Source: Archangium violaceum
Lineage (GTDB): Bacteria; Myxococcota; Myxococcia; Myxococcales; Myxococcaceae
Length of the DNA stretch: 64,000 nucleotides
Direction: 5' to 3'
Assembly (NCBI RefSeq): GCF_016859125.1
Contig: NZ_CP069338.1
Location: 6,015,501 to 6,079,500, forward strand
This document shows positions 1 through 64,000 of the stretch, one piece after another; within the stretch, counting starts at the first letter, position 1; every line of letters begins with the position of its first letter. The position numbers and the translations under genes are program-made. A model generated the notes under the pieces. That model did no database searches. It had not been told where the DNA came from and worked only from the letters and a program-made list of their open reading frames with translations.

Positions 1-3000
1 CGGCGGCGGAGTCCGTGAACGAGGATGGAGATGCCAACCCCGCGAACGGCGTGCAACTTCCGGTGCAGGCCACCGTCACCGGTGTCTCCGAAGGGACGCC
101 CGTGGAGTTCTGGCAGTCCGTCAACGGCCGGCTCGGTACGCCGGTGCGCGTGAGCACCCGGAGCGAGGGCGGACGGCTCGTGGCCGACTTCATCGCGGAC
201 CTCGCCGAAGGGGAGAACACCCTCCGGGCCTGCGTCCGTAATGTCGCGGGCCTCGAGTCGTGTCTGCTGAAGACGGTGAGGGTGGCGACGGGTCGCAAGG
301 CCTGCCGCATCATGTCCCCGCGCGACCATGCGGTTCGTGGCGAGGGGAACGACCCGCTCTCCGTCCAGGTGGAAGCGGAGTCGGGTCCTGTCACCGTCCG
401 GGCTTTCGAGTCCGGCGTGCCGACTCCGGTGGCGGAGGAGTCGGGGACGATCTCCGGAGGCACCGCCACGGTGTTCCTCTCCTTGGACGATGGAGAGTTC
501 GAGCTCATCGTGCAGTGCCCGGGGGGGGTGAGCCAGGCGGTCGCTGTTCGTCTGGACACCCAGCCCCCGGTGCTCTCGGCCCGGGTGCGCGGAGCTCCGG
601 ATGACTCCGGAACCCTGGACGGCAGCACGACGGATACCTCGGTGCTTCCGGGCACGCAGATCATCGTCGAGGCGTGGACCGAGCCTGAGAGCACGGTGAG
701 CGTGACGGGGTGTGCGCTGGCGGCGGGTGTCACCGCGAAGGCGGATGCCTTGGGGATGGCGCTGCTCCGCGAGGTGACGGTGCCTCGCTCCGGCACCTGC
801 GTGTTGACGTTGACGGCCACGGACGTGGCGGGCAACACCGCCACGTTGAAGAAGCCGTTGGTGCTGAACCTGGACCCGGGCGCCCTGGAGTTCGTCTCCC
901 CGGTGGCGGGTTCGACGCTCGGCCGTGACAGCGGCGAGGTGCAGATGGGCGGCGGGCTCGCCATGCCGGTCAAGGTGTCCCTGCCGGGCCGGGCTGGAGT
1001 TCTCCGGCTGCAGAGCGGAACGACGGTACTCAGGGAGGTCTCCGTCACCGCGGCCCAGACCGAGTACACGTTCGAGGAGGTCATCCTCTCCGAGGGGATC
1101 AACGTGCTGCGAGGTGAGTTGGTGGAGTCCGGTGGTGCCATCACCTGTGTCACGGGCCTCTTCGTCGTGAACACGGCTCCGGTGTCGGTGGTGCTCACGG
1201 CTCCTCAATCCGCGTCGGGGTCGGTCATCTACAACGTGGGCCAGGATCTCCAGCTGGACGTGCCCGGCATCCAGCGGCCCTTGAACTACAGCGTGACGAC
1301 CACCGCCACGCAGTACACGGTGGACATCTGTTCCGACGTCGAGCTGCTGACGGGCGCCATGCCCTGCCGGGACGGAGTGGGCTACACCCTGGTGTCCAAT
1401 GCGCCCCCGAATACGGCCCTCTTCACCTATCCCGAGGGGCGTTACTCGCTCTACGCCGTCCTCGACGATGGCGCGCTCACCACCTCTGAGCTGGTGGTGA
1501 TGACGGTGGATGGCCAGCGCCCGCGTGTGGTGTCGGTCCAGCTCGAGCATGACGAGCTGGGGGACCGCATCCTGAATTCGAACGAGCTGCCTTCCGGAGC
1601 GCCGGTGGTACAGGTCTCCACGACCGAGCTCGAGAACGGCAGCGTGGTGCAGGTCTTCAATCAGGTGAGCAAGTCCGTGCTGGGCTCGGCCCTCGTCGAG
1701 AACGGCCAGGCCCGTGTCGTCCTGGATGCGCTGGAGAGCGCACAGGACGTCACCCTCGAGCTCGCGGTGCGCCTGGTGGAGCAGTCTGGCAACACCAACA
1801 ACCTGGGAGCGGGCCGGCCGTTGGATCCACGCAATGATGCCGCCTTCTTCAACCTCCGGTTGGATCGCAAGCCTCCGGACATCGGCCTCCTGTCTCCCGT
1901 GAAGCTGAGCCTCGGGCCCGCGGATGACGCGGACCCGGCGACGCCTGGTTTCCAGCTCCTCGTCGCGTTCGACACCTCCGCGGACGTGGGACCGGACGGT
2001 GTGGCGATCGTCGCCACGCCAGCGCCTGCCTCCAGCGCTCCGCGGACCCGGACGGGCACGACCGTGTCGCAGATGTTCACGGTCGAATCGGGCGTCACGC
2101 GGTTCGAGCTCTCCGCCACGGATCTGCTGGGTAACGGCAATGTCGTGACGTTCGAGGTCTCCATGGACCTGGTGCCTCCGACGCTGGCCTTCACGCGACC
2201 CGTGGCGGGTAGCACCCATATCGGCTCGCTGATGACGGTGGAGCTTTCGGTGGATGGCGAGGAAGGCCGCGTGGTGGGCATCTACGCATGGCCCACCGCG
2301 GGGGCGCGGGAGAAGGTGGGCCAGGCCTCTGTCACACGTGAGGCGGATGGCTCGTTCCTCGCCCGGACCACCGTGACCCTGACGCCGGGCATCTACCAAC
2401 TCAGCGCGGAGTTGATGGATGCGGCGGGCAACCTCGCCACGGCGACGGTGGACAACGTGACCGTGGATGCCCCGGGGTGCCAGCTGCGCTTCATCGACCC
2501 GGCTGGCAGTCCCGTGCGCTTCCTGGCGCGTGACGATCAGAACACAGGTGTGCCCGGCCTGCAGTACACCCTGGTGGGAGAGGCGCCGGACTGCAAGGGG
2601 CTCGGCGTGAGCCTCTTCCGCGATGATACGGTCCCCGCCGAGCGCACCACGAGCGTGGACGCCGCGGGCCGCTTCTCCTTCCCGGTGACGCTCGCGGATG
2701 GCGAGACGGCGCGCTTCCGCGTGGAGATGACGGACAGCGTGGGCAATACGACGGTGGATCTGCTGGAGGCCTCGGCGGACATCTCTTCGCCCACCCTCTC
2801 CGTCACCCTGCCCAGGAAGGACTCCGCTGGGAAGCTCTTCCTGGTGGCCGCCTCCGACAACGTGAACGTCCTCAAGACGGTACCGGGTTATGTGGCGGAT
2901 CTGTGGGCGGACCAGGAAGGAGGACAGGTGCAGCTCCTCTTCGATGTGACGGGAGCGCAGGGCGGGCAGGTGCGGTTCTTCTACAACGGCTCCGAGGTGA

Positions 3001-4814
3001 GCCCCCTGGTGACTCCCTCCACGGACACCACGACGATCGATCGCACGGTGACGCTGCCGCACGACTCGTCCGGGACGTTGGAGATCCGCGTGAGCGATGC
3101 GTCCGGCAATCAGGTCTCGTACACGGCGCAGGTCACCGTGGACGTGGTTTCCCCCGCGGCCCCCATCGTCCGGCGTACACTCCCGCCCGCTCTCGTGCGG
3201 AGCGCCATCGTCGAAGTGCGGTGGGACCCCGTGGGCGATGATGGCCTCTCGCGCGTCGTCCAGGGCTACGACCTGCGCTGGACGACGAACGTCCTGGTGC
3301 CCGACGTCATCGCGGACAACGCCCAGTTCCACGACACGAGCAAGGTGAGGCAGGAGACCGGCAAGCTGCTGTCGTCCAGCACGCTCGCCTATGATTTGAA
3401 ACTGCCGCCGCTGGCGAGCTACTCCATCCAGGTGCGCGCCTGTGACGAAGTGGGCAACTACTCTCCCTTCCAGAAGGAGACGGCGCCCATCGCCAACTTC
3501 TGGCGGCGCGCCAGCCTGTCCAACCCCGCGGGCTCCGGTACGGGCAATGGCTTCGCCAAGTACATGGCTTCTGGGGAGGACCTGAACGGGGACGGCAAGG
3601 ACGACCTCGTGGTGGGAGCCTCGGACATCCAGCCGGGAGCGGTTTTCGTCTACTACGGCTCCGCGGACCCGGCGTCCGCCGTGCGTCAGGAGCTCGTTCC
3701 GCCGGATACGCTCACCCAGACGTATGGCGGCGATTTCTCGCTCGGAAACGTGGGGGACGAGGCTGGTGACGTCGTGGCCGATCTGGTGGTGGGCGCGCGG
3801 CGGTGGACGGGTGGGGGGTCGCTCGAGCGCGGGCGCGCCTTCCTCTACTTCGGACGCAAGGACCAGCAGTTGGACAAGACCCGTTACCTCGAGTTCCAAG
3901 GACCCTCGGGCATCGCGGCCAACTTCGGTGGCAGCACCCGCATCATCGACGACCTCGATGGGGATGGGTTGAAGGAGCTCGTCTTCAGCTCCTATGGCGA
4001 GGTGAAGACCTATCTGTTCTTCGGCCGTCCGGTCGCGGAGTGGCGCTCCCTGGGGAAGGACCCGGTCACGGGGAGCTCCTGCACGAGCACCACGGGGGCC
4101 TGCGTCATCCCCGCTTCGGCGGCGGATGTGACGTTCGTCGGGGACCCGGGGACGCCTTTCTTTGGCATGTATCGCGGCAACGTCACGTTGGGAGACCTCA
4201 ACGGGGACGGCGCTCCCGAGATGTGCGTGGCGGCCGCGCGGCAGGACATCAACAAGGTGTGGCTCTACTCCGGGAGCCGGCTGACGAAGGGCGTGACGCT
4301 CTCCACGGCGGCGACGGACATCCTCCAGCTCCTCCAGGACCCCCCGGATACGGGCACGAGCCTGAACGGTTTCGGCACCGAAGCGGTGGGCGGGAGGAAC
4401 CTCATCCGTGGTCCGGGGGTCGACTTCGTGGTGGCCAACCCCTTCAAACAGGCGGTGTACGTCTACCCGGATGGCGGGCCCACGGGCTTCACGACGGCGC
4501 GGCTGAGGATCTCCGGTGGCGTACGTTTTGGCAGCGGCCTGCGGGTGGCCGACTTCAATGGCGACGGGTTGCTGGACCTGCTCATCGGACAGAACCAGAC
4601 GACGAACAACTCGGCCTGGGTCTTCTACAACCAGGGCGGGACGCGCAACGAGTTCGACGCCGCCGTCCTGGGCGGCCTCATGCAGTCCCGCCTGACGTCG
4701 AGTACGGCCCTGGGCATCAGCATCGCGTCGGGCGACTTCAACGGCGACGGCCTGCCTGACGTGGCCGCGGGCGACAGCCAAAGCACTCCCGCGACGGTGG
4801 AAGTCTGGTATTGA
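1..4814 (+). CDS. Secreted Ig-like/FG-GAP repeat protein, 5' partial
   Basis: The frame is open to the left edge, so the N-terminus, including any signal peptide, is missing; about 1,600 residues are visible. Roughly the first 1,100 are serial beta-sandwich segments of the Ig-like type found in bacterial surface proteins (recurring 'D..GN' and 'VDAAGRFSF'-like turns). A fibronectin-III-like segment follows near residues 1050-1150. The last ~430 residues carry FG-GAP/VCBS blades with calcium-binding motifs (DLNGDGKDD, DLDGDGLKE, DLNGDGAPE, DFNGDGLLD, DFNGDGLPD), a beta-propeller seen in integrin-like extracellular proteins. An adhesive or matrix role is inferred. The stop lies only 9 bp before the next small gene, whose ribosome-binding site overlaps this stop, so the two are probably co-transcribed. 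The specific function is unknown. Confidence 0.85.
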   Translation, partial: AAESVNEDGDANPANGVQLPVQATVTGVSEGTPVEFWQSVNGRLGTPVRVSTRSEGGRLVADFIADLAEGENTLRACVRNVAGLESCLLKTVRVATGRKACRIMSPRDHAVRGEGNDPLSVQVEAESGPVTVRAFESGVPTPVAEESGTISGGTATVFLSLDDGEFELIVQCPGGVSQAVAVRLDTQPPVLSARVRGAPDDSGTLDGSTTDTSVLPGTQIIVEAWTEPESTVSVTGCALAAGVTAKADALGMALLREVTVPRSGTCVLTLTATDVAGNTATLKKPLVLNLDPGALEFVSPVAGSTLGRDSGEVQMGGGLAMPVKVSLPGRAGVLRLQSGTTVLREVSVTAAQTEYTFEEVILSEGINVLRGELVESGGAITCVTGLFVVNTAPVSVVLTAPQSASGSVIYNVGQDLQLDVPGIQRPLNYSVTTTATQYTVDICSDVELLTGAMPCRDGVGYTLVSNAPPNTALFTYPEGRYSLYAVLDDGALTTSELVVMTVDGQRPRVVSVQLEHDELGDRILNSNELPSGAPVVQVSTTELENGSVVQVFNQVSKSVLGSALVENGQARVVLDALESAQDVTLELAVRLVEQSGNTNNLGAGRPLDPRNDAAFFNLRLDRKPPDIGLLSPVKLSLGPADDADPATPGFQLLVAFDTSADVGPDGVAIVATPAPASSAPRTRTGTTVSQMFTVESGVTRFELSATDLLGNGNVVTFEVSMDLVPPTLAFTRPVAGSTHIGSLMTVELSVDGEEGRVVGIYAWPTAGAREKVGQASVTREADGSFLARTTVTLTPGIYQLSAELMDAAGNLATATVDNVTVDAPGCQLRFIDPAGSPVRFLARDDQNTGVPGLQYTLVGEAPDCKGLGVSLFRDDTVPAERTTSVDAAGRFSFPVTLADGETARFRVEMTDSVGNTTVDLLEASADISSPTLSVTLPRKDSAGKLFLVAASDNVNVLKTVPGYVADLWADQEGGQVQLLFDVTGAQGGQVRFFYNGSEVSPLVTPSTDTTTIDRTVTLPHDSSGTLEIRVSDASGNQVSYTAQVTVDVVSPAAPIVRRTLPPALVRSAIVEVRWDPVGDDGLSRVVQGYDLRWTTNVLVPDVIADNAQFHDTSKVRQETGKLLSSSTLAYDLKLPPLASYSIQVRACDEVGNYSPFQKETAPIANFWRRASLSNPAGSGTGNGFAKYMASGEDLNGDGKDDLVVGASDIQPGAVFVYYGSADPASAVRQELVPPDTLTQTYGGDFSLGNVGDEAGDVVADLVVGARRWTGGGSLERGRAFLYFGRKDQQLDKTRYLEFQGPSGIAANFGGSTRIIDDLDGDGLKELVFSSYGEVKTYLFFGRPVAEWRSLGKDPVTGSSCTSTTGACVIPASAADVTFVGDPGTPFFGMYRGNVTLGDLNGDGAPEMCVAAARQDINKVWLYSGSRLTKGVTLSTAATDILQLLQDPPDTGTSLNGFGTEAVGGRNLIRGPGVDFVVANPFKQAVYVYPDGGPTGFTTARLRISGGVRFGSGLRVADFNGDGLLDLLIGQNQTTNNSAWVFYNQGGTRNEFDAAVLGGLMQSRLTSSTALGISIASGDFNGDGLPDVAAGDSQSTPATVEVWY

Positions 4815-4823
4815 GGAGCCGCC

Positions 4824-4967
4824 ATGGAACGACCCAAGAAGCCATATCGCCGTCCCAAGGTGCGCTCGGTGAAGATCCTGGTTCCCGACCTCTTCACCCC
4901 GACCAACTGCGTACCGACCGAGTTCGATCCATGCGATGGCCTCCTCCCGAAATCGTCGGGCGCGTGA
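4824..4967 (+). CDS. 47-aa RiPP precursor-like peptide with lasso-type leader motif
   Basis: This short gene begins at an ATG 9 bp after the FG-GAP stop, preceded by a clean GAGGAG Shine-Dalgarno that overlaps that stop. The peptide begins with a basic stretch containing KKPYRRPKV; Tyr8, Pro11 and Val13 match the YxxPx(L/V) signature by which lasso-family leaders are bound by PqqD-like recognition proteins. The second half (from about residue 25) has two cysteines (29, 37), acidic residues Glu32, Asp34 and Asp38, and an SS pair near the C-terminus. The next two genes encode an HPr-kinase-like protein and an S24/S26-type peptidase, both families known next to such precursors. No B1/B2 protease or asparagine-synthetase-like cyclase gene lies downstream in the window. 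The leader call is fairly strong; the product type is not determined. Confidence 0.6.
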   Translation: MERPKKPYRRPKVRSVKILVPDLFTPTNCVPTEFDPCDGLLPKSSGA

Positions 4968-4975
4968 ATCGCTGA

Positions 4976-5746
4976 ATGGTCCGCCTGCGTCTGGGGGACT
5001 GGTGCATCCAGGTCGAGCCCTCACTCCTCGGCCTGGCCGCACCCCGGTGTGATGTGGAGCGCTTCCGGAGCGCATCGGAGGAGCCCCGGGCCCTGTCCGA
5101 GCTCCGCCTGGAGCGCGTCCCCACGCTGTCCACCGGGCAGCCCCTCAATCCCCGCTACCCGACGCTCGGCCGCTACCAGGTGGAGGGAGCTCTCATCCGC
5201 ATCGCCTGTACGCAGAGCGTGCTGGCAGCGGAGCTTGGGTTACGGGCCGCCTTCCTCCTGGCGACGCTCCGACAGGGCGGGGTGCTCCTCCACGCATCCA
5301 GCGTGGCCTTCGGTGGGAAGGCGCTCGTGGCCGTGGGGCCGAGTGGCGCGGGCAAGTCCACCTTCGCGCGCCTGGCGCGGCTCGCGGGCGGAGCGCTGCT
5401 GTCCGACGAGGTGGTGGCGCTGCTGCCGGATGGGCGGGTGCTCGGAACGCCCTTTCGCTCCGACGCTGACCTGGGGGGCACGGCCCGCGAGGCCCTGCTG
5501 GGCGGGCTCTTCTCGTTGGTGCACGCCTCCTCCGAGTCGCTCGAGCCGCTGGCCCCATCCTCCGCGGTGCCGCTGCTGCTCTCCCAGACCTTTCGCGCGC
5601 CCGAGGACGGACTCACCCGGGCCGAGCTGCTCCAGCGGGTGGCCGGGCTGGCCTCCCATTTCCCCTCGTATCGCTTCTCCTTCCGCAACGCTCCCGAAGC
5701 GGGCGGGTACTTGCGGCGCTGGTGCGAGGACCATGCGGCCCGCTGA
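4976..5746 (+). CDS. HPr kinase/phosphorylase-like protein (RiPP-associated type)
   Basis: The 256-residue protein has a P-loop GPSGAGKST at 121-129, preceded by the HASS motif (106-109) that marks the HprK-related kinase family. LLSDEVV (141-147) sits at the Walker-B position and a GTPFRSD turn follows at 157-163. True HprK phosphorylates Ser46 of HPr; the short stand-alone versions near lasso-type precursors are thought to phosphorylate the peptide, as PadeK does for paeninodin. There is no N-terminal HprK domain, consistent with that branch. The ATG lies 8 bp after the precursor stop, and the 3' end overlaps the next gene by 14 bp, so translation is probably coupled. The substrate is inferred from context only. 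Confidence 0.72.
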   Translation: MVRLRLGDWCIQVEPSLLGLAAPRCDVERFRSASEEPRALSELRLERVPTLSTGQPLNPRYPTLGRYQVEGALIRIACTQSVLAAELGLRAAFLLATLRQGGVLLHASSVAFGGKALVAVGPSGAGKSTFARLARLAGGALLSDEVVALLPDGRVLGTPFRSDADLGGTAREALLGGLFSLVHASSESLEPLAPSSAVPLLLSQTFRAPEDGLTRAELLQRVAGLASHFPSYRFSFRNAPEAGGYLRRWCEDHAAR

Positions 5747-6170
5747 GGTCCTCCGGCTGCTGGAGGCTCTTCCCGAGGGCCGCTCCCTCTGGCTCTCGGG
5801 GCTGGGCCGCAGCATGGTGCCTCTGCTCTGGCCGGGTGACGGCGTGCGTGTCCTGCGCTGCGGTGAGGACGCGCTGGCGGCGGGGGACATCGCCCTGGTG
5901 CTTCGCCAGGATGGACGGCTCTCGGCCCACGTGGTGGCGCGCACCGGCCCGCTGGAGACCCGGGCCTTCCTGGGCGCTTCGGATGAGCTCAAACGGGTGC
6001 TCGGCCGTGTCACGGCGGTGAAACGCGGGCGGCTCCAGCTTCCCGTGCCTCGTTCCTCCCGAAGTCTGCTCCTCTCCTCCCACCGTCTGCTCCGGTGGCT
6101 GTGGCGTCACGAGCAGGTTCGCGTGGCCTGGCGATCATTCAAGCGAGGGGTGGGCCGAAGCGCGGGGTGA
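5733..6170 (+). CDS. S24/S26-type (signal peptidase-like) peptidase
   Basis: A 145-residue protein beginning inside the 3' end of the kinase gene. It carries the signal-peptidase nucleophile box SGLGRSMVP with Ser27, then WPGDGVRV, a GDI turn at 51-53 and an AHVVAR segment near 65-70, in the order expected for small S24/S26 peptidases. The usual catalytic Lys is not obvious. No membrane anchor is predicted at the N-terminus, unlike export signal peptidase I. Proteins of this size recur beside HprK-like kinases and PqqD proteins in RiPP-like loci, so a role in processing the upstream 47-residue precursor is a reasonable inference but not shown. The C-terminal ~30 residues are strongly basic. 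Confidence 0.6.
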   Translation: MRPAEVLRLLEALPEGRSLWLSGLGRSMVPLLWPGDGVRVLRCGEDALAAGDIALVLRQDGRLSAHVVARTGPLETRAFLGASDELKRVLGRVTAVKRGRLQLPVPRSSRSLLLSSHRLLRWLWRHEQVRVAWRSFKRGVGRSAG

Positions 6171-6213
6171 GCCCCCTTGCATCGTCCCGAAGGGTAGGCC
6201 AGAAGCGCTGTCC

Positions 6214-7167
6214 GTGAGCAGCCCCTCTTCCTCCCCGACGACGAACACCGCGCGCCCCCAGGAGGGCCATGCGCGCCTCCAGGCGGACGGGGCCCTGGCC
6301 CTCATGACCGCCTTCTGGGGCACCACCTTCCTGGTCGTGAAGGGAGCGCTCGGAGATGGGGACCCGTACTCCTTCCTCGCGCTGCGCTTCACCCTGGGCG
6401 CGCTGGCGCTCACGGCCGTGGCCCGGCGCCAGATGCTCGTCCCGCACACGCTGCGCCGCGGGCTGGTGCTGGGCGTCTTCCTCTTCCTCGGCTTCGTGCT
6501 GCAGACGGTGGGCCTGGTGTCCACCACGCCCTCGCGCTCGGCCTTCATCACCGGGCTGTACGTGGTGTTCGTCCCGGTGCTGGGGCTGGCGCTCTTCCGG
6601 CGGGTGCCTCGCGTCTCCTCGTGGGTGGGCGTGGTGCTGGCGGCGGTGGGCCTGCGCTACCTCACCGGCGCGGAGCTGGACGCGGGGAAGGGCCTGTCCC
6701 TGGGCGACTGGCTGACGCTCGGCTGCGCGGCGGCCTACGCCATCCACATGCTCCTCACCGAGCGGTACGCGCCCAAGACGGGCGTGGTGCCGCTGGTGGC
6801 GGTGCAGTTGTGGGTGGTGGCCCTGCTGTCCGCGCTCTGCCTGCCCTTCACCCAGGCGCGGGTGGCGTGGACGCCAGCCTTCCTCGGGGCGGTGGCCTAC
6901 TGCGGGCTGCTCGCCAGCGCGATGGGCATCTGCGTGCAGACGTGGGCCCAGGCGCGTACCACCGCCGTGCGCGTGGCGCTCATCTGCTCCATGGAGCCCG
7001 TCTTCACGGGCGTGTACTCGGTGGCGCTCGGCTACGAGAAGCTCGGCGTGCGCGAGTGGGTGGGTGGGGGCCTCATCGTGCTGGGCGTGCTGGTGGCCGA
7101 GGTGGGTGGACACCTCTTCGAGCGTCTGCGCGCGGGCAGGCCCGCCGTGCCGGACAGCGTCGGCTAG
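6214..7167 (+). CDS. EamA/DMT-family transporter
   Basis: A 317-residue integral membrane protein with about ten hydrophobic segments arranged as two EamA repeats (roughly residues 30-160 and 165-300). The first repeat starts with ALMTAFWGTTFLVVKGAL, a typical DMT N-terminal helix. Members export metabolites or take up small organic compounds; the substrate cannot be predicted. The GTG start gives a 28-residue hydrophilic lead; an internal ATG before the first helix is possible. It is 43 bp after the peptidase gene on the same strand, so it might export the RiPP product, but the family is so common that this is weak evidence. Confidence 0.85.
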   Translation: MSSPSSSPTTNTARPQEGHARLQADGALALMTAFWGTTFLVVKGALGDGDPYSFLALRFTLGALALTAVARRQMLVPHTLRRGLVLGVFLFLGFVLQTVGLVSTTPSRSAFITGLYVVFVPVLGLALFRRVPRVSSWVGVVLAAVGLRYLTGAELDAGKGLSLGDWLTLGCAAAYAIHMLLTERYAPKTGVVPLVAVQLWVVALLSALCLPFTQARVAWTPAFLGAVAYCGLLASAMGICVQTWAQARTTAVRVALICSMEPVFTGVYSVALGYEKLGVREWVGGGLIVLGVLVAEVGGHLFERLRAGRPAVPDSVG

Positions 7168-7264
7168 TCCCAGCGCCCGCTCCCGCGCAGGCCCGACGTC
7201 CGAGCCGCCTGAGGGAGCAGAAGACGTGCATGCCCGCCGGGACACGCTATACCCGGCGTTCCCC

Positions 7265-8242
7265 ATGAGCGTCGAGCTGCGAAGGAACGGACTGCACCTG
7301 ACCGGGACGCCCCTGTCCCTGGATGCCACACGCAAGTCCCCCCTGTCCTTCGTCAGCCACGCGCACTCGGACCACATCGCCCGGCACGAGCGCACCATCG
7401 CCACCGCCGCCACGCTGCGCTTCATGGTGCACCGGCTGGGGAAGGTGAGCGCCCCGTTGCCGGTCCCCTACGGCCGTCCCTTCGAGCTGGGCTCGCTCAT
7501 GTTGGAGCTGTTGCCCGCGGGCCACATCCTCGGCAGTGCCCAGCTGCGCGTCATCCGCGAGGACGGCAAGCGCATCGTCTACACGGGGGACCTCAACCTC
7601 GCGCCCTCGCTCACCGCCGAGCCCGTGCAGGTGGCCGAGTGCGACACGCTCGTCATCGAGTCCACCTTCGGGCACCCGCGCTACGTCTTCCCGCCTCGTG
7701 ACGAGGTGCTGGGCGCGGTGGAGTCCTGGGTGCGCCGTCACCTGGAGCGCGGCGCGGTGCCGGTGCTGCTCGCGTATCCGCTGGGCAAGAGCCAGGAGGC
7801 GATGAAGTACCTGTCCAACCGCGGCTTCCCGCTGGTGGCCCACCCCTCCATCTACGAGGTGACGAAGCTCTACGGCGAATTCGGTGTCTCCATCGAGCCG
7901 CTGCGCCGCTTCGAGGGCCGTGTCGAGCCGGGCGAGGTGCTCTTCTTCCCTCCGCACCTGGCGCGGGGTGGGGCACTCGCTCCCTTCTGGCCGAGGGCCA
8001 CCGCCGTGCTCACCGGCTGGGCGCTCGACGGCGGCGGCGCCGCGCGGCGCTACGGCGCGGACGTGGCCTTCCCGCTGTCGGACCATGCCGACTGTCCGTC
8101 ACTCGTGCGTTACGTGAAGGCCACCGGCGCCCGCGACGTCATCACCCTGCACGGCTTCGCCGAGGAGCTCGCCGAGGTGTTGCGGGGGGAGGGCCTGGAT
8201 GCGCGCGCGCTCGGTCAGCCCAAGCAGCTCGCGCTCCTCTGA
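7265..8242 (+). CDS. Metallo-beta-lactamase-fold exonuclease-like protein
   Basis: The 325-residue protein has the metal-binding box SHAHSDH at 31-37, followed by AGHILGSAQ and the YTGDLN motif. This order is typical of beta-CASP/RNA-processing members annotated as mRNA 3'-end processing factor-like or DNA ligase-associated exonucleases. A later SDHAD motif supplies a further metal ligand. The ATG at 7265 fits the conserved N-terminus; the frame stays open upstream, but that sequence looks non-coding. The product is probably a cytoplasmic metal-dependent nuclease; whether it prefers RNA or DNA cannot be read from the sequence. A strong hairpin follows the stop. Confidence 0.8.
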   Translation: MSVELRRNGLHLTGTPLSLDATRKSPLSFVSHAHSDHIARHERTIATAATLRFMVHRLGKVSAPLPVPYGRPFELGSLMLELLPAGHILGSAQLRVIREDGKRIVYTGDLNLAPSLTAEPVQVAECDTLVIESTFGHPRYVFPPRDEVLGAVESWVRRHLERGAVPVLLAYPLGKSQEAMKYLSNRGFPLVAHPSIYEVTKLYGEFGVSIEPLRRFEGRVEPGEVLFFPPHLARGGALAPFWPRATAVLTGWALDGGGAARRYGADVAFPLSDHADCPSLVRYVKATGARDVITLHGFAEELAEVLRGEGLDARALGQPKQLALL

Positions 8243-8277
8243 GCCCGATGATTCCACCTGGGCCCGAAAAAGACCGA

Positions 8278-8308
8278 ACGGGGATACGGTGCCGTGCCGT
8301 ATCCCCGT
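8278..8308. terminator. Strong hairpin between convergent genes
   Basis: A perfect 12-bp stem (8278-8289 with 8297-8308) and a 7-nt loop sit between the ends of two convergent genes. Read on the minus strand the stem is followed by a T-rich tract (complement of AAAAAGA near 8267), as expected for an intrinsic terminator of the DUF4382 gene. It may serve both genes. Confidence 0.65.
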
Positions 8309-8310
8309 CC

Positions 8311-8340
8311 GGTACTACTAGGGGGGGTACTACTAGGGGG
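8311..8340. repeat. Exact 15-bp tandem duplication
   Basis: GGTACTACTAGGGGG occurs twice head-to-tail (8311-8325 and 8326-8340) with no mismatch, directly beside the hairpin at 8278-8308 and before the DUF4382 gene end. A related TATACTAC string follows at 8348. Function unknown. Confidence 0.85.
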
Positions 8341-8392
8341 AGGCCTTTATACTACAAGCCCGCCCTGGGAGGCTCCATTTTATTACACTGCG

Positions 8393-9334
8393 TTACTGCA
8401 TGGCGATGGACGCCGAGGTCAGCACGAAGGCCTGCGTCTGGTCCTGGCCGGAGACGATGACGACGGAGGCGGGCACGGCCGGGTTGATGGTGAAGCTGAT
8501 GCCCTCGGGGCCGGTGAAGCCGATCTCGTAGTTGCCGGGGACGAGGAACTTGAAGCTGGCCTCGAAGATGCCGTCGCCGTTGGCGTCCGTCAGGGCGATC
8601 TCCTCGGCGGCCGGGGCGGAGGCGCCATCCGGGCTGGCCTCGGTGGGCTTGAGCGTGGCCTTGAAGTCGGCGAGCGACAGCACCCGGCCCTCGAACTCGG
8701 GGAGGATGACGGCGGCGTCCTTGGCCAGGGTGACATTCACGCTGCCGCTGAAGGTGATGTCCGCGCCCTTGATGACCGGCTTCATCACCCACTTGTCGCC
8801 CTGGCCGCGCTCCTTGCCGAAGCTCTGGGACACGTCGAAGTCCACGAGAATCACCTTCTGCTCGCCGGACACCTCGACGTCGCCGTCGAACTTCACCTTC
8901 AGGCCGGAGGAGCTGAAGCTGGGCGTCTGCAGGCGGCCCGCGACCTGGGCGCCCTCGGGCAGGCCCTCGTAGTTCTCATCCGTGGCGTAGATGAGGGTGC
9001 TGCCATCCTCCTGCTCGACCTCGATGTAGGCGCCGGAGATGACGAAGCGCAGCTCGCTGTACCTGCCAGCGGGGACGACCGCGTCCTTGACGATGTCCTT
9101 CGTGTCGTTGGCCAGGGTCACCAGGTTGGTGGTGGTGGCCTCGCTGCTGAGGACGAGCCTGCCACCCTCACCCTGGAGGTAGACCTCCGAGATGGTGACG
9201 ACGGCCGCCTTGAAGTCGCCCGGGGCGTCGGTGAGCTTGATGGTGACGCTGCTGTCGTTGCCGCCGCAGCCGACGGTGACGAGTCCGAAGGCGATGGCGA
9301 ACAGGCTGAACGCGAGAAGCTGGAGGCGTTTCAT
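8393..9334 (-). CDS. DUF4382 domain lipoprotein-like protein
   Basis: A 313-residue exported protein. The N-terminus (MKRLQLLAFSLFAIAFGL) is a signal peptide ending in a VTVGCGG box that suggests lipidation at Cys23, although the -3 residue is not ideal. The mature part begins with VTIKLTDAPGDFKAAVVTI, the hallmark opening of DUF4382, a beta-sandwich domain of unknown function in surface proteins. A second region near 200-290 (IALTDANGDGIFEASF...GNYEIGF) resembles a carboxypeptidase-regulatory-like fold. The ATG at 9334 is chosen because it starts the signal peptide; the frame is open further upstream. It converges with the nuclease gene across the hairpin at 8278-8308. Probably cell-surface; substrate unknown. 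Confidence 0.82.
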   Translation of the reverse strand: MKRLQLLAFSLFAIAFGLVTVGCGGNDSSVTIKLTDAPGDFKAAVVTISEVYLQGEGGRLVLSSEATTTNLVTLANDTKDIVKDAVVPAGRYSELRFVISGAYIEVEQEDGSTLIYATDENYEGLPEGAQVAGRLQTPSFSSSGLKVKFDGDVEVSGEQKVILVDFDVSQSFGKERGQGDKWVMKPVIKGADITFSGSVNVTLAKDAAVILPEFEGRVLSLADFKATLKPTEASPDGASAPAAEEIALTDANGDGIFEASFKFLVPGNYEIGFTGPEGISFTINPAVPASVVIVSGQDQTQAFVLTSASIAMQ

Positions 9335-9536
9335 GGAGGGTGCTCCGGGGTTTCGTAGTGAGGCTTCATGAGCCCGATGGCTCATGTGTCCTCCCCGAAG
9401 CACTCCCCGTGCCGCGCTCCAACCCCTTGGAATCAGGCCCGCCAGGGCATCAGGGGCCCGGCGGGTGTACCGGATGGGACAGGGGGAGTGTCCCGGACCG
9501 TTCACTTCCCCCCGCCCCGGGCGTGGCGACCGCCCG

Positions 9537-11015
9537 TCACTCCTCGCCGGGCGACTGGACGATGAGCTTCTCCTTGCCGCACACGTCGCAGCGCAGCTGG
9601 ACGAAGAGGTCCTCCTCGCTCTCCTCGGGCACCTCGCCCTCGGGGACGCCCAGCTCGGCCTTGGCGAGCGCGGGCACCTTGCGGGGGATGTCCTCGGCGC
9701 GCAGCGACTGCACGTAGGTCATCTCCCGGTCGTGGCACTCGCGCGTCTCGGGGCCGGTGAGCCAGGAGGGCTCCATGCCCTCGGGCAGCCGGCCGATGAG
9801 CTCCATGTGGGAGAGGGCCTCGGCCAGGTAGGCCAGGCGCCGCAGCCGGGCCTCGTCGGGGAGGGCGGCGAACACCTGGAAGCCCTCGAGGAGGGCCTGC
9901 CGGTCCTCGCCCGTGGCCAGTTGCGCCAGCTCCATGGCGGCGTCGGCCGACTCGAGCGCCTCTTCCCAGTTGTTCTCCGGGTTGAAGCCGGCCTCGAGCA
10001 GCGCGGTGTAGAGCTGGGTGGCGGCGAGCCGGCGGCGCACCTCGTGGGTGAGCTCCACCACCTCGTGGGGCAGCCGCAGCTCCAGCAGGGCGCCGGTGGT
10101 GCGCGGGTCCACCGAGCCGGTGAGGTCATCCACCTGGAGCTCCTCGCGCAGGGCGCCCTTGAGCACCTTGGCCGCGGAGAAGCGGAAGGAGGGCACCACG
10201 CCCACCTCGCGCAGGTACATGGCGGCGAGGCTGGCGTCCTTGCCCCCCAGGCGCAGGGAGCGCTGGGCGCGCTCCACGGCGCCGGGGTCCGCCGAGGGCT
10301 TCTTGTTCTCCAGGCGCGTCTTCACCGCCTCGCGGTAGAGCGTCTCCAGCGAGGAGCCGGGCGGCAGGCGCGGAGGCAGCAGCGGGCGCAGGCCGGGCAC
10401 GTCGAGCACCCACAGGGGCGGGGCGCCCAGGCGCTTGAGGGCGCGGAAGAAGAGCTGGCCCGGGTTGTCCTGGGGCTTGAAGGGCGGCAGCTCGTTCTCC
10501 GCCGGCTGCTGCTCGGGCGAGGACATGGAGAGCACGGCGCCCGGGCCCATCACCTTGTCCCGCTGCTCGCGGGTGAAGGCGGTGATGCCCTGCACCGGGG
10601 GCGGCGGGGGCGGGGGCGGCTCGTCGCCGTCCAGGCCGGTGACGCGGTCCATGTCGACCTCGTCGAAGTCCGCCTCCTCCAGGCCCTTGGCGCCCGTGAA
10701 GTCGCAGCGCAGCAGCTTGAGCCTCTCGAAGGTGGCGCCCTCCAGGTTGGCGCCTCGGAAGTCGCAGTCCTGGAGCCGGCCGCCGTGGAAGTAGGCGTTG
10801 GAGAGGTCCGTATCGCGGAAGTTCACCTTGGACAGGTCGCAGCGCTCCCACTCGCTGCCCACCAGTTCGAGACCCGACAGGTCGGTATTGGCGGAGAAGA
10901 GCTGCGAGAAGGTCGCGCCCGTGTGCTCGGTGGGAACCTTGCCGGCCTTGCGCAGGCGGTTCCACTCGGCGCTTCCGTTCTGTAGGAGCTGTTCAATCGT
11001 GGGGGCTTTCGGCAT
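9537..11015 (-). CDS. Pentapeptide-repeat protein with C-terminal CxxC
   Basis: This 492-residue protein begins with a hydrophilic stretch, then about twelve pentapeptide-type units with the A(D/N)LxX pattern (for example TDLSNAYFHGG, CDFRGANLEGA, CDFTGAKGLEE) between about residues 35 and 120. Pentapeptide repeats fold into a right-handed quadrilateral helix used for protein or DNA-enzyme interactions. A run of eight prolines at ~137-144 separates this from a ~330-residue helical region of no recognised family. The last 30 residues include RCDVCGKEKL, a possible half zinc site. There is no signal peptide, so it is presumably cytoplasmic. Its start is 43 bp from the divergent pseudouridine synthase, so a shared promoter region is likely. 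Function unknown. Confidence 0.8.
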   Translation of the reverse strand: MPKAPTIEQLLQNGSAEWNRLRKAGKVPTEHTGATFSQLFSANTDLSGLELVGSEWERCDLSKVNFRDTDLSNAYFHGGRLQDCDFRGANLEGATFERLKLLRCDFTGAKGLEEADFDEVDMDRVTGLDGDEPPPPPPPPVQGITAFTREQRDKVMGPGAVLSMSSPEQQPAENELPPFKPQDNPGQLFFRALKRLGAPPLWVLDVPGLRPLLPPRLPPGSSLETLYREAVKTRLENKKPSADPGAVERAQRSLRLGGKDASLAAMYLREVGVVPSFRFSAAKVLKGALREELQVDDLTGSVDPRTTGALLELRLPHEVVELTHEVRRRLAATQLYTALLEAGFNPENNWEEALESADAAMELAQLATGEDRQALLEGFQVFAALPDEARLRRLAYLAEALSHMELIGRLPEGMEPSWLTGPETRECHDREMTYVQSLRAEDIPRKVPALAKAELGVPEGEVPEESEEDLFVQLRCDVCGKEKLIVQSPGEE

Positions 11016-11058
11016 GGATCCGAATTTATCGGTGTGGTGAGGTCCGTACGCCAGTCAA

Positions 11059-12024
11059 ATGATCGAGTTCCGAATCGAGGAAGACAGCGCGGGCATGCGG
11101 TTGGACAAGTTCCTCCGCAAGAAGCTCGCGAACGTGCCCACCTCGCACCTCTTCAAGATGATTCGCGTGAAGAAGGTGCGGGTGAACGGCAAGCGCGCCC
11201 AACCCGAGCAGCCCCTGGCGGCCGGCGACACCATCTCCATCCGGGGGACCGAGGAGCAGCTCCTCGCCCCCGCCAACCCCGAGGAGCGTAAACCCCCTCC
11301 ACCCCCTCCAGTGGACCCCAGCGAGCTCGTCATCCTCATGGAGGACGACTGGATGATGGCGGTGGACAAGCCGAGTGGGATGGCGGTCCACACCGGCAGT
11401 GGCATCACCGGCGGGACGCTGGTGGACTACGTGCGGGCCTACCTGGGGCCCAAGGCGGTGCGCAACGACTTCGCGGCGAGCCCCGCTCACCGGCTGGACA
11501 GGGAGACGAGCGGCGTCATCCTGGTCGCCAAGCGCCGGCCGGCGATGGTCCACTTCACGGAACTCTTCACCAACGGACATCCCCGCAAGAGGTATCTGAC
11601 ACTGGTCAAAGGGAAGATGCCGAGGGACTCGGGGGTCATTAACCTCCCGCTCGCCGAGCACCAGCAGACGGCCGAGTCCAAGGCCCGTCGCGGGGTGAAC
11701 ATGCAGGAGGCCGTGACGCGATGGAAGGTCATCAAGCAGTCGGGCGAGGCAGCCCTCCTCTCCTGCGTCATCGAGACCGGACGCACTCATCAGATAAGAA
11801 GGCACCTGACCGCCATCGGGCACCCGGTGGCGGGCGACAAGAAGTACGGTGACTTCGCTTTCAATCGGGACGTGCGGGCCCGTTGGGGTCTCAAACGGCT
11901 GTTCCTGCACGCCGAGCGCATCGAATTTCCCCACCCGGCTCACGGGGGCAAGGTGGAGGTGGAGGCGAAGCTGCCCCCGGAGTTGAAGGACGTGTTGAAG
12001 CGCGCCGCGCTGGAACCCTCATGA
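11059..12024 (+). CDS. RluA-family pseudouridine synthase
   Basis: The 321-residue protein has an N-terminal S4 RNA-binding domain (about 8-60, containing RLDKFLRKKL and VRVNGKR). A catalytic pseudouridine synthase domain follows with AHRLDRETSGVILVAK, whose Asp is the catalytic residue of the RluA/RluC/RluD group, and later TGRTHQIRRHL. It isomerises uridines in 23S rRNA; which site cannot be told. A proline-rich insert links the two domains (about 77-87). Its stop overlaps the start of the PBP gene in an ATGA, so the two are translationally coupled. Confidence 0.93.
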   Translation: MIEFRIEEDSAGMRLDKFLRKKLANVPTSHLFKMIRVKKVRVNGKRAQPEQPLAAGDTISIRGTEEQLLAPANPEERKPPPPPPVDPSELVILMEDDWMMAVDKPSGMAVHTGSGITGGTLVDYVRAYLGPKAVRNDFAASPAHRLDRETSGVILVAKRRPAMVHFTELFTNGHPRKRYLTLVKGKMPRDSGVINLPLAEHQQTAESKARRGVNMQEAVTRWKVIKQSGEAALLSCVIETGRTHQIRRHLTAIGHPVAGDKKYGDFAFNRDVRARWGLKRLFLHAERIEFPHPAHGGKVEVEAKLPPELKDVLKRAALEPS

Positions 12025-14603
12025 GTACGAATCCCAACGAGAAGACCGATCGCTCCCAGTCGAAGCTGGTGCTCGACGGTGTCCCTCCGAAGCGCCGCTG
12101 GTGGGTGGGCCTCTTGAAGTTCGCCGGGTGGGCCACGCTGACGGGGGCCACGGCCGTGGCGGTGGTGGCGCTGGGCATCTACTACCACTTCTCGCAGGGG
12201 CTGCCGGAGATCCCCAAGGTGGACCAGTACTGGCCGCCCATCGTCACCGAGGTGTACACGGATGACGCGGTGCTGGCCGGCGAGTTCTACCACCACCGGC
12301 GCAAGGTGGTGCCCTACGAGCGCATCCCCAAGCGCCTGGTGCAGGCCTTCATCGCCAGCGAGGACTCCAGCTTCTTCGATCACCAGGGCGTGGACGTGCT
12401 GGGCACCGCGCGCGCCGCCTTCAAGACGATCAGCAAGAAGCTGGGCCTGGGTGGCAGCGTGCAGGGTGGCTCCACCCTGACGCAGCAGACGGCGAAGGCC
12501 GTGCTCATCGCCGCCGAGGGCTACGAGAGCGCCACCGCGAAGAACCTCAAGCGCAAGATTCGCGAGGCCATCCTCGCCCGGCGCCTGGAGGAGGCGCTGA
12601 CGAAGGAGGAGATCCTCTACCTCTACCTCAACAACGTCTTCCTCGGGCACCACAGCTATGGCGTGCAGAGCGCGGCGGAGAACTACTACCGCAAGGACGT
12701 GCGGGACCTGACGCTGGGCGAGATGACGCTCATCGCGGGTCTGCCCCAGGCGCCCAGCCGCTACTCGCCCTTCCTGCGGCCGGAGGCGGCGAAGAAGCGC
12801 CGCTCGTACGTGCTGCGCCGCATGTTCGACGAGGGGATGATTTCCAGGGAGGAGCGCGAGGCGGCCGACGCGGAGCCGGTGCGCGTGTACCCGGTGGAGG
12901 ACGTCTTCCACGAGTTCGCCCCCTTCTTCACCGAGCAGGTGCGCCGCAACGTGGTGGAGCGCTACAGCAACAAGGTGCTGCTCAACGAGGGCCTGAAGAT
13001 CTTCGCCACCATGGACAGCGAGCGGCAGCGTGGCGCGCAGGAGGCGGTGCTCGAGGGGCTGCTGGCCATCGACAAGCGCCAGGGCTTCCGCGGGCCGGTG
13101 CTGCAGCTGGCCACGGAGCAGGAGCGCAAGGCCTTCCTGGAGAAGGCCACCCAGGTCATGGGCGACGAGAAGCTCACGGAGAACAAGCTGTACGTGGGCC
13201 TGGTGACGAGCGTGGACGCGGACGGCAAGGGCGCGGAGGTGCGGGTGGGTCCGCACAAGGGCCTGCTGCCGCTGTTGGGCATGCGCTGGGCGCGCAAGGT
13301 GAACCCCGAGGGCTACTACCCGGGGCTCATGCTCACCTCCGTGAAGCGCGCGCTGAGCGTGGGCGACGTCATCGTGGTGCGCCACGTGGTGAAGAAGGAG
13401 CTCACGGACGACAACGTCCAGTTCGACCGGAAGATGGACAAGGAGATTCCCGAGGACGTGCCGCTCTTCCGGCTGGAGCAGGAGCCGGAGCTGCAGAGCG
13501 CGCTCGTGTCCGTGGATCCCCACCGCCAGTACCTGACGGCGATGGTGGGCGGTTACGACTTCGACGCCAACGAGTTCAACCGCGCCTTCCAGGCGTGCCG
13601 CCAGCCGGGCAGCTCCTTCAAGCCGCTGGTGTACTCGGCGGCGCTGGAGCAGCTCGGGTGGACGGGCGCCACCATCATCGTGGACTCGCCCATCGTCGAG
13701 CACGACCCGGAGAACGGTGTCGCCTGGAAGCCGGACAACTACAGCGACGAGTTCCTGGGGGACGTGCTGCTGCGCACGGCGCTGGTGAACTCGATGAACA
13801 TCCCCGCGGTGAAGACGTTCGCGGCGGTGGGCGTGAAGAACATGGCCGAGTGGTCCACGCGCCTGGGCCTCACCACGCCGATGAACATGGACTTCTCCGC
13901 CGCGCTGGGCTCCTCGTGCGTGTACCCGTACGACCTGGCCAACGTGTACGCCACCTTCAACCGCTACGGCCGCAAGAAGCCCACGTACTTCATCCGCAAG
14001 ATCGAAGACCGCTTCGGGCGCACGCTGGAGGACCACACGGCGTACGACGACGCGTGGGCGCCGCTGCAGGACCGGGTGGCCGCGGGCTACGCGCGCCTGT
14101 TCGAGCCGGGTGAGCAGGTGATGAGCCCCGAGACGGGCTTCATCCTCACCTCCATGCTGCGCGGCGTGGTGCAGGAGGGCACGGGCGCGCCGGCGCAGCG
14201 GCTGGGCAAGCCGGCGGCGGGCAAGACGGGTACCACCAACGACTCGTTCGACACGTGGTTCGCCGGCTACACCCGCGACCTGGTGACGGTGACGTGGGTG
14301 GGCTACGACAAGAACGAGCACCCGCTGGGCCGCTACGAGACGGGTGGCCGCGCGTCGCTGCCCATCTGGCTCAACTACATGAAGACGGCGCTGGCCGCGC
14401 GCCCCCAGGCCGAGTTCTGGCCGCCCCAGTGGCTGAGCGAGAGCCTGGTGCTCAAGCGCGTGGACAAGAAGACGGGGAAGATCGCCTCCTCCGGCACCAA
14501 GGATGCCGTCAACATCTGGTTCAAGAAGGGCACGGCGCCCGAAGAGGTGACCCCCGAGAAGGGCTCGGTGGGCACGCAGGAATTCCTCATGGGCGCGCCG
14601 TAG
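12021..14603 (+). CDS. mrcA: Class A penicillin-binding protein (PBP1a type)
   Basis: This bifunctional murein synthase has 860 residues. A short cytoplasmic tail and one membrane helix (about 32-54) anchor it. The glycosyltransferase domain carries ASEDSSFFDHQGVD (catalytic Glu114) and QGGSTLTQQ. An OB-like insert (around 390-500) follows, as in Gram-negative PBP1a. The transpeptidase domain has the nucleophile motif SSFK (Ser531), an SMN motif near 592 and KTGT near 735. It polymerises lipid II and crosslinks peptides in the periplasm. The ATG at 12021 overlaps the preceding stop and gives the usual short N-tail. An open minus-strand frame spans the whole gene but is a codon-bias shadow. 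Confidence 0.95.
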   Translation: MSTNPNEKTDRSQSKLVLDGVPPKRRWWVGLLKFAGWATLTGATAVAVVALGIYYHFSQGLPEIPKVDQYWPPIVTEVYTDDAVLAGEFYHHRRKVVPYERIPKRLVQAFIASEDSSFFDHQGVDVLGTARAAFKTISKKLGLGGSVQGGSTLTQQTAKAVLIAAEGYESATAKNLKRKIREAILARRLEEALTKEEILYLYLNNVFLGHHSYGVQSAAENYYRKDVRDLTLGEMTLIAGLPQAPSRYSPFLRPEAAKKRRSYVLRRMFDEGMISREEREAADAEPVRVYPVEDVFHEFAPFFTEQVRRNVVERYSNKVLLNEGLKIFATMDSERQRGAQEAVLEGLLAIDKRQGFRGPVLQLATEQERKAFLEKATQVMGDEKLTENKLYVGLVTSVDADGKGAEVRVGPHKGLLPLLGMRWARKVNPEGYYPGLMLTSVKRALSVGDVIVVRHVVKKELTDDNVQFDRKMDKEIPEDVPLFRLEQEPELQSALVSVDPHRQYLTAMVGGYDFDANEFNRAFQACRQPGSSFKPLVYSAALEQLGWTGATIIVDSPIVEHDPENGVAWKPDNYSDEFLGDVLLRTALVNSMNIPAVKTFAAVGVKNMAEWSTRLGLTTPMNMDFSAALGSSCVYPYDLANVYATFNRYGRKKPTYFIRKIEDRFGRTLEDHTAYDDAWAPLQDRVAAGYARLFEPGEQVMSPETGFILTSMLRGVVQEGTGAPAQRLGKPAAGKTGTTNDSFDTWFAGYTRDLVTVTWVGYDKNEHPLGRYETGGRASLPIWLNYMKTALAARPQAEFWPPQWLSESLVLKRVDKKTGKIASSGTKDAVNIWFKKGTAPEEVTPEKGSVGTQEFLMGAP

Positions 14604-14630
14604 CGGCACGCCCCGGGGCGCCGCCGTGTG

Positions 14631-15389
14631 TCAGAGCAGCCTGCGCATGGCGGCGTCGAAGAGGGCGTTGGGCATCACCTTCATCACGCCCATGAGGCTG
14701 GCCGTCTGCCAGGGGAAGGCATACTCGGCCTCTCCTCGAAGGATGGCCTTGCCCATCATCTCCACCGCCTCCTCCGTTTCCAGGAGGAAGGGCATGGCCT
14801 TGTTCTGCGCCGTCATCTCGCTCTTCACGAAGCCGGGGTAGATGCAGGTGACGCGCACGCCGGTGGCCTTCAGGTCCACGCGCAGGCTCTCCATGAAGGT
14901 GGAGAGGAAGGCCTTGGAGGCGGAGTAGGCCGCCTGACGCTTCAAGCCCCGCCAGGCGGCGAGGCTGGCGATTCCCACGATGTGGCCCCGCTTGCGCTCC
15001 ACCATCTGGGGCAGCACGGCGCACAGGGTGGCGGCGGCGCCGGTGACGTTCACGTCGATGGTCTTCTTGACCGTGTCCCAGTTGATGCGCTTGCCGGACG
15101 ACTCCTGGCCGAAGCCGGCGTTGGCGATGATGAGCTCCAACCCGCCACAGGCGGCATCCAGCTCGCGGATGCGGGCGAGGGTGGCGTCCGCGTCGGCGAC
15201 GTCCAACTCCACGGGCTCGATGTGGGCGCCGGCCGCGCGGGCCTCGTTGGCGAGCGCCTCCAGGTTCTCACGGCGCCGGGCCGCGGCGTACACCTTCACG
15301 CCCCGCCGGGCGAACCAGAGCGCCAGCCCACGACCCAGGCCGCTCGAGGCCCCCGTGACCAGCGCCGTCCGATAGTTCATCTCCGCCAT
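14631..15389 (-). CDS. Short-chain dehydrogenase/reductase
   Basis: A 252-residue Rossmann-fold oxidoreductase. It has TGASSGLGRGLA for the dinucleotide, IIANAGFG (NNAG equivalent), and the active-site pair YSASKAF with an upstream Ser in GIASLAAW. Arg residues after the first strand (AAARRREN) favour NADP(H). The substrate is unknown; the C-terminal region (NALFDAAMRRLL) resembles the DltE/YqjQ-like SDR group. The ATG at 15389 has a good GGAGGG site; the second ATG (15380) is possible. It lies downstream of the GST gene on the same strand, separated by a perfect hairpin. Confidence 0.9.
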   Translation of the reverse strand: MAEMNYRTALVTGASSGLGRGLALWFARRGVKVYAAARRRENLEALANEARAAGAHIEPVELDVADADATLARIRELDAACGGLELIIANAGFGQESSGKRINWDTVKKTIDVNVTGAAATLCAVLPQMVERKRGHIVGIASLAAWRGLKRQAAYSASKAFLSTFMESLRVDLKATGVRVTCIYPGFVKSEMTAQNKAMPFLLETEEAVEMMGKAILRGEAEYAFPWQTASLMGVMKVMPNALFDAAMRRLL

Positions 15390-15412
15390 GTGTGCTCCCT
15401 CCGGATGTCGGT

Positions 15413-15434
15413 GCCCTTCCTGCCACGGAAGGGC
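15413..15434. terminator. Perfect 8-bp hairpin between GST and SDR genes
   Basis: GCCCTTCC and GGAAGGGC flank a 6-nt loop, between the 3' end of the GST gene (15478) and the start of the SDR gene (15389). No T-tract follows, so it could be a terminator, an attenuator or an mRNA-stabilising hairpin. Confidence 0.4.
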
Positions 15435-15477
15435 GGGGGAGGGGAGCACAAATGGCGCGGTGCGGCACGCGCCAGGT

Positions 15478-16158
15478 CTACCGCTGGACGATGCCCTGGA
15501 CCGACTGGATGGCCTGGGCCTGGGCGGCGGGGGACGCGCCGATATTCGAGGGTTGCGGCACGGTGATGCCCTTCTGCGCCGCGGGCCGCTGCTCGATGGC
15601 CGCCAGCCACCGTTGCAGGTTCGGCAGTCCGTCCACGGACACGCCCGCCCACCCATGGATGCGCACCCACGCCCAGTTCGCGATGTCGGCGATGCTGTAG
15701 TCGCCCGCCAGGTACTCGCTCTCCCCGAGCCGCGTGTCGAGCACCGTGTAGAGCCGCCGCGTCTCGTTCTGGTAGCGGTCGATCGCCGGTTGGAGCTTCT
15801 CCGGGAAGTAACGGAAGAAGACGTTGGCCTGCCCCTGCATGGGCCCCACACCGGCCATCTGGAACATCAGCCACTGCGTCACCAGCGAGCGGCCCTTGCG
15901 GTCGGTGGGCATCAGCTTCCCCGTCTTCTCCGCGAGGTAGAGCATGATGGCTCCCGACTCGAACACCGCGAAGTTCCCCTCCTCGCGGTCCACGATGGCC
16001 GGGATGCGCCCGTTGGGGTTGATCTTCAAGAACCCGGGCTGCTTCTGTTCGCCCTTGCTGATGTCGATGGGGTGCACCGTGTACGGCAGTCCCATCTCCT
16101 CCAGCGTGACGGACACCTTGTATCCATTGGGTGTTGACCACGTGTACAGGTCGATCAT
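15478..16158 (-). CDS. yfcG: YfcG/YghU-type glutathione transferase
   Basis: The 226-residue protein starts [20 protein letters not shown], closely resembling the Nu-class GST/disulfide-bond oxidoreductase YfcG, where the TPNG segment binds glutathione. [12 protein letters not shown], the [15 protein letters not shown] helix and a C-terminal domain with AGVGPMQGQ and [12 protein letters not shown] complete the match. These enzymes reduce disulfides using glutathione rather than conjugate it. The last ~25 residues (alanine/glutamine-rich) extend past the E. coli enzyme. The upstream hypothetical gene is only 24 bp away on the same strand, suggesting an operon. Confidence 0.9.
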
Positions 16159-16182
16159 CGGCGTTTCCTTTCCGTTGCGCGC

Positions 16183-16725
16183 TCAGGCTCCGAACAATCC
16201 CTGGAGCACCTCGCGGTAATAGTTGGTACTGCCCACGTGCGAGGAATGCCACTTCGCCGACTGGCTCAGCCGGTTGACCACCGCCTCGAACTCGGCCTGG
16301 CTCACGTCCCGTAGCGACATGTACAGCCGCGCCGCGCCCTGCAGGTACGCGAAGAGCGGATGCGGATCGGTCCCATCCGGCCTGCGGCGCAGCTGGCGGT
16401 AGAGCCGCTCGAACTCGTCGTCCGTCTCGGGCCTGCCAATGGCCGCGCAGTAGTTGGCGGCCGTCGACTCCAGCAGCAGGAGGAAGGGGTGGTACTGCGG
16501 CGGCGGCGTCCGCGACAGATCCGGCGGCACCGTCGAGCCCGTCCACAGCTGCGAGATGGGCTTGAGCGTCGTCAGCACCAGGCCCTCGTTGCCCATCACC
16601 GGCACTTCCCCGCGCGGCGGCACCACCTTCTTGTTCTCGTCGCGCTGGATGGCCACCCGCAGCAGCTCGGGCTGGTCCACCTTCAGGCCCGCGCGCTGCA
16701 ACTTCTCCACGGCTTCAGCATCCAC
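16183..16725 (-). CDS. Hypothetical protein, 180 aa
   Basis: No family recognised. The ATG has a strong purine-rich site (GGAGGGGTGAG) upstream, and its codon usage matches real genes here. The protein is soluble, with a short N-terminal helix (AEAVEKLQRAG), a central PPQYHPFLLLLESTAANYC segment and several aromatic/Arg-rich helices; there is no signal peptide. It is sandwiched between an HDAC-like gene and the YfcG-like gene, all on the minus strand, and may be co-transcribed with the latter. Confidence 0.7.
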   Translation of the reverse strand: MDAEAVEKLQRAGLKVDQPELLRVAIQRDENKKVVPPRGEVPVMGNEGLVLTTLKPISQLWTGSTVPPDLSRTPPPQYHPFLLLLESTAANYCAAIGRPETDDEFERLYRQLRRRPDGTDPHPLFAYLQGAARLYMSLRDVSQAEFEAVVNRLSQSAKWHSSHVGSTNYYREVLQGLFGA

Positions 16726-16776
16726 GTCTCACCCCTCCACCTGTGAAAGTCGTCCAGGTCTCCACTCGGGCACGCC

Positions 16777-17808
16777 TCACCGGCCCAGCACGGACCAGTA
16801 GGGCCTGTGCGCCTCTCGACTGCGCCGCAGCGCCTCCGCCGCTCCCGGGGAGACCCCCTCCGGGAAGCGATCCTTGATGTCCTCCGCCATCACCTCCACG
16901 CAGGCGTGCACCGACCGCGAGAGGCCCTCCAGCGAGTAGCCCCCCTCCAGCAGCATCACCAGCCGTCCCCCGCATGTGCTCTCCGCCAGCGCCTTGAGCT
17001 CGGTGCTCATGGCCGCGAAGCCCCGCTCGGTGAGCTCGAGGTCCCCGAGGGGATCCTCGCGGTGCGCGTCGAAGCCCGCGGACACCAGCACCAGGTCCGG
17101 CCTGTAGGCCCGCGCCACCGGGAGGAAGAGCTCCTGGAAGAACGCTCCGTAGTCCGCGTCCGTCGCGCCTGGCGGCACGCCACAGTTGAGGGTGTAGCCC
17201 GCGCCCGCGCCCTCGCCCACCTCGAAGGGGGCGCCCGTGTCCGGGTAGAAGGGGAACTGGTGCGCCGACATGTAGAGCACGTCCCGCCGCCCCCAGAAGG
17301 CCGCCTGCGTGCCGTTGCCGTGGTGCACGTCCCAGTCGAAGATCAGCACCCGCTCTGCGCCCTGGCGGCGCGCGGCCTCCGCGGCGATCGCCGCGTTGTT
17401 GAAGAGGCAGAAGCCCATGGATTGATCCGGCTCGGCATGGTGTCCCGGCGGCCGTACCAGCGCGAAGGCGTTGCGCGCCCGCCCCGCCATCACCTCCTCC
17501 ACCGCCTGCACCGACGCTCCCGCCGCCCGCACCGCCGCCTCGTAGCTGTCCGGTGACGTCACCGTGTCCGGGTCGATGAGCTCGGTACGGCCCCGCAGCC
17601 CCCGCAGGTACTCGCGCAGCCTGGGGGTGTGCACGGCGGCGAGCTCCTCCTCGGTGGCCGAGCGGGGGACCCGCCGCTCGGTGCCCGGGATGGGCTCGCG
17701 CCCGAGCAGCTCCAGGATGCGGGCCAGTCGCTCCGGCCTCTCCGGGTGCTCCGGCCCCGGGTCGTGCCGGAGGAAGAGAGGATCGGTCAGCAGCAGCGTC
17801 TGGGTCAT
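16777..17808 (-). CDS. Histone deacetylase-family amidohydrolase
   Basis: The 343-residue protein carries the full bacterial HDAC/acetylpolyamine amidohydrolase signature: HPERPERL near the start, RPPGHHAEPD (catalytic His pair), FCLFNNAAIAA, and FDWDVHHGNGTQ with the zinc ligands, then SAGFDAHREDPLG. Bacterial members remove acetyl groups from polyamines, small molecules or lysines; the substrate is not predictable here. The ATG at 17808 is chosen because family members begin just before TLLLTDPLFLRHDPG; an upstream extension to 17910 looks non-coding. It is divergent from the chemoreceptor gene across about 166 bp. Confidence 0.92.
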   Translation of the reverse strand: MTQTLLLTDPLFLRHDPGPEHPERPERLARILELLGREPIPGTERRVPRSATEEELAAVHTPRLREYLRGLRGRTELIDPDTVTSPDSYEAAVRAAGASVQAVEEVMAGRARNAFALVRPPGHHAEPDQSMGFCLFNNAAIAAEAARRQGAERVLIFDWDVHHGNGTQAAFWGRRDVLYMSAHQFPFYPDTGAPFEVGEGAGAGYTLNCGVPPGATDADYGAFFQELFLPVARAYRPDLVLVSAGFDAHREDPLGDLELTERGFAAMSTELKALAESTCGGRLVMLLEGGYSLEGLSRSVHACVEVMAEDIKDRFPEGVSPGAAEALRRSREAHRPYWSVLGR

Positions 17809-17974
17809 GGCGTGGGTTCCCACCCAACCAGTATGGCGCGAACGAAGCCGCGGCGCCCGCCCTCTCTCTCCCCGAGCGAGGGACGGGAGGCAGGGGCTCC
17901 CGGGCGTCACCGCCGGTTTCTTGCCCTTCGAGGGCCAACCTTCCTACAGTCCCCGGGCCTTGCTCCGACGCCTG

Positions 17975-20014
17975 ATGAAGAAACCCGGTCTCCGGGTCGC
18001 CCTGTTCGCCTCGTTCACCGCGCCCCTGGTGTTCATCCTCCTGGGCCTCCACCTGTCCCTGTCCTGGCTGGTCTCGAACTATCTCGAGACGCGGCTCATG
18101 GAGCATGGCCGAGCCAAAGCCGTGGAGCTCGCCAGCCTCCTGCCGCTGCCGGACGCGGACAAGCAGGCCATGCGCGCCATGGGCTCGCTGGGCGCGGATC
18201 AGGACTTCACGTACGTGGCCATCGTTGCCAGCAATGGCTCCATTCTCCTGGAGAGTAGCGGGCAGCCCGAGCGTTTTTCCGCGTTGCTCGGACAGCTCCC
18301 CCAGGAGACCGCCTCGTCCTTCGAGCTCCCCAATGGGGACCAGCTCCTGTCCGAGCTGGCGCGAGGGCCCCAGTGTGGAGCCGGGGCGTGCCGGGTCGTG
18401 GTGGTGGTGAACTTCGCGCCCCTGCGCGACATCCTGAGTGAGCTCACCCTGCTGCTGGTGACGGCCTTCCTCATCGGTCTGTCGGTGGTGGTGGGCCTCA
18501 TCTACCTCGTCACGAACAAGTTCATCCTCCGGCCGTTGGATCGCATGATGGCGGTGGCGCGCAAGATGGCGGAGGGGGATCTCACCAGCCGCGTCCCGGT
18601 GGATGGCGCGGGCGAGCTGTCCCAGCTGGCCGAGGCGCTCGATGGCATCGGCCAGTCGCTGCGCAAGACGCTCGGGCAGGTGCGCGGCGTGTCCGAGGTG
18701 GTCTCCAACGTCATCGAGCAGCTCTCGCGCGCCGGCACCACGGTGTCCTCGGGCGCCTCCACCATCCAGGGGCGCGTGGAGGAGACGTCTTCCTCCATGG
18801 AGCAGATGCTGGCCAGCCTGCGTGGCATCGCGGAGAACGTGGAGGTGCTCTACCAGAGCGCCGAGGAGAGCAGCTCCTCCATCATGGAGATGGCGGCCAC
18901 CAACGACGAGGTGGCCGAGAACGTCCAGGCCATGGCCGCCAGCGTGGAGGAGACCACCAGCGCCATCGAGGAGATGACCTTCTCCATCAAGGAGGTCGCC
19001 AAGAACATCGACGAGCTGCGCGACTCCACCGAGGAGACGAGCACCTCCATCGGGCAGATGGACAGCGCCATCGGCCAGGTGGAGGCCAACGCCAACGAGA
19101 CGGCGCGCCTGTCCGAGCAGGTGTCCGAGGACGCCAAGACGGGCGTGGAGGCCCTGCGCAAGACGATGCAGGGCATGGACCGCATCAAGGAGTCCACCCG
19201 CGGCGCCTCGGGCGTCATCGACAGCCTGGGCCGGCGCATCTCGGAGATCGGCAACATCCTCAACGTCATCGACGACGTGGCCGAGCAGACCAACCTGCTG
19301 GCGCTCAACGCCGCCATCATCGCCGCGCAGTCGGGCGAGCACGGCAAGGGCTTCGCGGTGGTCGCGGATGAAATCAAGGACCTGGCCGACCGCACGGGCA
19401 AGTCCACCAAGGAGATCGCCGACCTCATCAGCCGCGTGCAGGAGGAGAGCCGCAACGCGGTGCAGGTGATGAACCAGGGCGTGCGCAACGTGGAGGAGGG
19501 CGTGAACCTGGGCCGCGAGGCCGAGGGGACCCTGCGGAAGATCAACGACAGCGCGCAGAAGTCCACGCAGATGGTGAAGGCCATCGCCCGGGCCACGGTG
19601 GAGCAGGCGCGCGGCAGCAAGCAGGTGACACAGGCCATCCACCGCATCTCCGAGACGGTGCAGATGATCTCCAAGGCCTCCAACGAGCAGGCCAAGGGCG
19701 GCGAGCAGATCATGAACAGCGCCGAGCGGATGAAGGCCATCACCGCCCACGTGCAGCGCAGCAGCCAGGAGCAGGCGCACGGCAGCAAGCAGATCACCCG
19801 CTCCATCGAGAACATCAACGAGATGGTCACCCACCTCAACCGCGCCCAGAAGGAGCAGACCAAGGGCAGCGAGCAGGTGCTCAAGGCGGTGGAGGCCATC
19901 AAGGGGGTGTCCGAGCACCAGACGCGCTCGGTGAAGGCGCTGGAAGAGGCCATCGACAGCCTGCAGCGTCAGTCCGAGGTGCTGCGCGCGGAGAGCCGGC
20001 GCTTCAAGGTGTAG
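17975..20014 (+). CDS. Methyl-accepting chemotaxis protein
   Basis: A 679-residue receptor with an N-terminal membrane helix (about 8-30), a short extracytoplasmic sensor of some 110 residues, a second helix (about 155-180), a HAMP domain (FILRPLDRMMAVARKMAEGDLTSRVP) and a very long cytoplasmic helical hairpin. The hairpin tip DDVAEQTNLLALNAAIIAAQ is the CheA/CheW-binding signature, here with IIAAQ in place of the usual IEAAR. It should signal to a Frz- or Che-type pathway; no che genes are nearby. A TTG further upstream is a weak alternative start. Ligand unknown. Confidence 0.95.
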   Translation: MKKPGLRVALFASFTAPLVFILLGLHLSLSWLVSNYLETRLMEHGRAKAVELASLLPLPDADKQAMRAMGSLGADQDFTYVAIVASNGSILLESSGQPERFSALLGQLPQETASSFELPNGDQLLSELARGPQCGAGACRVVVVVNFAPLRDILSELTLLLVTAFLIGLSVVVGLIYLVTNKFILRPLDRMMAVARKMAEGDLTSRVPVDGAGELSQLAEALDGIGQSLRKTLGQVRGVSEVVSNVIEQLSRAGTTVSSGASTIQGRVEETSSSMEQMLASLRGIAENVEVLYQSAEESSSSIMEMAATNDEVAENVQAMAASVEETTSAIEEMTFSIKEVAKNIDELRDSTEETSTSIGQMDSAIGQVEANANETARLSEQVSEDAKTGVEALRKTMQGMDRIKESTRGASGVIDSLGRRISEIGNILNVIDDVAEQTNLLALNAAIIAAQSGEHGKGFAVVADEIKDLADRTGKSTKEIADLISRVQEESRNAVQVMNQGVRNVEEGVNLGREAEGTLRKINDSAQKSTQMVKAIARATVEQARGSKQVTQAIHRISETVQMISKASNEQAKGGEQIMNSAERMKAITAHVQRSSQEQAHGSKQITRSIENINEMVTHLNRAQKEQTKGSEQVLKAVEAIKGVSEHQTRSVKALEEAIDSLQRQSEVLRAESRRFKV

Positions 20015-20138
20015 CGCGCGAGGCTCGCGCCGGGGCAGGCGAGGGGGCTACCCCATGCCCTCGTGCTGGCGTCACCCTGGCGCTCGCGGCCCCTGGTGCC
20101 GTTTCGTTCGATGCATAGCGTTGGGCCAGGAGGTCGAT

Positions 20139-20492
20139 ATGGAACAAACCGTGAAGCGGCGTGATCCCATCGTGCTCGGCTCGCTCTGGATGATCGGCGT
20201 GAGCCTCGTCCTGTTCTTCCTGCCCGCCGTGAATGGTCTGATCGGCGGCGTGGTGGGCGGGTACAAGGTTGGCAACGTGAAGCGGGCGCTCGGGGCCGCG
20301 ATCCTGCCGGCGATCGTCGTGTGCGTGGGGCTCTGGCTGTTGCTGGCCGTTTTCAACCTGCCCGTCGTGGGCTTCCTCTCGGGAGTGGCGCTCGGCCTGT
20401 GGGTGCTCTTCTCCAGCATTGGCGTGCTGGTGGGGGCGGCGGTGGGCGGCGCGATGGCGGGCGCGAGCTCGCACCGGCGGCTGCCGGCCTGA
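20139..20492 (+). CDS. Small multi-pass membrane protein, 117 aa
   Basis: This start is preceded by an ideal CAGGAGG site. After a basic N-terminus (EQTVKRRDP) come about three hydrophobic segments rich in Gly and Val, with glycine-zipper-like spacing (NGLIGGVVGGYKVG, GVLVGAAVGGAMAG). No family is firmly recognised; such proteins are often annotated as DUF or small membrane proteins. It sits between the chemoreceptor and tat genes, with over 230 bp before tatB, so it is probably a separate unit. Confidence 0.75.
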   Translation: MEQTVKRRDPIVLGSLWMIGVSLVLFFLPAVNGLIGGVVGGYKVGNVKRALGAAILPAIVVCVGLWLLLAVFNLPVVGFLSGVALGLWVLFSSIGVLVGAAVGGAMAGASSHRRLPA

Positions 20493-20726
20493 GGTCCGGA
20501 CCTCCTGGGCCAGGGCGGGGTTGGGCATCGGCGTGGCACTCCCGGGCCGGCGGCGGCCCTGGGCACGGGGGGGGAGCGCCCCGTTCGTGAGTGCACACCG
20601 GGCGGGGGTGGGGCCATTTGCCCCGCTTCCCCCGGAGGCAGGCAGACGAGGGGCGGTCCAATCGGGTTGCACCCCGACGCTGGGGGCGCGATAACCCCGA
20701 GGCGGTTTTTCTGGAGCCATCCGCTC
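20493..20726. other. Intergenic region upstream of tatB
   Basis: A 234-bp stretch between the small membrane protein and tatB. No open frame with coding character, convincing hairpin or promoter was recognised; it presumably holds the tat promoter. Confidence 0.5.
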
Positions 20727-21185
20727 ATGTTCAACATCGGCGCAGGCGAACTGGTTTTCATCCTGGTGGCGGCGCTGCTCGTGCTCGGGCCGCAGCGGCT
20801 GCCCGAGTTCGCGCGGGCCATCGGTAAGTTCGTGCGGGATTTCCGCCGGCAGACCGACGAGGTCCGCACCGTGGTGGAGCGCGAGTTCTACAAGATGGAT
20901 CAGGAGTTCCAGGACGAGCCGCGTCCCAAGGTGCCCGGACCCATCCCGGCGGCGATGCCCCAGGTGGCGCCCGTGGCTCCGCCCGTGACGCCGGCCGCCC
21001 TCCCGGAGACCCAGGCCGTCGTGGCCACCCCGGAGTCCGCCGCGCCGGCCATGGCCACGGTGGCCGTGGAGACCGCGTCTTCCCCTTCCGAGCCGCTCGC
21101 CGCGGAGGCGGATGCCCTTCCGCGCCTGGAGCCCATCCCGGGCACGGTGGCGCGCAACGCTCCCACGCCCAAGAGCGGTGGATAG
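20727..21185 (+). CDS. tatB: Twin-arginine translocase subunit, TatB-like
   Basis: The 152-residue protein has a single N-terminal membrane helix (GELVFILVAALLVLG) followed by PQRLPEFARAIGKFVRDFRRQ, the amphipathic helix typical of TatA/TatB. The Glu near residue 8 and GPQRLPE hinge favour TatB. The C-terminal half is a Pro/Ala-rich tail of the type found on TatB of delta-lineage bacteria. With TatC, encoded 18 bp downstream, it forms the receptor for folded proteins carrying RR signal peptides in the inner membrane. Confidence 0.88.
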   Translation: MFNIGAGELVFILVAALLVLGPQRLPEFARAIGKFVRDFRRQTDEVRTVVEREFYKMDQEFQDEPRPKVPGPIPAAMPQVAPVAPPVTPAALPETQAVVATPESAAPAMATVAVETASSPSEPLAAEADALPRLEPIPGTVARNAPTPKSGG

Positions 21186-21203
21186 CCCCCGAGATTCGCG
21201 ACA

Positions 21204-22433
21204 GTGGACAACGAACTTCGAATGAGTCTGGCGGAGCACCTGACGGAGCTCCGCTCCCGCCTGCTCAAGTGTACGGCCGCGGTGTTCGTCCTGGGCGCCG
21301 CGTCGATGGTGTTCGCCCGGCCCATCTTCGGCATCCTGGTGAAGCCGGTGCTGGACGCGCTGCCGGCGGACGGGCGCGCGCTCGTCTACACCTCGGGTAT
21401 CGAGGAAATCAACGTCCTGATGAAGGTGGGCGTCTACTGCGGCATCTTCCTGACGACGCCCGTCATCCTCTGGCAGATCTGGGGTTTCGTGTCGCCGGGG
21501 CTCTTCCCGGAGGAGCGCCGCTACGCGGCGCCCTTCGTGTTCATGGGCTCGCTGGCGTTCCTGCTGGGCGCGATGTTCTGTTACTTCGCGGTGCTGCCCT
21601 CGATGTTCAAGTTCCTCCTCAACGAGGAGGAGAGCCTGGCGATCTCCCAGCGGCTGGACGTGGGACGGCTGAGGGCGGATGACGCGCTGCGCTTCTTGAG
21701 TATTGGCGAGGCGGAGCGGGCGGGGAAGCTGGCCCAGGAGGCGAGCGCGGCGCTGAAGGCGGAGGGCGGAGGGCAGATGCCGGAAGTCACGCGACCGCCA
21801 GCGGAGAGCGTGGAGCTGGAGGCGCGGCTGGCGGGGCTGGGGCGGTTGGTGGACGCGGCGGCGGATGGCTTCGGAGGGCCGGCGCGCATCGTGCTGCGCG
21901 AGGCGGTGGAGAAGCGGGCGGAGGCGGTGGAGGCGTACGCGAAGGAGGACTACGGGGCGGCGGCGAAGGCCATGGACGAGGCGGCGAGCCTGCTGGCCGG
22001 GGTGGCGCCGACGCGGGCCGAGGAGATGGCGGGGCTGTGGCGGCTGGAGAAGGAGCTGGCGCTGGGCAAGGCGCGCTACGTGGCGCATGCGTGGACGAAG
22101 CCGATGCTGACGATGAACGAGCAGCTGTCGCTGGTGCTGCTGCTCATCCTGTCGTTCGGGGTCATCTTCGAGCTGCCGCTGGTGATGGCGGTGTTGGGCC
22201 TGGTGGGGATCGTGAAGGCGGGCTGGCTGATGAAGTACCAGCGGCACGCGTTCGTGGTGTGCCTCATCCTGGCGGCGGTGCTGACGCCGACGGGCGACGT
22301 GGTGAACCTGTCCTTGATGGCCGGCCCCATGCTGCTCTGCTACGAGATGGGCGTGGTGGCGGTGTGGATGATCGAGCGCAGGCGGGCGAAGCAGGAGTCC
22401 GAGGCGGGCATCACCCCGACGACGGGCGCCTGA
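21204..22433 (+). CDS. tatC: TatC with a ~150-residue periplasmic insertion
   Basis: TatC is the substrate-binding core of the twin-arginine translocase. SLAEHLTELRSRLLK at the N-terminus, WGFVSPGLFPEERRYAAPF (about 93-111) and the six-helix pattern are canonical. At 409 residues it is far longer than the usual ~250. The extra sequence lies at about 141-297, between helix 3 (~110-130) and helix 4 (~306-326), a periplasmic loop in TatC topology. The insert is Ala/Glu/Arg-rich, predicted helical, with some TPR-like spacing (AVEAYAKEDYGAAAKAMDEA). The frame is continuous and codon use matches. The GTG at 21204 is used; ATG 21222 is possible. Operon with tatB. Confidence 0.95.
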   Translation: MDNELRMSLAEHLTELRSRLLKCTAAVFVLGAASMVFARPIFGILVKPVLDALPADGRALVYTSGIEEINVLMKVGVYCGIFLTTPVILWQIWGFVSPGLFPEERRYAAPFVFMGSLAFLLGAMFCYFAVLPSMFKFLLNEEESLAISQRLDVGRLRADDALRFLSIGEAERAGKLAQEASAALKAEGGGQMPEVTRPPAESVELEARLAGLGRLVDAAADGFGGPARIVLREAVEKRAEAVEAYAKEDYGAAAKAMDEAASLLAGVAPTRAEEMAGLWRLEKELALGKARYVAHAWTKPMLTMNEQLSLVLLLILSFGVIFELPLVMAVLGLVGIVKAGWLMKYQRHAFVVCLILAAVLTPTGDVVNLSLMAGPMLLCYEMGVVAVWMIERRRAKQESEAGITPTTGA

Positions 22434-22485
22434 GCCGGCCTTCCAACCGGTGGCGTTGTCTTCCCTCCCTGGAGGGGCGTAGCCT

Positions 22486-22791
22486 GTGCGGACCTGGGGC
22501 AAGAAGAGGGGGGCTGGTGGAACACGTTCTCCACAAGCGTTGGAGGATGCTCGGACGATTGTCCGATTATGTCATTCTCCGAAACCCGAGCGCCGAGGAC
22601 CTCAGGACTGGTCTGCAGGTGCTTCAGGCATTCATTATCTCGCTTCTGGAGCATTGGCTCTCTTCTGGCTCGGCACGTACCCTCCACTCGAGCTACGGGC
22701 GGGTGCGCGCTACTGCATCGAGCTGCCGGATGGCGTCATCCGGGAGGGCACGCTGACTCCGGGTCGCCCCAACGAGCAGGAGAAGATCTGA
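22486..22791 (+). pseudogene. Decayed VgrG-tail-like fragment
   Basis: A short open stretch whose last ~45 residues look like protein: LELRAGARYCIELPDGVIREGTL resembles the C-terminal extension on myxobacterial type VI spike (VgrG-like) proteins, where the motif continues into a longer beta domain. Here the similarity stops after GTL and the frame ends within ten residues. The upstream part does not read like a domain, and coding-like fragments occur in another frame. I read it as the remnant of a longer gene, left beside the LysM gene that often accompanies such tips. The identification is from memory of the motif only. Confidence 0.35.
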
Positions 22792-22844
22792 GACATCGTC
22801 CCTGACGAGGTCTGATGCGCAGCAGCAGGACGAGGGGGGAAGAG

Positions 22845-23486
22845 ATGCCGCAGCACAAAGTGCAACCGGGTGAATGTCTCGATGCCATCGCGCTCCGTTA
22901 TGGCTTCTCGGATTGGAACCACGTCTATAACCATCCGAAGAACGAGGCGTTGCGCAAGAAGCGGCCCAATCCGCACCTGCTCCACCCAGGTGATGTCGTT
23001 TTCATCCCCGAGTTGCAGAAGCAAGACCGGCGGTTCGCGACGGGACAGACCCACCAGTTCATCTACAAACGCCCCATGAGGGAGTTGCGGCTCAATCTCC
23101 GGGACGAGCAGGGCGAGCCGCTGCGGAACATGCCGTACCTCCTGGAGGTGGATGGGGTTGCGAGCGATGGCACCACGGACGGGGATGGCCACCTCGTCCA
23201 CAAGGTGCCAGTGAAGGCGGAGAGCGCGAAGCTGGCAGTGGGTGAGCGGGAGTGGACTGTGCGGATCGGCTTTCTCAACCCCGTCAGGGATACGGATGAC
23301 GAAGGCATCTCTGGCGTCCAGGCCCGGTTGCGGAACCTGGGATTCGACCCCGGCCCTATCGAAGGGAAGTTGAGCCCGCAGCTTCGCGATGCGATCTGCT
23401 CCTTCGAGGTCCTCCATGGGCTCGAAGTGACGGGCGAGCCGAGTGGCAAGACTCTCGACAAGTTGCTGGACGTCCATGGTGGGTGA
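22845..23486 (+). CDS. LysM / peptidoglycan-binding domain protein
   Basis: A 213-residue soluble protein. Residues ~3-50 form a LysM domain (HKVQPGECLDAIALRYGF ... HPGDVVFIPE). The middle (about 75-140) resembles a carboxypeptidase-regulatory-like beta sandwich (EPLRNMPYLLEVDG..SDGTTDGDGHL). The C-terminal ~60 residues are a PG_binding_1 domain (VQARLRNLGFDPGPIEGKLSPQLRDAICSFE). There is no signal peptide, as expected for cargo loaded in the cytoplasm by a contractile secretion system rather than Sec. The ATG at 22845 has a good GGGGGAAGAG site; ATG 22815 is an alternative. It is followed 24 bp later by the 718-residue gene, and is probably part of the same effector module. Confidence 0.85.
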   Translation: MPQHKVQPGECLDAIALRYGFSDWNHVYNHPKNEALRKKRPNPHLLHPGDVVFIPELQKQDRRFATGQTHQFIYKRPMRELRLNLRDEQGEPLRNMPYLLEVDGVASDGTTDGDGHLVHKVPVKAESAKLAVGEREWTVRIGFLNPVRDTDDEGISGVQARLRNLGFDPGPIEGKLSPQLRDAICSFEVLHGLEVTGEPSGKTLDKLLDVHGG

Positions 23487-23510
23487 GTCTCTTACTCAAG
23501 GAGAAGAGCC

Positions 23511-25667
23511 GTGACGGATACGAACCAGAAGGCGCCGCCTGTGGCTCCCGCCCCTTCTTCTCAGCCATCGTCTGGTGCCGAGGTCCCACCTGCTGCCACG
23601 TCTGCTTCTGTTGGGACCAAAACCGCGGATGTGGCACCCAACACACCCGCCACGGTGAGTGCGGGGGGCTGTGATACCAATCCTTGTTTCATTTGCTGGC
23701 TGCGCCAGCGGGTAAAAGACGCCCTGTCCACCCAGGGGGGGGCCTTCAACGAGAAGCCTCTCCATCTCAACTTGGTGGGGTTGCGCCTGGAGAACTCGAT
23801 TTCGGACGAGTTCGACGACGCGATGATCGTCTTCTTCAAGATGCTCGAAGGGGCGAAGCTCGCGGACTTCGAAAAGACCGTGGAGGAGACGCTACGCAAG
23901 GATTTGGAAAAAGTCCTCGCCAAGAACAAGGACAAGGTGAAGTTCATCCCTTGCAGCAAGGGACTCTGGGTAGCTGCGAAGCTTCAGATCAGCACCGAGC
24001 CGGGAATGGAGGTGCGGCGTGACAGGCTGCGCAGCGCATTGAGCCAACAGGAAGCAGCCATCGCGAAAAACGGGGCGGGTGCAGACAAATGCAAGGAGGA
24101 GCTCAAGGCAATCAACGAGCAACTCCCGCTTGCTGAACAGGAACTGACCAAGGCGAAGGAGGGGAAGGACAAGAAGCTCATTGCGCGCCTCACCCTGAAG
24201 GTCGGCGGCCTCAAGGAGAAGCAGACGCGCTTGACAGCGAGAAGTGCGACGCTCGAGGAGAAAGGCAAGGAACTCGAGGCGAAAAGGGTGAAGCTCGAGG
24301 CGGAATTCATCGCGGCCGAAAAGCCGAAGAACGACGACCCTGAGCTTTTCGGGATAAACGAGGGGAATGAGGGCTGGTATGAGGAAGAGAAGGCCATCCT
24401 TCTGCCTCGTCACTATGCGGATGCCTTCTCGTTTTTCATCCACAAGATATCGTCCGTCAACACCTTCGCCAAAGACACCAGCATGGTGGCGCTCACGACG
24501 GGGTATTTGGAGGCGAGCCGAATCTTCTCCATACGGCGCGTCTGCGCGGAGCGGGTGGACACGTTTCAGGGCAAGAATCGGGTGGTAAGGCAGGTGCGGT
24601 CCGTAGCTGGCAAGGACCGACTCTTCCATGACGACTCGGTGATTCTCGAGTTGAGGAAGAACGATGCAGGAGTGATGGAGGCCTACCTCAAGGAGAACGA
24701 GACCCTCACGAAGCTTGCTCCCGAGGATCAGGTTCTCATCAAGGTTCCGCTTGGAGACAAGGCTATCCAGGTCGTGGGGGGGACCAATCTCCACCGTGCC
24801 CACAACGTGGAACTCCAACAGGATGGCACATTGAAGGAGGCCGGTGGTCCCCAATGGCGGGTCGATTCTTGGTCCGATGGGTGTCAGGTCTTTCCAAGGT
24901 TCGACGAGTTCAATCTCTTCATCCGTTTATGCGCTATTTCGAAGCGATGGCGCTGCGCGTCTGGAGCCACTCGGGCGGGAGAGAAGGAGTGTGTCGTTCT
25001 GGAGGCAAGCGATACGGATGAGAGAGGCGCCGGGGAGCAGGCGCTGGTCGATCGTTTCGGCGAGGACTTCGTCAACAAGGCGGCGGATCTCAACCGGGGA
25101 AACTCAAAGGTTCTCAATCGAATCGAGGAACTCGTCAGGCGCAGGCGTGATTTCGAGTGGACGGACAAGGATGAGAGCCGGCTCTCCGAGCTCGAAACCG
25201 CCAAGAAAGAGGCAGAGAGCAAGAAAGAGGTGGTCGGCAAGAAGGAGGTCGCGGGGAAGCTCGACAAGGCATCCCTCAAGGAAATGGAGAAGCTGAACGT
25301 CAAGAAGGCCAAGGCCTTCACTCAGGCGGAGGCCGACGAGTCCCAGAAGCTCACCGCCGAGCGTGATGCATGGCGCCGTGCTTACATGCGCGACAAGACG
25401 AAGCGGCTGCGGGCGGACCACATGCAGGTGTGCGACATGGCGGGCAAGTGCAGGCAGCCATTCTCGTACACGCTCGTGGAATTGACGGTCAGCCAGTGGT
25501 CCGACCTTGGAGCGTACTTCGGGCAAGCTCGAAACAAGGCTTGGGACGGCACTCTGGTCATCGGGGGCAAGAAGGTGGAGCCGACGGCCAAGGCAGAGCC
25601 GGCGTCTGCACCCGTGCCGAACCCGGCGTCTGAATCCACGAACGCGACTGCTGGAGCGACCCCCTGA
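23511..25667 (+). CDS. Putative peptidoglycan-targeting effector, 718 aa
   Basis: No named family is certain. The GTG start follows AAGGAGAAGAG. A Pro/Ala/Ser-rich N-terminus (1-55) leads into a Cys-bearing segment (DTNPCFICW). A predicted coiled coil spans about 175-270 (Lys/Glu/Leu-rich), and another low-complexity helical stretch spans 545-625. Between them, NLHRAHNV (His428, His431) and, 30 residues on, SWSDGCQVFP (Cys458) resemble the His/Cys pair of L,D-transpeptidase-like and phage SxGCQV enzymes. Conserved-looking aromatic motifs (LPRHYADAFSFF) precede them. There is no signal peptide. It lies downstream of a LysM protein and a VgrG-like remnant and uses noticeably more A/T-ending codons than its flanks. 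An effector role is inferred. Confidence 0.6.
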   Translation: MTDTNQKAPPVAPAPSSQPSSGAEVPPAATSASVGTKTADVAPNTPATVSAGGCDTNPCFICWLRQRVKDALSTQGGAFNEKPLHLNLVGLRLENSISDEFDDAMIVFFKMLEGAKLADFEKTVEETLRKDLEKVLAKNKDKVKFIPCSKGLWVAAKLQISTEPGMEVRRDRLRSALSQQEAAIAKNGAGADKCKEELKAINEQLPLAEQELTKAKEGKDKKLIARLTLKVGGLKEKQTRLTARSATLEEKGKELEAKRVKLEAEFIAAEKPKNDDPELFGINEGNEGWYEEEKAILLPRHYADAFSFFIHKISSVNTFAKDTSMVALTTGYLEASRIFSIRRVCAERVDTFQGKNRVVRQVRSVAGKDRLFHDDSVILELRKNDAGVMEAYLKENETLTKLAPEDQVLIKVPLGDKAIQVVGGTNLHRAHNVELQQDGTLKEAGGPQWRVDSWSDGCQVFPRFDEFNLFIRLCAISKRWRCASGATRAGEKECVVLEASDTDERGAGEQALVDRFGEDFVNKAADLNRGNSKVLNRIEELVRRRRDFEWTDKDESRLSELETAKKEAESKKEVVGKKEVAGKLDKASLKEMEKLNVKKAKAFTQAEADESQKLTAERDAWRRAYMRDKTKRLRADHMQVCDMAGKCRQPFSYTLVELTVSQWSDLGAYFGQARNKAWDGTLVIGGKKVEPTAKAEPASAPVPNPASESTNATAGATP

Positions 25668-25676
25668 ATCTTCAGC

Positions 25677-26819
25677 TCAGCGCATCAGCGAGAGCTTGCC
25701 CGGGAGCAGGTCGTGGCAGCCGGGGGCTCCGTCGCCGCTCATGAAGGCTCCTACCCAACGGATGCTCTTCTTCCCCTCGAGTGTGATGGATGGGTAGTAC
25801 TCAATCCACTCACCGTCGCCGAAGGAGAACAACTGGGAACCCACGAGTTGGAGTTCGTCATCCGGGCGGGAAACGACTGTGACAGGGGCCCCGATGAGGG
25901 CTCCCCGAGCAATGGTTTCGAAGTTCTCCAGGGGCGGCTTCGTCTCGTCAGCACCTTTGCGCAGGAGCTCCTGACGAATGCCCTGCTGCATCCAGTCAGC
26001 GCTGATGAGCGGCGAGGGGGCAAGGACGTCCTGCACCTCTGTGCTTTCATCGAAGAGGTTACGGGGGAGCTTTTCCGAACGTGAATAGCCGAGCAGCAGG
26101 GCCGCGGCGGTGGCCACCTGGGCCGGAGGCCGGGCGGATTTGTGGGTGGACTCCTCGGACAGGAGCCCCCACTCGGAGACGGCGAGATCGTCGTACCTGG
26201 TCCACCTGGAACGCGGCGCATTTCCCCGAAAGGTGAGTTGGATGTTCTGGCCGGAAACAGGCTGCGGGAAGACGACCAGGCGTGGCGAGAGGCTGGTTTC
26301 GTCCTTGACGAGTAGACAGGTGGGGTCCGGTGCCTGCTCATCCATGTCCACGACATAGCGCAGCGTGTATTGGCCCACCTCGCGACCATCCACGCTCAGC
26401 ACCATGCGGTCGGGTGCGAGGTTCTGTAGGAAAACCTCCAGGGACTTCGTGTAACCCGGCACCAACCAGAAGCCGGACAGAGTGACGGGACGGGGGAACT
26501 CGATCGTGATGGATTCGCCGTAACCCATGCCTGCCGCCCCCTCCACCCAGGCCGTTGCCAGCTTGCCATCGAAGGCGTTGAGCACCGAGTAGCGTCGTGG
26601 ATCCTTGGCCTTCAGGGTGGAAGAGGCCCAGACCTTCGCTTTCTGGCCCAGGAGTGTGACCGTCTCCTTTCGGGGTTGGAGCTGGGCGGAGGCTCTGTAG
26701 GGGTTTATGAGCACCAGGCCCAGCACGGCCAGCATGGCGAGTCGGACGGACGCGGACCCCTGCGGTCGGCACGGGGAACAGGGTAGATCTCGCAGGATGT
26801 CGAGCAGGGCGGAACTCAT
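25677..26819 (-). CDS. Exported discoidin-like protein, possible immunity partner
   Basis: The protein has 380 residues. A long n-region and hydrophobic stretch (LAMLAVLGLVLINPYRASA) form a signal peptide. The mature N-terminal domain has a naFDGklaTAWVEG pattern (VLNAFDGKLATAWVEGAAG) followed by GESITIEFPRPVTLSGFWLVPGY, which matches the discoidin-like 'NADase-type glycan-binding' domain common in myxobacteria. The C-terminal ~200 residues are unrecognised. It converges on the 718-residue gene with only 9 bp between stops. An exported protein is where immunity against a wall-targeting effector would need to be, so a partner role is plausible, though unproven. ATG 26735 would give a shorter signal peptide. 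Confidence 0.7.
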   Translation of the reverse strand: MSSALLDILRDLPCSPCRPQGSASVRLAMLAVLGLVLINPYRASAQLQPRKETVTLLGQKAKVWASSTLKAKDPRRYSVLNAFDGKLATAWVEGAAGMGYGESITIEFPRPVTLSGFWLVPGYTKSLEVFLQNLAPDRMVLSVDGREVGQYTLRYVVDMDEQAPDPTCLLVKDETSLSPRLVVFPQPVSGQNIQLTFRGNAPRSRWTRYDDLAVSEWGLLSEESTHKSARPPAQVATAAALLLGYSRSEKLPRNLFDESTEVQDVLAPSPLISADWMQQGIRQELLRKGADETKPPLENFETIARGALIGAPVTVVSRPDDELQLVGSQLFSFGDGEWIEYYPSITLEGKKSIRWVGAFMSGDGAPGCHDLLPGKLSLMR

Positions 26820-26920
26820 ACTTGTGACTATAGACGACCCGTTCCCCAGGACATTCCTCCCGGCCATGCAGCGGAGGGGGCGTAGGGAGTAGGGTGACGT
26901 CATCGAGCGGGAGTTCGTCG

Positions 26921-28057
26921 ATGACGGTCATCCAGGTGCTGTTCTGCGTGCTCTTCCCGGCGGTGGCCATCTGGGCCTCGGAGCGATTCCGCGTGGCGCG
27001 GTTCCTCGGGCCCGTGACGATCTGCTACGTCGCGGGCGTGCTCGCCGCGAACCTGCCGGGAGTGCGGTTGTCCTCGGACACCTCCATGCGCGTGAGCGAG
27101 GCCGCGGTGCCCCTGGCCATCCCCCTGCTGCTGTTCTCCACGGATGTGCGGGAGTGGCCGCGGCTGGCGCGCTCGCTGCTCATCTCCTTCGTGCTGGCGT
27201 GTATCGCGTCGGTCTTCTCCGCCGGTCTCGTGGGCTGGTTCTTCCGCGAGAGGACCGACGAGTGGTGGAAGATCGCCGGCATGTTGGTGGGGGTGTACGT
27301 GGGCGGCACGGCCAACATGGCCGCTGTCGGGCAGATGCTGGAGGTCCGGAGCGAGACCTTCCTCCTGCTCAACGCGGCGGACCTGGTCGCGGGTGGCACC
27401 TACCTCATCTTCCTGCTCACCTTCGCGCAGCGGTTGCTCCTGCGCTTCATGCGGCCCTTCACCGCCGCGCCCCATCACGAGCCCTTCGAGCACCCGGGGG
27501 AGCGGCTCGGCGCCTGGACGCGGCACCACCTGAAGGGAATGGGGCTCGGCTTCGCGCTGGCGGCGCTCATCGTGGCGGTGGTGGCCGGCGTGACGATGGC
27601 CGTGCTGGGCAAGGTGGCGGCAGGTCCGGCGCTGCTCGGCATCACCACCCTGGGCCTCGTGGCCTCGTTGTCGAGGCGGATCCGCGCGCTGGTGGGGCCC
27701 TTCGAGTTGGGGGAGTACATCCTGCTCGTCTTCTGCGTGGCCATGGGCTCGCTGGCCGATGCGAGGCTGCTGATTGGGGGCAGCGTGATGCTGGCCTTCT
27801 TCGTGGCGCTGGTGATGGGGCTCGCCATCCTCCTCCACGTCGCGCTCTCGGTGCTCCTGCGCATCGACGCGGACAGTACGCTCATCTGCTCGACCGCGAC
27901 CATCTACGGGCCCGCGCAGGTTGGCCCGGTGGCGGCGGCGTTGAAGAACCGCAGCCTCGTGGGGCCGGGCCTCACGCTCGGGCTCGCGGGCATCGCCCTG
28001 GGCAACTACCTCGGGCTCGCCACGGCCTGGGGGCTGCGCTGGCTCGCGGGGGGCTGA
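26921..28057 (+). CDS. DUF819 family membrane protein
   Basis: A polytopic protein of 378 residues with about ten membrane helices. The start of the mature fold (LFPAVAIWASERFRVARFLGPVTICYVAGVLAANL) and GMLVGVYVGGTANMAAVGQML are typical of DUF819 (YjcL-like), a transporter-like family of unknown substrate. The ATG at 26921 follows GCGGGAG; a GTG at 26894 would add a nine-residue Ser-rich lead. It is followed 38 bp later by the RCK-domain gene, so the two may be an operon. Confidence 0.85.
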   Translation: MTVIQVLFCVLFPAVAIWASERFRVARFLGPVTICYVAGVLAANLPGVRLSSDTSMRVSEAAVPLAIPLLLFSTDVREWPRLARSLLISFVLACIASVFSAGLVGWFFRERTDEWWKIAGMLVGVYVGGTANMAAVGQMLEVRSETFLLLNAADLVAGGTYLIFLLTFAQRLLLRFMRPFTAAPHHEPFEHPGERLGAWTRHHLKGMGLGFALAALIVAVVAGVTMAVLGKVAAGPALLGITTLGLVASLSRRIRALVGPFELGEYILLVFCVAMGSLADARLLIGGSVMLAFFVALVMGLAILLHVALSVLLRIDADSTLICSTATIYGPAQVGPVAAALKNRSLVGPGLTLGLAGIALGNYLGLATAWGLRWLAGG

Positions 28058-28095
28058 GTGGCCGAGGTGTCACGGGCGTGGTACGGAGGGAGGCG

Positions 28096-29169
28096 ATGGT
28101 GAATCCCCGCCGCCGCCTGGCGATGAACGTGCTCTACCTCGGTGCGCTGCTGCGCCGCTTCCGCACGACGGTCCTCATGGCGGTGCTGCTCTTCGGTTGC
28201 ATGCCGCTGCTGTACCACTGGCGCCATGTCCAGCCGGACGGGCACCCGGTGAGCCTGGGCAAGGCGCTGCGTCACGTCTACTTCCTGCTCTACGGGGAGC
28301 CGTCGCTCGACGTGGATGACGGCCTGTTGATGTTGCTCGACATGGTCATCCCTCCGGTGGGCATCGCGGTGCTGGTCGACGGCGTCGTGCGGTTCGCCTA
28401 CCTCTTCTTCGCCAGACACAGGCAGGACAAGGAGTGGTTCGAGGTGATCGCCGAGACGTTGAAGGGCCACGTGGTGGTGTGCGGCGCGGGGCGGGTGGGG
28501 TACCGGGTGGTGACGCAGCTGCGCATGCTCGGCAAGGACGTGGTGGTGGTGGAGAAGCGCGAGGAGGCGGCCTTCGTCTCGGTGCTGCGCGACGAGCAGG
28601 TGCCGTTGCTCATCGACGACATCCGCAGCCCGCAGTGTCTGCCGCGCACCAACGTGAAGAAGGCGGCGGCCATCGTCTGCGCCACGGACGATGACCTGGC
28701 CAACCTGAACATCGCGCTGGACGCGCGCAGGATGAACCCGGACATCCGCGTGGTCATCCGGCTCTTCGACGACGACCTGGTGGCCAAGGTGCGCGACACC
28801 TTCAAGGCCGAGGCGCTGAGCAGCTCGTCGCTGGCGGCGCCCGCCATGGCGCTGGCCGCGTTGGATCCGCGCATCGTCCACTCGTTCCGCATCGGCACGC
28901 ACCTGATGGTGGTGTCCGTCTTCGAGGCACGCGAGGGGCTGCCGGGGATGACCATCTCCGAGGTGAGGGATCGCTTCGGAGGGCTGACGCTGTCCATGCG
29001 CCGGATGGGGAGCCGCGACGAGTGGCTGCACCCCTCCGGAGAGACGCGCATCCAGGTGGGGGACGCGTTGACCCTCCAGGCCGAGTACAAGGACTACCGG
29101 CAGCTCCGGGCCTACACGATGGAGCCGGATGCGCCCGTCTACTCCCAGCGCATCGACATCGCGTCATGA
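28096..29169 (+). CDS. Two-TM RCK (TrkA-N/TrkA-C) channel-like protein
   Basis: The 357-residue protein has a hydrophobic segment near 20-40 and a second near 90-120, a short loop between them, then a TrkA-N domain (VVVCGAGRVGYRVVTQLRML, Rossmann GxGxxG for NAD/ATP) and a TrkA-C-like domain (about 265-340). The arrangement is that of an RCK-gated potassium channel, but the loop carries no recognisable TxGYG selectivity filter. DDLANLNIALDARRMNPDIRVVIRLFD is the conserved second half of the RCK fold. It probably senses nucleotide or ions and controls cation flux at the inner membrane, or has become a non-conducting regulator. ATG 28096 has a good GGAGGGAGG site. Confidence 0.82.
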   Translation: MVNPRRRLAMNVLYLGALLRRFRTTVLMAVLLFGCMPLLYHWRHVQPDGHPVSLGKALRHVYFLLYGEPSLDVDDGLLMLLDMVIPPVGIAVLVDGVVRFAYLFFARHRQDKEWFEVIAETLKGHVVVCGAGRVGYRVVTQLRMLGKDVVVVEKREEAAFVSVLRDEQVPLLIDDIRSPQCLPRTNVKKAAAIVCATDDDLANLNIALDARRMNPDIRVVIRLFDDDLVAKVRDTFKAEALSSSSLAAPAMALAALDPRIVHSFRIGTHLMVVSVFEAREGLPGMTISEVRDRFGGLTLSMRRMGSRDEWLHPSGETRIQVGDALTLQAEYKDYRQLRAYTMEPDAPVYSQRIDIAS

Positions 29170-29184
29170 GGACCGCGGCCCCGC

Positions 29185-31590
29185 TCAGGCGCCGCGTGCC
29201 AGGGCCCTGCCCGTGGACGCGCGAGCCACCTCCAGGACATCGGCGAGCACGCCCGCCGCGGTGACGGCGCCTCCCGCGCCCGCGCCCTGCACGAGCAGGG
29301 GCCACTCCGTGTGCCGCTCGGTGGTGAAGGCCACGAAGGACTCCGAGCCTCGGAGCCTCGCCGCCGGGTGGTCCTGGGGCACGGCGATGGGGCCGACCTT
29401 CAGCACCGGATGTTGTCCCTCCTTCGCGGGGGGCTCGACACGCGCCAGGTAGCGCAGCACGCGGCGCTCGGCGCGCAGACCCTCGATGCGTGCGGCGAAC
29501 GTCTTGTCCCACGCCTCCAGCGAGGCCAGGAAGCGCTCCACGTCGTCCTCCGCGAGCAGCTGCTTCGGGACGAAGGGCTCCACCTCGACGTCCTCCTGCG
29601 ACACCACGAGCCCCAGCTCCCGCGCGAGGATGAGCGCCTTGCGCGCGACATCCAGCCCCAGCAGGTCATCGCGCGGGTGGGGCTCGGTGTAGCCGCGCTC
29701 GCGCGCGAGGCGGACGGCCCTCGACAGGGGCAGGCCCTGCGTGAGCTGGTCACACAGGAAGCCCAGCGTCCCGGACAGGCAGCCCTCGATGAGGCGCACC
29801 TTGTCTCCCGTGCGTACCAGGTCCGCGAGCGTGCGGATGACGGGGAGGCTCGCGCCGACGGTGGTCTCGTAGTGCCAGGCCCGCTGGTTCGCCCGGGCCG
29901 TGCTGAAGAGCTGCTCCCTCGACTCCCAGGGCAGCGCCAGCGGCTTCTTGTTCGCCGTGACGACGTGGATGCCCCGCTTGAAGGCCTCCGCGTACAGGAA
30001 GCCCATTCCATCCGCCGCGGTGCAGTCCACGAGCACCGGCGTGGGCAGCCGGCGCATCCGATCGAGCACCTCCAGCAGGTCTCCGGGCCCCGAGCCGCTC
30101 CGCTGCGTCTGGTCCAGCCGCTCGCGCCACTGGTTCAGCGGCACGCCTCGCGTGTCGAAGAGCAGGTGCCGGGTGTCGACGATGCCCGTCACGCGGAGCC
30201 GTGCCCCGTGCTCGCGCGCCAGCACGGACTGCTGGGAGCGGAGCTGCTCCAGCAGGTTGCCGCCGACGGTGCCCCGCCCCAGCAGGAGCAGGTTCACCTC
30301 CGTGAGGGGCTCCACCGACGGCGCGCGTGAGCCCCCTCCGCCTCCCGGGGGCAGGGCGAGCGCGCGTCGCAGCAGCGCGTCCAGCCGTCCCCACTCGATG
30401 AGGAAGCCGTCATGCCCGTGGATGCTGGAGATCTCCGCGTACTCCGCGTGCCGTCCCTGGCCGCGCAGCCGCTCCACGAGCTTCTTCATGTGCTCGGGGT
30501 AGAAGAGCTGGTCGTTGTCGATGCCCACGGCCAGGGTGCTCGCCCGGATGCGCGAGACGCCCCACTCCCCGTCCGGCTCACCCTCGGGCGCGCGCGAGAG
30601 ATCGTGGTGGTCCATGGCTCCCAGCAGCGCGAGGTACGACCGCGCGTCGAAGCGCGCCCGCAGCTTCTGACCCTGGTACTCGAGGTAGCTCTGGATGGGG
30701 TAGAGCGCGCGCGAGGACCAGCTCGGGTTCTTCCCGTGGACCGCGTCCAGGCCCGGCTCCGCCCGGTAGGTGAGCATGGCGAGCTGCCGCGCCAGCTCCA
30801 GGCCCCGCGCGGGCGCCTCCGGGAACTCCGGATCCAGCAGCAGCGCCTGCCTCGCCACGTGGTTCCATCCCACCACCCACGTGCTCGCCTCCGCGGCGGC
30901 GGCGATGGGGGCGATGCGCTCGAAGCGCTCGGGATCCAGCACCGCCAGGCACAGGACGATCATCCCTCCCAGCGAGCCGCCCGCGAGGAGTGACACCCGC
31001 TCGATGCCCAGGGCGTCCAGCGCCTGCAGGATGGCTCGCGCCTGATCCCACGGCGTGAGGGTGGCCGGCAGTTGGTGCTCGTTGAGCCGCAGGTCCCCCT
31101 TGGGCAGGGGCGCGGGGGGCACGAACCGGCTGTCGTCCACCCGCAGCGGGAAGCCCTCGTCCGCCGGGCCCGAGCTCCCGTAACAGGAGCCCAGGTTGTT
31201 GAAGCACAGAAGTCGCACCTTCTCCGGGTCGAACACCTTGCCCGGGCCGATGACCGGCTCCCACCAGCCGCCCGGGCCTCCCGCGCGCATGTCTCCGGTG
31301 AGCGCGTGGACCAGCAGCACCGTGGGCACCGAGGCGTCCGGACTCGCCGGTCCGTTCGGGCGGGGCGTCTCCGCGAGTGCGCGCAGTTGCTCCTTCGTCC
31401 GGCGCACGACTCGCAAGGCGTTCTCGCGCACCGTCTCCTCGGGAATGATGTGCGCCCGCGCGCGCAGCCACGGCAGATCCTGCTCGGGTCCCCACCACCA
31501 GCCTCTCGCGACGTGGGATGTGACCCGGGCTCCTGCTTCGAGTGGCAGGTCGGGAAGCGGGAGATCGAAGACGCCTGGCGGTGGGGTCAT
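29185..31590 (-). CDS. metX: Homoserine O-acyltransferase - homoserine dehydrogenase fusion
   Basis: One 801-residue frame encodes two enzymes. Residues ~20-412 are MetX, an alpha/beta hydrolase: LVHALTGD (94-100), NNLGSCYGSSGP, nucleophile elbow AGGSLGGM with Ser206, Asp near 360 and His393 in HGHDGFL. A Pro/Gly linker (414-425) leads to homoserine dehydrogenase: LLGRGTVGGNL (437-446, NAD(P) fold), TANKKPLALPW, and GCLSGTLGF with PRDDLLGLDVARK for substrate. Reducing aspartate semialdehyde to homoserine and acylating it in one polypeptide feeds the O-acylhomoserine sulfhydrylase encoded just upstream. Separate genes are the norm. ATG 31590 chosen; an in-frame ATG 63 bp upstream gives a non-conserved lead. 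Confidence 0.93.
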   Translation of the reverse strand: MTPPPGVFDLPLPDLPLEAGARVTSHVARGWWWGPEQDLPWLRARAHIIPEETVRENALRVVRRTKEQLRALAETPRPNGPASPDASVPTVLLVHALTGDMRAGGPGGWWEPVIGPGKVFDPEKVRLLCFNNLGSCYGSSGPADEGFPLRVDDSRFVPPAPLPKGDLRLNEHQLPATLTPWDQARAILQALDALGIERVSLLAGGSLGGMIVLCLAVLDPERFERIAPIAAAAEASTWVVGWNHVARQALLLDPEFPEAPARGLELARQLAMLTYRAEPGLDAVHGKNPSWSSRALYPIQSYLEYQGQKLRARFDARSYLALLGAMDHHDLSRAPEGEPDGEWGVSRIRASTLAVGIDNDQLFYPEHMKKLVERLRGQGRHAEYAEISSIHGHDGFLIEWGRLDALLRRALALPPGGGGGSRAPSVEPLTEVNLLLLGRGTVGGNLLEQLRSQQSVLAREHGARLRVTGIVDTRHLLFDTRGVPLNQWRERLDQTQRSGSGPGDLLEVLDRMRRLPTPVLVDCTAADGMGFLYAEAFKRGIHVVTANKKPLALPWESREQLFSTARANQRAWHYETTVGASLPVIRTLADLVRTGDKVRLIEGCLSGTLGFLCDQLTQGLPLSRAVRLARERGYTEPHPRDDLLGLDVARKALILARELGLVVSQEDVEVEPFVPKQLLAEDDVERFLASLEAWDKTFAARIEGLRAERRVLRYLARVEPPAKEGQHPVLKVGPIAVPQDHPAARLRGSESFVAFTTERHTEWPLLVQGAGAGGAVTAAGVLADVLEVARASTGRALARGA

Positions 31591-31644
31591 GGTGGGGTCC
31601 TGCTGGGGATGCGTTTGGGAGACAGGGGGGAGGGCGGGGACGGA

Positions 31645-31680
31645 TACCCTCACCCCGTCCCTCTCCCGGAGGGAGAGGGG
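31645..31680. repeat. Dispersed hairpin repeat, copy 1
   Basis: Carries a perfect stem CCCTCTCCC / GGGAGAGGG with a 3-nt spacer. The same element occurs at 39990-40022 and 46757-46792. This copy lies 11 bp past the stop of metY, between metY and metX-hom. It probably acts as a terminator or mRNA 3'-end stabiliser. Confidence 0.75.
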
Positions 31681-31690
31681 AAGTGGGGAC

Positions 31691-33103
<1,413 letters not shown>

Positions 33104-33185
33104 TCAACCGGCGGCGGGCGGGAGCCCACCACTCGGCATCCGCATTCGACGATGGGCGAAGGGCGCGAAGGTCATTGCGAGGAGC

Positions 33186-33214
33186 AACATGGCCTCTCTC
33201 CGCCATGGTGTCAA
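33186..33214 (-). promoter_or_regulatory. Candidate sigma-70 promoter for metY
   Basis: Read on the minus strand, TTGACA (33214-33209) is followed after 17 bp by CATGTT (33191-33186). The -35 is a perfect consensus; the -10 is weak. It would start metY with a leader of about 200 nt. Confidence 0.35.
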
Positions 33215-33217
33215 GGT

Positions 33218-33249
33218 ATCCGTTATACAGGATGTCCGTTATGACGGAT
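33218..33249. promoter_or_regulatory. TCCGTTAT repeat cluster, possible operator
   Basis: TCCGTTAT occurs at 33219-33226 and 33235-33242 in direct orientation; ATCCGT at 33218-33223 and its complement ACGGAT at 33244-33249 form an outer dyad. It abuts the candidate metY -35. Regulator unknown. Confidence 0.4.
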
Positions 33250-33262
33250 GGGTCACGCGGGA

Positions 33263-33280
33263 ACATGCCGCTCGGCATGT
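33263..33280. promoter_or_regulatory. Perfect inverted repeat ACATGCCG/CGGCATGT
   Basis: Eight-bp arms separated by two bases, 103 bp before the sugar transferase start. Size and form fit an operator for a dimeric regulator; a role is inferred. Confidence 0.4.
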
Positions 33281-33352
33281 GGGCAACCGAGCGAGCGTGG
33301 GGCGCCTCCAACCGAACAGGTCGGGCGGCCGGGTCTGGCCGGGGATTGGACT

Positions 33353-33369
33353 CACCCTGAATCAGGGTG
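33353..33369. promoter_or_regulatory. Perfect palindrome CACCCTGA-A-TCAGGGTG
   Basis: Eight-bp arms around one base, ending 13 bp before the GTG of the sugar transferase gene, where a bound protein or an RNA hairpin could affect translation or transcription. Confidence 0.45.
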
Positions 33370-33382
33370 TCACTATGAGAGG

Positions 33383-34954
33383 GTGAGCCCCCCTGCTTCG
33401 CCCGTCCCTCCTCCGGGGACCACCACCGCATCGGGCCGCTTCCTCGCGGTCAAACCCCTCTGGCTGGTGCCTCCTCGGGTCGTCTTGCAGCGCCGTGCCT
33501 CGCGTACGTTGCTGATGCATGCGCTGAGGGCCACTTCGCGTGTGTTGTTGTTGTTCGCCATGGACGTCGCGGCCTTCCTCATGGCCCGCGCGGCCCTGGG
33601 TGTCGTGCAGACCAGCCACAAGCTGGAGCCCCTCGACGCGGCCACCCGGTGGGCCGTGCCGCCGCTCGGCTCGGCCGGTGGATGGCAGATGGGCGCCGCC
33701 GTCGTGGTGGGCCTGCTCATCGCGGGGGCCTATCACTCGGGAGACGACTGGCGCTCGCCGCGGCGCATCTTCAGTGGCGTCCTGCTCGCCGTGGGCCTCG
33801 TGCTCTGGCGAGACCTGTGGCTGCGTGGCATCGCCCCCGTGGTGGTGCACTACTTCACGGCGGTGGTGGGCCTGGGCGCCTCCGTCATGCTGACCCGCTT
33901 CCTGTTGGATCGGATCATCGCCCGGCTGATCCGCATGCCCGCCTTCCACTCTCCCGCGGAGCGGGTGATGTTGGTGGGGGATCCGGACGATCCCTCCTGC
34001 CAGCGGGTGCGCGAGCGCCTGGAGCACTTCGGCGTCCTGGAGGTGGTGGGGTGGGTCTCTCCCCACGTGCCCGTCCTCCCCCTCGAGACGCCCCAGGGTC
34101 GGAGCGAGGCCGTGCTCGGCTCCGTGGACGACCTCTGGAACGTGCTGCAGCACAACGCCGTGGACACCGTGGTGATGTGCAGCCTGGTGGACGACGAGCA
34201 GCTCAAGCTGCTGCTGGAGGCGGTGGTGTCCGCGGGCGTCCGGCTGCTGGCCGTGTCCCGCTATGACCGGCTCGGCTGGGTGCGCCCCTCGCCCATCTCC
34301 TACCGCTCGCTGTCCTTCATGGAGCTGACGGTGCCCTCGCTGCGCGCGCAGCAGCTGTGGGTCAAGCGGGGCATGGATCTGCTGTGCGCGGGGCTGGGGT
34401 TGTTGCTCATCTCCCCGCTGCTGACGCTCATCGCGATCGCCATCAAGCTGGACTCGCGCGGCCCCGTCTTCTTCGCCCAGGAGCGGGTGGGGCAGGGTGG
34501 CCGTACCTTCCGCATGCTCAAGTTCCGCACCATGCGGGTGGGGGCGGACGCGGAGAAGGCGAAGCTGGCCCACCTCAACACCAGCGGCGACGCGCGCCTG
34601 TTCAAGATTCCCAATGATCCCCGCGTCACCCGCGTGGGCGCCCTCCTGCGCAAGTGGAGCCTGGACGAGCTGCCCCAGCTCTTCAACGTGATGCGCGGGG
34701 AGATGTCGCTGGTGGGGCCGAGGCCCTTCTTCGAGTCGGACCTGGCCAACTACCACGAGCACCACTTCGGCCGGCTGGGGGCCCTTCCGGGCATCACCGG
34801 CCTGTGGCAGGTCAGTGGCCGCAGCTCCATCACCGACTTCGAGGAGGTGGTCCGGCTCGACTGCGAGTACATCCACCGCTGGTCGCTCTGGCTGGACCTG
34901 GAGATCCTCCTCAAGACGTTGCCGGCCGTGCTGCGGCGCACCGGCGCCTACTGA
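33383..34954 (+). CDS. Exopolysaccharide-initiating sugar transferase (WbaP/EpsZ type)
   Basis: This polyisoprenyl-phosphate hexose-1-phosphate transferase has 523 residues. Four hydrophobic segments occupy the N-terminal ~170 residues, then a CoA-binding-like Rossmann domain ([23 protein letters not shown]). A fifth membrane re-entrant helix begins the catalytic part ([20 protein letters not shown]), followed by [22 protein letters not shown], the [12 protein letters not shown] motif and GLWQVSGRS. It loads the first sugar onto undecaprenyl phosphate for exopolysaccharide or O-antigen synthesis; no partner genes are adjacent. The GTG at 33383 is the first credible start but has a weak binding site. 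Its 3' end overlaps deoD by 7 bp (convergent). Confidence 0.92.
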
Positions 34955-35658
34955 GCGACGGCCACGTCCAGGGCGAGCTCGATCATCTCGTCGAACGAGG
35001 TCTGTCGGGCCTCGGGGCTGAGCGCCTCGTGGGTGCGCAGGTGGTCGGAGACGGTGAGCAGCGCGAGCGCGCGGGCGCCGAACTCGGCCGCGACGCCGTA
35101 CAGGCCGGCCACCTCCATCTCCACGGCGAGCATGCCCATGCGCTCGTGGACCTCGTAGGTCTGGTGGGGAGGGCCGTAGAAGAGATCCGAGGTGAAGACG
35201 GAGCCGGTGCGCACCGGCTTCCCGCGGCGCTCGGCGGCCTCCACCGCCAGCCGGGCCAGGGAGAAGTCCGCCACGGCGGGGAAGTCGAAGCCCTGCAGGC
35301 GCATGCGATTCACGTTGGAGTCGGTACCGGCGGCGAGCGCGACGATGACGTCGCGCAGCTTCACGTCCGGGCGCAGGGCGCCGCAGCTGCCCACGCGGAT
35401 GAGGACGCGGGCGCCGTACTGCTGGATGAGCTCGGTGGCGTAGATGGAGATGGAGGGAATCCCCATTCCATGGCCCATGACGGAGATCTTCCGGCCGCGG
35501 TTGGTGCCCGTGAAGCCGAGCATGTTGCGGACCGAGGTGACCTCGCGCGCGTCCTGGAGGAAGCGCTGGGCGATGTAGCGGGCACGCAGCGGGTCGCCGG
35601 GCATGAGGACCACGTCGGCGAAGTCTCCCGGTGCGGCGGAGATGTGGGGGGTAGGCAT
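34948..35658 (-). CDS. deoD: Purine nucleoside phosphorylase, DeoD type
   Basis: A 236-residue enzyme matching the hexameric bacterial [11 protein letters not shown] at the N-terminus, [15 protein letters not shown] (phosphate binding), [53 protein letters not shown] (nucleoside 2'/3'-OH) and the catalytic Asp in [10 protein letters not shown]. It cleaves purine ribo- and deoxyribonucleosides with phosphate in the cytoplasm. It stands alone here, convergent with the sugar transferase. Confidence 0.96.
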
Positions 35659-35705
35659 GGCGGGGCAGCATAGCCCCTCCGGAGTCCCGCGAGGGAGCCA
35701 GAGGT

Positions 35706-36305
35706 TCAGGCACCCCGGCGGAAGGCGTGGCCCTCGCCCCAGCCGTTGACGGGCCAGAAGCGGATGCCCTCGGGCGACGTGCCCAGGATGGCATCCACCA
35801 CCGGTTGGGCGAAGACATAGGTGGACGAGGACTCGGCCAGGCGGAACAGCAGCCGCCGCTCTGGAGGCACCTCGTCAATGGCCTTCATGTCCAGTACCAG
35901 GTGCCGGATGCCCAGGATGTATCGGGAATCGTCCTCGTCCTCCGTGATGTCCGAGGCGGCCCTGTCCACGCAGGCGATGAAGTTCCAGACGTTGAGGATG
36001 AAGTAGGGGTACTCGCGCGTGGGGGTTTCCACCACGGCGGGTACCAGTTGCACGTCTGGCAGCTGCAACGCCTCGATGACCTGGGCCACCTTCCGGGTAA
36101 GGACGGGAAGAGGCAGTGAGAGGTGGTCGGCCATGATGGGGCTGCGGGGTTCGGGGCGGCCCAGCCGCAAGCGCACGGGAGTCGATTCCGGCTCCACGAA
36201 TCGCTTCGTATGCAGCGAATGACGAGCGGGGCCATTGTCGACGAAGGCGAGAAGAGGATGCGAGTCGTTGGAGGCGCGGCCGTGGACGTAATAGGTGTGA
36301 TTCAC
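35706..36305 (-). CDS. Imm11-like immunity protein
   Basis: The 199-residue protein's central and C-terminal parts ([56 protein letters not shown]) follow the pattern of the Imm11/DUF1629 family, immunity proteins of polymorphic toxin systems. Its GTG start overlaps the stop of the upstream AHH nuclease gene by four bases (GTGA), the expected coupling of a toxin with its antidote. Inferred role: binds and neutralises that nuclease in the cytoplasm. Confidence 0.78.
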
Positions 36306-37078
36306 TTTCCGAGCTCCAGGGGCATGTCGTGAGGCGGTAGCTCCTTGTTCGTCTGCGCATGTCGCAGCCCATGACGTCGCTGGTGTGGGCAGTAGGGGTT
36401 CTTGTTCTGCTCGTCCGCCTCCTTCTTGGCGCGCAGAGACTTCACCCCGCCGCAACCAGCACCTCCCGGCCCGTAGTCCTCGCCATCCCACGTCAGCGTC
36501 CAGCGGAACGCGCTCACTTCTCGCAAGATGTCCCGGCTCAGCCTGTCGAGCAGCGCGCGCACCCTGCCGGGATTCATGCAGAATTCCCCGGAACGGACTC
36601 TCTCTTCCAGCTCTCGCAGCTTGCACTTGACGCCGTCGGGATACGAGAGGCTCGGCTCGTCGGCATGGCCCGCCTTGTGGCTGCCCCGGTGCACAGGAAC
36701 GCCCAGCTGGCACGCCAGTTCCATGTCGTGCGGCAGCATGACGCCGTTGTTCGCGTGGTTGATGTTGTAGGAGAACCACGAGCACACCTCCGGCCAGAAC
36801 TCATCGTCCATGGCCTCGCCGCAGATGAGGTGGTGGGCGGCCAGGGAGAAGACGCCGGTGTACCAGGGGTGCTGCTCTCGCGAGGTGTCCCGGAGGATGT
36901 TTCGAGCCAGCGCGATGCTCGAGTCCACGGAGGTGCCTCCACCCTCCATTCCCGGATGCGTCTGCTTGTCCTCGCCGCAGTGTGGGCACGGGTCCGGTGG
37001 CGGCTTCCATCGAGGCAGCTCGGGCGCGGAGCCTCCCGTCTCGAAGCGGACGCGGTGTCCGCGGATGACGACGGGCAT
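36302..37078 (-). CDS. AHH-family nuclease toxin
   Basis: This 258-residue protein has a strong GGAAGGAGG binding site. Residues ~76-140 carry the AHH nuclease signature of the HNH/Endo VII superfamily: SLAAHHLICG (His82, His83), the NINHANNGVMLP core and GVPVHRGSH. An N-terminal CPHC (31-34) and C-terminal cysteines may bind zinc. There is no signal peptide and no long delivery region, so it would need a carrier such as a type VI tip. The downstream overlapping gene looks like Imm11. Third-position G/C bias is weaker than in the housekeeping neighbours, suggesting horizontal gain. Confidence 0.8.
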   Translation of the reverse strand: MPVVIRGHRVRFETGGSAPELPRWKPPPDPCPHCGEDKQTHPGMEGGGTSVDSSIALARNILRDTSREQHPWYTGVFSLAAHHLICGEAMDDEFWPEVCSWFSYNINHANNGVMLPHDMELACQLGVPVHRGSHKAGHADEPSLSYPDGVKCKLRELEERVRSGEFCMNPGRVRALLDRLSRDILREVSAFRWTLTWDGEDYGPGGAGCGGVKSLRAKKEADEQNKNPYCPHQRRHGLRHAQTNKELPPHDMPLELGK

Positions 37079-37216
37079 GACGCTCCTCCTTCCGCAGGAC
37101 GTGGCTCGACGTGCTCCGGCTTGTCCATTGTAGCCGTCAGGCGCGCACTCCGAGCGCATTCGGACCCGGGGTTGTGGGCAGGCTGACAATGCCAGCGTGG
37201 TGGTGCCCACAACGCG

Positions 37217-37249
37217 AAGGGCCCGGAACCCTCGCGGTTCCGAGCCCTT
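37217..37249. terminator. Hairpin terminator downstream of P5C dehydrogenase
   Basis: AAGGGCCCGGAACC (37217-37230) pairs with GGTTCCGAGCCCTT (37236-37249) around a 5-nt loop, with one mismatch, 33 bp past the stop of the dehydrogenase gene on the minus strand and before the nuclease promoter region. Confidence 0.65.
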
Positions 37250-37281
37250 GACCCACGTCCGGAGCGCCCTTCTCCCGGGGC

Positions 37282-38919
<1,638 letters not shown>

Positions 38920-39048
38920 GCGGAGCACCTCGGTGGGAATGCGAAAGGGCGGCGGAGCATAGCCCTTCGTTCCGGTGGTTGAATCTTCGAGGTATGTAAA
39001 ACCCACACCGCCGAACATCACATCCATCACCCAGACTGAGGGTTTCAC

Positions 39049-39981
39049 ATGGCTGACGAACGATCGCTTCCCCGCTTCCAGCCCCGACGGCAGCTCGGGC
39101 GCACGGGGTTCCTCGCCACCCAGGTGGGGATTGGGGACCTGGCGGACCGCTCGGTGCCTTTGGAGCGGTGCGTCGCCACGCTGCACCGCGCCATGGACGC
39201 GGGACTCAACGTCATCGACACCGCCCCCGGGTACGAGGACGGCTACAGCGAGCAGATCGTCGGCGAGGCCCTGCGCGGCCGGCGCGAGGGCATGTTCGTC
39301 ATCGACAAGGTGGACTTCCTGGAGCAGCCGGTGACCCCGCAGGTGGAGGAGAGCCTGCGCCGGCTCCAGCTGGAGGCGGTGGACCTCTTTGTCTTCCACA
39401 ACCTCTCCCAGCTGGCCACGTGGGAGCGGCTCGCCGCGCCGGGCGGAGGCCTGGAGGAAATGGAGCGCTGTGTGCGGCAGGGCAAGGCCCGCTTCCGGGG
39501 CATCTCCAGCCACCACCCGGACGTGCTGCGCGCCGCGCTCGAGTCCGGCCGCTGCGATGTGGTGATGTTCCCCGTGGGGCCCTTCGTCCACCCACGCTAC
39601 GTGGAGGAGATCCTCCCGCTGGCGAAGGCCAGGGGCGTGGGCACGGTGTGCTTCAAGACCTTCGGGGCCGGCAAGCTGCTCGGGGACACCGAGGGCTATG
39701 GACGGCCGCTCCAGGTGCGCCCGCGTGGCAAGGTCAGCTCGGGCGGAGCCGACACGGCGGCGCCTTCGTTGCCGCACCTCGGCGTGGAGGAGTGCGTGCA
39801 CTACACGCTCACGTTGGATCCGGACGTGGCGCTGCTGGGGATGAGCTTTCCCAACGAACAGGACGCCGCGCTGCACGCCGCCGCGGCCTTCCGGCCTCTC
39901 ACGACCGAGCAGATGGTGGATGTTCGCCGACGCGCGGTCCAGGCCATGGAGGGCAAGGGCTCCGTGTGGTGGAACCCCTAG
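39049..39981 (+). CDS. Aldo/keto reductase family protein
   Basis: This 310-residue TIM-barrel protein has the aldo/keto reductase tetrad in order: Asp in NVIDTAPGY, Tyr in GYEDGYSE, Lys in FVIDKVDF and His in FVFHNLSQ. RQLGRTGFLATQVGIG is the usual opening. The region after the barrel (KTFGAGKLLGDTEGYGR) is typical of the Fe-S-lacking short branch. It probably reduces an aldehyde using NADPH; substrate unknown. It is divergent from the P5C dehydrogenase gene across about 129 bp. Confidence 0.88.
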   Translation: MADERSLPRFQPRRQLGRTGFLATQVGIGDLADRSVPLERCVATLHRAMDAGLNVIDTAPGYEDGYSEQIVGEALRGRREGMFVIDKVDFLEQPVTPQVEESLRRLQLEAVDLFVFHNLSQLATWERLAAPGGGLEEMERCVRQGKARFRGISSHHPDVLRAALESGRCDVVMFPVGPFVHPRYVEEILPLAKARGVGTVCFKTFGAGKLLGDTEGYGRPLQVRPRGKVSSGGADTAAPSLPHLGVEECVHYTLTLDPDVALLGMSFPNEQDAALHAAAAFRPLTTEQMVDVRRRAVQAMEGKGSVWWNP

Positions 39982-39989
39982 GCGGAAGA

Positions 39990-40022
39990 CCCTCACCCCG
40001 GCCCTCTCCCAGAGGGAGAGGG
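39990..40022. repeat. Dispersed hairpin repeat, copy 2
   Basis: CCCTCTCCC / GGGAGAGGG stem, here with an AGA spacer, between the convergent ends of the aldo/keto reductase (39981) and receiver (40028) genes, 6 bp from the latter's stop. Confidence 0.75.
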
Positions 40023-40027
40023 AGTTG

Positions 40028-40417
40028 CTAGCCCTGGCCCACGGCGCGCGGCCTTGGCTGGAGCATCTGGTGCAGCCTCGAGATGAGGACCGCCGGCTGC
40101 ACCGGCTTGATGAGGTAGGCGTCGCCTGCCTCGGGGATACCCGGGCGGGGGGCGTGGCCGCTGATGAAGAGGAAGGGGATCTTCTCGAGCGAGGGCTCGG
40201 CCCGTACCTGGCGGCACAGCTCGTACCCGTCCATGCCTTCCATGTTCACGTCCGACACGATGATGTCGGGCGGATTTCCTCGGGCCAGCTCGAGCGCGGA
40301 TGCTCCATCCTCGGCGATCGCACAATCGAAATCCGGGGACAGCAGGAGACGCAGCGTCTGGCGCATGGACCACGAGTCATCCACGATCAGGACTCTGGGT
40401 TTCACAGCGGTCTCCAC
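40028..40417 (-). CDS. Stand-alone response-regulator receiver domain
   Basis: A 129-residue single-domain CheY-like protein: VLIVDDSWSMRQTL (acidic pocket), IIVSDVNMEGMDGYEL with the phosphoacceptor Asp, and YLIKPVQP with the conserved Lys; there is no output domain. It would relay phosphate from an unlinked histidine kinase. Both candidate starts are GTG (40417 or 40405). It is divergent from the thioredoxin-like gene. Confidence 0.92.
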   Translation of the reverse strand: METAVKPRVLIVDDSWSMRQTLRLLLSPDFDCAIAEDGASALELARGNPPDIIVSDVNMEGMDGYELCRQVRAEPSLEKIPFLFISGHAPRPGIPEAGDAYLIKPVQPAVLISRLHQMLQPRPRAVGQG

Positions 40418-40591
40418 GTCAAGGGGCCTGCTCCCGGGTTGGCTTCACCGGGTGTGTCCGCTGTCCTGTTTCCCTCAGCGAACCTGTTCAGTTTCGCTCG
40501 ATTTGCCTGGATAAGGAAGGGGGTTGGACCTGTTTTCCGCACTCCTACCTTAGGGGTGGATCGGCGCGGTCCGGTCCTTTGGGAGGAGTCC

Positions 40592-40990
40592 ATGTCGGTG
40601 GTGTCCTTGGACAGCAAGAGTTTCGGACCGGCGCTGGCGAGACCCGGCATCCTGCTCATCCACTGGGGAGCGCGGTGGTGCGCACCCTCGCGCACCTTTG
40701 GTCCTGGTTTCGAGCGGGTGGCCCGGCGGCATCTGGACGTCACCTTCGCGAAGGTGGAGGTGGACGCACAGCCCGAGTTGGTGGAGGTGCTCGGAGTGCA
40801 GGCGCTGCCCGCGTTCATGGTGTTCCGAGACGGCTTCCTGCTGCTCAACCACGTCGGTGCGCTGTTGGAGCCGATGCTGGAGGACATCATCCGGCAGGCG
40901 CGTGCGCTGGACATGGACGACGTCCGGCGCAGGGTGGCGGAGTACCGGTCCAGCGAGGTACGGGTCCGGGTGGGTCCGCACGCAGGATGA
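40592..40990 (+). CDS. Thioredoxin-like protein with CAPS active site
   Basis: A 132-residue thioredoxin fold after a GGGAGGAG site. HWGARWCAPSRTFGPGFERVA gives the redox box as C30-A-P-S33, so only the nucleophilic cysteine is kept. VTFAKVEVDAQPEL, VQALPAFMVFRDG (cis-Pro in ALPA) and the final helix are canonical. There is no signal peptide. A monothiol form can act on mixed disulfides or as a scaffold, but not as a standard disulfide reductase. Confidence 0.85.
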   Translation: MSVVSLDSKSFGPALARPGILLIHWGARWCAPSRTFGPGFERVARRHLDVTFAKVEVDAQPELVEVLGVQALPAFMVFRDGFLLLNHVGALLEPMLEDIIRQARALDMDDVRRRVAEYRSSEVRVRVGPHAG

Positions 40991-41015
40991 GCGTCGTCTA
41001 GAGTGCGCGGCGCCC

Positions 41016-41864
41016 ATGCACTCCGCGCACTCCCCAGCTCCGAGCTCCGTTTCGGATGATTCTCCTGTCGTGTCCCGCCCGCTCGGGGTGCGCCTGCTGT
41101 GGATGGGGGTGGGCTTCGTCGTGCTGGACGTGTACCTGAACGTCCCCAACTTCGTGCGGCTCTCTCCCGTGGCGTGGCTGGGGCTCTACGCCGCCTTCTT
41201 CCCGCTGGCCCATGGAGTGGGGCGATTGACCGGGGCGGGAGGACTGGGCGCGTTGGGGCTCGCTCCGCACCGGGGTTGGGCTCGCAACCTGTGGCTGGGC
41301 TTCGTCTTCTGCTCGGCCGCGTGGGCGCTCAAGTACGCCATCCTGTGGGCCCTGGGGGCCTTCCACGTCGAGGGCGCGCGTCCCGCCGGTGAGCTCGCGG
41401 AGCTGGTGTTCCAGGCCGCGGTGGCGATGTTCCTCTCGTCCGCCACGGATGACGTGCTCGTGCGCGGGTTCCTCTTCCGTCACCTCTCGGGCGTCCTGTC
41501 CGCTGGCGCGCTCGTCGCGCTCACCACGTTCGTCTACGTCCTCAACCACGTCTGGTACATGCAGCTGACGCTGGAGTCCTCGCTGTACCTGGGGCTCCTG
41601 GGGCTGATGTTCTCGCTGGCGTTGGTGCGGACCGGCTCGCTCTGGCTGAGCATCGGCCTGCACTGGGGCGGCAACGTCGTCTACCGGTTGTATGACGGCT
41701 TCGACGCACGGGGCGGAGTGCTGCGCCGGGTGATGCTCCCCGAGGCTCCGTGGCAGGAGGGCGTGAAGCTCGCGATGACGGCGCTGTCACTCGCCGCGCT
41801 GTTCCTCCTCTTCCGCTTCACGGAGAAGTCCGAGCGCGAGGGCCCGCTGTCCGCGCGCGGCTGA
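41016..41864 (+). CDS. CPBP-family intramembrane protease-like protein
   Basis: A polytopic protein of 282 residues with about eight hydrophobic helices. Three conserved CPBP (CAAX protease/Abi) motifs can be placed: SSATDDVLVRGFLFRHL (about 141-157), FVYVLNHVW with His178, and GLHWGGN with His216 and Asn220. The first motif is normally EExxxR; here both acidic residues are Asp. These proteins cleave within membranes or act in protein maturation and bacteriocin immunity. Activity with DD is uncertain. Confidence 0.8.
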   Translation: MHSAHSPAPSSVSDDSPVVSRPLGVRLLWMGVGFVVLDVYLNVPNFVRLSPVAWLGLYAAFFPLAHGVGRLTGAGGLGALGLAPHRGWARNLWLGFVFCSAAWALKYAILWALGAFHVEGARPAGELAELVFQAAVAMFLSSATDDVLVRGFLFRHLSGVLSAGALVALTTFVYVLNHVWYMQLTLESSLYLGLLGLMFSLALVRTGSLWLSIGLHWGGNVVYRLYDGFDARGGVLRRVMLPEAPWQEGVKLAMTALSLAALFLLFRFTEKSEREGPLSARG

Positions 41865-41900
41865 CGCCGGAGTGGGCGCCTGCCGCGCGGGGAGCGTGCA

Positions 41901-42299
41901 TCACCGCCGGCCGGGCCTGCCCGAGGGGTCTTCTCGCTGCTCGTTCGCCGGAGCCTCGCGCTTGTAGACGTCCTCGTTGATGTCGTGGTTGCGGACGGGG
42001 TCCTTGTCCTTCTGCTCTTCCCACTCCTCGCCCTTCTCCACGCGAGCCTCCCAGGCCGTGTCCTGCGAGGGGCCGGGGTTCACATCGGCGCGAGCGCGCT
42101 CGTTGATGTCCTGGGCTACCCGTGCCGCCGCCTGGTCGATGGAGTCCTCCATCGCGCCCGCGTTGCGCGGCTGGAAGTTCTGCCCGCGTTGATCCGGGAC
42201 GTACTGATCATCGCCGACGTTCGTCATATCGGGGGCGTCCCGGCCCTTGTCCGTGGGTTCCTTCGTCCTGCCCGTGGGAATCTTGGGGGTGTCGGCCAT
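41901..42299 (-). CDS. Hydrophilic low-complexity protein, 132 aa
   Basis: This highly charged, probably disordered protein (MADTPKIPTGRTKEPTDKG..., AWEARVEKGEEWEEQKDKDP, C-terminus Arg/Gly/Pro-rich) belongs to no family I recognise. It resembles hydrophilin- or stress-type small proteins only in composition. The ATG is the first start giving this composition; the longer open frame upstream reads as shadow. It sits between the CPBP gene (convergent) and the protease lipoprotein gene on the same strand. Confidence 0.6.
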   Translation of the reverse strand: MADTPKIPTGRTKEPTDKGRDAPDMTNVGDDQYVPDQRGQNFQPRNAGAMEDSIDQAAARVAQDINERARADVNPGPSQDTAWEARVEKGEEWEEQKDKDPVRNHDINEDVYKREAPANEQREDPSGRPGRR

Positions 42300-42414
42300 G
42301 GGTGTCTCCGTCGTCTGCGTGCCTGATGCTGCTCGACTCAACTTCGGCACGGTGGCGCACCGGACAACCTCTCCGGCGCGCCGGGGCCCGGTTGCCCGCC
42401 CGGTCGAGAGGGGA

Positions 42415-43116
42415 CTACTGCCCGGCGCTTCCACTTCCGCCGATGCCCTGCTCGGCATCGGGCCGGGCCACCTCCGCGACGAGCGTGTCCAGCACGGAGG
42501 AGAACTCGGCGGTGGGCGCCGCGACGCTGCACGCCGCGCCTCCATGCACCAGGCCCACCACCTGGAGCTGGCGATCCACCACGGGCGCGCCGGAGTCACC
42601 CTTCTCTCCATGCAGGCTGGTGAAGAGCGCCTGGGGCACGCCCGGCAGCGAGGGACAGCGCCCCAGCTTGCGCAGCTCCACCGCTTGCGGCTCGCTCGGA
42701 CGGTCATTGCGTCCGGCGAAGAGGAGCTCCTGTCCCGGCAGGGGCAGGGTGGTGGCCACGGCCAGCGGGTGTACCGGCGCCGCCTCGTCGAAGCGGATGA
42801 CGGCCACGTCCCGCCTGGGGTCCACGAGCTTCACCACCCCGCTGAGCATGTGCCCGTTGCGCAGCACCACGGGTTGACGCTCGCCGGGGGCCACGTCGAT
42901 GCAGTGCGCGGCGGTGAGGGCATGACGTCCATCCGCGACGACGACGCCCGCGCAGTGGCCGGGGAAGAGCGTCACCGTGGCGTCCTTCAGGGCGCGGAAG
43001 TCCGCCCCGGCGCGGAAGTCCGCGGGCGGCTCCTCCTGCTTCTTCGAGGCGCCGCAGGCCGCCAGCGCCGTCACGGCCAGGACTCCGGCCAGCCTCGAGA
43101 GCTTCATCGCACGCAT
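42415..43116 (-). CDS. Trypsin-like serine protease lipoprotein
   Basis: The 233-residue protein has a signal peptide ending in the lipobox LAAC. The S1 fold carries the full triad: TAAHC (His), RRDVAVIRF (Asp) and GEKGDSGAPVV (Ser). It lacks a PDZ domain, so it is not DegP-like; it looks like a small secreted chymotrypsin-type protease tethered to a membrane. ATG 43116 has a good GGAGGA site; ATG 43107 is an alternative. The substrate is unknown. Confidence 0.88.
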   Translation of the reverse strand: MRAMKLSRLAGVLAVTALAACGASKKQEEPPADFRAGADFRALKDATVTLFPGHCAGVVVADGRHALTAAHCIDVAPGERQPVVLRNGHMLSGVVKLVDPRRDVAVIRFDEAAPVHPLAVATTLPLPGQELLFAGRNDRPSEPQAVELRKLGRCPSLPGVPQALFTSLHGEKGDSGAPVVDRQLQVVGLVHGGAACSVAAPTAEFSSVLDTLVAEVARPDAEQGIGGSGSAGQ

Positions 43117-43277
43117 CCCCGTCCTCCCGCGGCGCAGTCGGTGCCCCGCTGGGACTGACGATGTGCATGCCCGGACAGAGGCTATTCCCGCAGGACCGCC
43201 CACCAGGCGTGCGACCGCGAGACGAAGCGGGTGCTCGCGGGCTAGGGTGCGCGCCCCATGTCTCCGGGAGCCCCGTC

Positions 43278-43928
43278 ATGAATGCCCTCGCCGAGCTCGT
43301 GCTCGTGCTCGTCGTGCTGGGGGCGGCCGTGAAGTTGTTGCTCCTCAATTTCTGGCGCGCCGTCCTCTTCCTCTTCCCCGCGAGCGTCCGCGTCCGGCCC
43401 GAGGCCCCCGCCGAGCGGATGGAGCTACCCGAGGAGCTCGCTCCCCTGGCGGGCCAGCTCCGCGCCCTGGGCTTCGTTCCCCTGGGCCGCCACGTGGAGA
43501 AGCCCCGCTTCCATCGGGGCACCCGCTCCTACGATTTCGCACACCCCGGCGCGCGCACCTTCGCCACCCTTCATTTCGCGTCCGGGGGCCGTCCCCGCCT
43601 CTATCTCCTCACCCCGCTCGCTCCCGAGGGGTTCGTGCTCACCGCTGGTTACAAGCGGCCGGGTTTCGACCTCCCCGGTCGTTATCGCTCAGGGAGTTTT
43701 CCGGAGGCTTCTCCCGAGCGCCTGCTCCAGGCCCACCAGGAGCGTCTCGAGGGCCTTGTTCCCACGGAACACTTCACCTGGGATGCGCGGTTACAAGCGG
43801 GGCAGGCATGGTACCGGGGGGCTGGTCAAAGGGAGATTCGACGACAGAACCTCCAAGGATTGTTGTGGACCTTCGTGGCCCTTGCCATCGTCGCCGGTCT
43901 CTTCCTGGGAGGCGGGCGCTCGGCTTGA
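43278..43928 (+). CDS. Hypothetical membrane protein, 216 aa
   Basis: Hydrophobic helices lie at the N-terminus (LAELVLVLVVLGAAVKLLLLN) and C-terminus (LLWTFVALAIVAGLFLGGG), flanking a ~150-residue soluble domain with beta-rich character (TRSYDFAHPGARTFATLHF, RPRLYLLTPLAPEGFVLTAGY). No family recognised. It precedes the thiolase gene on the same strand by 79 bp, which may or may not be co-transcription. Confidence 0.75.
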   Translation: MNALAELVLVLVVLGAAVKLLLLNFWRAVLFLFPASVRVRPEAPAERMELPEELAPLAGQLRALGFVPLGRHVEKPRFHRGTRSYDFAHPGARTFATLHFASGGRPRLYLLTPLAPEGFVLTAGYKRPGFDLPGRYRSGSFPEASPERLLQAHQERLEGLVPTEHFTWDARLQAGQAWYRGAGQREIRRQNLQGLLWTFVALAIVAGLFLGGGRSA

Positions 43929-44007
43929 TGCACCTTGGGCGTGCGCCGCGCCCTCGTTGAGAGTAGGAAGAATACATTTTTTCAGCCAGTCTGGAGCCCG
44001 TCCCGCG

Positions 44008-45204
44008 ATGAAGAGCGTGTCCAAGAGCGAAGAGATCTACTTCCTGTCCGGTAAGCGTACGCCGTTCGGTACGTATGGCGGCTCGTTGAAGGACCTGAGC
44101 GCCACCGATCTGGCCGTGGAGTCGGCGCGGGCGGCGCTCACGCAGGCGAAGGTGTCCCCCGAGTCCATCCAGCACGTCATCTACGGCAACGTGGTGCAGA
44201 CGAGCTCGGACGCCATCTACCTGCCGAGGCACGTGGGCCTGCGCACGGGCGTACCGGTGCCGGTGCCGGCGCTGGGCGTCAACCGGCTGTGTGGCTCGGG
44301 CTTCCAGGCCTTCGTCACCGCCGCGGAGATGATGCTCACCGAGCAGGCGGACTGCGTGCTCGCCGGTGGCACCGAGTCCATGAGCCAGGCGCCCCACGTC
44401 ATCCGGGGCGCGCGCTGGGGCATTCCGCTGGGCAAGGGTGGCATGGAGGACATGCTCTGGAGCGCCCTCACGGACAGCTACACGGGCCTGCCCATGGCGC
44501 TCACCGCCGAGCAGCTCGCGGTGGACTACGACATCTCGCAGGACGCGGTGGACGAGTACGCGGTGCTCTCGCAGAAGCGCTTCGCCGCCGCCCAGGAGTC
44601 CGGCCGCTTGGAGCAGGAGCTGTCGCCCGTCACGCTGAAGACGAAGAAGGGCGAGACGCAGTTCGCCCGGGACGAGCACAACCGGCCGGACACCACGGTG
44701 GAGGGGCTCAAGAAGCTGCCCAAGGTCTTCAAGAAGGACGGCGTGGTGCACGCGGGCGCGGCCAGCGGCATCTGCGACGGCGCGGGCTCCATGGTGATGG
44801 CCACCCGGAGCTTCGTGGAGAAGCACGGCCTGAAGCCCATCGCCCGGCTGGTCAACTGGGGCATCTCCGGGTGCGATCCGAAGGTGATGGGGATCGGCCC
44901 GGCGCCGGCCATCCGCCGGCTGCTCGAGCGCGCCCAGTGCAAGCTGAGCGACGTGGAGCTCTTCGAGGTGAACGAGGCCTTCGCGCCGCAGTACCTCGCG
45001 GTGGAGAAGGACCTGGGGCTGCCCCGCGAGCAGACGAACGTGAATGGTGGCGCCATCGCGGTGGGCCACCCGCTGGGGGCCTCGGGCGCGCGCATCACCA
45101 TGTCGCTCGCCTACGAGCTCAAGCGCCGGGGCGCCCGCTACGGCATCGGCTCCGCCTGCATCGGTGGTGGCCAGGGCATCGCGCTCCTCATCGAGGCGCT
45201 CTGA
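44008..45204 (+). CDS. Acetyl-CoA acetyltransferase (thiolase)
   Basis: The 398-residue thiolase opens with IYFLSGKRTPFGTYGGSLKDL. NRLCGSGFQAFVTAAEMML carries the acyl-enzyme cysteine; NEAFAPQYLAV and NVNGGAIAVGHPLGASGAR provide the active-site His; GSACIGGGQGIALL has the second Cys. The length and GTRTPFGxxxG-type start favour biosynthetic acetoacetyl-CoA thiolase over the beta-oxidation form, but either is possible. It acts in the cytoplasm on acyl-CoA. No beta-oxidation partner genes are adjacent. Confidence 0.95.
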   Translation: MKSVSKSEEIYFLSGKRTPFGTYGGSLKDLSATDLAVESARAALTQAKVSPESIQHVIYGNVVQTSSDAIYLPRHVGLRTGVPVPVPALGVNRLCGSGFQAFVTAAEMMLTEQADCVLAGGTESMSQAPHVIRGARWGIPLGKGGMEDMLWSALTDSYTGLPMALTAEQLAVDYDISQDAVDEYAVLSQKRFAAAQESGRLEQELSPVTLKTKKGETQFARDEHNRPDTTVEGLKKLPKVFKKDGVVHAGAASGICDGAGSMVMATRSFVEKHGLKPIARLVNWGISGCDPKVMGIGPAPAIRRLLERAQCKLSDVELFEVNEAFAPQYLAVEKDLGLPREQTNVNGGAIAVGHPLGASGARITMSLAYELKRRGARYGIGSACIGGGQGIALLIEAL

Positions 45205-45237
45205 ACCTTTCGCTCTCCCGACGAATGAACGGAACCC

Positions 45238-45459
45238 ATGACGATGAGTAACGAGCTGGACGCGAAGGCGGCCCGGGAGCGGGCCAAGGCAATCGCCGAG
45301 CAGCGGCGTGCCGAGCGCCGCAACCGTAAGCGCAAGTGCGTGGTGTGTGGCGTGGAGGAGAGTGACAAGACGCCCCTGGGGCCCCACCCGGAGGGCATCG
45401 GGCCTTCGTGCAAGGACGAGGTCACCTGCCAGGCCCGCCACGCCGCGGCCTCCCGCTGA
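45238..45459 (+). CDS. Small four-cysteine protein, 73 aa
   Basis: After a basic, helical N-terminal half rich in Ala/Arg/Glu, the C-terminal half carries CVVCG at 34-38 and two further cysteines about 20 residues on (SCKDEVTC), a plausible zinc knuckle. It starts 33 bp after the thiolase. No named family. An RNA- or DNA-binding role would suit its charge but is a guess. Confidence 0.65.
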   Translation: MTMSNELDAKAARERAKAIAEQRRAERRNRKRKCVVCGVEESDKTPLGPHPEGIGPSCKDEVTCQARHAAASR

Positions 45460-45473
45460 GCCTCGGGCCCTCG

Positions 45474-45501
45474 GGGCGGCCGGGGACGTCCCGAGCCGCC
45501 C
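45474..45501. terminator. Imperfect GC-rich hairpin
   Basis: GGGCGGC (45474-45480) pairs with GCCGCCC (45495-45501), with an inner GGGA/TCCC pairing, 14 bp after the stop of the four-cysteine gene. No T-tract is visible, so termination is uncertain. Confidence 0.35.
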
Positions 45502-45634
45502 GCCCTCCCTGGGGGGTAGGATGGGGATGTCACGTGGAGGGCAGTGGAAGGGCTGGAATCTCGGGCCCTTTTCTTGAAGGCCGTCAAGACTCGCGGTAAA
45601 CCTGCGGAATCTCTTCGGCTACACGAGGGTCGGA

Positions 45635-45832
45635 ATGGGCGTCATCAGCTTCACGGGAGTCAAGGTGTTCTCCACCACGCTCGCGCGCGACCGCGAGAAC
45701 ATGGGTGAGAACATCACGAAGTGGCTCAAGGAGAACCCGAACCTGGACGTGGTGGACAAGATCGTCACGCAGTCCTCCGACAAGGAGTTCCACTGCCTGA
45801 CCATCACCCTGTTCTACCGCCACAAGTCCTGA
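45635..45832 (+). CDS. Small soluble protein, 65 aa
   Basis: A compact protein with balanced composition and a typical alpha-beta pattern (GVISFTGVKVFSTTL, helix through ENITKWLKENP, then LDVVDKIVTQSSDKEFHCLTITLFY). The pattern of hydrophobic residues and codon bias support a real gene. No family name known; similar short proteins appear to be conserved in myxobacteria, as far as I can recall. Its ~175-bp upstream region holds a hairpin at 45474-45501. Confidence 0.6.
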   Translation: MGVISFTGVKVFSTTLARDRENMGENITKWLKENPNLDVVDKIVTQSSDKEFHCLTITLFYRHKS

Positions 45833-45998
45833 GCCGGACATCCCGGCAGGTGACGGCAGCCAAGGGCGCTCTCCCCAACGACGGGGATGGGCGCCCTTCG
45901 CCATTTGAGTCGCCTGGAAGTGGACGAAACGGTTGCGAAGCGGGCCCCGTTCCCCCACCTTTGGACGACTCTCATATGTCCCGAGTGGAGGAGGTTTG

Positions 45999-46718
45999 AT
46001 GCGACCGATGCGGAGCAGCTATGGCGGCGGCGGATTCGGCTTTCCGAGCGTGCAATCCACGGCGGCCAGGCTGGCGATCGGCCTCGTGGTGGGCTCGTTC
46101 GTGGCCCTGGCTGCGCGGACGGTGGGCTCGCTGCTGGTGCTCTCTCCCCAGGCGGTCTTCCCGGGGCTGATGCTGTGGCAGCCCTTCACCTACGGCTTCG
46201 TCGAGCTCAACCCGCTCGGCATCATCTTCGGCGCCTTCGCCCTCTACTCCATTGGCGGTGGCCTGGAGATGAGCTGGGGCTCGCGCCGGCTGCTGTGGGT
46301 GGTGTGGGGCGGCACGGTGCTCGCGGGCTTCCTCACGGTGGTGCTGTCCCTCTTCTTCCCGCTGCTGCGCTCCTACCCGTACGCGGGCGGCTGGGTGATG
46401 GGCACCATCGCCTGGGTGGCCTATGGCCTGTCCATCGGGCGAGGGCAGACGAACTTCTGGGGCATCCCCATCACCGGTCACGTCTTCGCCGCCATCGGTG
46501 TTGGCTTCGTCGTTCTCAACGGGCTCTCCGCCGGGTGGGCCAGCCAGATGCCCGAGCTGCTCGCGCTCGGCATCACCTTCATCGCCGTGCGCGGTGGCAG
46601 CCCCCGGCAGCTGTGGCTCCGTTTCCAGCACTGGCGGCTGCAGCGGCAGGTGCGTGGGCGCTCGCGTCACCTGCGTGTCATCTCCCGTGAGCGGCCGGAT
46701 GACAGGTATCTGAATTAG
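45999..46718 (+). CDS. Rhomboid-like membrane protein lacking catalytic Ser
   Basis: This 239-residue protein has five to six membrane helices. WQPFTYGFVELNPLGIIFGAFALYSIGGGLE resembles the rhomboid L1/TM2 region. The position of the usual GxSG reads GGWVMG (in YAGGWVMGTIAWVAYG), with no serine, while a His is present later (ITGHVFAAIG). It therefore looks like a rhomboid pseudoprotease (derlin/DUF1751-like) that binds rather than cuts. A basic C-terminal tail follows. The start has a fine GGAGGAGG site. Confidence 0.75.
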   Translation: MRPMRSSYGGGGFGFPSVQSTAARLAIGLVVGSFVALAARTVGSLLVLSPQAVFPGLMLWQPFTYGFVELNPLGIIFGAFALYSIGGGLEMSWGSRRLLWVVWGGTVLAGFLTVVLSLFFPLLRSYPYAGGWVMGTIAWVAYGLSIGRGQTNFWGIPITGHVFAAIGVGFVVLNGLSAGWASQMPELLALGITFIAVRGGSPRQLWLRFQHWRLQRQVRGRSRHLRVISRERPDDRYLN

Positions 46719-46756
46719 TTCTCCCCCTGGACTCGGGGTGCGTTCCGGGGGCGACA

Positions 46757-46792
46757 TACCCTCACCCCGTCCCTCTCCCGGAGGGAGAGGGG
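46757..46792. repeat. Dispersed hairpin repeat, copy 3
   Basis: Identical to copy 1 over the whole 36 bp. It sits between the convergent ends of the rhomboid-like and sigma-54 activator genes, 8 bp from the latter's stop at 46800. Confidence 0.75.
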
Positions 46793-46799
46793 TGGGGGC

Positions 46800-48440
46800 T
46801 CAGTTGGGGTGCTCGCTCTCTCCGTATTGCTTCAGCTTCCGGTAGAGCGTGGCGATGCCGATGGCGAGCTGCTCCGCCGTGCGCGCCCGGTTGCCTCCGT
46901 TCCTCGCCAACACCGCCAGGATGTACTCGCGCTCCATCTCCTCCAGCGTCCGCGGGGAGTCTCCTGGCAGCAGGCTCGGCGGTGCCGCGCGCACCTCCTC
47001 CGGCAGGTCATCCTTCTCCACCCGCGTGCCCTCGCACAGCGCCACCGCTCGCTCGATGGCGTTGCCCAGCTCGCGCACGTTGCCCGGCCACCCGTAGCGC
47101 AGGAGCTGGTCCGCCGCTTCCGGCGACAGTCCCATCACCCGGCGCCCCAGTCGTTCCGTCGCCTCCGCGAGCAGCATCCGCGCCAACGGCAGGATGTCGT
47201 CGCGCCGTTCCCGCAGCGGCGGTATCCGCAGTTCGATGACCCGCAGGCGGTAGTAGAGATCCTGCCGGAAGCGGCCCGCCACCACCTCCGCCGCCAGGTT
47301 GCGGTTGGTGGCCGCCACCACCCGCACGTCCACCTTGCGGCTCTGGTTCTCCCCCACGCGCCGCACCTCCTTCTCCTGCAGCGCGCGCAGGAGCTTCGCC
47401 TGCATCGCCGGGGGCACCTCGCCCACCTCGTCCAGGAAGAGCGTTCCTCCGTGCGCCGCCTCGAAGAAGCCCGCCCGGTCGTGCGTGGCCCCCGTGAAGG
47501 CCCCCTTCGCGTGGCCGAACAGCTCGCTCTCCAGCAGGCTCTCCGTCACCGCGGCGCAGTTCACCGCCACGAAGGCCTTGTGCGCCCGGCTCGACTCCTC
47601 GTGGATGAGCTGGGCGATCCGCTCCTTGCCCACGCCACTCTCTCCGGTGATGAGCACCGTGGAGTCCACCTTCGCCGCCCGCCTCGACAGGTTCAGCACC
47701 TGCTGCATGGCCTCGGTGCGCGCCACCATGCCCGCCGGATCCTCCCGCACGCCCGACACCCGCGCCAGCGTCTGGCGCTTCGCCCTCAGCTTGCGCTCGG
47801 CCTGCTTCAACGCTTCCGTTACCTGCGCCAGCGCCCCCTCCATGCACTGCGTCTCGTAGAAGCGCAGCGCCTCGCGGCACTCGGTGCTCCACTCCTCCTC
47901 CGGCTTGCCGATGATCTGACACACCGCGTCCCCCCTCCCCACGCAGCGCGTCTCGAGGCAGTACACGGACTTGCCGTTGCAGTAGCTCATGTAGCCACTG
48001 GCGAAGCCCGTCAGCGCCCAGCACACCGGCTCTTCCGCCTTGCCCAGGTGCAGCAGGTGCTGCTCCGCCTCGTACGAGTCGTGCCACAGCGCCTCCGCGA
48101 AGGGCTCCGGGCCGTCCTCCTTCCCGCGCTCCACCCGCTCCAGCACCACCTGCCCCTGCAGCGTGTGCAGCCGCCCTCCCGCACGGCGCCACTGCGCCTC
48201 GTCCTCCCAGGGGAAGGCGTTCTTCATCGTCTCCGCTGTCCTCCAGCCATGCGCGAAGCCCAGCCGGGTGAGCATGCCCCTGGCCGCCGTCATCCCCACC
48301 GTGGAGATGAGCTCCTTGCGCAGCAGTCCCAACACCACTGGATCCAACAGCAGCACCCGCTGGCCCGCGAAGTGGATGAGCCCTCCGTTCGGTTCGAAGG
48401 ACAGCAGCTCTCTCAGGTCCAGCTCCAGCCTTGGCGCCAT
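46800..48440 (-). CDS. V4R-domain sigma-54-dependent activator (XylR/DmpR type)
   Basis: An enhancer-binding protein of 546 residues. An N-terminal XylR_N-like domain (about 10-110) and a V4R domain (about 115-185) with four cysteines (CNG..YCLETRC..DAVC) form the sensor, as in aromatic-responsive DmpR/PoxR. The AAA+ domain has GESGVGKE (266-273), the sigma-54-contacting GAFTGA loop (313-318) and GTLFLDEVGE. A Fis-type HTH is at the C-terminus (RARTAEQLAIGIATLYRKL). It is expected to activate sigma-54 promoters on binding an effector. It is divergent from the YceI gene, which has a candidate -24/-12 promoter. Confidence 0.95.
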   Translation of the reverse strand: MAPRLELDLRELLSFEPNGGLIHFAGQRVLLLDPVVLGLLRKELISTVGMTAARGMLTRLGFAHGWRTAETMKNAFPWEDEAQWRRAGGRLHTLQGQVVLERVERGKEDGPEPFAEALWHDSYEAEQHLLHLGKAEEPVCWALTGFASGYMSYCNGKSVYCLETRCVGRGDAVCQIIGKPEEEWSTECREALRFYETQCMEGALAQVTEALKQAERKLRAKRQTLARVSGVREDPAGMVARTEAMQQVLNLSRRAAKVDSTVLITGESGVGKERIAQLIHEESSRAHKAFVAVNCAAVTESLLESELFGHAKGAFTGATHDRAGFFEAAHGGTLFLDEVGEVPPAMQAKLLRALQEKEVRRVGENQSRKVDVRVVAATNRNLAAEVVAGRFRQDLYYRLRVIELRIPPLRERRDDILPLARMLLAEATERLGRRVMGLSPEAADQLLRYGWPGNVRELGNAIERAVALCEGTRVEKDDLPEEVRAAPPSLLPGDSPRTLEEMEREYILAVLARNGGNRARTAEQLAIGIATLYRKLKQYGESEHPN

Positions 48441-48548
48441 GGTGACTCCCTCTCACGATGATGGCTCTATCTATCGTTTTGAGAGTTCCGGCGCGAGCCA
48501 GAGTCGCTGGGGCAAGTGATTCCAATGGTTTGGAGGGTTGACTTCCCT

Positions 48549-48564
48549 GGCCTGGGGGTTGCTA
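48549..48564 (+). promoter_or_regulatory. Candidate sigma-54 (-24/-12) promoter of the YceI gene
   Basis: TGGCCT, five bases, then TTGCT: the invariant GG and GC are spaced ten bases apart as in the TGGCAC-N5-TTGCW consensus. It lies 52 bp before the YceI start and faces away from a sigma-54 activator gene, its probable regulator. Confidence 0.6.
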
Positions 48565-48615
48565 TGAAGTCCCCGCGTGACGCTGTTCCGCAGTTCCCCA
48601 ATGGAGAGAACCACC

Positions 48616-49239
48616 ATGAAGCTGTCCCTGAAGCCCGCCATCGCCGCCCTCGTGCTCGCCGCCCCCTCGTTCGCGTTCGCCGCCGAGTTCGAGATCGACG
48701 CCGCCCACTCGGCCGCGCAGTTTTCCGTGAAGCACATGATGGTGTCGAACGTGCGTGGCGCGTTCTCGAAGGTGACCGGCAAGGCCAACATCGACGAGAA
48801 GGACATCACCAGGTCCACCGTGGAGGCGACCATCGACGCCACCACCATCAACACCAACGAGCCCAAGCGCGACGAGCACCTGCGCAGCGCTGACTTCTTC
48901 GACACCGCGAAGTACCCCACCATCACCTTCAAGTCGACGAAGGTGGAGAAGGCCGGCGCGAACCTGAAGGTGACCGGCAACCTCACCATGCACGGCGTGA
49001 CCAAGCCGGTGGTGCTGGACGTGGAGGGCTTCACCACGGAGGCGAAGGATCCCTGGGGCAACATCAAGCGCGGCGGCACGGCCACCACGAAGATCAACCG
49101 CAAGGACTTCGGCCTGGGCTGGAACAGCGTGCTCGAGACCGGCGGCGTGGCGGTGGGTGAGGAGGTTGCCATCACCCTCGACCTCGAGCTGAACAAGAAG
49201 CAGGCGGCCCCGGCCAAGGCCGCGAAGGACTCGAAGTAA
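48616..49239 (+). CDS. YceI-family exported lipid-binding protein
   Basis: A 207-residue protein with a clear signal peptide (MKLSLKPAIAALVLAAPSFAFAA). The mature part has the YceI pattern: EIDAAHSAAQFSVKHMMVSNVRGAFSK, DEHLRSADFFDTAKYPTITFKST, GNLTMHGVTKPVVLDV and a final strand set. YceI proteins are periplasmic lipocalin-like barrels that bind polyisoprenoids. The last ~15 residues are Lys/Ala-rich. ATG 48616 starts the signal peptide; ATG 48601 is also in frame. A sigma-54 promoter candidate precedes it and a good terminator follows. Confidence 0.93.
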   Translation: MKLSLKPAIAALVLAAPSFAFAAEFEIDAAHSAAQFSVKHMMVSNVRGAFSKVTGKANIDEKDITRSTVEATIDATTINTNEPKRDEHLRSADFFDTAKYPTITFKSTKVEKAGANLKVTGNLTMHGVTKPVVLDVEGFTTEAKDPWGNIKRGGTATTKINRKDFGLGWNSVLETGGVAVGEEVAITLDLELNKKQAAPAKAAKDSK

Positions 49240-49268
49240 TCGCCTGAGCGGGACAGGGCGTTTGCCCG

Positions 49269-49301
49269 GAGGGGCCTCGGAGACGAGGCCCCTCTTTCAT
49301 T
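49269..49301 (+). terminator. Intrinsic terminator after the YceI gene
   Basis: GAGGGGCCTCG (49269-49279) and CGAGGCCCCTC (49284-49294) form a perfect 11-bp stem with a GAGA loop, followed by TTTCATTT. Confidence 0.9.
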
Positions 49302-49366
49302 TGCGGGCACCCTCCGCGGGCACCGCCAGCGCGTGGGGCCGCGCCAGCGGTGGGGCGAGGGCGGGC

Positions 49367-52300
49367 TCAGCCCTCGGCGACGGCCTGCACGCTCGCGCGG
49401 TAGATGAAGATGCGCGAGGTGTTGGTGCGCGTGTCCGCGGGGATGACGAAGAAGCCCTCGCCGGTCCCCTTGTAGTCGTTGGAGAAGCCGGCCACCTGGC
49501 GTCCGTCCGTGAAGGTGACGCGCACCTTCTGCCCCTCCGGCTGCGGAGGACGGCTGCCGGTGGCGAGCATGAAGAAGACGGCCTTCACGCGCTGGATGGG
49601 GATGCGCTCGGGGGCGAAGCCGGTCTGCTGCTCGAGCGGGATGGCCTCGTCGAGCAGGTCCACGTCCCGGATGGCGCCGCGCTTCACCTGGCCCTCCACC
49701 GTGTGGATGATGACCCGGTGCTCACCCTCGATGAAGGCGTTGACGGGGGGGAGGGGGACTCCGGCGGACGCGGTGGACTGCACGGCCGAAAGGCCGCTGA
49801 GCGTCGCGCGAGGAGGCGGAGCCCCGGGCACCATCACGGCACCCATCGCGATGGTGGGGGCGGTCGACATGGGCGCCTTCGGGGTCACCGCGGGGGCCGG
49901 AGGCGTCACGGGCGCCGCGCTTCGCGCCACGGGGGCGGGTGCCACGGGCGCCGGAGGCGGAACCATGACAGGGGGCACCGCCGCGGGAGGCGGCTCCACG
50001 ATGTCCTCCGAGAGGTCGATCTCCGGCATCTCGGGCTCGGCCTCCATGACGGGGAGGTCGGCCTCGGGCTCGGCTTCCATGATGGGAAGGTCGGGCTCGG
50101 GTGCTGGCGGCGGGGCGAAGGCGGAAGCCGGCTCGGGGTTGAACTGCTCCTGGGTGGGCTCGGCGAGCGGATCATGTCCCCACGCCGACTCCTGCTGCTG
50201 GCCGGACCAGTCCGACGGTGCATGTGCATCGGCCGCCGGCTCACCGGAGGACCAGGTGTCACTCGTGCCGAACAGGGAGGCGTCACGCTCGGCGCTCATG
50301 GGCTCGGCCTCGTAGGCCGCCGCGTTCCAGTCCGTCTGCGTACCGTTGGCCTGCTGCGCCTCCCAGCTCGTCGCGTCCGTGGCGGGCTCGCTCCAGGCCG
50401 TCTCCGCGGGGGCATTGGACCAGGCCGCTCCATGATCCATGGGGGCCGTCTCGGCGAGTGGCTGCGAGTCCGTGCCGGCGGCGTTCCATTCGGGCTGCAC
50501 TTCCTCGACGGGCGCGTCCCAGCTGGCCTGCGGATCGGTGGCCTGTGCGGCGTTCCAGTCCTGCGTGGCGCCTCCCGTGGCCCACTCGGGCTGGGGCTCG
50601 GTGCCCTCCGTCTGCTCGGCGGCGGTCATCCACGGCTGCTGCTCGGCGGGGGCACCCCACTCGGACTGGGCCTCCAGGACGGGCTGCTCCTCGACAGGAG
50701 TGGCCCACTCGGGCTGCGCCTCGGTCGCGGGCTGCTCGGCGGGAGCACCCCACTCGGGCTGGGCTTCCAGGACGGGCTGCTCCTCGGAGGGGGCTCCCCA
50801 ATCACTCTGGGGCTCGGCGGGAGCGCCCCACTCGGGCTGAGCTTCCAGGACGGGCTGCTCCTCGACAGGAGTGGCCCACTCGGGCTGCGCCTCGGTCGCG
50901 GGCTGCTCTTCGGGAGCACCCCACTCGGGCTGGGCCTCCAGGACGGGCTGCTCCTCGACAGGAGTGGCCCACTCGGGCTGCGCCTCGGTCGCGGGCTGCT
51001 CGGCGGGAGCACCCCACTCGGGCTGGGCCTCCAGGACGGGCTGCTCCTCGGAGGGGGCTCCCCAATCACTCTGGGGCTCGGCGGGAGCGCCCCACTCGGG
51101 CTGAGCTTCCAGGACGGGCTGCTCCTCGACAGGAGTGGCCCACTCGGGCTGCGCCTCGATGACAGGCTGGGGCTCTTCGGGAGCACCCCACTCGGGCTGA
51201 GCCTCCAGGACGGGCTGCTCCTCGACAGGAGTGGCCCACTCGGGCTGCGCCTCGGTCGCGGGTTGCTCCTCGACAGGAGTGGCCCACTCGGGCTGCGCCT
51301 CCATGACCGGCTGCTCCTCGGCGGCGGCCCACTCGGGCTGCGCCTCGGTGGAGGACTCGGCGGGAGCACCCCACTCGGGCTGGGCCTCGGTCGCGGGTTG
51401 CTCCTCGGCGGCGGCCCACTCGGGCTGCGCCTCAGCGGAGGGCTCCGCAGGAGCACCCCATTCGGGCTGGGCCTCCAGGACGGGCTGCTCCTCGACAGGA
51501 GTGGCCCACTCGGGTTGTGCCTCGGCGGAAGGCTCGGCGGGAGCACCCCACTCGGGCTGGGCCTCGGTCGCGGGTTGCTCCTCGGCAGGAGTGGCCCACT
51601 CGGGCTGCGCCTCAGCGGAGGGCTCCGCAGGAGAACCCCATTCGGGCTGGGCCTCCAGGACGGGCTGCTCCTCGACAGGAGTGGCCCACTCGGGCTGCGC
51701 CTCGGTGGCGGGCTGCTCCGCGGTCGTCCACTCGGCTTGCACTTCGATGACGGGCTGGGGCTCGGCGGGAGCGCCCCACTCGGGCTGGGCCTCCAGGACG
51801 GGCTGCTCCTCGACAGGAGTGGCCCACTCGGGCTGCTCCTCGGTGGCGGGCTGCTCCGCAGTCGTCCACTCGGCCTGGGCTTCGATGACGGGCTGGGGCT
51901 CTTCGGGAGCACCCCATTCGGGCTGGGCCTCCAGGACGGGCTGCTCCTCCATGGGTGCGGCCCAATCCGCCTGTGCCTCGGTGGTGGGCTGCTCCGTGGT
52001 CGTCCACTCGGCCTGGGCTTCGATGACAGGCTGGGGCTCGGCGGGATCACCCCACTCGGGCTGCGCCTCCACGGGCGCGGCCCATTCGGGCTGGGCCTCC
52101 ATGACCGGCTGCTCCTCGGCGGCAGCCCACTCGGGCTGCTCCTCGGCGGCGGCCCACTCGGGCTGCGCCTCGGCGGCGGGCTGCGCCTCGGCGGCGGCGG
52201 CCCACTCGGGCTGAGCCTCGATGGTGGTGGGCCCGGTTGAATACGCCCACTCCTGCTGGACTTCCGCGGGCTGGGCCTCGAGGACGGGCTGTTCCTCCAT

Positions 52301-54358
52301 GGGTTCGGCCCACTCGGGCTGCGCCTCGATGGACGGCATGCCGACGTCATCAGTCAGCGGGCTGCCATACGCCGTGGTGCTCTCGACTTCGGCCCCGACC
52401 ATCTCCGTCGCGGACTGCTCGCCTTCCGGCTGGTGACCCCAGGTCGCGCTGGCCTCCGTGAACTGCGGAGTGCTCATGAACTCCGCGGCGCTCTCCATCT
52501 GGAGGCTCTCCCCGGTGCTCGCGTCCCCGCTTTCGCTCCAGCTCACGTCGGCGCCCGTCGTCTCGAGCGGGATGGGCTCGTCCGACACGGACGTGCCGGT
52601 CTGGTCCGCGTGCCCCAGGAAATCGGAGGCGCTGGCGAGCGGCACGGGCTCGCCCGCGTTGCCCCACTCCTCGGGCCGAGTGGTCTCGGGGTCGAACGAG
52701 TCGGCGACCTCGATGGTGTTCGCGCGCAGATCGGGCGCGACCTGCATCGGGTTCAGCTCCAGCGTGGGCACGTGGTCCGCGAACGGCACGCCCGAATCGG
52801 GAGCCGACGGCTCGATCTCGGCACTGAGATCGACCGCGTCCAGGGTGGGCTGCTCCGCTCCGGCGGGGCTCGCCTCGAACGGCTCCATGTCCTGGGGCGT
52901 CGTTTCCCACGGCGCCTCCGTGGCCGGGACCGCGTTCGGCTCGGGCGGGGTCCGGAGATCGTTCACGTCCAGGGTGGAGACCGGCTCCGCGGCGGGCTGC
53001 TGCACCGGGTACGCGGGCAACGCGTACGACGCGGTGATCTCCATCGGGTTCTCTTCGTCGAGCAGGGCGATGTCCGGTTGCGCGGCCTCCGGCTCCGCAT
53101 CCACCGCGAGCGGCGCGGCGGCCCACTCGTCCGCGACAGGGGCCGCGGGCTCCTCGGCGAGCATGGGCTCGGCCTGGAGCGGCACATCGGCCTCGGGCTC
53201 GAGCAGCTCGATGTCGGAGGGGCTGATCTCGATGGTCCGCTGTGGCGTCAGCGGCGGCTCGGCGACGGGCGGCGCGGAGGCGGGAGCGGGAGTCCCCAGG
53301 TCGGAGTTGAGCGAGGAGAAGTCGTCCTCGTCCAGCTCGATGGGCCCCGCGGACTCCGAGGACTGGGGCTCGTGCACCGACGGCTGCGTCTCGAGCGTGG
53401 CCGCCGAAGGCGCGGTGACGTCGTTCCAGTCGCTCATGTCGACCGACTCGGGAACGCTCTCGGGGAGGGGGGTGATCTCGCTGACGGGCGAGACGTCGGT
53501 GTCGCTCACCTCGAAGACGTCATCGGCGCCGGGCTCCGCGGCCTCGAGCGGCTCGGCTTCGGACGCGGGGAGGGGCTCTGGAGTGGGCTCCTCCCAGGGC
53601 GCGGGCTCGTTCAGCGCGGGGACCTCGAGGTTCTCGCTCTCGAGGCTGAGCTTGACCGGATCCGGCATCGGATGCGGCTGCTGCGGCACGTACCCGGGCA
53701 CCGGCGAGCTGTAACCGGGCTCCGGCTCCAGTGGAGCCTCGGCCGAGTAGGCCTGCTGCGGCTCCGCCGCGTAGGTCTGGCCTTGCGTGGCGGCGTAGGG
53801 GTCCTGGCCCTGGTGGGGGTCGTAACCCTGTGAGGCATCAGCCGCGTAGGCCTGGTTGGGATCGTAGGCCTGGTTGGGGTCGTAACCGGCGGGATACGCG
53901 TACCACTGGCCATCCTCGCCATAGTAGCCCTGGGGCTGTTGCGCGTAGGCCTGGTTGGGGTCGTAACCCTGGTTGGGGTCGTAGGCCTGGTTGGGGTCGT
54001 AGGCCTGGTTGGGGTCGTAACCGGCGGGGTAGGCGTACCACTGGCCATCGTCGCCGTAGTAGCCCTGGGGCTGCTGCGCGTAGGCCTGGTTGGGATCGTA
54101 GGCCTGGTTGGGATCGTAGGCCTGGTTGGGATCGTAGCCGGTGGGGTAGGCGTACCACTGGCCATCGTCGCCGTAGTAGCCCTGGGGCTGCTGCGCGGGG
54201 TCCATGGCCGCGGCAGGCTCCTGCGAGGGCATGGCCTGGTTGACCAGGTGCCCCTGCAGCTCGTTCCAACGAGCCTCCTCCGAGGGGGAAAGATTCCCCC
54301 GCGTCCGCTTCTCATCCAGGAAGCGAAACTCCCTCATCGCCGCACGCGTGTCCGACAT
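49367..54358 (-). CDS. Giant repeat protein with DUF6982-like C-terminal domain
   Basis: The 1663-residue protein has a helical N-terminal ~40 residues (REFRFLDEKRTRGNLSPSEEARWNEL), then a Tyr/Pro/Gln-rich zone with multiple YDPNQA units and QQPQGYYGDDGQWYAYP blocks (~55-190). An acidic Pro/Glu/Ala stretch follows, then a long tandem array of EAQPEW-type units (about 670-1260) and another acidic, proline-rich stretch. The C-terminal ~115 residues form a compact domain (HRVIIHTVEGQVKRGAIRDVDL, VKAVFFMLATG, VRVTFTDGRQVAGFSNDY, FFVIPAD) resembling DUF6982/PilZ-like modules. There is no signal peptide. It is probably a long flexible scaffold, as in polarity or motility systems; the function is not known. 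The array is in frame throughout. Confidence 0.85.
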   Translation of the reverse strand: MSDTRAAMREFRFLDEKRTRGNLSPSEEARWNELQGHLVNQAMPSQEPAAAMDPAQQPQGYYGDDGQWYAYPTGYDPNQAYDPNQAYDPNQAYAQQPQGYYGDDGQWYAYPAGYDPNQAYDPNQAYDPNQGYDPNQAYAQQPQGYYGEDGQWYAYPAGYDPNQAYDPNQAYAADASQGYDPHQGQDPYAATQGQTYAAEPQQAYSAEAPLEPEPGYSSPVPGYVPQQPHPMPDPVKLSLESENLEVPALNEPAPWEEPTPEPLPASEAEPLEAAEPGADDVFEVSDTDVSPVSEITPLPESVPESVDMSDWNDVTAPSAATLETQPSVHEPQSSESAGPIELDEDDFSSLNSDLGTPAPASAPPVAEPPLTPQRTIEISPSDIELLEPEADVPLQAEPMLAEEPAAPVADEWAAAPLAVDAEPEAAQPDIALLDEENPMEITASYALPAYPVQQPAAEPVSTLDVNDLRTPPEPNAVPATEAPWETTPQDMEPFEASPAGAEQPTLDAVDLSAEIEPSAPDSGVPFADHVPTLELNPMQVAPDLRANTIEVADSFDPETTRPEEWGNAGEPVPLASASDFLGHADQTGTSVSDEPIPLETTGADVSWSESGDASTGESLQMESAAEFMSTPQFTEASATWGHQPEGEQSATEMVGAEVESTTAYGSPLTDDVGMPSIEAQPEWAEPMEEQPVLEAQPAEVQQEWAYSTGPTTIEAQPEWAAAAEAQPAAEAQPEWAAAEEQPEWAAAEEQPVMEAQPEWAAPVEAQPEWGDPAEPQPVIEAQAEWTTTEQPTTEAQADWAAPMEEQPVLEAQPEWGAPEEPQPVIEAQAEWTTAEQPATEEQPEWATPVEEQPVLEAQPEWGAPAEPQPVIEVQAEWTTAEQPATEAQPEWATPVEEQPVLEAQPEWGSPAEPSAEAQPEWATPAEEQPATEAQPEWGAPAEPSAEAQPEWATPVEEQPVLEAQPEWGAPAEPSAEAQPEWAAAEEQPATEAQPEWGAPAESSTEAQPEWAAAEEQPVMEAQPEWATPVEEQPATEAQPEWATPVEEQPVLEAQPEWGAPEEPQPVIEAQPEWATPVEEQPVLEAQPEWGAPAEPQSDWGAPSEEQPVLEAQPEWGAPAEQPATEAQPEWATPVEEQPVLEAQPEWGAPEEQPATEAQPEWATPVEEQPVLEAQPEWGAPAEPQSDWGAPSEEQPVLEAQPEWGAPAEQPATEAQPEWATPVEEQPVLEAQSEWGAPAEQQPWMTAAEQTEGTEPQPEWATGGATQDWNAAQATDPQASWDAPVEEVQPEWNAAGTDSQPLAETAPMDHGAAWSNAPAETAWSEPATDATSWEAQQANGTQTDWNAAAYEAEPMSAERDASLFGTSDTWSSGEPAADAHAPSDWSGQQQESAWGHDPLAEPTQEQFNPEPASAFAPPPAPEPDLPIMEAEPEADLPVMEAEPEMPEIDLSEDIVEPPPAAVPPVMVPPPAPVAPAPVARSAAPVTPPAPAVTPKAPMSTAPTIAMGAVMVPGAPPPRATLSGLSAVQSTASAGVPLPPVNAFIEGEHRVIIHTVEGQVKRGAIRDVDLLDEAIPLEQQTGFAPERIPIQRVKAVFFMLATGSRPPQPEGQKVRVTFTDGRQVAGFSNDYKGTGEGFFVIPADTRTNTSRIFIYRASVQAVAEG
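50575..52340. repeat. In-frame tandem array of ~45-50-bp units
   Basis: Encodes the EAQPEW(A/G)(T/A)P(V/A)E-type units of the giant repeat protein, with 15-17-residue periodicity alternating between two main versions. Many copies are near-identical at DNA level (for example around 50685-50735, 50855-50905 and 50960-51010), implying recent duplication or homogenisation. Confidence 0.85.
53826..54200. repeat. YDPNQA / GYYGDDGQWYAYP coding repeats
   Basis: Three copies of a block encoding a GYYG(D/E)DGQWYAYP segment, each followed by runs of YDPNQA (18 bp units), inside the 5' part of the giant repeat gene. Confidence 0.85.
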
Positions 54359-54485
54359 CCGTCACCTTGCTGCGGACCCGGGGCCAGGGCTCCTGCCGCA
54401 GCGCCAAAGCAAAAAATTTCCGTGGGCGAGTGTAGGGGACTCAGGAGGAGGGGTAAACTTCGCGAACGCGGAATCCGCCTGCCTG

Positions 54486-55841
54486 TCACCTCCGCGAGAG
54501 GGCGGCCTTCACGGCGTTTTCCAGCTGCGAGACACTCCGGCCATAGCGCTGCCGGAGCGCTTGCTCGAAGGGGGTGCCCTGTCCCACCTCGCGGATCAGC
54601 TCGAGCAGCCGGGAGGGCCCTCCCTCGCTCAGCAGCTCGCGGACGGCCACGGCCGAGGTCCCATAGGCCAGGGAGGGGTCCCGCTGGGTGATGAGGGCCT
54701 GCCCGGACATCTCCGAGAGGCGCGGGAGCTGACCGGTCTGGGCGGCGCCGCGCAGGCGGGTGGCCAGCGCGTAGGGCGGTTTGTCACTGCCCAGATAGCG
54801 CCATTCGATGTACTCGGCGAGACCTTCGTTGAGCCAGGTGGGGACGCGCTGGCCACCCTGGTTCGCGCGGACCAGGTCATCCACCACGGCGTGCACGTAC
54901 TCGTGGACGAGGGTGGCCTTGGTCTGCTGGGTGAGCTCGGCGGCGTCGTTGATGCGGATGGCACCATCCGCGTAGAGCCCGGCCACGGCGCGCGCGAGTG
55001 CGGCGCCCTGGTGGGTGCGGAACTCCTCGCGGGTGTAGAGGATGACGTCCACGGGATTCTCGCGCGCCTCGCCGAGCACCTGACGGGTATGGGCATGGGC
55101 CTCGTCGAGCGCGGCGATGATGCGGCCCTCGTACTCGGCGCGCTGACCGAAGTCGCGCGCGTTGTTGAAGTACTTCACCACGAAGCGGCTGTTGGAGCGG
55201 GTGCGCATGCCGTCCGAGGCCACGCCGGACTCGTAGGAGAGGCCGGAGGAGGTGGATTGGACGGAGCCCTTGTCATCGGTCTCGCCGTTGAAGCGCCGCT
55301 CGATGGCGCGGGCCTGGGCGCGGGCCTCGGACTCCTCGGCGGACTCGCTGCGGGCCTTCTGCAACAACGCGCGGGCCTTCGAGGCCTCGGGCGAGCGGGG
55401 GGGCACCTTGCCCAGCACCTCGAGGGCACCGCGCGGGTCCTTGTCCTCCAGGAGGAGCCGTCCGAGCTCCAGGCCGAAGTAGCCCTCCTTGGGGAAGTAC
55501 GTCAATCCGTGACGCAGGGCCTCCTCGGCGGCGCCGCGCTGGTCGGTGGCGAGCGCGGTGCGGGCCAGACAGCGCAGGCCCGGCGCCGTCTTCTGGAAGA
55601 GCGCCGCGCGTTCGCCGAGCGAGTACGCCATGACGGCATCGGTGCCGGCGAGGGCCTCGCAGCCCTTGAGGAGCGAGGCGGCGATGGTGCGGCGTTGGGG
55701 CGGCGTGTAGCCCTTGGGGTCCACGGAGGACCAGGCGAGGTACAGGTCCTCCCACGCGCGCTGGGCGGCGAGCTTCTGGGCCTGCGCGGGCGTGGGCGGA
55801 GGGTTGGCGGAGAGCAGGGCGGCGAGGAGCAGGGCACGCAT
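54486..55841 (-). CDS. Exported gluzincin-type metallopeptidase-like protein
   Basis: The 451-residue protein starts with a signal peptide (MRALLLAALLSANPPP). A TPR-like helical region occupies about 25-185. The peptidase part (about 210-400) has LVHEYVHAVVDDLV (HExxH) and, downstream, PTWLNEGLAEYIEW with the Glu zinc ligand, the gluzincin/peptidase MA-like arrangement. The exported enzyme probably acts in the periplasm or outside the cell; substrate unknown. It is downstream of nothing obvious; its 3' end is 127 bp from the giant repeat gene start on the same strand. Confidence 0.85.
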   Translation of the reverse strand: MRALLLAALLSANPPPTPAQAQKLAAQRAWEDLYLAWSSVDPKGYTPPQRRTIAASLLKGCEALAGTDAVMAYSLGERAALFQKTAPGLRCLARTALATDQRGAAEEALRHGLTYFPKEGYFGLELGRLLLEDKDPRGALEVLGKVPPRSPEASKARALLQKARSESAEESEARAQARAIERRFNGETDDKGSVQSTSSGLSYESGVASDGMRTRSNSRFVVKYFNNARDFGQRAEYEGRIIAALDEAHAHTRQVLGEARENPVDVILYTREEFRTHQGAALARAVAGLYADGAIRINDAAELTQQTKATLVHEYVHAVVDDLVRANQGGQRVPTWLNEGLAEYIEWRYLGSDKPPYALATRLRGAAQTGQLPRLSEMSGQALITQRDPSLAYGTSAVAVRELLSEGGPSRLLELIREVGQGTPFEQALRQRYGRSVSQLENAVKAALSRR

Positions 55842-55957
55842 GGCGCGCAGTATGGCCGAGCCCACGTGCCCGGGCGAAGGGGACGCTGCTCCCGGGTGTG
55901 TGCGAGCGCCACCGCGGGCTCCTTGGCCATCCTGTTGGGGAGGTGCGGTGGCGGTGC

Positions 55958-56545
55958 CTACCAGCGGTCATCGGTGAAGAGGCAGTCGATGAGCCGGGTC
56001 GTGCCAAGACGGGTATGACGGCATTGGATGTCGGGAACCAGGGTGAAGAGCGTTTCTTGGGGAAGGGTCCGCACGTCCAGTTCCGAGCGCACCAGTGCCT
56101 CCACCCTGTCTGCGTAGGGTTTCGTCTCCGGGATGTCCTCGTAGAAGAGCGCGGGCTTTTCCCACTGCGCTCCGACTATCCGTTGGAAGGAACTGTAGAT
56201 CACATATACCGGAGCCAGGATGCTGACGAGGACCACGACGGCCCGGAACTCCCGTACTCCTTCTTCGAGTTGCCGTACCTCGGGCAGGTACACACGAACA
56301 CGCCAGCAGTTGTCGTCGGAGAAGAGGACGCTCCAGTCCTCCACCTTGCAGTCGGGCAGAGCCTCCGTGAGCTTGGGCATCAGGCGTTCCCAAGCTCCGG
56401 AGTTCTTCAGCGCATCCTGACGCGCTCGAATCAGGCGCTGGTATTGCTCCGACTCGGAGTACCCCTCATCGAACTCCATGAGGTTCGCGGGGTAGTACTG
56501 GTGAACCAGCTCCAACAAGCGCGGCGTGGACAAATCAGCAGTCAT
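55958..56545 (-). CDS. Hypothetical protein, 195 aa, possible immunity-like partner
   Basis: No family recognised. A soluble N-terminal half (ELVHQYYPANLMEFDEGYSESEQYQRL, DCKVEDWSVLFSDDNCWRVRVYLP) leads to one hydrophobic segment (FRAVVVLVSILAPVYVIYSSF, about 105-125) and a second soluble part. Composition and codon use are less G/C-biased than the flanks. It follows the lipoprotein gene by 42 bp on the same strand. Proteins of this general look often accompany toxin genes in myxobacteria, but no toxin is visible here. ATG 56545 is preferred over a GTG 15 bp upstream. Confidence 0.65.
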   Translation of the reverse strand: MTADLSTPRLLELVHQYYPANLMEFDEGYSESEQYQRLIRARQDALKNSGAWERLMPKLTEALPDCKVEDWSVLFSDDNCWRVRVYLPEVRQLEEGVREFRAVVVLVSILAPVYVIYSSFQRIVGAQWEKPALFYEDIPETKPYADRVEALVRSELDVRTLPQETLFTLVPDIQCRHTRLGTTRLIDCLFTDDRW

Positions 56546-56587
56546 TGGCAGCGAGCCCACTGTGTGCCTCTGTGTTCAGGTCCCAGG

Positions 56588-57019
56588 CTAGAGGGATTTG
56601 ATAACACGAACTCCGCCGATGGTTTTTCCCATCACCTCCTGCATTTCGTTCTTGAAGCGCTCACACATCTCTGCCGAGAGCCCTCCTTGGGCCAATGTCC
56701 GTTCCGCGGCGATGTCCGCTGCCTTCGCGGCCTCCATTTGCGCGAATTCGTTGCTCACAACGCCGAGCCTGTTGACCTCTGGCACCTGCACTTCAATCGG
56801 GCACGTGACTTTCCTGCGAACGTCTCCTGGGGTCACGTGAAGCAATGTGATGACCACCCGGGCTGATTTCCATCCCCCGGGCCCTTGTCCCCTCAATGGA
56901 ACCATGGGCTGGAACTCGAACTGTGACGGCGAGATGCCTCCCCACCCGTCAATGAAGGACATGCAGGCCGTCAGGCACGACAGTGCGACAAGGACTGTGA
57001 CCACAGAGGAGCGCTTCAT
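56588..57019 (-). CDS. Small lipoprotein, 143 aa
   Basis: The signal peptide ends in the lipobox LTAC (MKRSSVVTVLVALSCLTAC). The mature part has a short beta region (SARVVITLLHVTPGDVRRKVTCPIEVQVPEVNRLG) and a C-terminal helix rich in Ala/Glu (FAQMEAAKAADIAAERTLAQGG). No family recognised. It is upstream of and probably co-transcribed with the 195-residue gene. Confidence 0.72.
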   Translation of the reverse strand: MKRSSVVTVLVALSCLTACMSFIDGWGGISPSQFEFQPMVPLRGQGPGGWKSARVVITLLHVTPGDVRRKVTCPIEVQVPEVNRLGVVSNEFAQMEAAKAADIAAERTLAQGGLSAEMCERFKNEMQEVMGKTIGGVRVIKSL

Positions 57020-57111
57020 GGGGCCTCCGAGATTCGGATTACTCGGACACCCTATGCCTCTCTACTGACAGTCCTTCGTGTTGGACGATTTCAATGGCAC
57101 CGCTGTCTGGC

Positions 57112-58887
57112 TCAGCGCGCGAGGGGACGGCGCTCGAAGTCCTCGCTTCGCGGCGTCTTGCGTCCGTACACCGTGCCTCGAGGGAGCGGTCCGTAGAAGA
57201 CGGCGTCCTCGGGGGCATACACGCGCGGCCCGCCGCTGTCCGACAGGCGCTTGCCGTCGAAGAGGCCCACCTCGCCGCCCTCGCGGGACAGGGTGAAGGG
57301 CAGGTGCGTGGGGCCCGCGCTCGTGTTTCCGTCCGCTATCAAACGCAGGCGCTGGCCCGGTTGCAGCGTCAGGGCCGGGAGCGGGGCCCGCGAGGTGGCG
57401 CGCAGATCATTCGTCAGCTCATGGCCCTCCAGCGACAGGGCGACGGTGCCGCGGTTGTACAGCTCCACGTAGCCCGAGCTCCCGGCGGATACCTCGTGAA
57501 TGACGAGCGGGCCACTCCCGTGCGCATGGAGGGCCGGCAGCGTCTTCAGCAGGAAGGCGCGACGTTCACGCACGTACGTCCCGAGGAAGTCGCGCGCCCG
57601 GGCCACGTGCTCGGGCGAGGCATACGGATCCTCGGCCATCTGGGGTCCCGCCACGGCCTGGAGCGCGTCGAGGTGCGCCTGGGCCCGGGCCTCCGAGAAA
57701 GGGCCCGCGAGCGCGGCCTCGAGCTTCGCCAGCAACCGGGCGCGCAGGGCCGGCCGATCCCAGATACGGGTGTTGAGCACGTTCCAGGTGGGCCGATGGG
57801 CGGGGCGCTGGGCCACGCGGGTCTCGTAGATGCGCTGGACCCAGGGATCATACAGGCTGAAGGACTGGGGCCAGCGCGTGGTGATGGGCGGGTCCTCGGG
57901 CATCCACGTCCGCCAGTGGAACATCCGCGCGTTGTTGAGGTCCCACGGCGTGTATTGCCACCGATCCTTCACCGGCTCGTGGATCCAATAGCCGCGTGCG
58001 TCCTCGATGATGTTGTTGGAGATGAGCATGTCCGCGGCGAGGTTGCCCAGATAGGCCTCCACGTCGACGAACCGCTCCAGCTTCGCCTCGAACTCGGCGT
58101 CGTCGCTGCGATTCACCCACGCCAGGAAGGCATCCAGGTCGGCGTGGCCCGTGTCCTTCTGGGTCTTCTTCTCGAAGCCGGTCTGATGGGGGCCCGTCTG
58201 GAGCGTCAGCTCGCAGTTGCGGTGGCCACAGCGGTAGATGGAGGCGTCACGCTCCAGACCGTGGTGCTTCAGGTAGTCCTTCCCCACGTGCTCCATGTCC
58301 AGGTAGAGCCCGTTGTGCCGTCCATTGAGGCTCACCCGGACGTAGCGCGCTCTCGGCACGGGCAGTCCCAGGGCGGTGTAGAGGTCCACCGCGAACTTCT
58401 CGGAGAGCTTGCCGCTGTCGTACCAGCTGGCGAGCAGCTCGAAGTGATCCCGGTCCTCCAGCTCGTAGCCCTTGTCCAGGTCGACGTCGAAGCTCTTCTG
58501 GGGCAGCTCGCGGGTGCTGGCGCCGCGATAGCGCACCTGGCAGGGGGCTCTCTGGCCGTCGAGCACCACCACGGCCGGCACCGACTCATCCGATGTCGGG
58601 TGGGCGTCCAGCCACGCCAGATGCTCCGGGGAGATCCACAGCTCGAGGACCGGAACGCGCGTCTGGACGGGCGGATATGCGCCGGGGCCCGGGTCCTCAC
58701 GTGTCCCCGTGTCCACCGGAGGGACGTCACCCTCATCGACCTGGGAGATGTCGTCCGTGTCGGGTGGATGGGGCTGGAGATCGATGCGGCTGTTGTCCGT
58801 GGCCCCGGGAGAGGAGGGAAGGGACGCGGGCCCACAGGCCAGCAGTCCCGCCAGGCTCACCCTCAGCAGCCAATGCCAGTTCCTCAT
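57112..58887 (-). CDS. CotH-kinase/lamin-tail lipoprotein
   Basis: The 591-residue protein has a lipobox LLAC after a short signal peptide. After a Pro/Asp-rich linker comes a CotH-like kinase domain (about 85-440): VRYRGASTRELPQKSFDVDLDKGY, SEKFAVDLYTALGLPVPRARYVRV, NGLYLDMEHVGKDYL and WQYTPWDLNNARMF with the putative metal-binding Asp. The C-terminal ~110 residues form a lamin-tail domain (VIHEVSAGSSGYVELYNRG). CotH kinases phosphorylate coat proteins in Bacillus; here an outer-surface role is inferred. ATG 58887 begins the signal peptide. The spore-forming biology of myxobacteria makes a coat-related role conceivable. Confidence 0.9.
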   Translation of the reverse strand: MRNWHWLLRVSLAGLLACGPASLPSSPGATDNSRIDLQPHPPDTDDISQVDEGDVPPVDTGTREDPGPGAYPPVQTRVPVLELWISPEHLAWLDAHPTSDESVPAVVVLDGQRAPCQVRYRGASTRELPQKSFDVDLDKGYELEDRDHFELLASWYDSGKLSEKFAVDLYTALGLPVPRARYVRVSLNGRHNGLYLDMEHVGKDYLKHHGLERDASIYRCGHRNCELTLQTGPHQTGFEKKTQKDTGHADLDAFLAWVNRSDDAEFEAKLERFVDVEAYLGNLAADMLISNNIIEDARGYWIHEPVKDRWQYTPWDLNNARMFHWRTWMPEDPPITTRWPQSFSLYDPWVQRIYETRVAQRPAHRPTWNVLNTRIWDRPALRARLLAKLEAALAGPFSEARAQAHLDALQAVAGPQMAEDPYASPEHVARARDFLGTYVRERRAFLLKTLPALHAHGSGPLVIHEVSAGSSGYVELYNRGTVALSLEGHELTNDLRATSRAPLPALTLQPGQRLRLIADGNTSAGPTHLPFTLSREGGEVGLFDGKRLSDSGGPRVYAPEDAVFYGPLPRGTVYGRKTPRSEDFERRPLAR

Positions 58888-59071
58888 GAGACCCCCCGTG
58901 CGAAGCGGAGGGCCACCGGTGCACCGTTCATGCCTCACGGTGTGTCGGATGGTGGAACGGGAAGTCCCGCCCGCTACCCTGGAGGGCGATGCCGCGCGAG
59001 CCCGTGGGAAGCGCTGTTCCCACCATGGCGACGTCGGGTCCCACGAGAGGCAATGCCACGGAGCGGAGGCG

Positions 59072-60286
59072 TCACGTCTCTTCCGCGACCTGCCAGCCGT
59101 TCTGTCCCAGGCTGCCCATCAGCTCCTCGATGTGGCCGCGGCCGCGCGTCTCCAGCGTCACCTCCACCGCCACCTCGCCCAGGCCCGCCTTCGAGAAGGC
59201 TCGGTTGTGATAGATCTCCACCACATTGGCGCCCTGCTGGGCGATCTCCGCCGTGAGCCGCGCGAGCATTCCTGGCCGATCCGGCATGCGCACCACCAGC
59301 CGCACCAGTCGCCCGTCCTTCACCAGGCCCCGCTCGATGATGCGGCTGACGAGGTTCACGTCGATGTTGCCGCCGGAGATGAGCGCCACCACCTTGCGCC
59401 CGCGCGCCGAGGGAATCTTCCCGTTGAGCATCGCCGCCATGCCCACCGCGCCCGCGCCCTCCACCACCGTCTTCTCCCGCTCCAGCAGCAGGAGGATGGC
59501 GTTGGCGATCTCCTCGTCGTCCACGGTGACGATGTCGTCCACGTAGCGGCGGATCATCTCGAAGGTGTAATCGCCAGGGCGCTTCACCGCGATGCCGTCC
59601 GCGATGGTGGTCCCCGCGGGCAGCTCCACCAGCTTCCCCGCGTCCACCGACGCCTTCATGCTCGCGATGGCCGCGGCCTGCACGCCGATGATCTTGATGC
59701 GCGGGTTGGTCTCCTTGATCGCGCACGCCACGCCGGAGATGAGCCCGCCGCCGCCAATGGGCACCACCACCATGTCCATGTACGGACACTGCTCGAGCAA
59801 CTCCAACCCGATGGTGCCCTGGCCCGCGATGACGAGCGGATCATTGAACGGGTGGATGAAGACGCGGTTCTCCCGGTCCTGGATGCGCAGGGCCTCGGCG
59901 TAGGCCTCGTCGAAGTTGCTGCCGTGCAGCACCACCTTCGAGCCGTAGCCGCGCGTGCGTGCCGCCTTGATGAGCGGCGTGCGCTCCGGCATGACGATGG
60001 TGGAGTTCACGCCGCGCCGGCCCGCGTGGTAGGCGAGCCCCTGCGCGTGGTTGCCGGCCGAGGCGGCGATGACACCCCGGGCCTTCTCGTCCGGCGTGAG
60101 GGTGAGCAGCTTGTTGAGCGCACCGCGCTCCTTGAAGGCGCCCGTGCGCTGCAGGTTCTCCAGCTTGCAGTACAGCGCCGCGCAGTCCGTCACCTCCTTG
60201 AACTGCTCCGACCTGGCGCAGGCCGAGCGGTAGACGGCGTCACCGATGCGCTGCTGGGCGTCTTCGATTTGCTGGAGCGTGACCAT
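59072..60286 (-). CDS. ilvA: Threonine ammonia-lyase with ACT domain
   Basis: The 404-residue PLP enzyme carries the PLP-lysine motif KLENLQRTGAFKERGALN, ASAGNHAQGLAYHA and the phosphate-binding glycine loop VPIGGGGLISG. Residues ~330-404 form an ACT domain (VVRMPDRPGMLARLTAEIAQQGANVVEIYHNR), as in the catabolic/regulated single-ACT form. It deaminates threonine to 2-oxobutanoate for isoleucine synthesis or catabolism. ATG 60286 gives the standard start VTLQQIEDAQQRI. It lies downstream of the glutamate dehydrogenase gene on the same strand with 83 bp between. Confidence 0.95.
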   Translation of the reverse strand: MVTLQQIEDAQQRIGDAVYRSACARSEQFKEVTDCAALYCKLENLQRTGAFKERGALNKLLTLTPDEKARGVIAASAGNHAQGLAYHAGRRGVNSTIVMPERTPLIKAARTRGYGSKVVLHGSNFDEAYAEALRIQDRENRVFIHPFNDPLVIAGQGTIGLELLEQCPYMDMVVVPIGGGGLISGVACAIKETNPRIKIIGVQAAAIASMKASVDAGKLVELPAGTTIADGIAVKRPGDYTFEMIRRYVDDIVTVDDEEIANAILLLLEREKTVVEGAGAVGMAAMLNGKIPSARGRKVVALISGGNIDVNLVSRIIERGLVKDGRLVRLVVRMPDRPGMLARLTAEIAQQGANVVEIYHNRAFSKAGLGEVAVEVTLETRGRGHIEELMGSLGQNGWQVAEET

Positions 60287-60369
60287 GGGCTTGTGTGGCG
60301 CCTGATAACCGAAGCGCCGCCCGCGCGAAAGAGGAGGGGACTTCGGGCTGACGGTTGTCCGCCCGCTCG

Positions 60370-61599
60370 TCAGATGCCGCGCAGCACCGTGGCCTTGCCC
60401 ACACGCCCGATGGCCAGGATGAATGCCGCGGTGCGCAACGTCACCTTGCGCGAGCGCGCCACCTGGGCCACCCGGTCGTAGGCCTCCTTCATCGTCTTCT
60501 CCAACTCCGCGTTCACCCGGTCCTCCTCCCAGGTGAGGTGTTGGAGATTCTGCACCCACTCGTAGTAGCTGACCGTCACGCCTCCCGCGTTGGCGAGGAT
60601 GTCCGGCACCACCAGCACGCCGCGCTTCTCGAGGAGCTCGTCCGCCTCCGGGTCCGTGGGGCCGTTGGCTCCCTCGATGATGAGCCGGGCGCGCACCGCG
60701 TTGGCGTTGTTGCGGTTCAAAGCATGACCGAGCGCGGCGGGGATGAGCACGTCGCAGTCGGAGGCGAGCACGTCCTCGTTGGAGCAGGCCTGGCCGCCGC
60801 CGAAGCCGGTGACGGTGCCGGTGCGCTTCACGTGCTCGAAGAGGCCGGGGATGTCCAGGCCCTGCGGGTTGTACACGCCGCCGTACACGTCCGACACGGC
60901 CACCACCACGCCGCCGTCCTGCCACAGCAGCTGCGCGGTGTGGCTGCCCACGTTGCCGAAGCCCTGGATGGCGAAGCGCGTGCCCTTCATGGGCAGGCCC
61001 ACGTCCCGGAGGATCTCCCGGGTGATGTAGAGCAGCCCACGCCCGGTGGCCGAGTCACGGCCCTTGGAGCCGTAGAGCTCCGGGGGCTTGCCGGTGACGA
61101 CTGCCGGCGAGTGCCCGTGGTAGCGCGAGTACTGGTCCATGATCCACGCCATCACCTGGGGGTTGGTGTTGATGTCGGGCGCGGCGATGTCGCGGGTGGG
61201 ACCGATGACGTCCTGGATCTGATCCACGTACTTGCGGGTGAGGCGCTCGATCTCCTTCAGGGAGAGCTGGGTGGGATCCACCGCGATACCGCCCTTGGCG
61301 CCGCCGTAGGGGAGGTTCACCACGGCGGTCTTCCACGTCATCAACGAGGCGAGCGCCACGCACTCGTCCTGGGTGATGGTGGGGTGGTAGCGCAGGCCGC
61401 CCTTCATGGGACCGCGGCTGTTGTCGTGCTGGATGCGGTAGCCGTGGAAGGTGCGGATCTCCCCGCTGTCGAGCTCGATGGAGACCTGGACCTTGACCTC
61501 ACGAAGGGGCGTGGCGAGCAGCGTCTCGATGCGCTCGCCCACGTCCATGATGCGCGCGGCCTTGCGGAAGTAGTGGTGGATCCCTTCGACGGCGTGCAT
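60370..61599 (-). CDS. gdhA: Glutamate dehydrogenase
   Basis: A 409-residue ELFV dehydrogenase. GPMKGGLRYHP and LASLMTWKTAVVNLPYGGAKGGI provide substrate and catalytic lysines; the coenzyme domain has SATGRGLLYITREIL and FAIQGFGNVGSHTAQ. AALGHALNRNNA and IEGANGPTDPEADELL follow. The ~410-residue length fits the hexameric bacterial/archaeal form. It interconverts glutamate and 2-oxoglutarate; with P5C dehydrogenase and threonine ammonia-lyase nearby, amino-acid catabolism is a plausible context. Divergent from the XRE regulator gene across about 90 bp. Confidence 0.95.
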   Translation of the reverse strand: MHAVEGIHHYFRKAARIMDVGERIETLLATPLREVKVQVSIELDSGEIRTFHGYRIQHDNSRGPMKGGLRYHPTITQDECVALASLMTWKTAVVNLPYGGAKGGIAVDPTQLSLKEIERLTRKYVDQIQDVIGPTRDIAAPDINTNPQVMAWIMDQYSRYHGHSPAVVTGKPPELYGSKGRDSATGRGLLYITREILRDVGLPMKGTRFAIQGFGNVGSHTAQLLWQDGGVVVAVSDVYGGVYNPQGLDIPGLFEHVKRTGTVTGFGGGQACSNEDVLASDCDVLIPAALGHALNRNNANAVRARLIIEGANGPTDPEADELLEKRGVLVVPDILANAGGVTVSYYEWVQNLQHLTWEEDRVNAELEKTMKEAYDRVAQVARSRKVTLRTAAFILAIGRVGKATVLRGI

Positions 61600-61690
61600 G
61601 GCCGGAGTGCTCTCCTGAGGCGGCCGGCGTGGGGGCGACCCACGACGGCGCGAGACCTTAACAGATGATGTGCGCTAGCATGGGTTGGCG

Positions 61691-62185
61691 ATGCGCTCCA
61701 GTTCCCCGTCAGCCCAGGATGCGAGCGGGCACCTGCAGGGGCTCGCCCGACGCATCCGCGCCCTGCGTGAGCGGCGGGGTCTGAAGCAGGAGGACTTCGC
61801 CGAGCGGTGTGGAATTTCCGTGAGCTTCACATCCCTGCTGGAGCGGGGGGAGCGCAGCCCCAGCTACGAGACGCTGGTGCAGGTGGCGGCGGCCCTGGGG
61901 GTGTCCCTGGCGGAGCTCTTCCGGGTGGACGAGGACGAGGTGGCGGGGGCACACCGGCTGGTGGACTTCGCGCGGGAGCATCGGCTGACGCGGGCGGAGG
62001 TGGACCGGCTGCTGGCGGTGGCGGAGGCCATGTTCGGATCCGGACGCACATCCGGAGAGGTGCCGGCCGAGGAGGCTCCCCGCTGCAAGGAGCCGGGCTG
62101 CGAGCGGCCGGTGCTGGCGAGGGAGCTGTGCGTGGCGCACTACCACCGGGCCCGGAGGGCGAAGGCGGGACGGCCCCCGGATTGA
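61691..62185 (+). CDS. XRE-family regulator with C-terminal Cys/His motif
   Basis: The 164-residue protein has an HTH_3 domain at about 15-75 (LARRIRALRERRGLKQEDFAERCGIS, ERGERSPSYETLVQVAAALGVSLAELF). A helical linker follows, then CKEPGCERPVLARELCVAHYHR near 137-158, a Cx4C...Cx2H arrangement that may bind zinc. It is divergent from glutamate dehydrogenase and could regulate it. The ATG at 61691 is used; a TTG two codons earlier is weaker. Confidence 0.88.
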   Translation: MRSSSPSAQDASGHLQGLARRIRALRERRGLKQEDFAERCGISVSFTSLLERGERSPSYETLVQVAAALGVSLAELFRVDEDEVAGAHRLVDFAREHRLTRAEVDRLLAVAEAMFGSGRTSGEVPAEEAPRCKEPGCERPVLARELCVAHYHRARRAKAGRPPD

Positions 62186-62206
62186 GCCTGAACCTCCTCC
62201 GGAGCG

Positions 62207-64000
62207 CTACCCGTCCCAGATGACTTCCACCCGGGTGCGCACCTCGCGGCGGCCCTCGGCGAAGCCGGGCAGGGCGCGCAGCGGCTCGAGCGCGGGGCAG
62301 TGGTCGGTCCACTCCAGGTCGATCAGCGCCGAGTGGGCCGCACCCAGGAAGTAGTCCAGCGCCTTCCGGGGGTGTCCGGTGAGGCAGAGCTGCTCGGTGG
62401 CGAGCTGGCGCATCAGCGAGGCGAACCGCGGGCTGAGCCGGTGGCTCAGCATGGCGTCCAGCGGGGCGAGCGAGGCGATCGGATCCACCTCGCCGAGCAC
62501 GGCGGCTGCGTAGCGCACGCCGGTGAACGCCGCGCCGGGTGCTTCGTCCTCCAGGGCGCGCTTGCACCGCCGGACGCCCTCCAGATCTCCCCTCCAGGCG
62601 GCGACGCGCAGGCGGAGCATCAGGCTCGGGATGCGGTAGGTGGTGAACGCGGCGAGCCGCTCGCTGGCCTGGTGGTAATCCTCCATCCGTCCGTGCAGGG
62701 CGCTGCAGCGGGCGAGCTCGAACAGGCACAGGCCCATGCGTGAGTCGAGGTCGAAGGCCCGGCGCAGGAGCACGAGCCCCTCGTCGGCACGCCCGGCCTC
62801 GCACTGGAGGCTGCCGAGGAACAACATGGCCACCGGGAAGGTGTGCGCGGCCTCGAGCGAGGCGCGGGCGGAGAGCACGGCCTCGCGCCAGTCTCCCTCC
62901 TGTGAGGCGAGCATGCCCCGGGCCAGGTACGTCTCGGCGAGCTGGGGAGCCCGCTGCTCGAGACGCTCGACGCTGGCGCGGGCCACGTCTCCCCAGTCGC
63001 GCTGGGTGCTCGAGCCGCCCACGATCCACGCCCGCATGCACAGGAGGGCATGGAGCGCCTGGGCGGGCAGGAAGTCCGGCGCGAGCGCGATGGAGCGCTC
63101 CAGCCAGCCGATCGCCACGTCCGGAGAGGAGCCCGAGGTGTAGCCCTGGACGAAGCCCTGGCGGAACAGCGCGAGCGCCTCCGGTGAGGCGGTGTCGCGC
63201 TCGGAGGCGACCCACAGCTCGACGCGCAGCGCCTCGGCGATGCGTGGGCCCAGCCGATCCTGCTGCTCGAAGGCATCCGCGGAGGAGTCCTCGAACCGGC
63301 CGCTCCACAGCTGGGTACCGTGGGCCGTCTCCACCAGGCGGACGGAGACGCGGACCGTGGAGCCCGCGCTCTGCACCGTGCCGTCGACGAGGAAGCCCAC
63401 GCCCAGCTCGCGGCCCACGGTACGGGGCTCGCGCTCGTTGCGGAAGCGCAGGGTGGCCGCGCTGCAGGGCACGCGCAGGCCCCGGGTGCGTGACAGCACG
63501 TCGATGAGCGCGTCGGTGAGCGCGTCTGCGAGGAACGCGCGCTCCTGGGGCCCCTGGAAGCGCAGCGGGAGGATGGCCACCCCCGGCTCGCGGGTCTCGG
63601 TGAGGAGCAGCGAGAGGGTGGACAGCTCGCGTGGGGGCGGAAGCGGAAGCGGAGGCGTGGGCAGCGCTGGCAGCGACACGAGCGTGGGGGTGAGCTCGCC
63701 GAGCCCTTCCAGCCACGTGTGCAGCGAGCGGGCGAAGTGCGCGGCGCTCGCGGGACGATCCTCGGGTGCGCGGGCGAGGCAGTGCAGCACCAGCTCGGCG
63801 AGCGCGTCCGGCACGGCCATCCTGGCCCGTGGATCCGGCGGAGGCTGGTTCAGGCGGGCCAGGGCCACCGCCATGGGAGAGTTGCCGGAGAAGGGCGGCG
63901 CCGCGGTGAGCATCTCGTAGAGCATCAGGCCCACGGCGTAGAGGTCCGCGCGTGCGTCCACCTCGCCGTTGGAGAGTTGCTCCGGCGCCATGTACATGGG
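62207..64000 (-). CDS. Ser/Thr protein kinase with TolB-like and TPR regions, 5' partial
   Basis: The frame runs off the right edge, so the catalytic loop and N-lobe are missing. The visible ~597 residues begin at the activation-segment end (MYMAPEQLSNGEVDARADLYAVGLMLYEML, subdomains VIII-IX). The kinase ends near residue 95 (LARAPEDRPASAAHFARSL). After a Pro-rich linker, GVAILPLRFQGPQERAFLADALTDALIDVLSRTRGLRV resembles the TolB-like N-terminal domain found with adenylate cyclase-type regulators. The rest is TPR-type helices. The architecture is common in myxobacterial Hanks kinases. Targets unknown; its stop is 21 bp from that of the XRE gene (convergent). Confidence 0.92.
   Translation of the reverse strand, partial: PMYMAPEQLSNGEVDARADLYAVGLMLYEMLTAAPPFSGNSPMAVALARLNQPPPDPRARMAVPDALAELVLHCLARAPEDRPASAAHFARSLHTWLEGLGELTPTLVSLPALPTPPLPLPPPRELSTLSLLLTETREPGVAILPLRFQGPQERAFLADALTDALIDVLSRTRGLRVPCSAATLRFRNEREPRTVGRELGVGFLVDGTVQSAGSTVRVSVRLVETAHGTQLWSGRFEDSSADAFEQQDRLGPRIAEALRVELWVASERDTASPEALALFRQGFVQGYTSGSSPDVAIGWLERSIALAPDFLPAQALHALLCMRAWIVGGSSTQRDWGDVARASVERLEQRAPQLAETYLARGMLASQEGDWREAVLSARASLEAAHTFPVAMLFLGSLQCEAGRADEGLVLLRRAFDLDSRMGLCLFELARCSALHGRMEDYHQASERLAAFTTYRIPSLMLRLRVAAWRGDLEGVRRCKRALEDEAPGAAFTGVRYAAAVLGEVDPIASLAPLDAMLSHRLSPRFASLMRQLATEQLCLTGHPRKALDYFLGAAHSALIDLEWTDHCPALEPLRALPGFAEGRREVRTRVEVIWDG

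Follow-up and report, generated by a model that had tools for sequence, protein, structure and literature searches.

The window analysed here, a stretch of 64,000 nucleotides from the 12.68 Mb, single-contig genome of Archangium violaceum (genome positions are prefixed G000:C1), opens within a gene for an FG-GAP/Ig-like surface lipoprotein, of which the C-terminal 1603 of about 1950 residues are encoded at positions 1 to 4814 on the plus strand. The start codon is located at about G000:C1:6014465, approximately 1.0 kb to the left of the window. The protein was matched above cut-off by the Pfam families FG-GAP (1e-20), FG-GAP_3 (1e-19), and Big_13 (6e-14), and its N-terminus has a lipoprotein-like signal, MHRAGWQWLLAVCALWVAGC, with a lipobox-like WVAGC (read in L005) as in the lipobox rule. 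A 99-amino acid protein of the PqqD family is encoded at G000:C1:6014127-6014426, ending 38 nt before the FG-GAP gene, and scored about 47.5 bits against the Pfam PqqD profile with its cut-off of 23.4 (match at G000:C1:6014253-6014408). An initial annotation had noted that no RRE was visible, which holds within the window but not beyond it, the PqqD/RRE gene ending 1075 nt to its left. All of the 21 PqqD members scanned matched Pfam PqqD, and the best PDB match of the PqqD profile was the lasso RRE TbiB1 (6.7e-8), with PqqD proteins also among the closest structures.

The FG-GAP gene is followed by a gene for a 47-amino acid precursor-like peptide (4824 to 4967, plus strand), and a Shine-Dalgarno-like GAGGAG (4813 to 4818, plus strand) overlaps the TGA stop codon of the former (4812 to 4814), in agreement with the good ribosome-binding site described initially. 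The peptide, for which we draw on sequence, alignment, pN/pS, and a neighbor-gene control, contains KKPYRRPKV, in which Tyr8, Pro11, and Val13 were also read correctly at first and form a YxxPxV leader motif (Y8-R-R-P11-K-V13, 4845 to 4862, plus strand), and it has a two-cysteine core segment from Cys29 to Cys37 (4908 to 4934, plus strand). No hydrophobic signal-like stretch was found in the peptide. Its stop codon is separated by 8 nt from the gene for a 256-amino acid HprK-like kinase (4976 to 5746, plus strand), which contains both HASS and GPSGAGKST, with His106 at 5291 to 5293, the P-loop at 5336 to 5362, and Asp144-Glu145 at 5405 to 5410. The kinase gene overlaps by 14 nt the gene for a 145-amino acid S24/S26-like protease (5733 to 6170, plus strand), which was recognized by alignment from Ser27, His66, and Asp84 and has a G-x-SM (GRSM) motif. 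The tight packing and the motifs first reported were thus found again, and it was confirmed that the peptide, kinase, and S26 genes are real, packed, and conserved.

In an alignment of 27 peptides, here called A1, the only invariant columns were P11, Cys29, and Cys37; position 8 was Tyr in 25 peptides and Trp in 2, the YxxP motif being conserved, and no acidic residue was invariant. The C-terminal part was variable apart from the 2 cysteines and the leader was conserved, and the peptide thereby has the short length, conserved leader, and variable core of a precursor in a RiPP system with a discrete RRE. The pooled pN/pS was 0.44, estimated from 12 overlapping, non-independent pairs. Of the modification sites suggested initially, the 2 core cysteines were invariant (27/27), but the C-terminal Ser-Ser was not conserved in A1 and was rejected as a phosphosite. 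At least 2 core cysteines were present in 40 of 43 peptides in a wider set and fewer than 2 in the other 3, and only 1 of the 43 (in L218) ended in Ser, which the window's peptide does not. Most near relatives had 2 cysteines that enclose a loop of 3 to 9 residues, and 7 distant peptides (L116, L120, L144-L148) had 6 cysteines in the order C-C-CC-C-C, a core that may be likened to that of knottins. No core cysteine was found in L233 and L228 and only one in L220, which counts against a universal disulfide role.

The residues His106, Lys127, Asp144, and Glu145 of the kinase were invariant (25/25). Lasso kinases have a His-Lys-Asp-Asp motif (reviewed in PMC9266682), and in comparison with this motif, with the correspondence of residues judged by eye, the fourth residue was Glu145 in all 25 kinases. 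The kinase scored 35 bits (7.9e-9) against HprK_rel_A (TIGR04352) and 20 bits against HprK_rel_B (TIGR04355), below the curated cut-off of 200 bits in both cases. It aligned by hhalign with 8 HprK proteins of the phylum over 44 columns with a probability of 65% (E 6.3e-5), the kinase profile retrieved mainly generic P-loop proteins from the PDB, with HprK at E 0.37, and the single-sequence AlphaFold2 model had a mean pLDDT of 36.8. Elsewhere in the genome, at 1.57 Mb, another HprK is encoded that does exceed the Pfam cut-off.

In the alignment of the S26 proteins, S27 and H66 were each conserved in 28 of 31 sequences and D84 in all 31, and we take these to be the catalytic residues. S27 and H66 would provide the Ser-with-His pair of an S26 peptidase. 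The window's S26 ORF had no Pfam or NCBIfam match of its own at E 1, and no membrane-type or strongly hydrophobic stretch was found in the protein. A GNAT domain was fused to S26 in L094 (L094:8757-9719:-; 48.7 bits over a cut-off of 20.7), the only fusion that was run against Pfam, and such fusions were seen by eye in other relatives, including g5/g19 loci that lack the peptide. The S26 protein of the window has no GNAT domain.

Conservation of the gene cassette

We searched for the peptide, kinase, and S26 genes in 96 genomes of the family and read 33 kinase loci (L093-L124 and the window's own), with gene boundaries in the relatives set by a simple codon-model caller and by eye. A YxxP two-Cys peptide was located directly 3' of an FG-GAP homolog in 27 of the 33 loci, its start lying -16 to +22 nt from the FG-GAP stop and the 2 genes overlapping in 7 of the 27, and a PqqD gene was located 5' of the FG-GAP homolog in all 27, which places a PqqD-type RRE within the gene cluster, as in RiPP systems with a discrete RRE. 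The last 503 residues of the FG-GAP protein matched the long ORF before the peptide in 26 of 26 loci in relatives, with E values of about 1e-28 or better. The initial suggestion that the leader serves a non-lasso purpose, with the peptide coupled to an FG-GAP gene, gains from this, as an FG-GAP homolog precedes the peptide in every one of the 27 aligned loci. The kinase and then S26 were the next genes after the peptide in 23 of the 27; S26 preceded the kinase in L111, and in L116, L120, and L122 other genes were located between the peptide and the kinase, with no S26 thereafter. The 6 kinase loci without an adjoining peptide were L113, L114, L115, L117, L118, and L121. In 3 of these genomes (G094, G011, and G093) PqqD, a long FG-GAP-like ORF, and the peptide were found elsewhere in the genome, and the other 3 (G095, G092, and G091) yielded no peptide. 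PqqD, a long ORF judged by eye to be FG-GAP-like, and the peptide were also identified in L144, L145, L147, L148, and L152, and in L153 from another family. A search for related loci with the kinase alignment gave 6 distant loci, which were left out of the comparisons.

The peptide and the type-A kinase were present together in 33 of the 96 genomes, the peptide alone in 2 (G007 and G008), the kinase alone in 4 (G012, G091, G092, and G095), and neither in 57, in a count that ignores phylogeny. The sets for this co-occurrence Fisher test were compiled by hand, with the peptide match in G059 (2 internal stops) dropped and kinase matches with E values above 1e-20 counted as another type. At E 0.01 the A1 profile matched 36 of the 96 genomes, or 35 after setting aside a match with internal stops, and the peptide profile matched 38 of 145 genomes of the order, of which G059 (2 internal stops) is discounted. 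The peptide matches in G007 and G010 were the third-type peptides of L151 and L149, described below, which are not linked to FG-GAP. The peptide is thus conserved with the kinase, a point on which its reading as a precursor had been made to depend. For the trio as a whole the expected conservation held in part: the peptide and the kinase co-occur, but S26 matches were found in 81 of the 96 genomes (15 had none), far more than for the peptide, and S26 stays where the other 4 genes are absent, so that it is the loosest member.

As a control, we counted the neighbors of 824 genes in 62 loci that had been chosen for carrying a kinase or S26 gene. A YxxP-type peptide with at least 2 core cysteines was located directly 3' of 42 of the 47 genes for proteins of more than 900 amino acids and after only 2 other genes, and the adjacency of such peptides to long proteins is more than chance. 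In 6 of 6 loci from the g5/g19 genomes (L125-L130), PqqD, FG-GAP, the peptide, and the kinase were all without a match, and the flanks, with a minus-strand lipoprotein gene to the left and S26, EamA, and exonuclease genes to the right, were present. Another g19 genome (L102) contained the full cassette between flanks like these. This joint absence fits loss and gain alike. The EamA and exonuclease genes, which are kept when the other genes are missing, were for that reason set aside as cassette members.

Related arrangements in the genome and the phylum

A paralogous set of genes, here called cassette B, was identified 3.8 Mb away at G000:C1:9818292-9823503 (L164:8292-13503). It contains, all in one direction, genes for S26, PqqD, a 167-amino acid secreted protein, a 1021-amino acid secreted protein, a YEPPAV two-Cys peptide, and an HprK-like kinase. 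The S26 protein in this cassette matched Peptidase_S24 (28.4 bits over 23.3) and scored 19.4 bits against TIGR02754 (cut-off 63.25), and the 1021-amino acid protein ends in a PQQ_2 propeller (34.8 over 27.6). Among 21 B-type loci, 20 of them picked by a match to the kinase query in addition to the genome's own, kinase, PqqD, and peptide were present in 19, the large propeller protein in 18, and a recognizable S26 in 16; L183 had no kinase match and L181 had the kinase only. The B peptides were closely alike, most reading YxxPAILWEQPFVALAQ...C.IPG..EC.P. They were found by the pattern YxxP-x-[IVL]-x-W, and for that reason this motif is not independent evidence in cassette B.

Other peptide-like arrangements were also noted. 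In a third arrangement (L149-L151, from g3 genomes), the gene for a W-x-x-P peptide, with a C-C-CC-C-C core by eye, comes after that for a secreted protein similar to the one in cassette B, and an S26 gene on the other strand is oriented toward it. The genome's 3 PqqD matches correspond to the window's cassette, cassette B, and an apparent PQQ biosynthesis operon at G000:C1:11101082-11104170 (L165), in which PqqB, C, D, and E-like genes were recognized by eye and PqqD by Pfam. A radical SAM enzyme gene follows a 59-amino acid ORF at L243:5878-7385 (G000:C1:1975878-1977385), perhaps as an unrelated peptide-maturation pair. A lasso-like pair, consisting of a 41-amino acid ORF with YEPPVLTVMGKVEHLT and a B2 transglutaminase-like ORF, is located at G000:C1:5732859-5733830 (L166:5859-6830) and is possibly decayed, since no PF00733 match was found nearby.

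At a threshold of 1e-8, the kinase profile matched 122 of 195 genomes of the phylum, and 20 further loci were read, with long proteins judged by eye and no genes called in L231 and L235. A long secreted protein, peptide, and kinase were followed by a radical SAM gene in L218 and L233, with no PqqD seen, and L219 contained a B-like set with both PqqD and radical SAM. Propeller-like cassettes with no radical SAM gene seen within about 4 kb downstream were found in L220, L221, L223, L224, and L226. In L222, L230, and L236, which represent other families, the order was PqqD, radical SAM, YxxP peptide (..CK(T/G)..), and HprK-like kinase, without a propeller; L229 was like these, but with PqqD and S26 on the opposite strand. 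No complete set was present in L225 and L227, L228 had a peptide candidate without cysteine and no PqqD gene, the peptide in L237 adjoined a long gene on the opposite strand from the kinase, and neither peptide nor PqqD was seen in L232 and L234. When 6 of the radical SAM proteins were compared with NCBIfam, 5 matched many radical SAM/SPASM maturases, all below cut-off among the matches listed, and the protein in L233 had weak matches. In the genome itself, radical SAM matches with E values of 1e-10 or better were found at 1.98, 6.96, 9.92, 10.63, and 11.10 Mb, none of them closer to the cassette than 0.94 Mb. The neighborhoods of these 5 contained no cassette, one of them reading as the PQQ operon, and the genes called over about 20 kb to the left of the cassette included, by eye, no radical SAM gene. 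Given phylum loci with and without radical SAM or propeller genes, the window's cassette looks like a propeller-linked branch, free of radical SAM, of a wider PqqD-HprK peptide system.

A putative peptide maturation cassette

Judged from gene content and residue patterns, the locus looks like a conserved RiPP-like cassette of 5 genes that is not of the lasso type and in which the propeller protein is an unexpected member. The gene unit, the PqqD family, the leader motif with the invariant proline and cysteines, the P-loop core of the kinase, the Ser/His/Asp pattern, and the joint absence from 6 loci can all be read directly from the sequences. The peptide as a precursor and PqqD as its RRE appear well supported, and the initial proposal of a RiPP-type precursor with a YxxP leader beside an HprK-like enzyme and an S26-like protease has been strengthened by the PqqD/RRE gene just outside the window. 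We see about an even chance that the genes encode an RRE-guided maturation cassette for a probably phosphorylated peptide that acts with the surface propeller protein.

For such a cassette we infer a series of leader binding, phosphorylation, cleavage, export, and partnership with the propeller. PqqD would bind the YxxPxV leader and offer the C-terminal part, with its cysteines, to the HprK-like kinase for phosphorylation of a Ser, Thr, or Asp in that part, and the soluble S26-type protease would cut off the leader. The mature, disulfide-forming peptide would then be exported and may act on or in the co-translated FG-GAP (integrin-type β-propeller) lipoprotein at the cell surface. The presence of PqqD in 27 of 27 loci, the invariant proline and 2 cysteines, the close spacing of peptide and FG-GAP genes, the gene order in 23 of 27 loci, the joint absence, and the repetition of the same logic in cassette B argue for this reading. 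Against it, the kinase scored far below every curated cut-off, could be aligned with HprK solely around its P-loop, and carries Asp-Glu in place of the Asp-Asp reported for lasso kinases; the peptide does not have the C-terminal Ser used by known lasso kinases, and its modification is a prediction; 6 kinase loci had no adjoining peptide, S26 was present in many genomes without the peptide, and 3 of the 43 peptides had fewer than 2 core cysteines. No exporter clearly belonging to the cassette was seen linked to it.

The propeller could instead be the target of the system, with the peptide acting inside the cell as an adaptor or regulator whose disulfide or metal-binding tail controls FG-GAP folding or export and is switched by the kinase. 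The tight translational coupling of the peptide to the FG-GAP gene, a peptide without a signal-like stretch or a linked exporter, and the recurrence of the same logic with a different propeller family would all suit this role, but a PqqD-type leader is difficult to account for if there is no maturation step and the variable C-termini, with 6 cysteines in some genera, suggest a secreted disulfide-rich product, and we consider an adaptor quite unlikely. That these are conserved neighbors with no functional linkage and that the propeller is a bystander seems very unlikely: the EamA and exonuclease genes too keep their position next to S26 with or without the peptide, but the propeller adjoins the peptide even in loci whose kinase lies on a different contig (L144, L147, and L148) or several genes away (L116, L120, and L122), is missing together with it, and has its role taken in cassette B by another propeller.

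It is also unlikely, if less strongly so, that the cassette is a reduced radical SAM system in which an unlinked radical SAM/SPASM enzyme modifies the peptide, with the kinase and S26 as tailoring enzymes that stayed behind when the radical SAM gene moved away. Related kinase-peptide cassettes with radical SAM beside a long secreted protein (L218, L219, and L233, with PqqD only in L219), the sets in L222, L230, and L236, and the 5 matches in the genome, among which a partner in trans could be sought, speak for it; the distance of those matches, one in the apparent PQQ operon and 4 in neighborhoods without a cassette, and the propeller cassettes of other families with no radical SAM seen about 4 kb downstream (L221, L223, and L224) speak against. 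The lasso minicluster of the initial annotation, which would now require a cyclase and a B2 protease in trans, we regard as highly improbable. The YxxPxV leader, PqqD, and the HprK-like kinase are lasso-like features, YxxP being a characterized lasso RRE recognition sequence (PMC12710340), and a B2-like match just over cut-off (26.8 vs. 26 bits) is located 287 kb away. However, that match adjoins a YxxP precursor-like ORF of its own, PF13471 matched the genome only at 5.73 and 1.30 Mb and PF00733, for the asparagine-synthetase-like cyclase, only at 9.27 and 10.43 Mb, and A1 has 2 invariant cysteines and no invariant acidic residue. The lasso cluster was therefore rejected on the linkage of B2 and cyclase and on the peptide core, in which a C-terminal Ser is not conserved.

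Returning to a maturation cassette that acts with the propeller, a more specific and tentative reading, which we hold to be possible but doubtful, is that giant surface β-propellers are given a coupled, RRE-guided, kinase-modified, disulfide-rich peptide as a ligand or prosthetic subunit, in 2 versions in this genome (with FG-GAP and PQQ-type propellers) and with a six-Cys C-C-CC-C-C core in some genera. If so, the product of a RiPP-type pathway would be part of a cell-surface machine and not a released natural product, and RRE-guided peptide maturation would extend from antibiotics and cofactors to the surface proteins of probably social bacteria. The cassette also gives a handle on why kinase homologs adjoin PqqD and YxxP peptides without a cyclase. 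Such peptides are not rare (35 or 36 of the 96 family genomes), and the natural joint absences offer a comparison.

Comparison with known systems

The protease resembles S24/S26 peptidases such as the nickel-SOD maturation protease in its Ser/His/Asp pattern, and its paralog in cassette B matches Peptidase_S24, whereas the window's copy has no match of its own and relatives have GNAT fusions. With HPr kinase/phosphorylase the kinase shares a P-loop and an acidic pair that align by hhalign and a His before the P-loop that was matched by eye, but the alignment is confined to those 44 columns and the genome has its separate HprK; its best NCBIfam matches, HprK_rel_A and HprK_rel_B, likewise lie around the P-loop. 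The GeoRSP/SynChlorMet systems (TIGR04302, TIGR04248, and TIGR04249) have a PqqD-like chaperone (24.1 and 18 bits vs. 100), the kinases of L219 and L164 weakly matched SynChlorMet ScmC (22.5 and 19.4 bits vs. 125), and some relatives in the phylum contain radical SAM genes; unlike these systems, the window's cassette has no linked radical SAM/SPASM enzyme, and all scores were far below cut-off.

Among the titles and opening lines of abstracts listed in open-access searches, we saw no paper in which an HprK-like kinase and PqqD occur together with a propeller protein, and a search for SynChlorMet, GeoRSP, and ScmC gave unrelated papers; term searches of PMC7470986 and PMC12710340 gave no occurrence of "HPr" or "kinase". 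HprK homologs are described as phosphorylating RiPP precursors (PMC8498205, PMC9266682), lasso kinases acting on a C-terminal Ser (PMC8498205). A further likeness is to the lasso clusters with tailoring kinases (paeninodin PadeK, ThcoK, and SyanK), which also have a YxxP leader, a separate PqqD-type RRE, and an HprK homolog with conserved His, Lys, and acidic pair. The window's cassette differs from these in that neither a cyclase nor a B2 protease is linked to it, its peptide does not end in Ser, the cores contain cysteines, the operon includes a large propeller gene, and Asp-Glu stands where Asp-Asp is reported. It looks like a real peptide-maturation system, as yet unstudied, and not like a lasso-peptide cluster.
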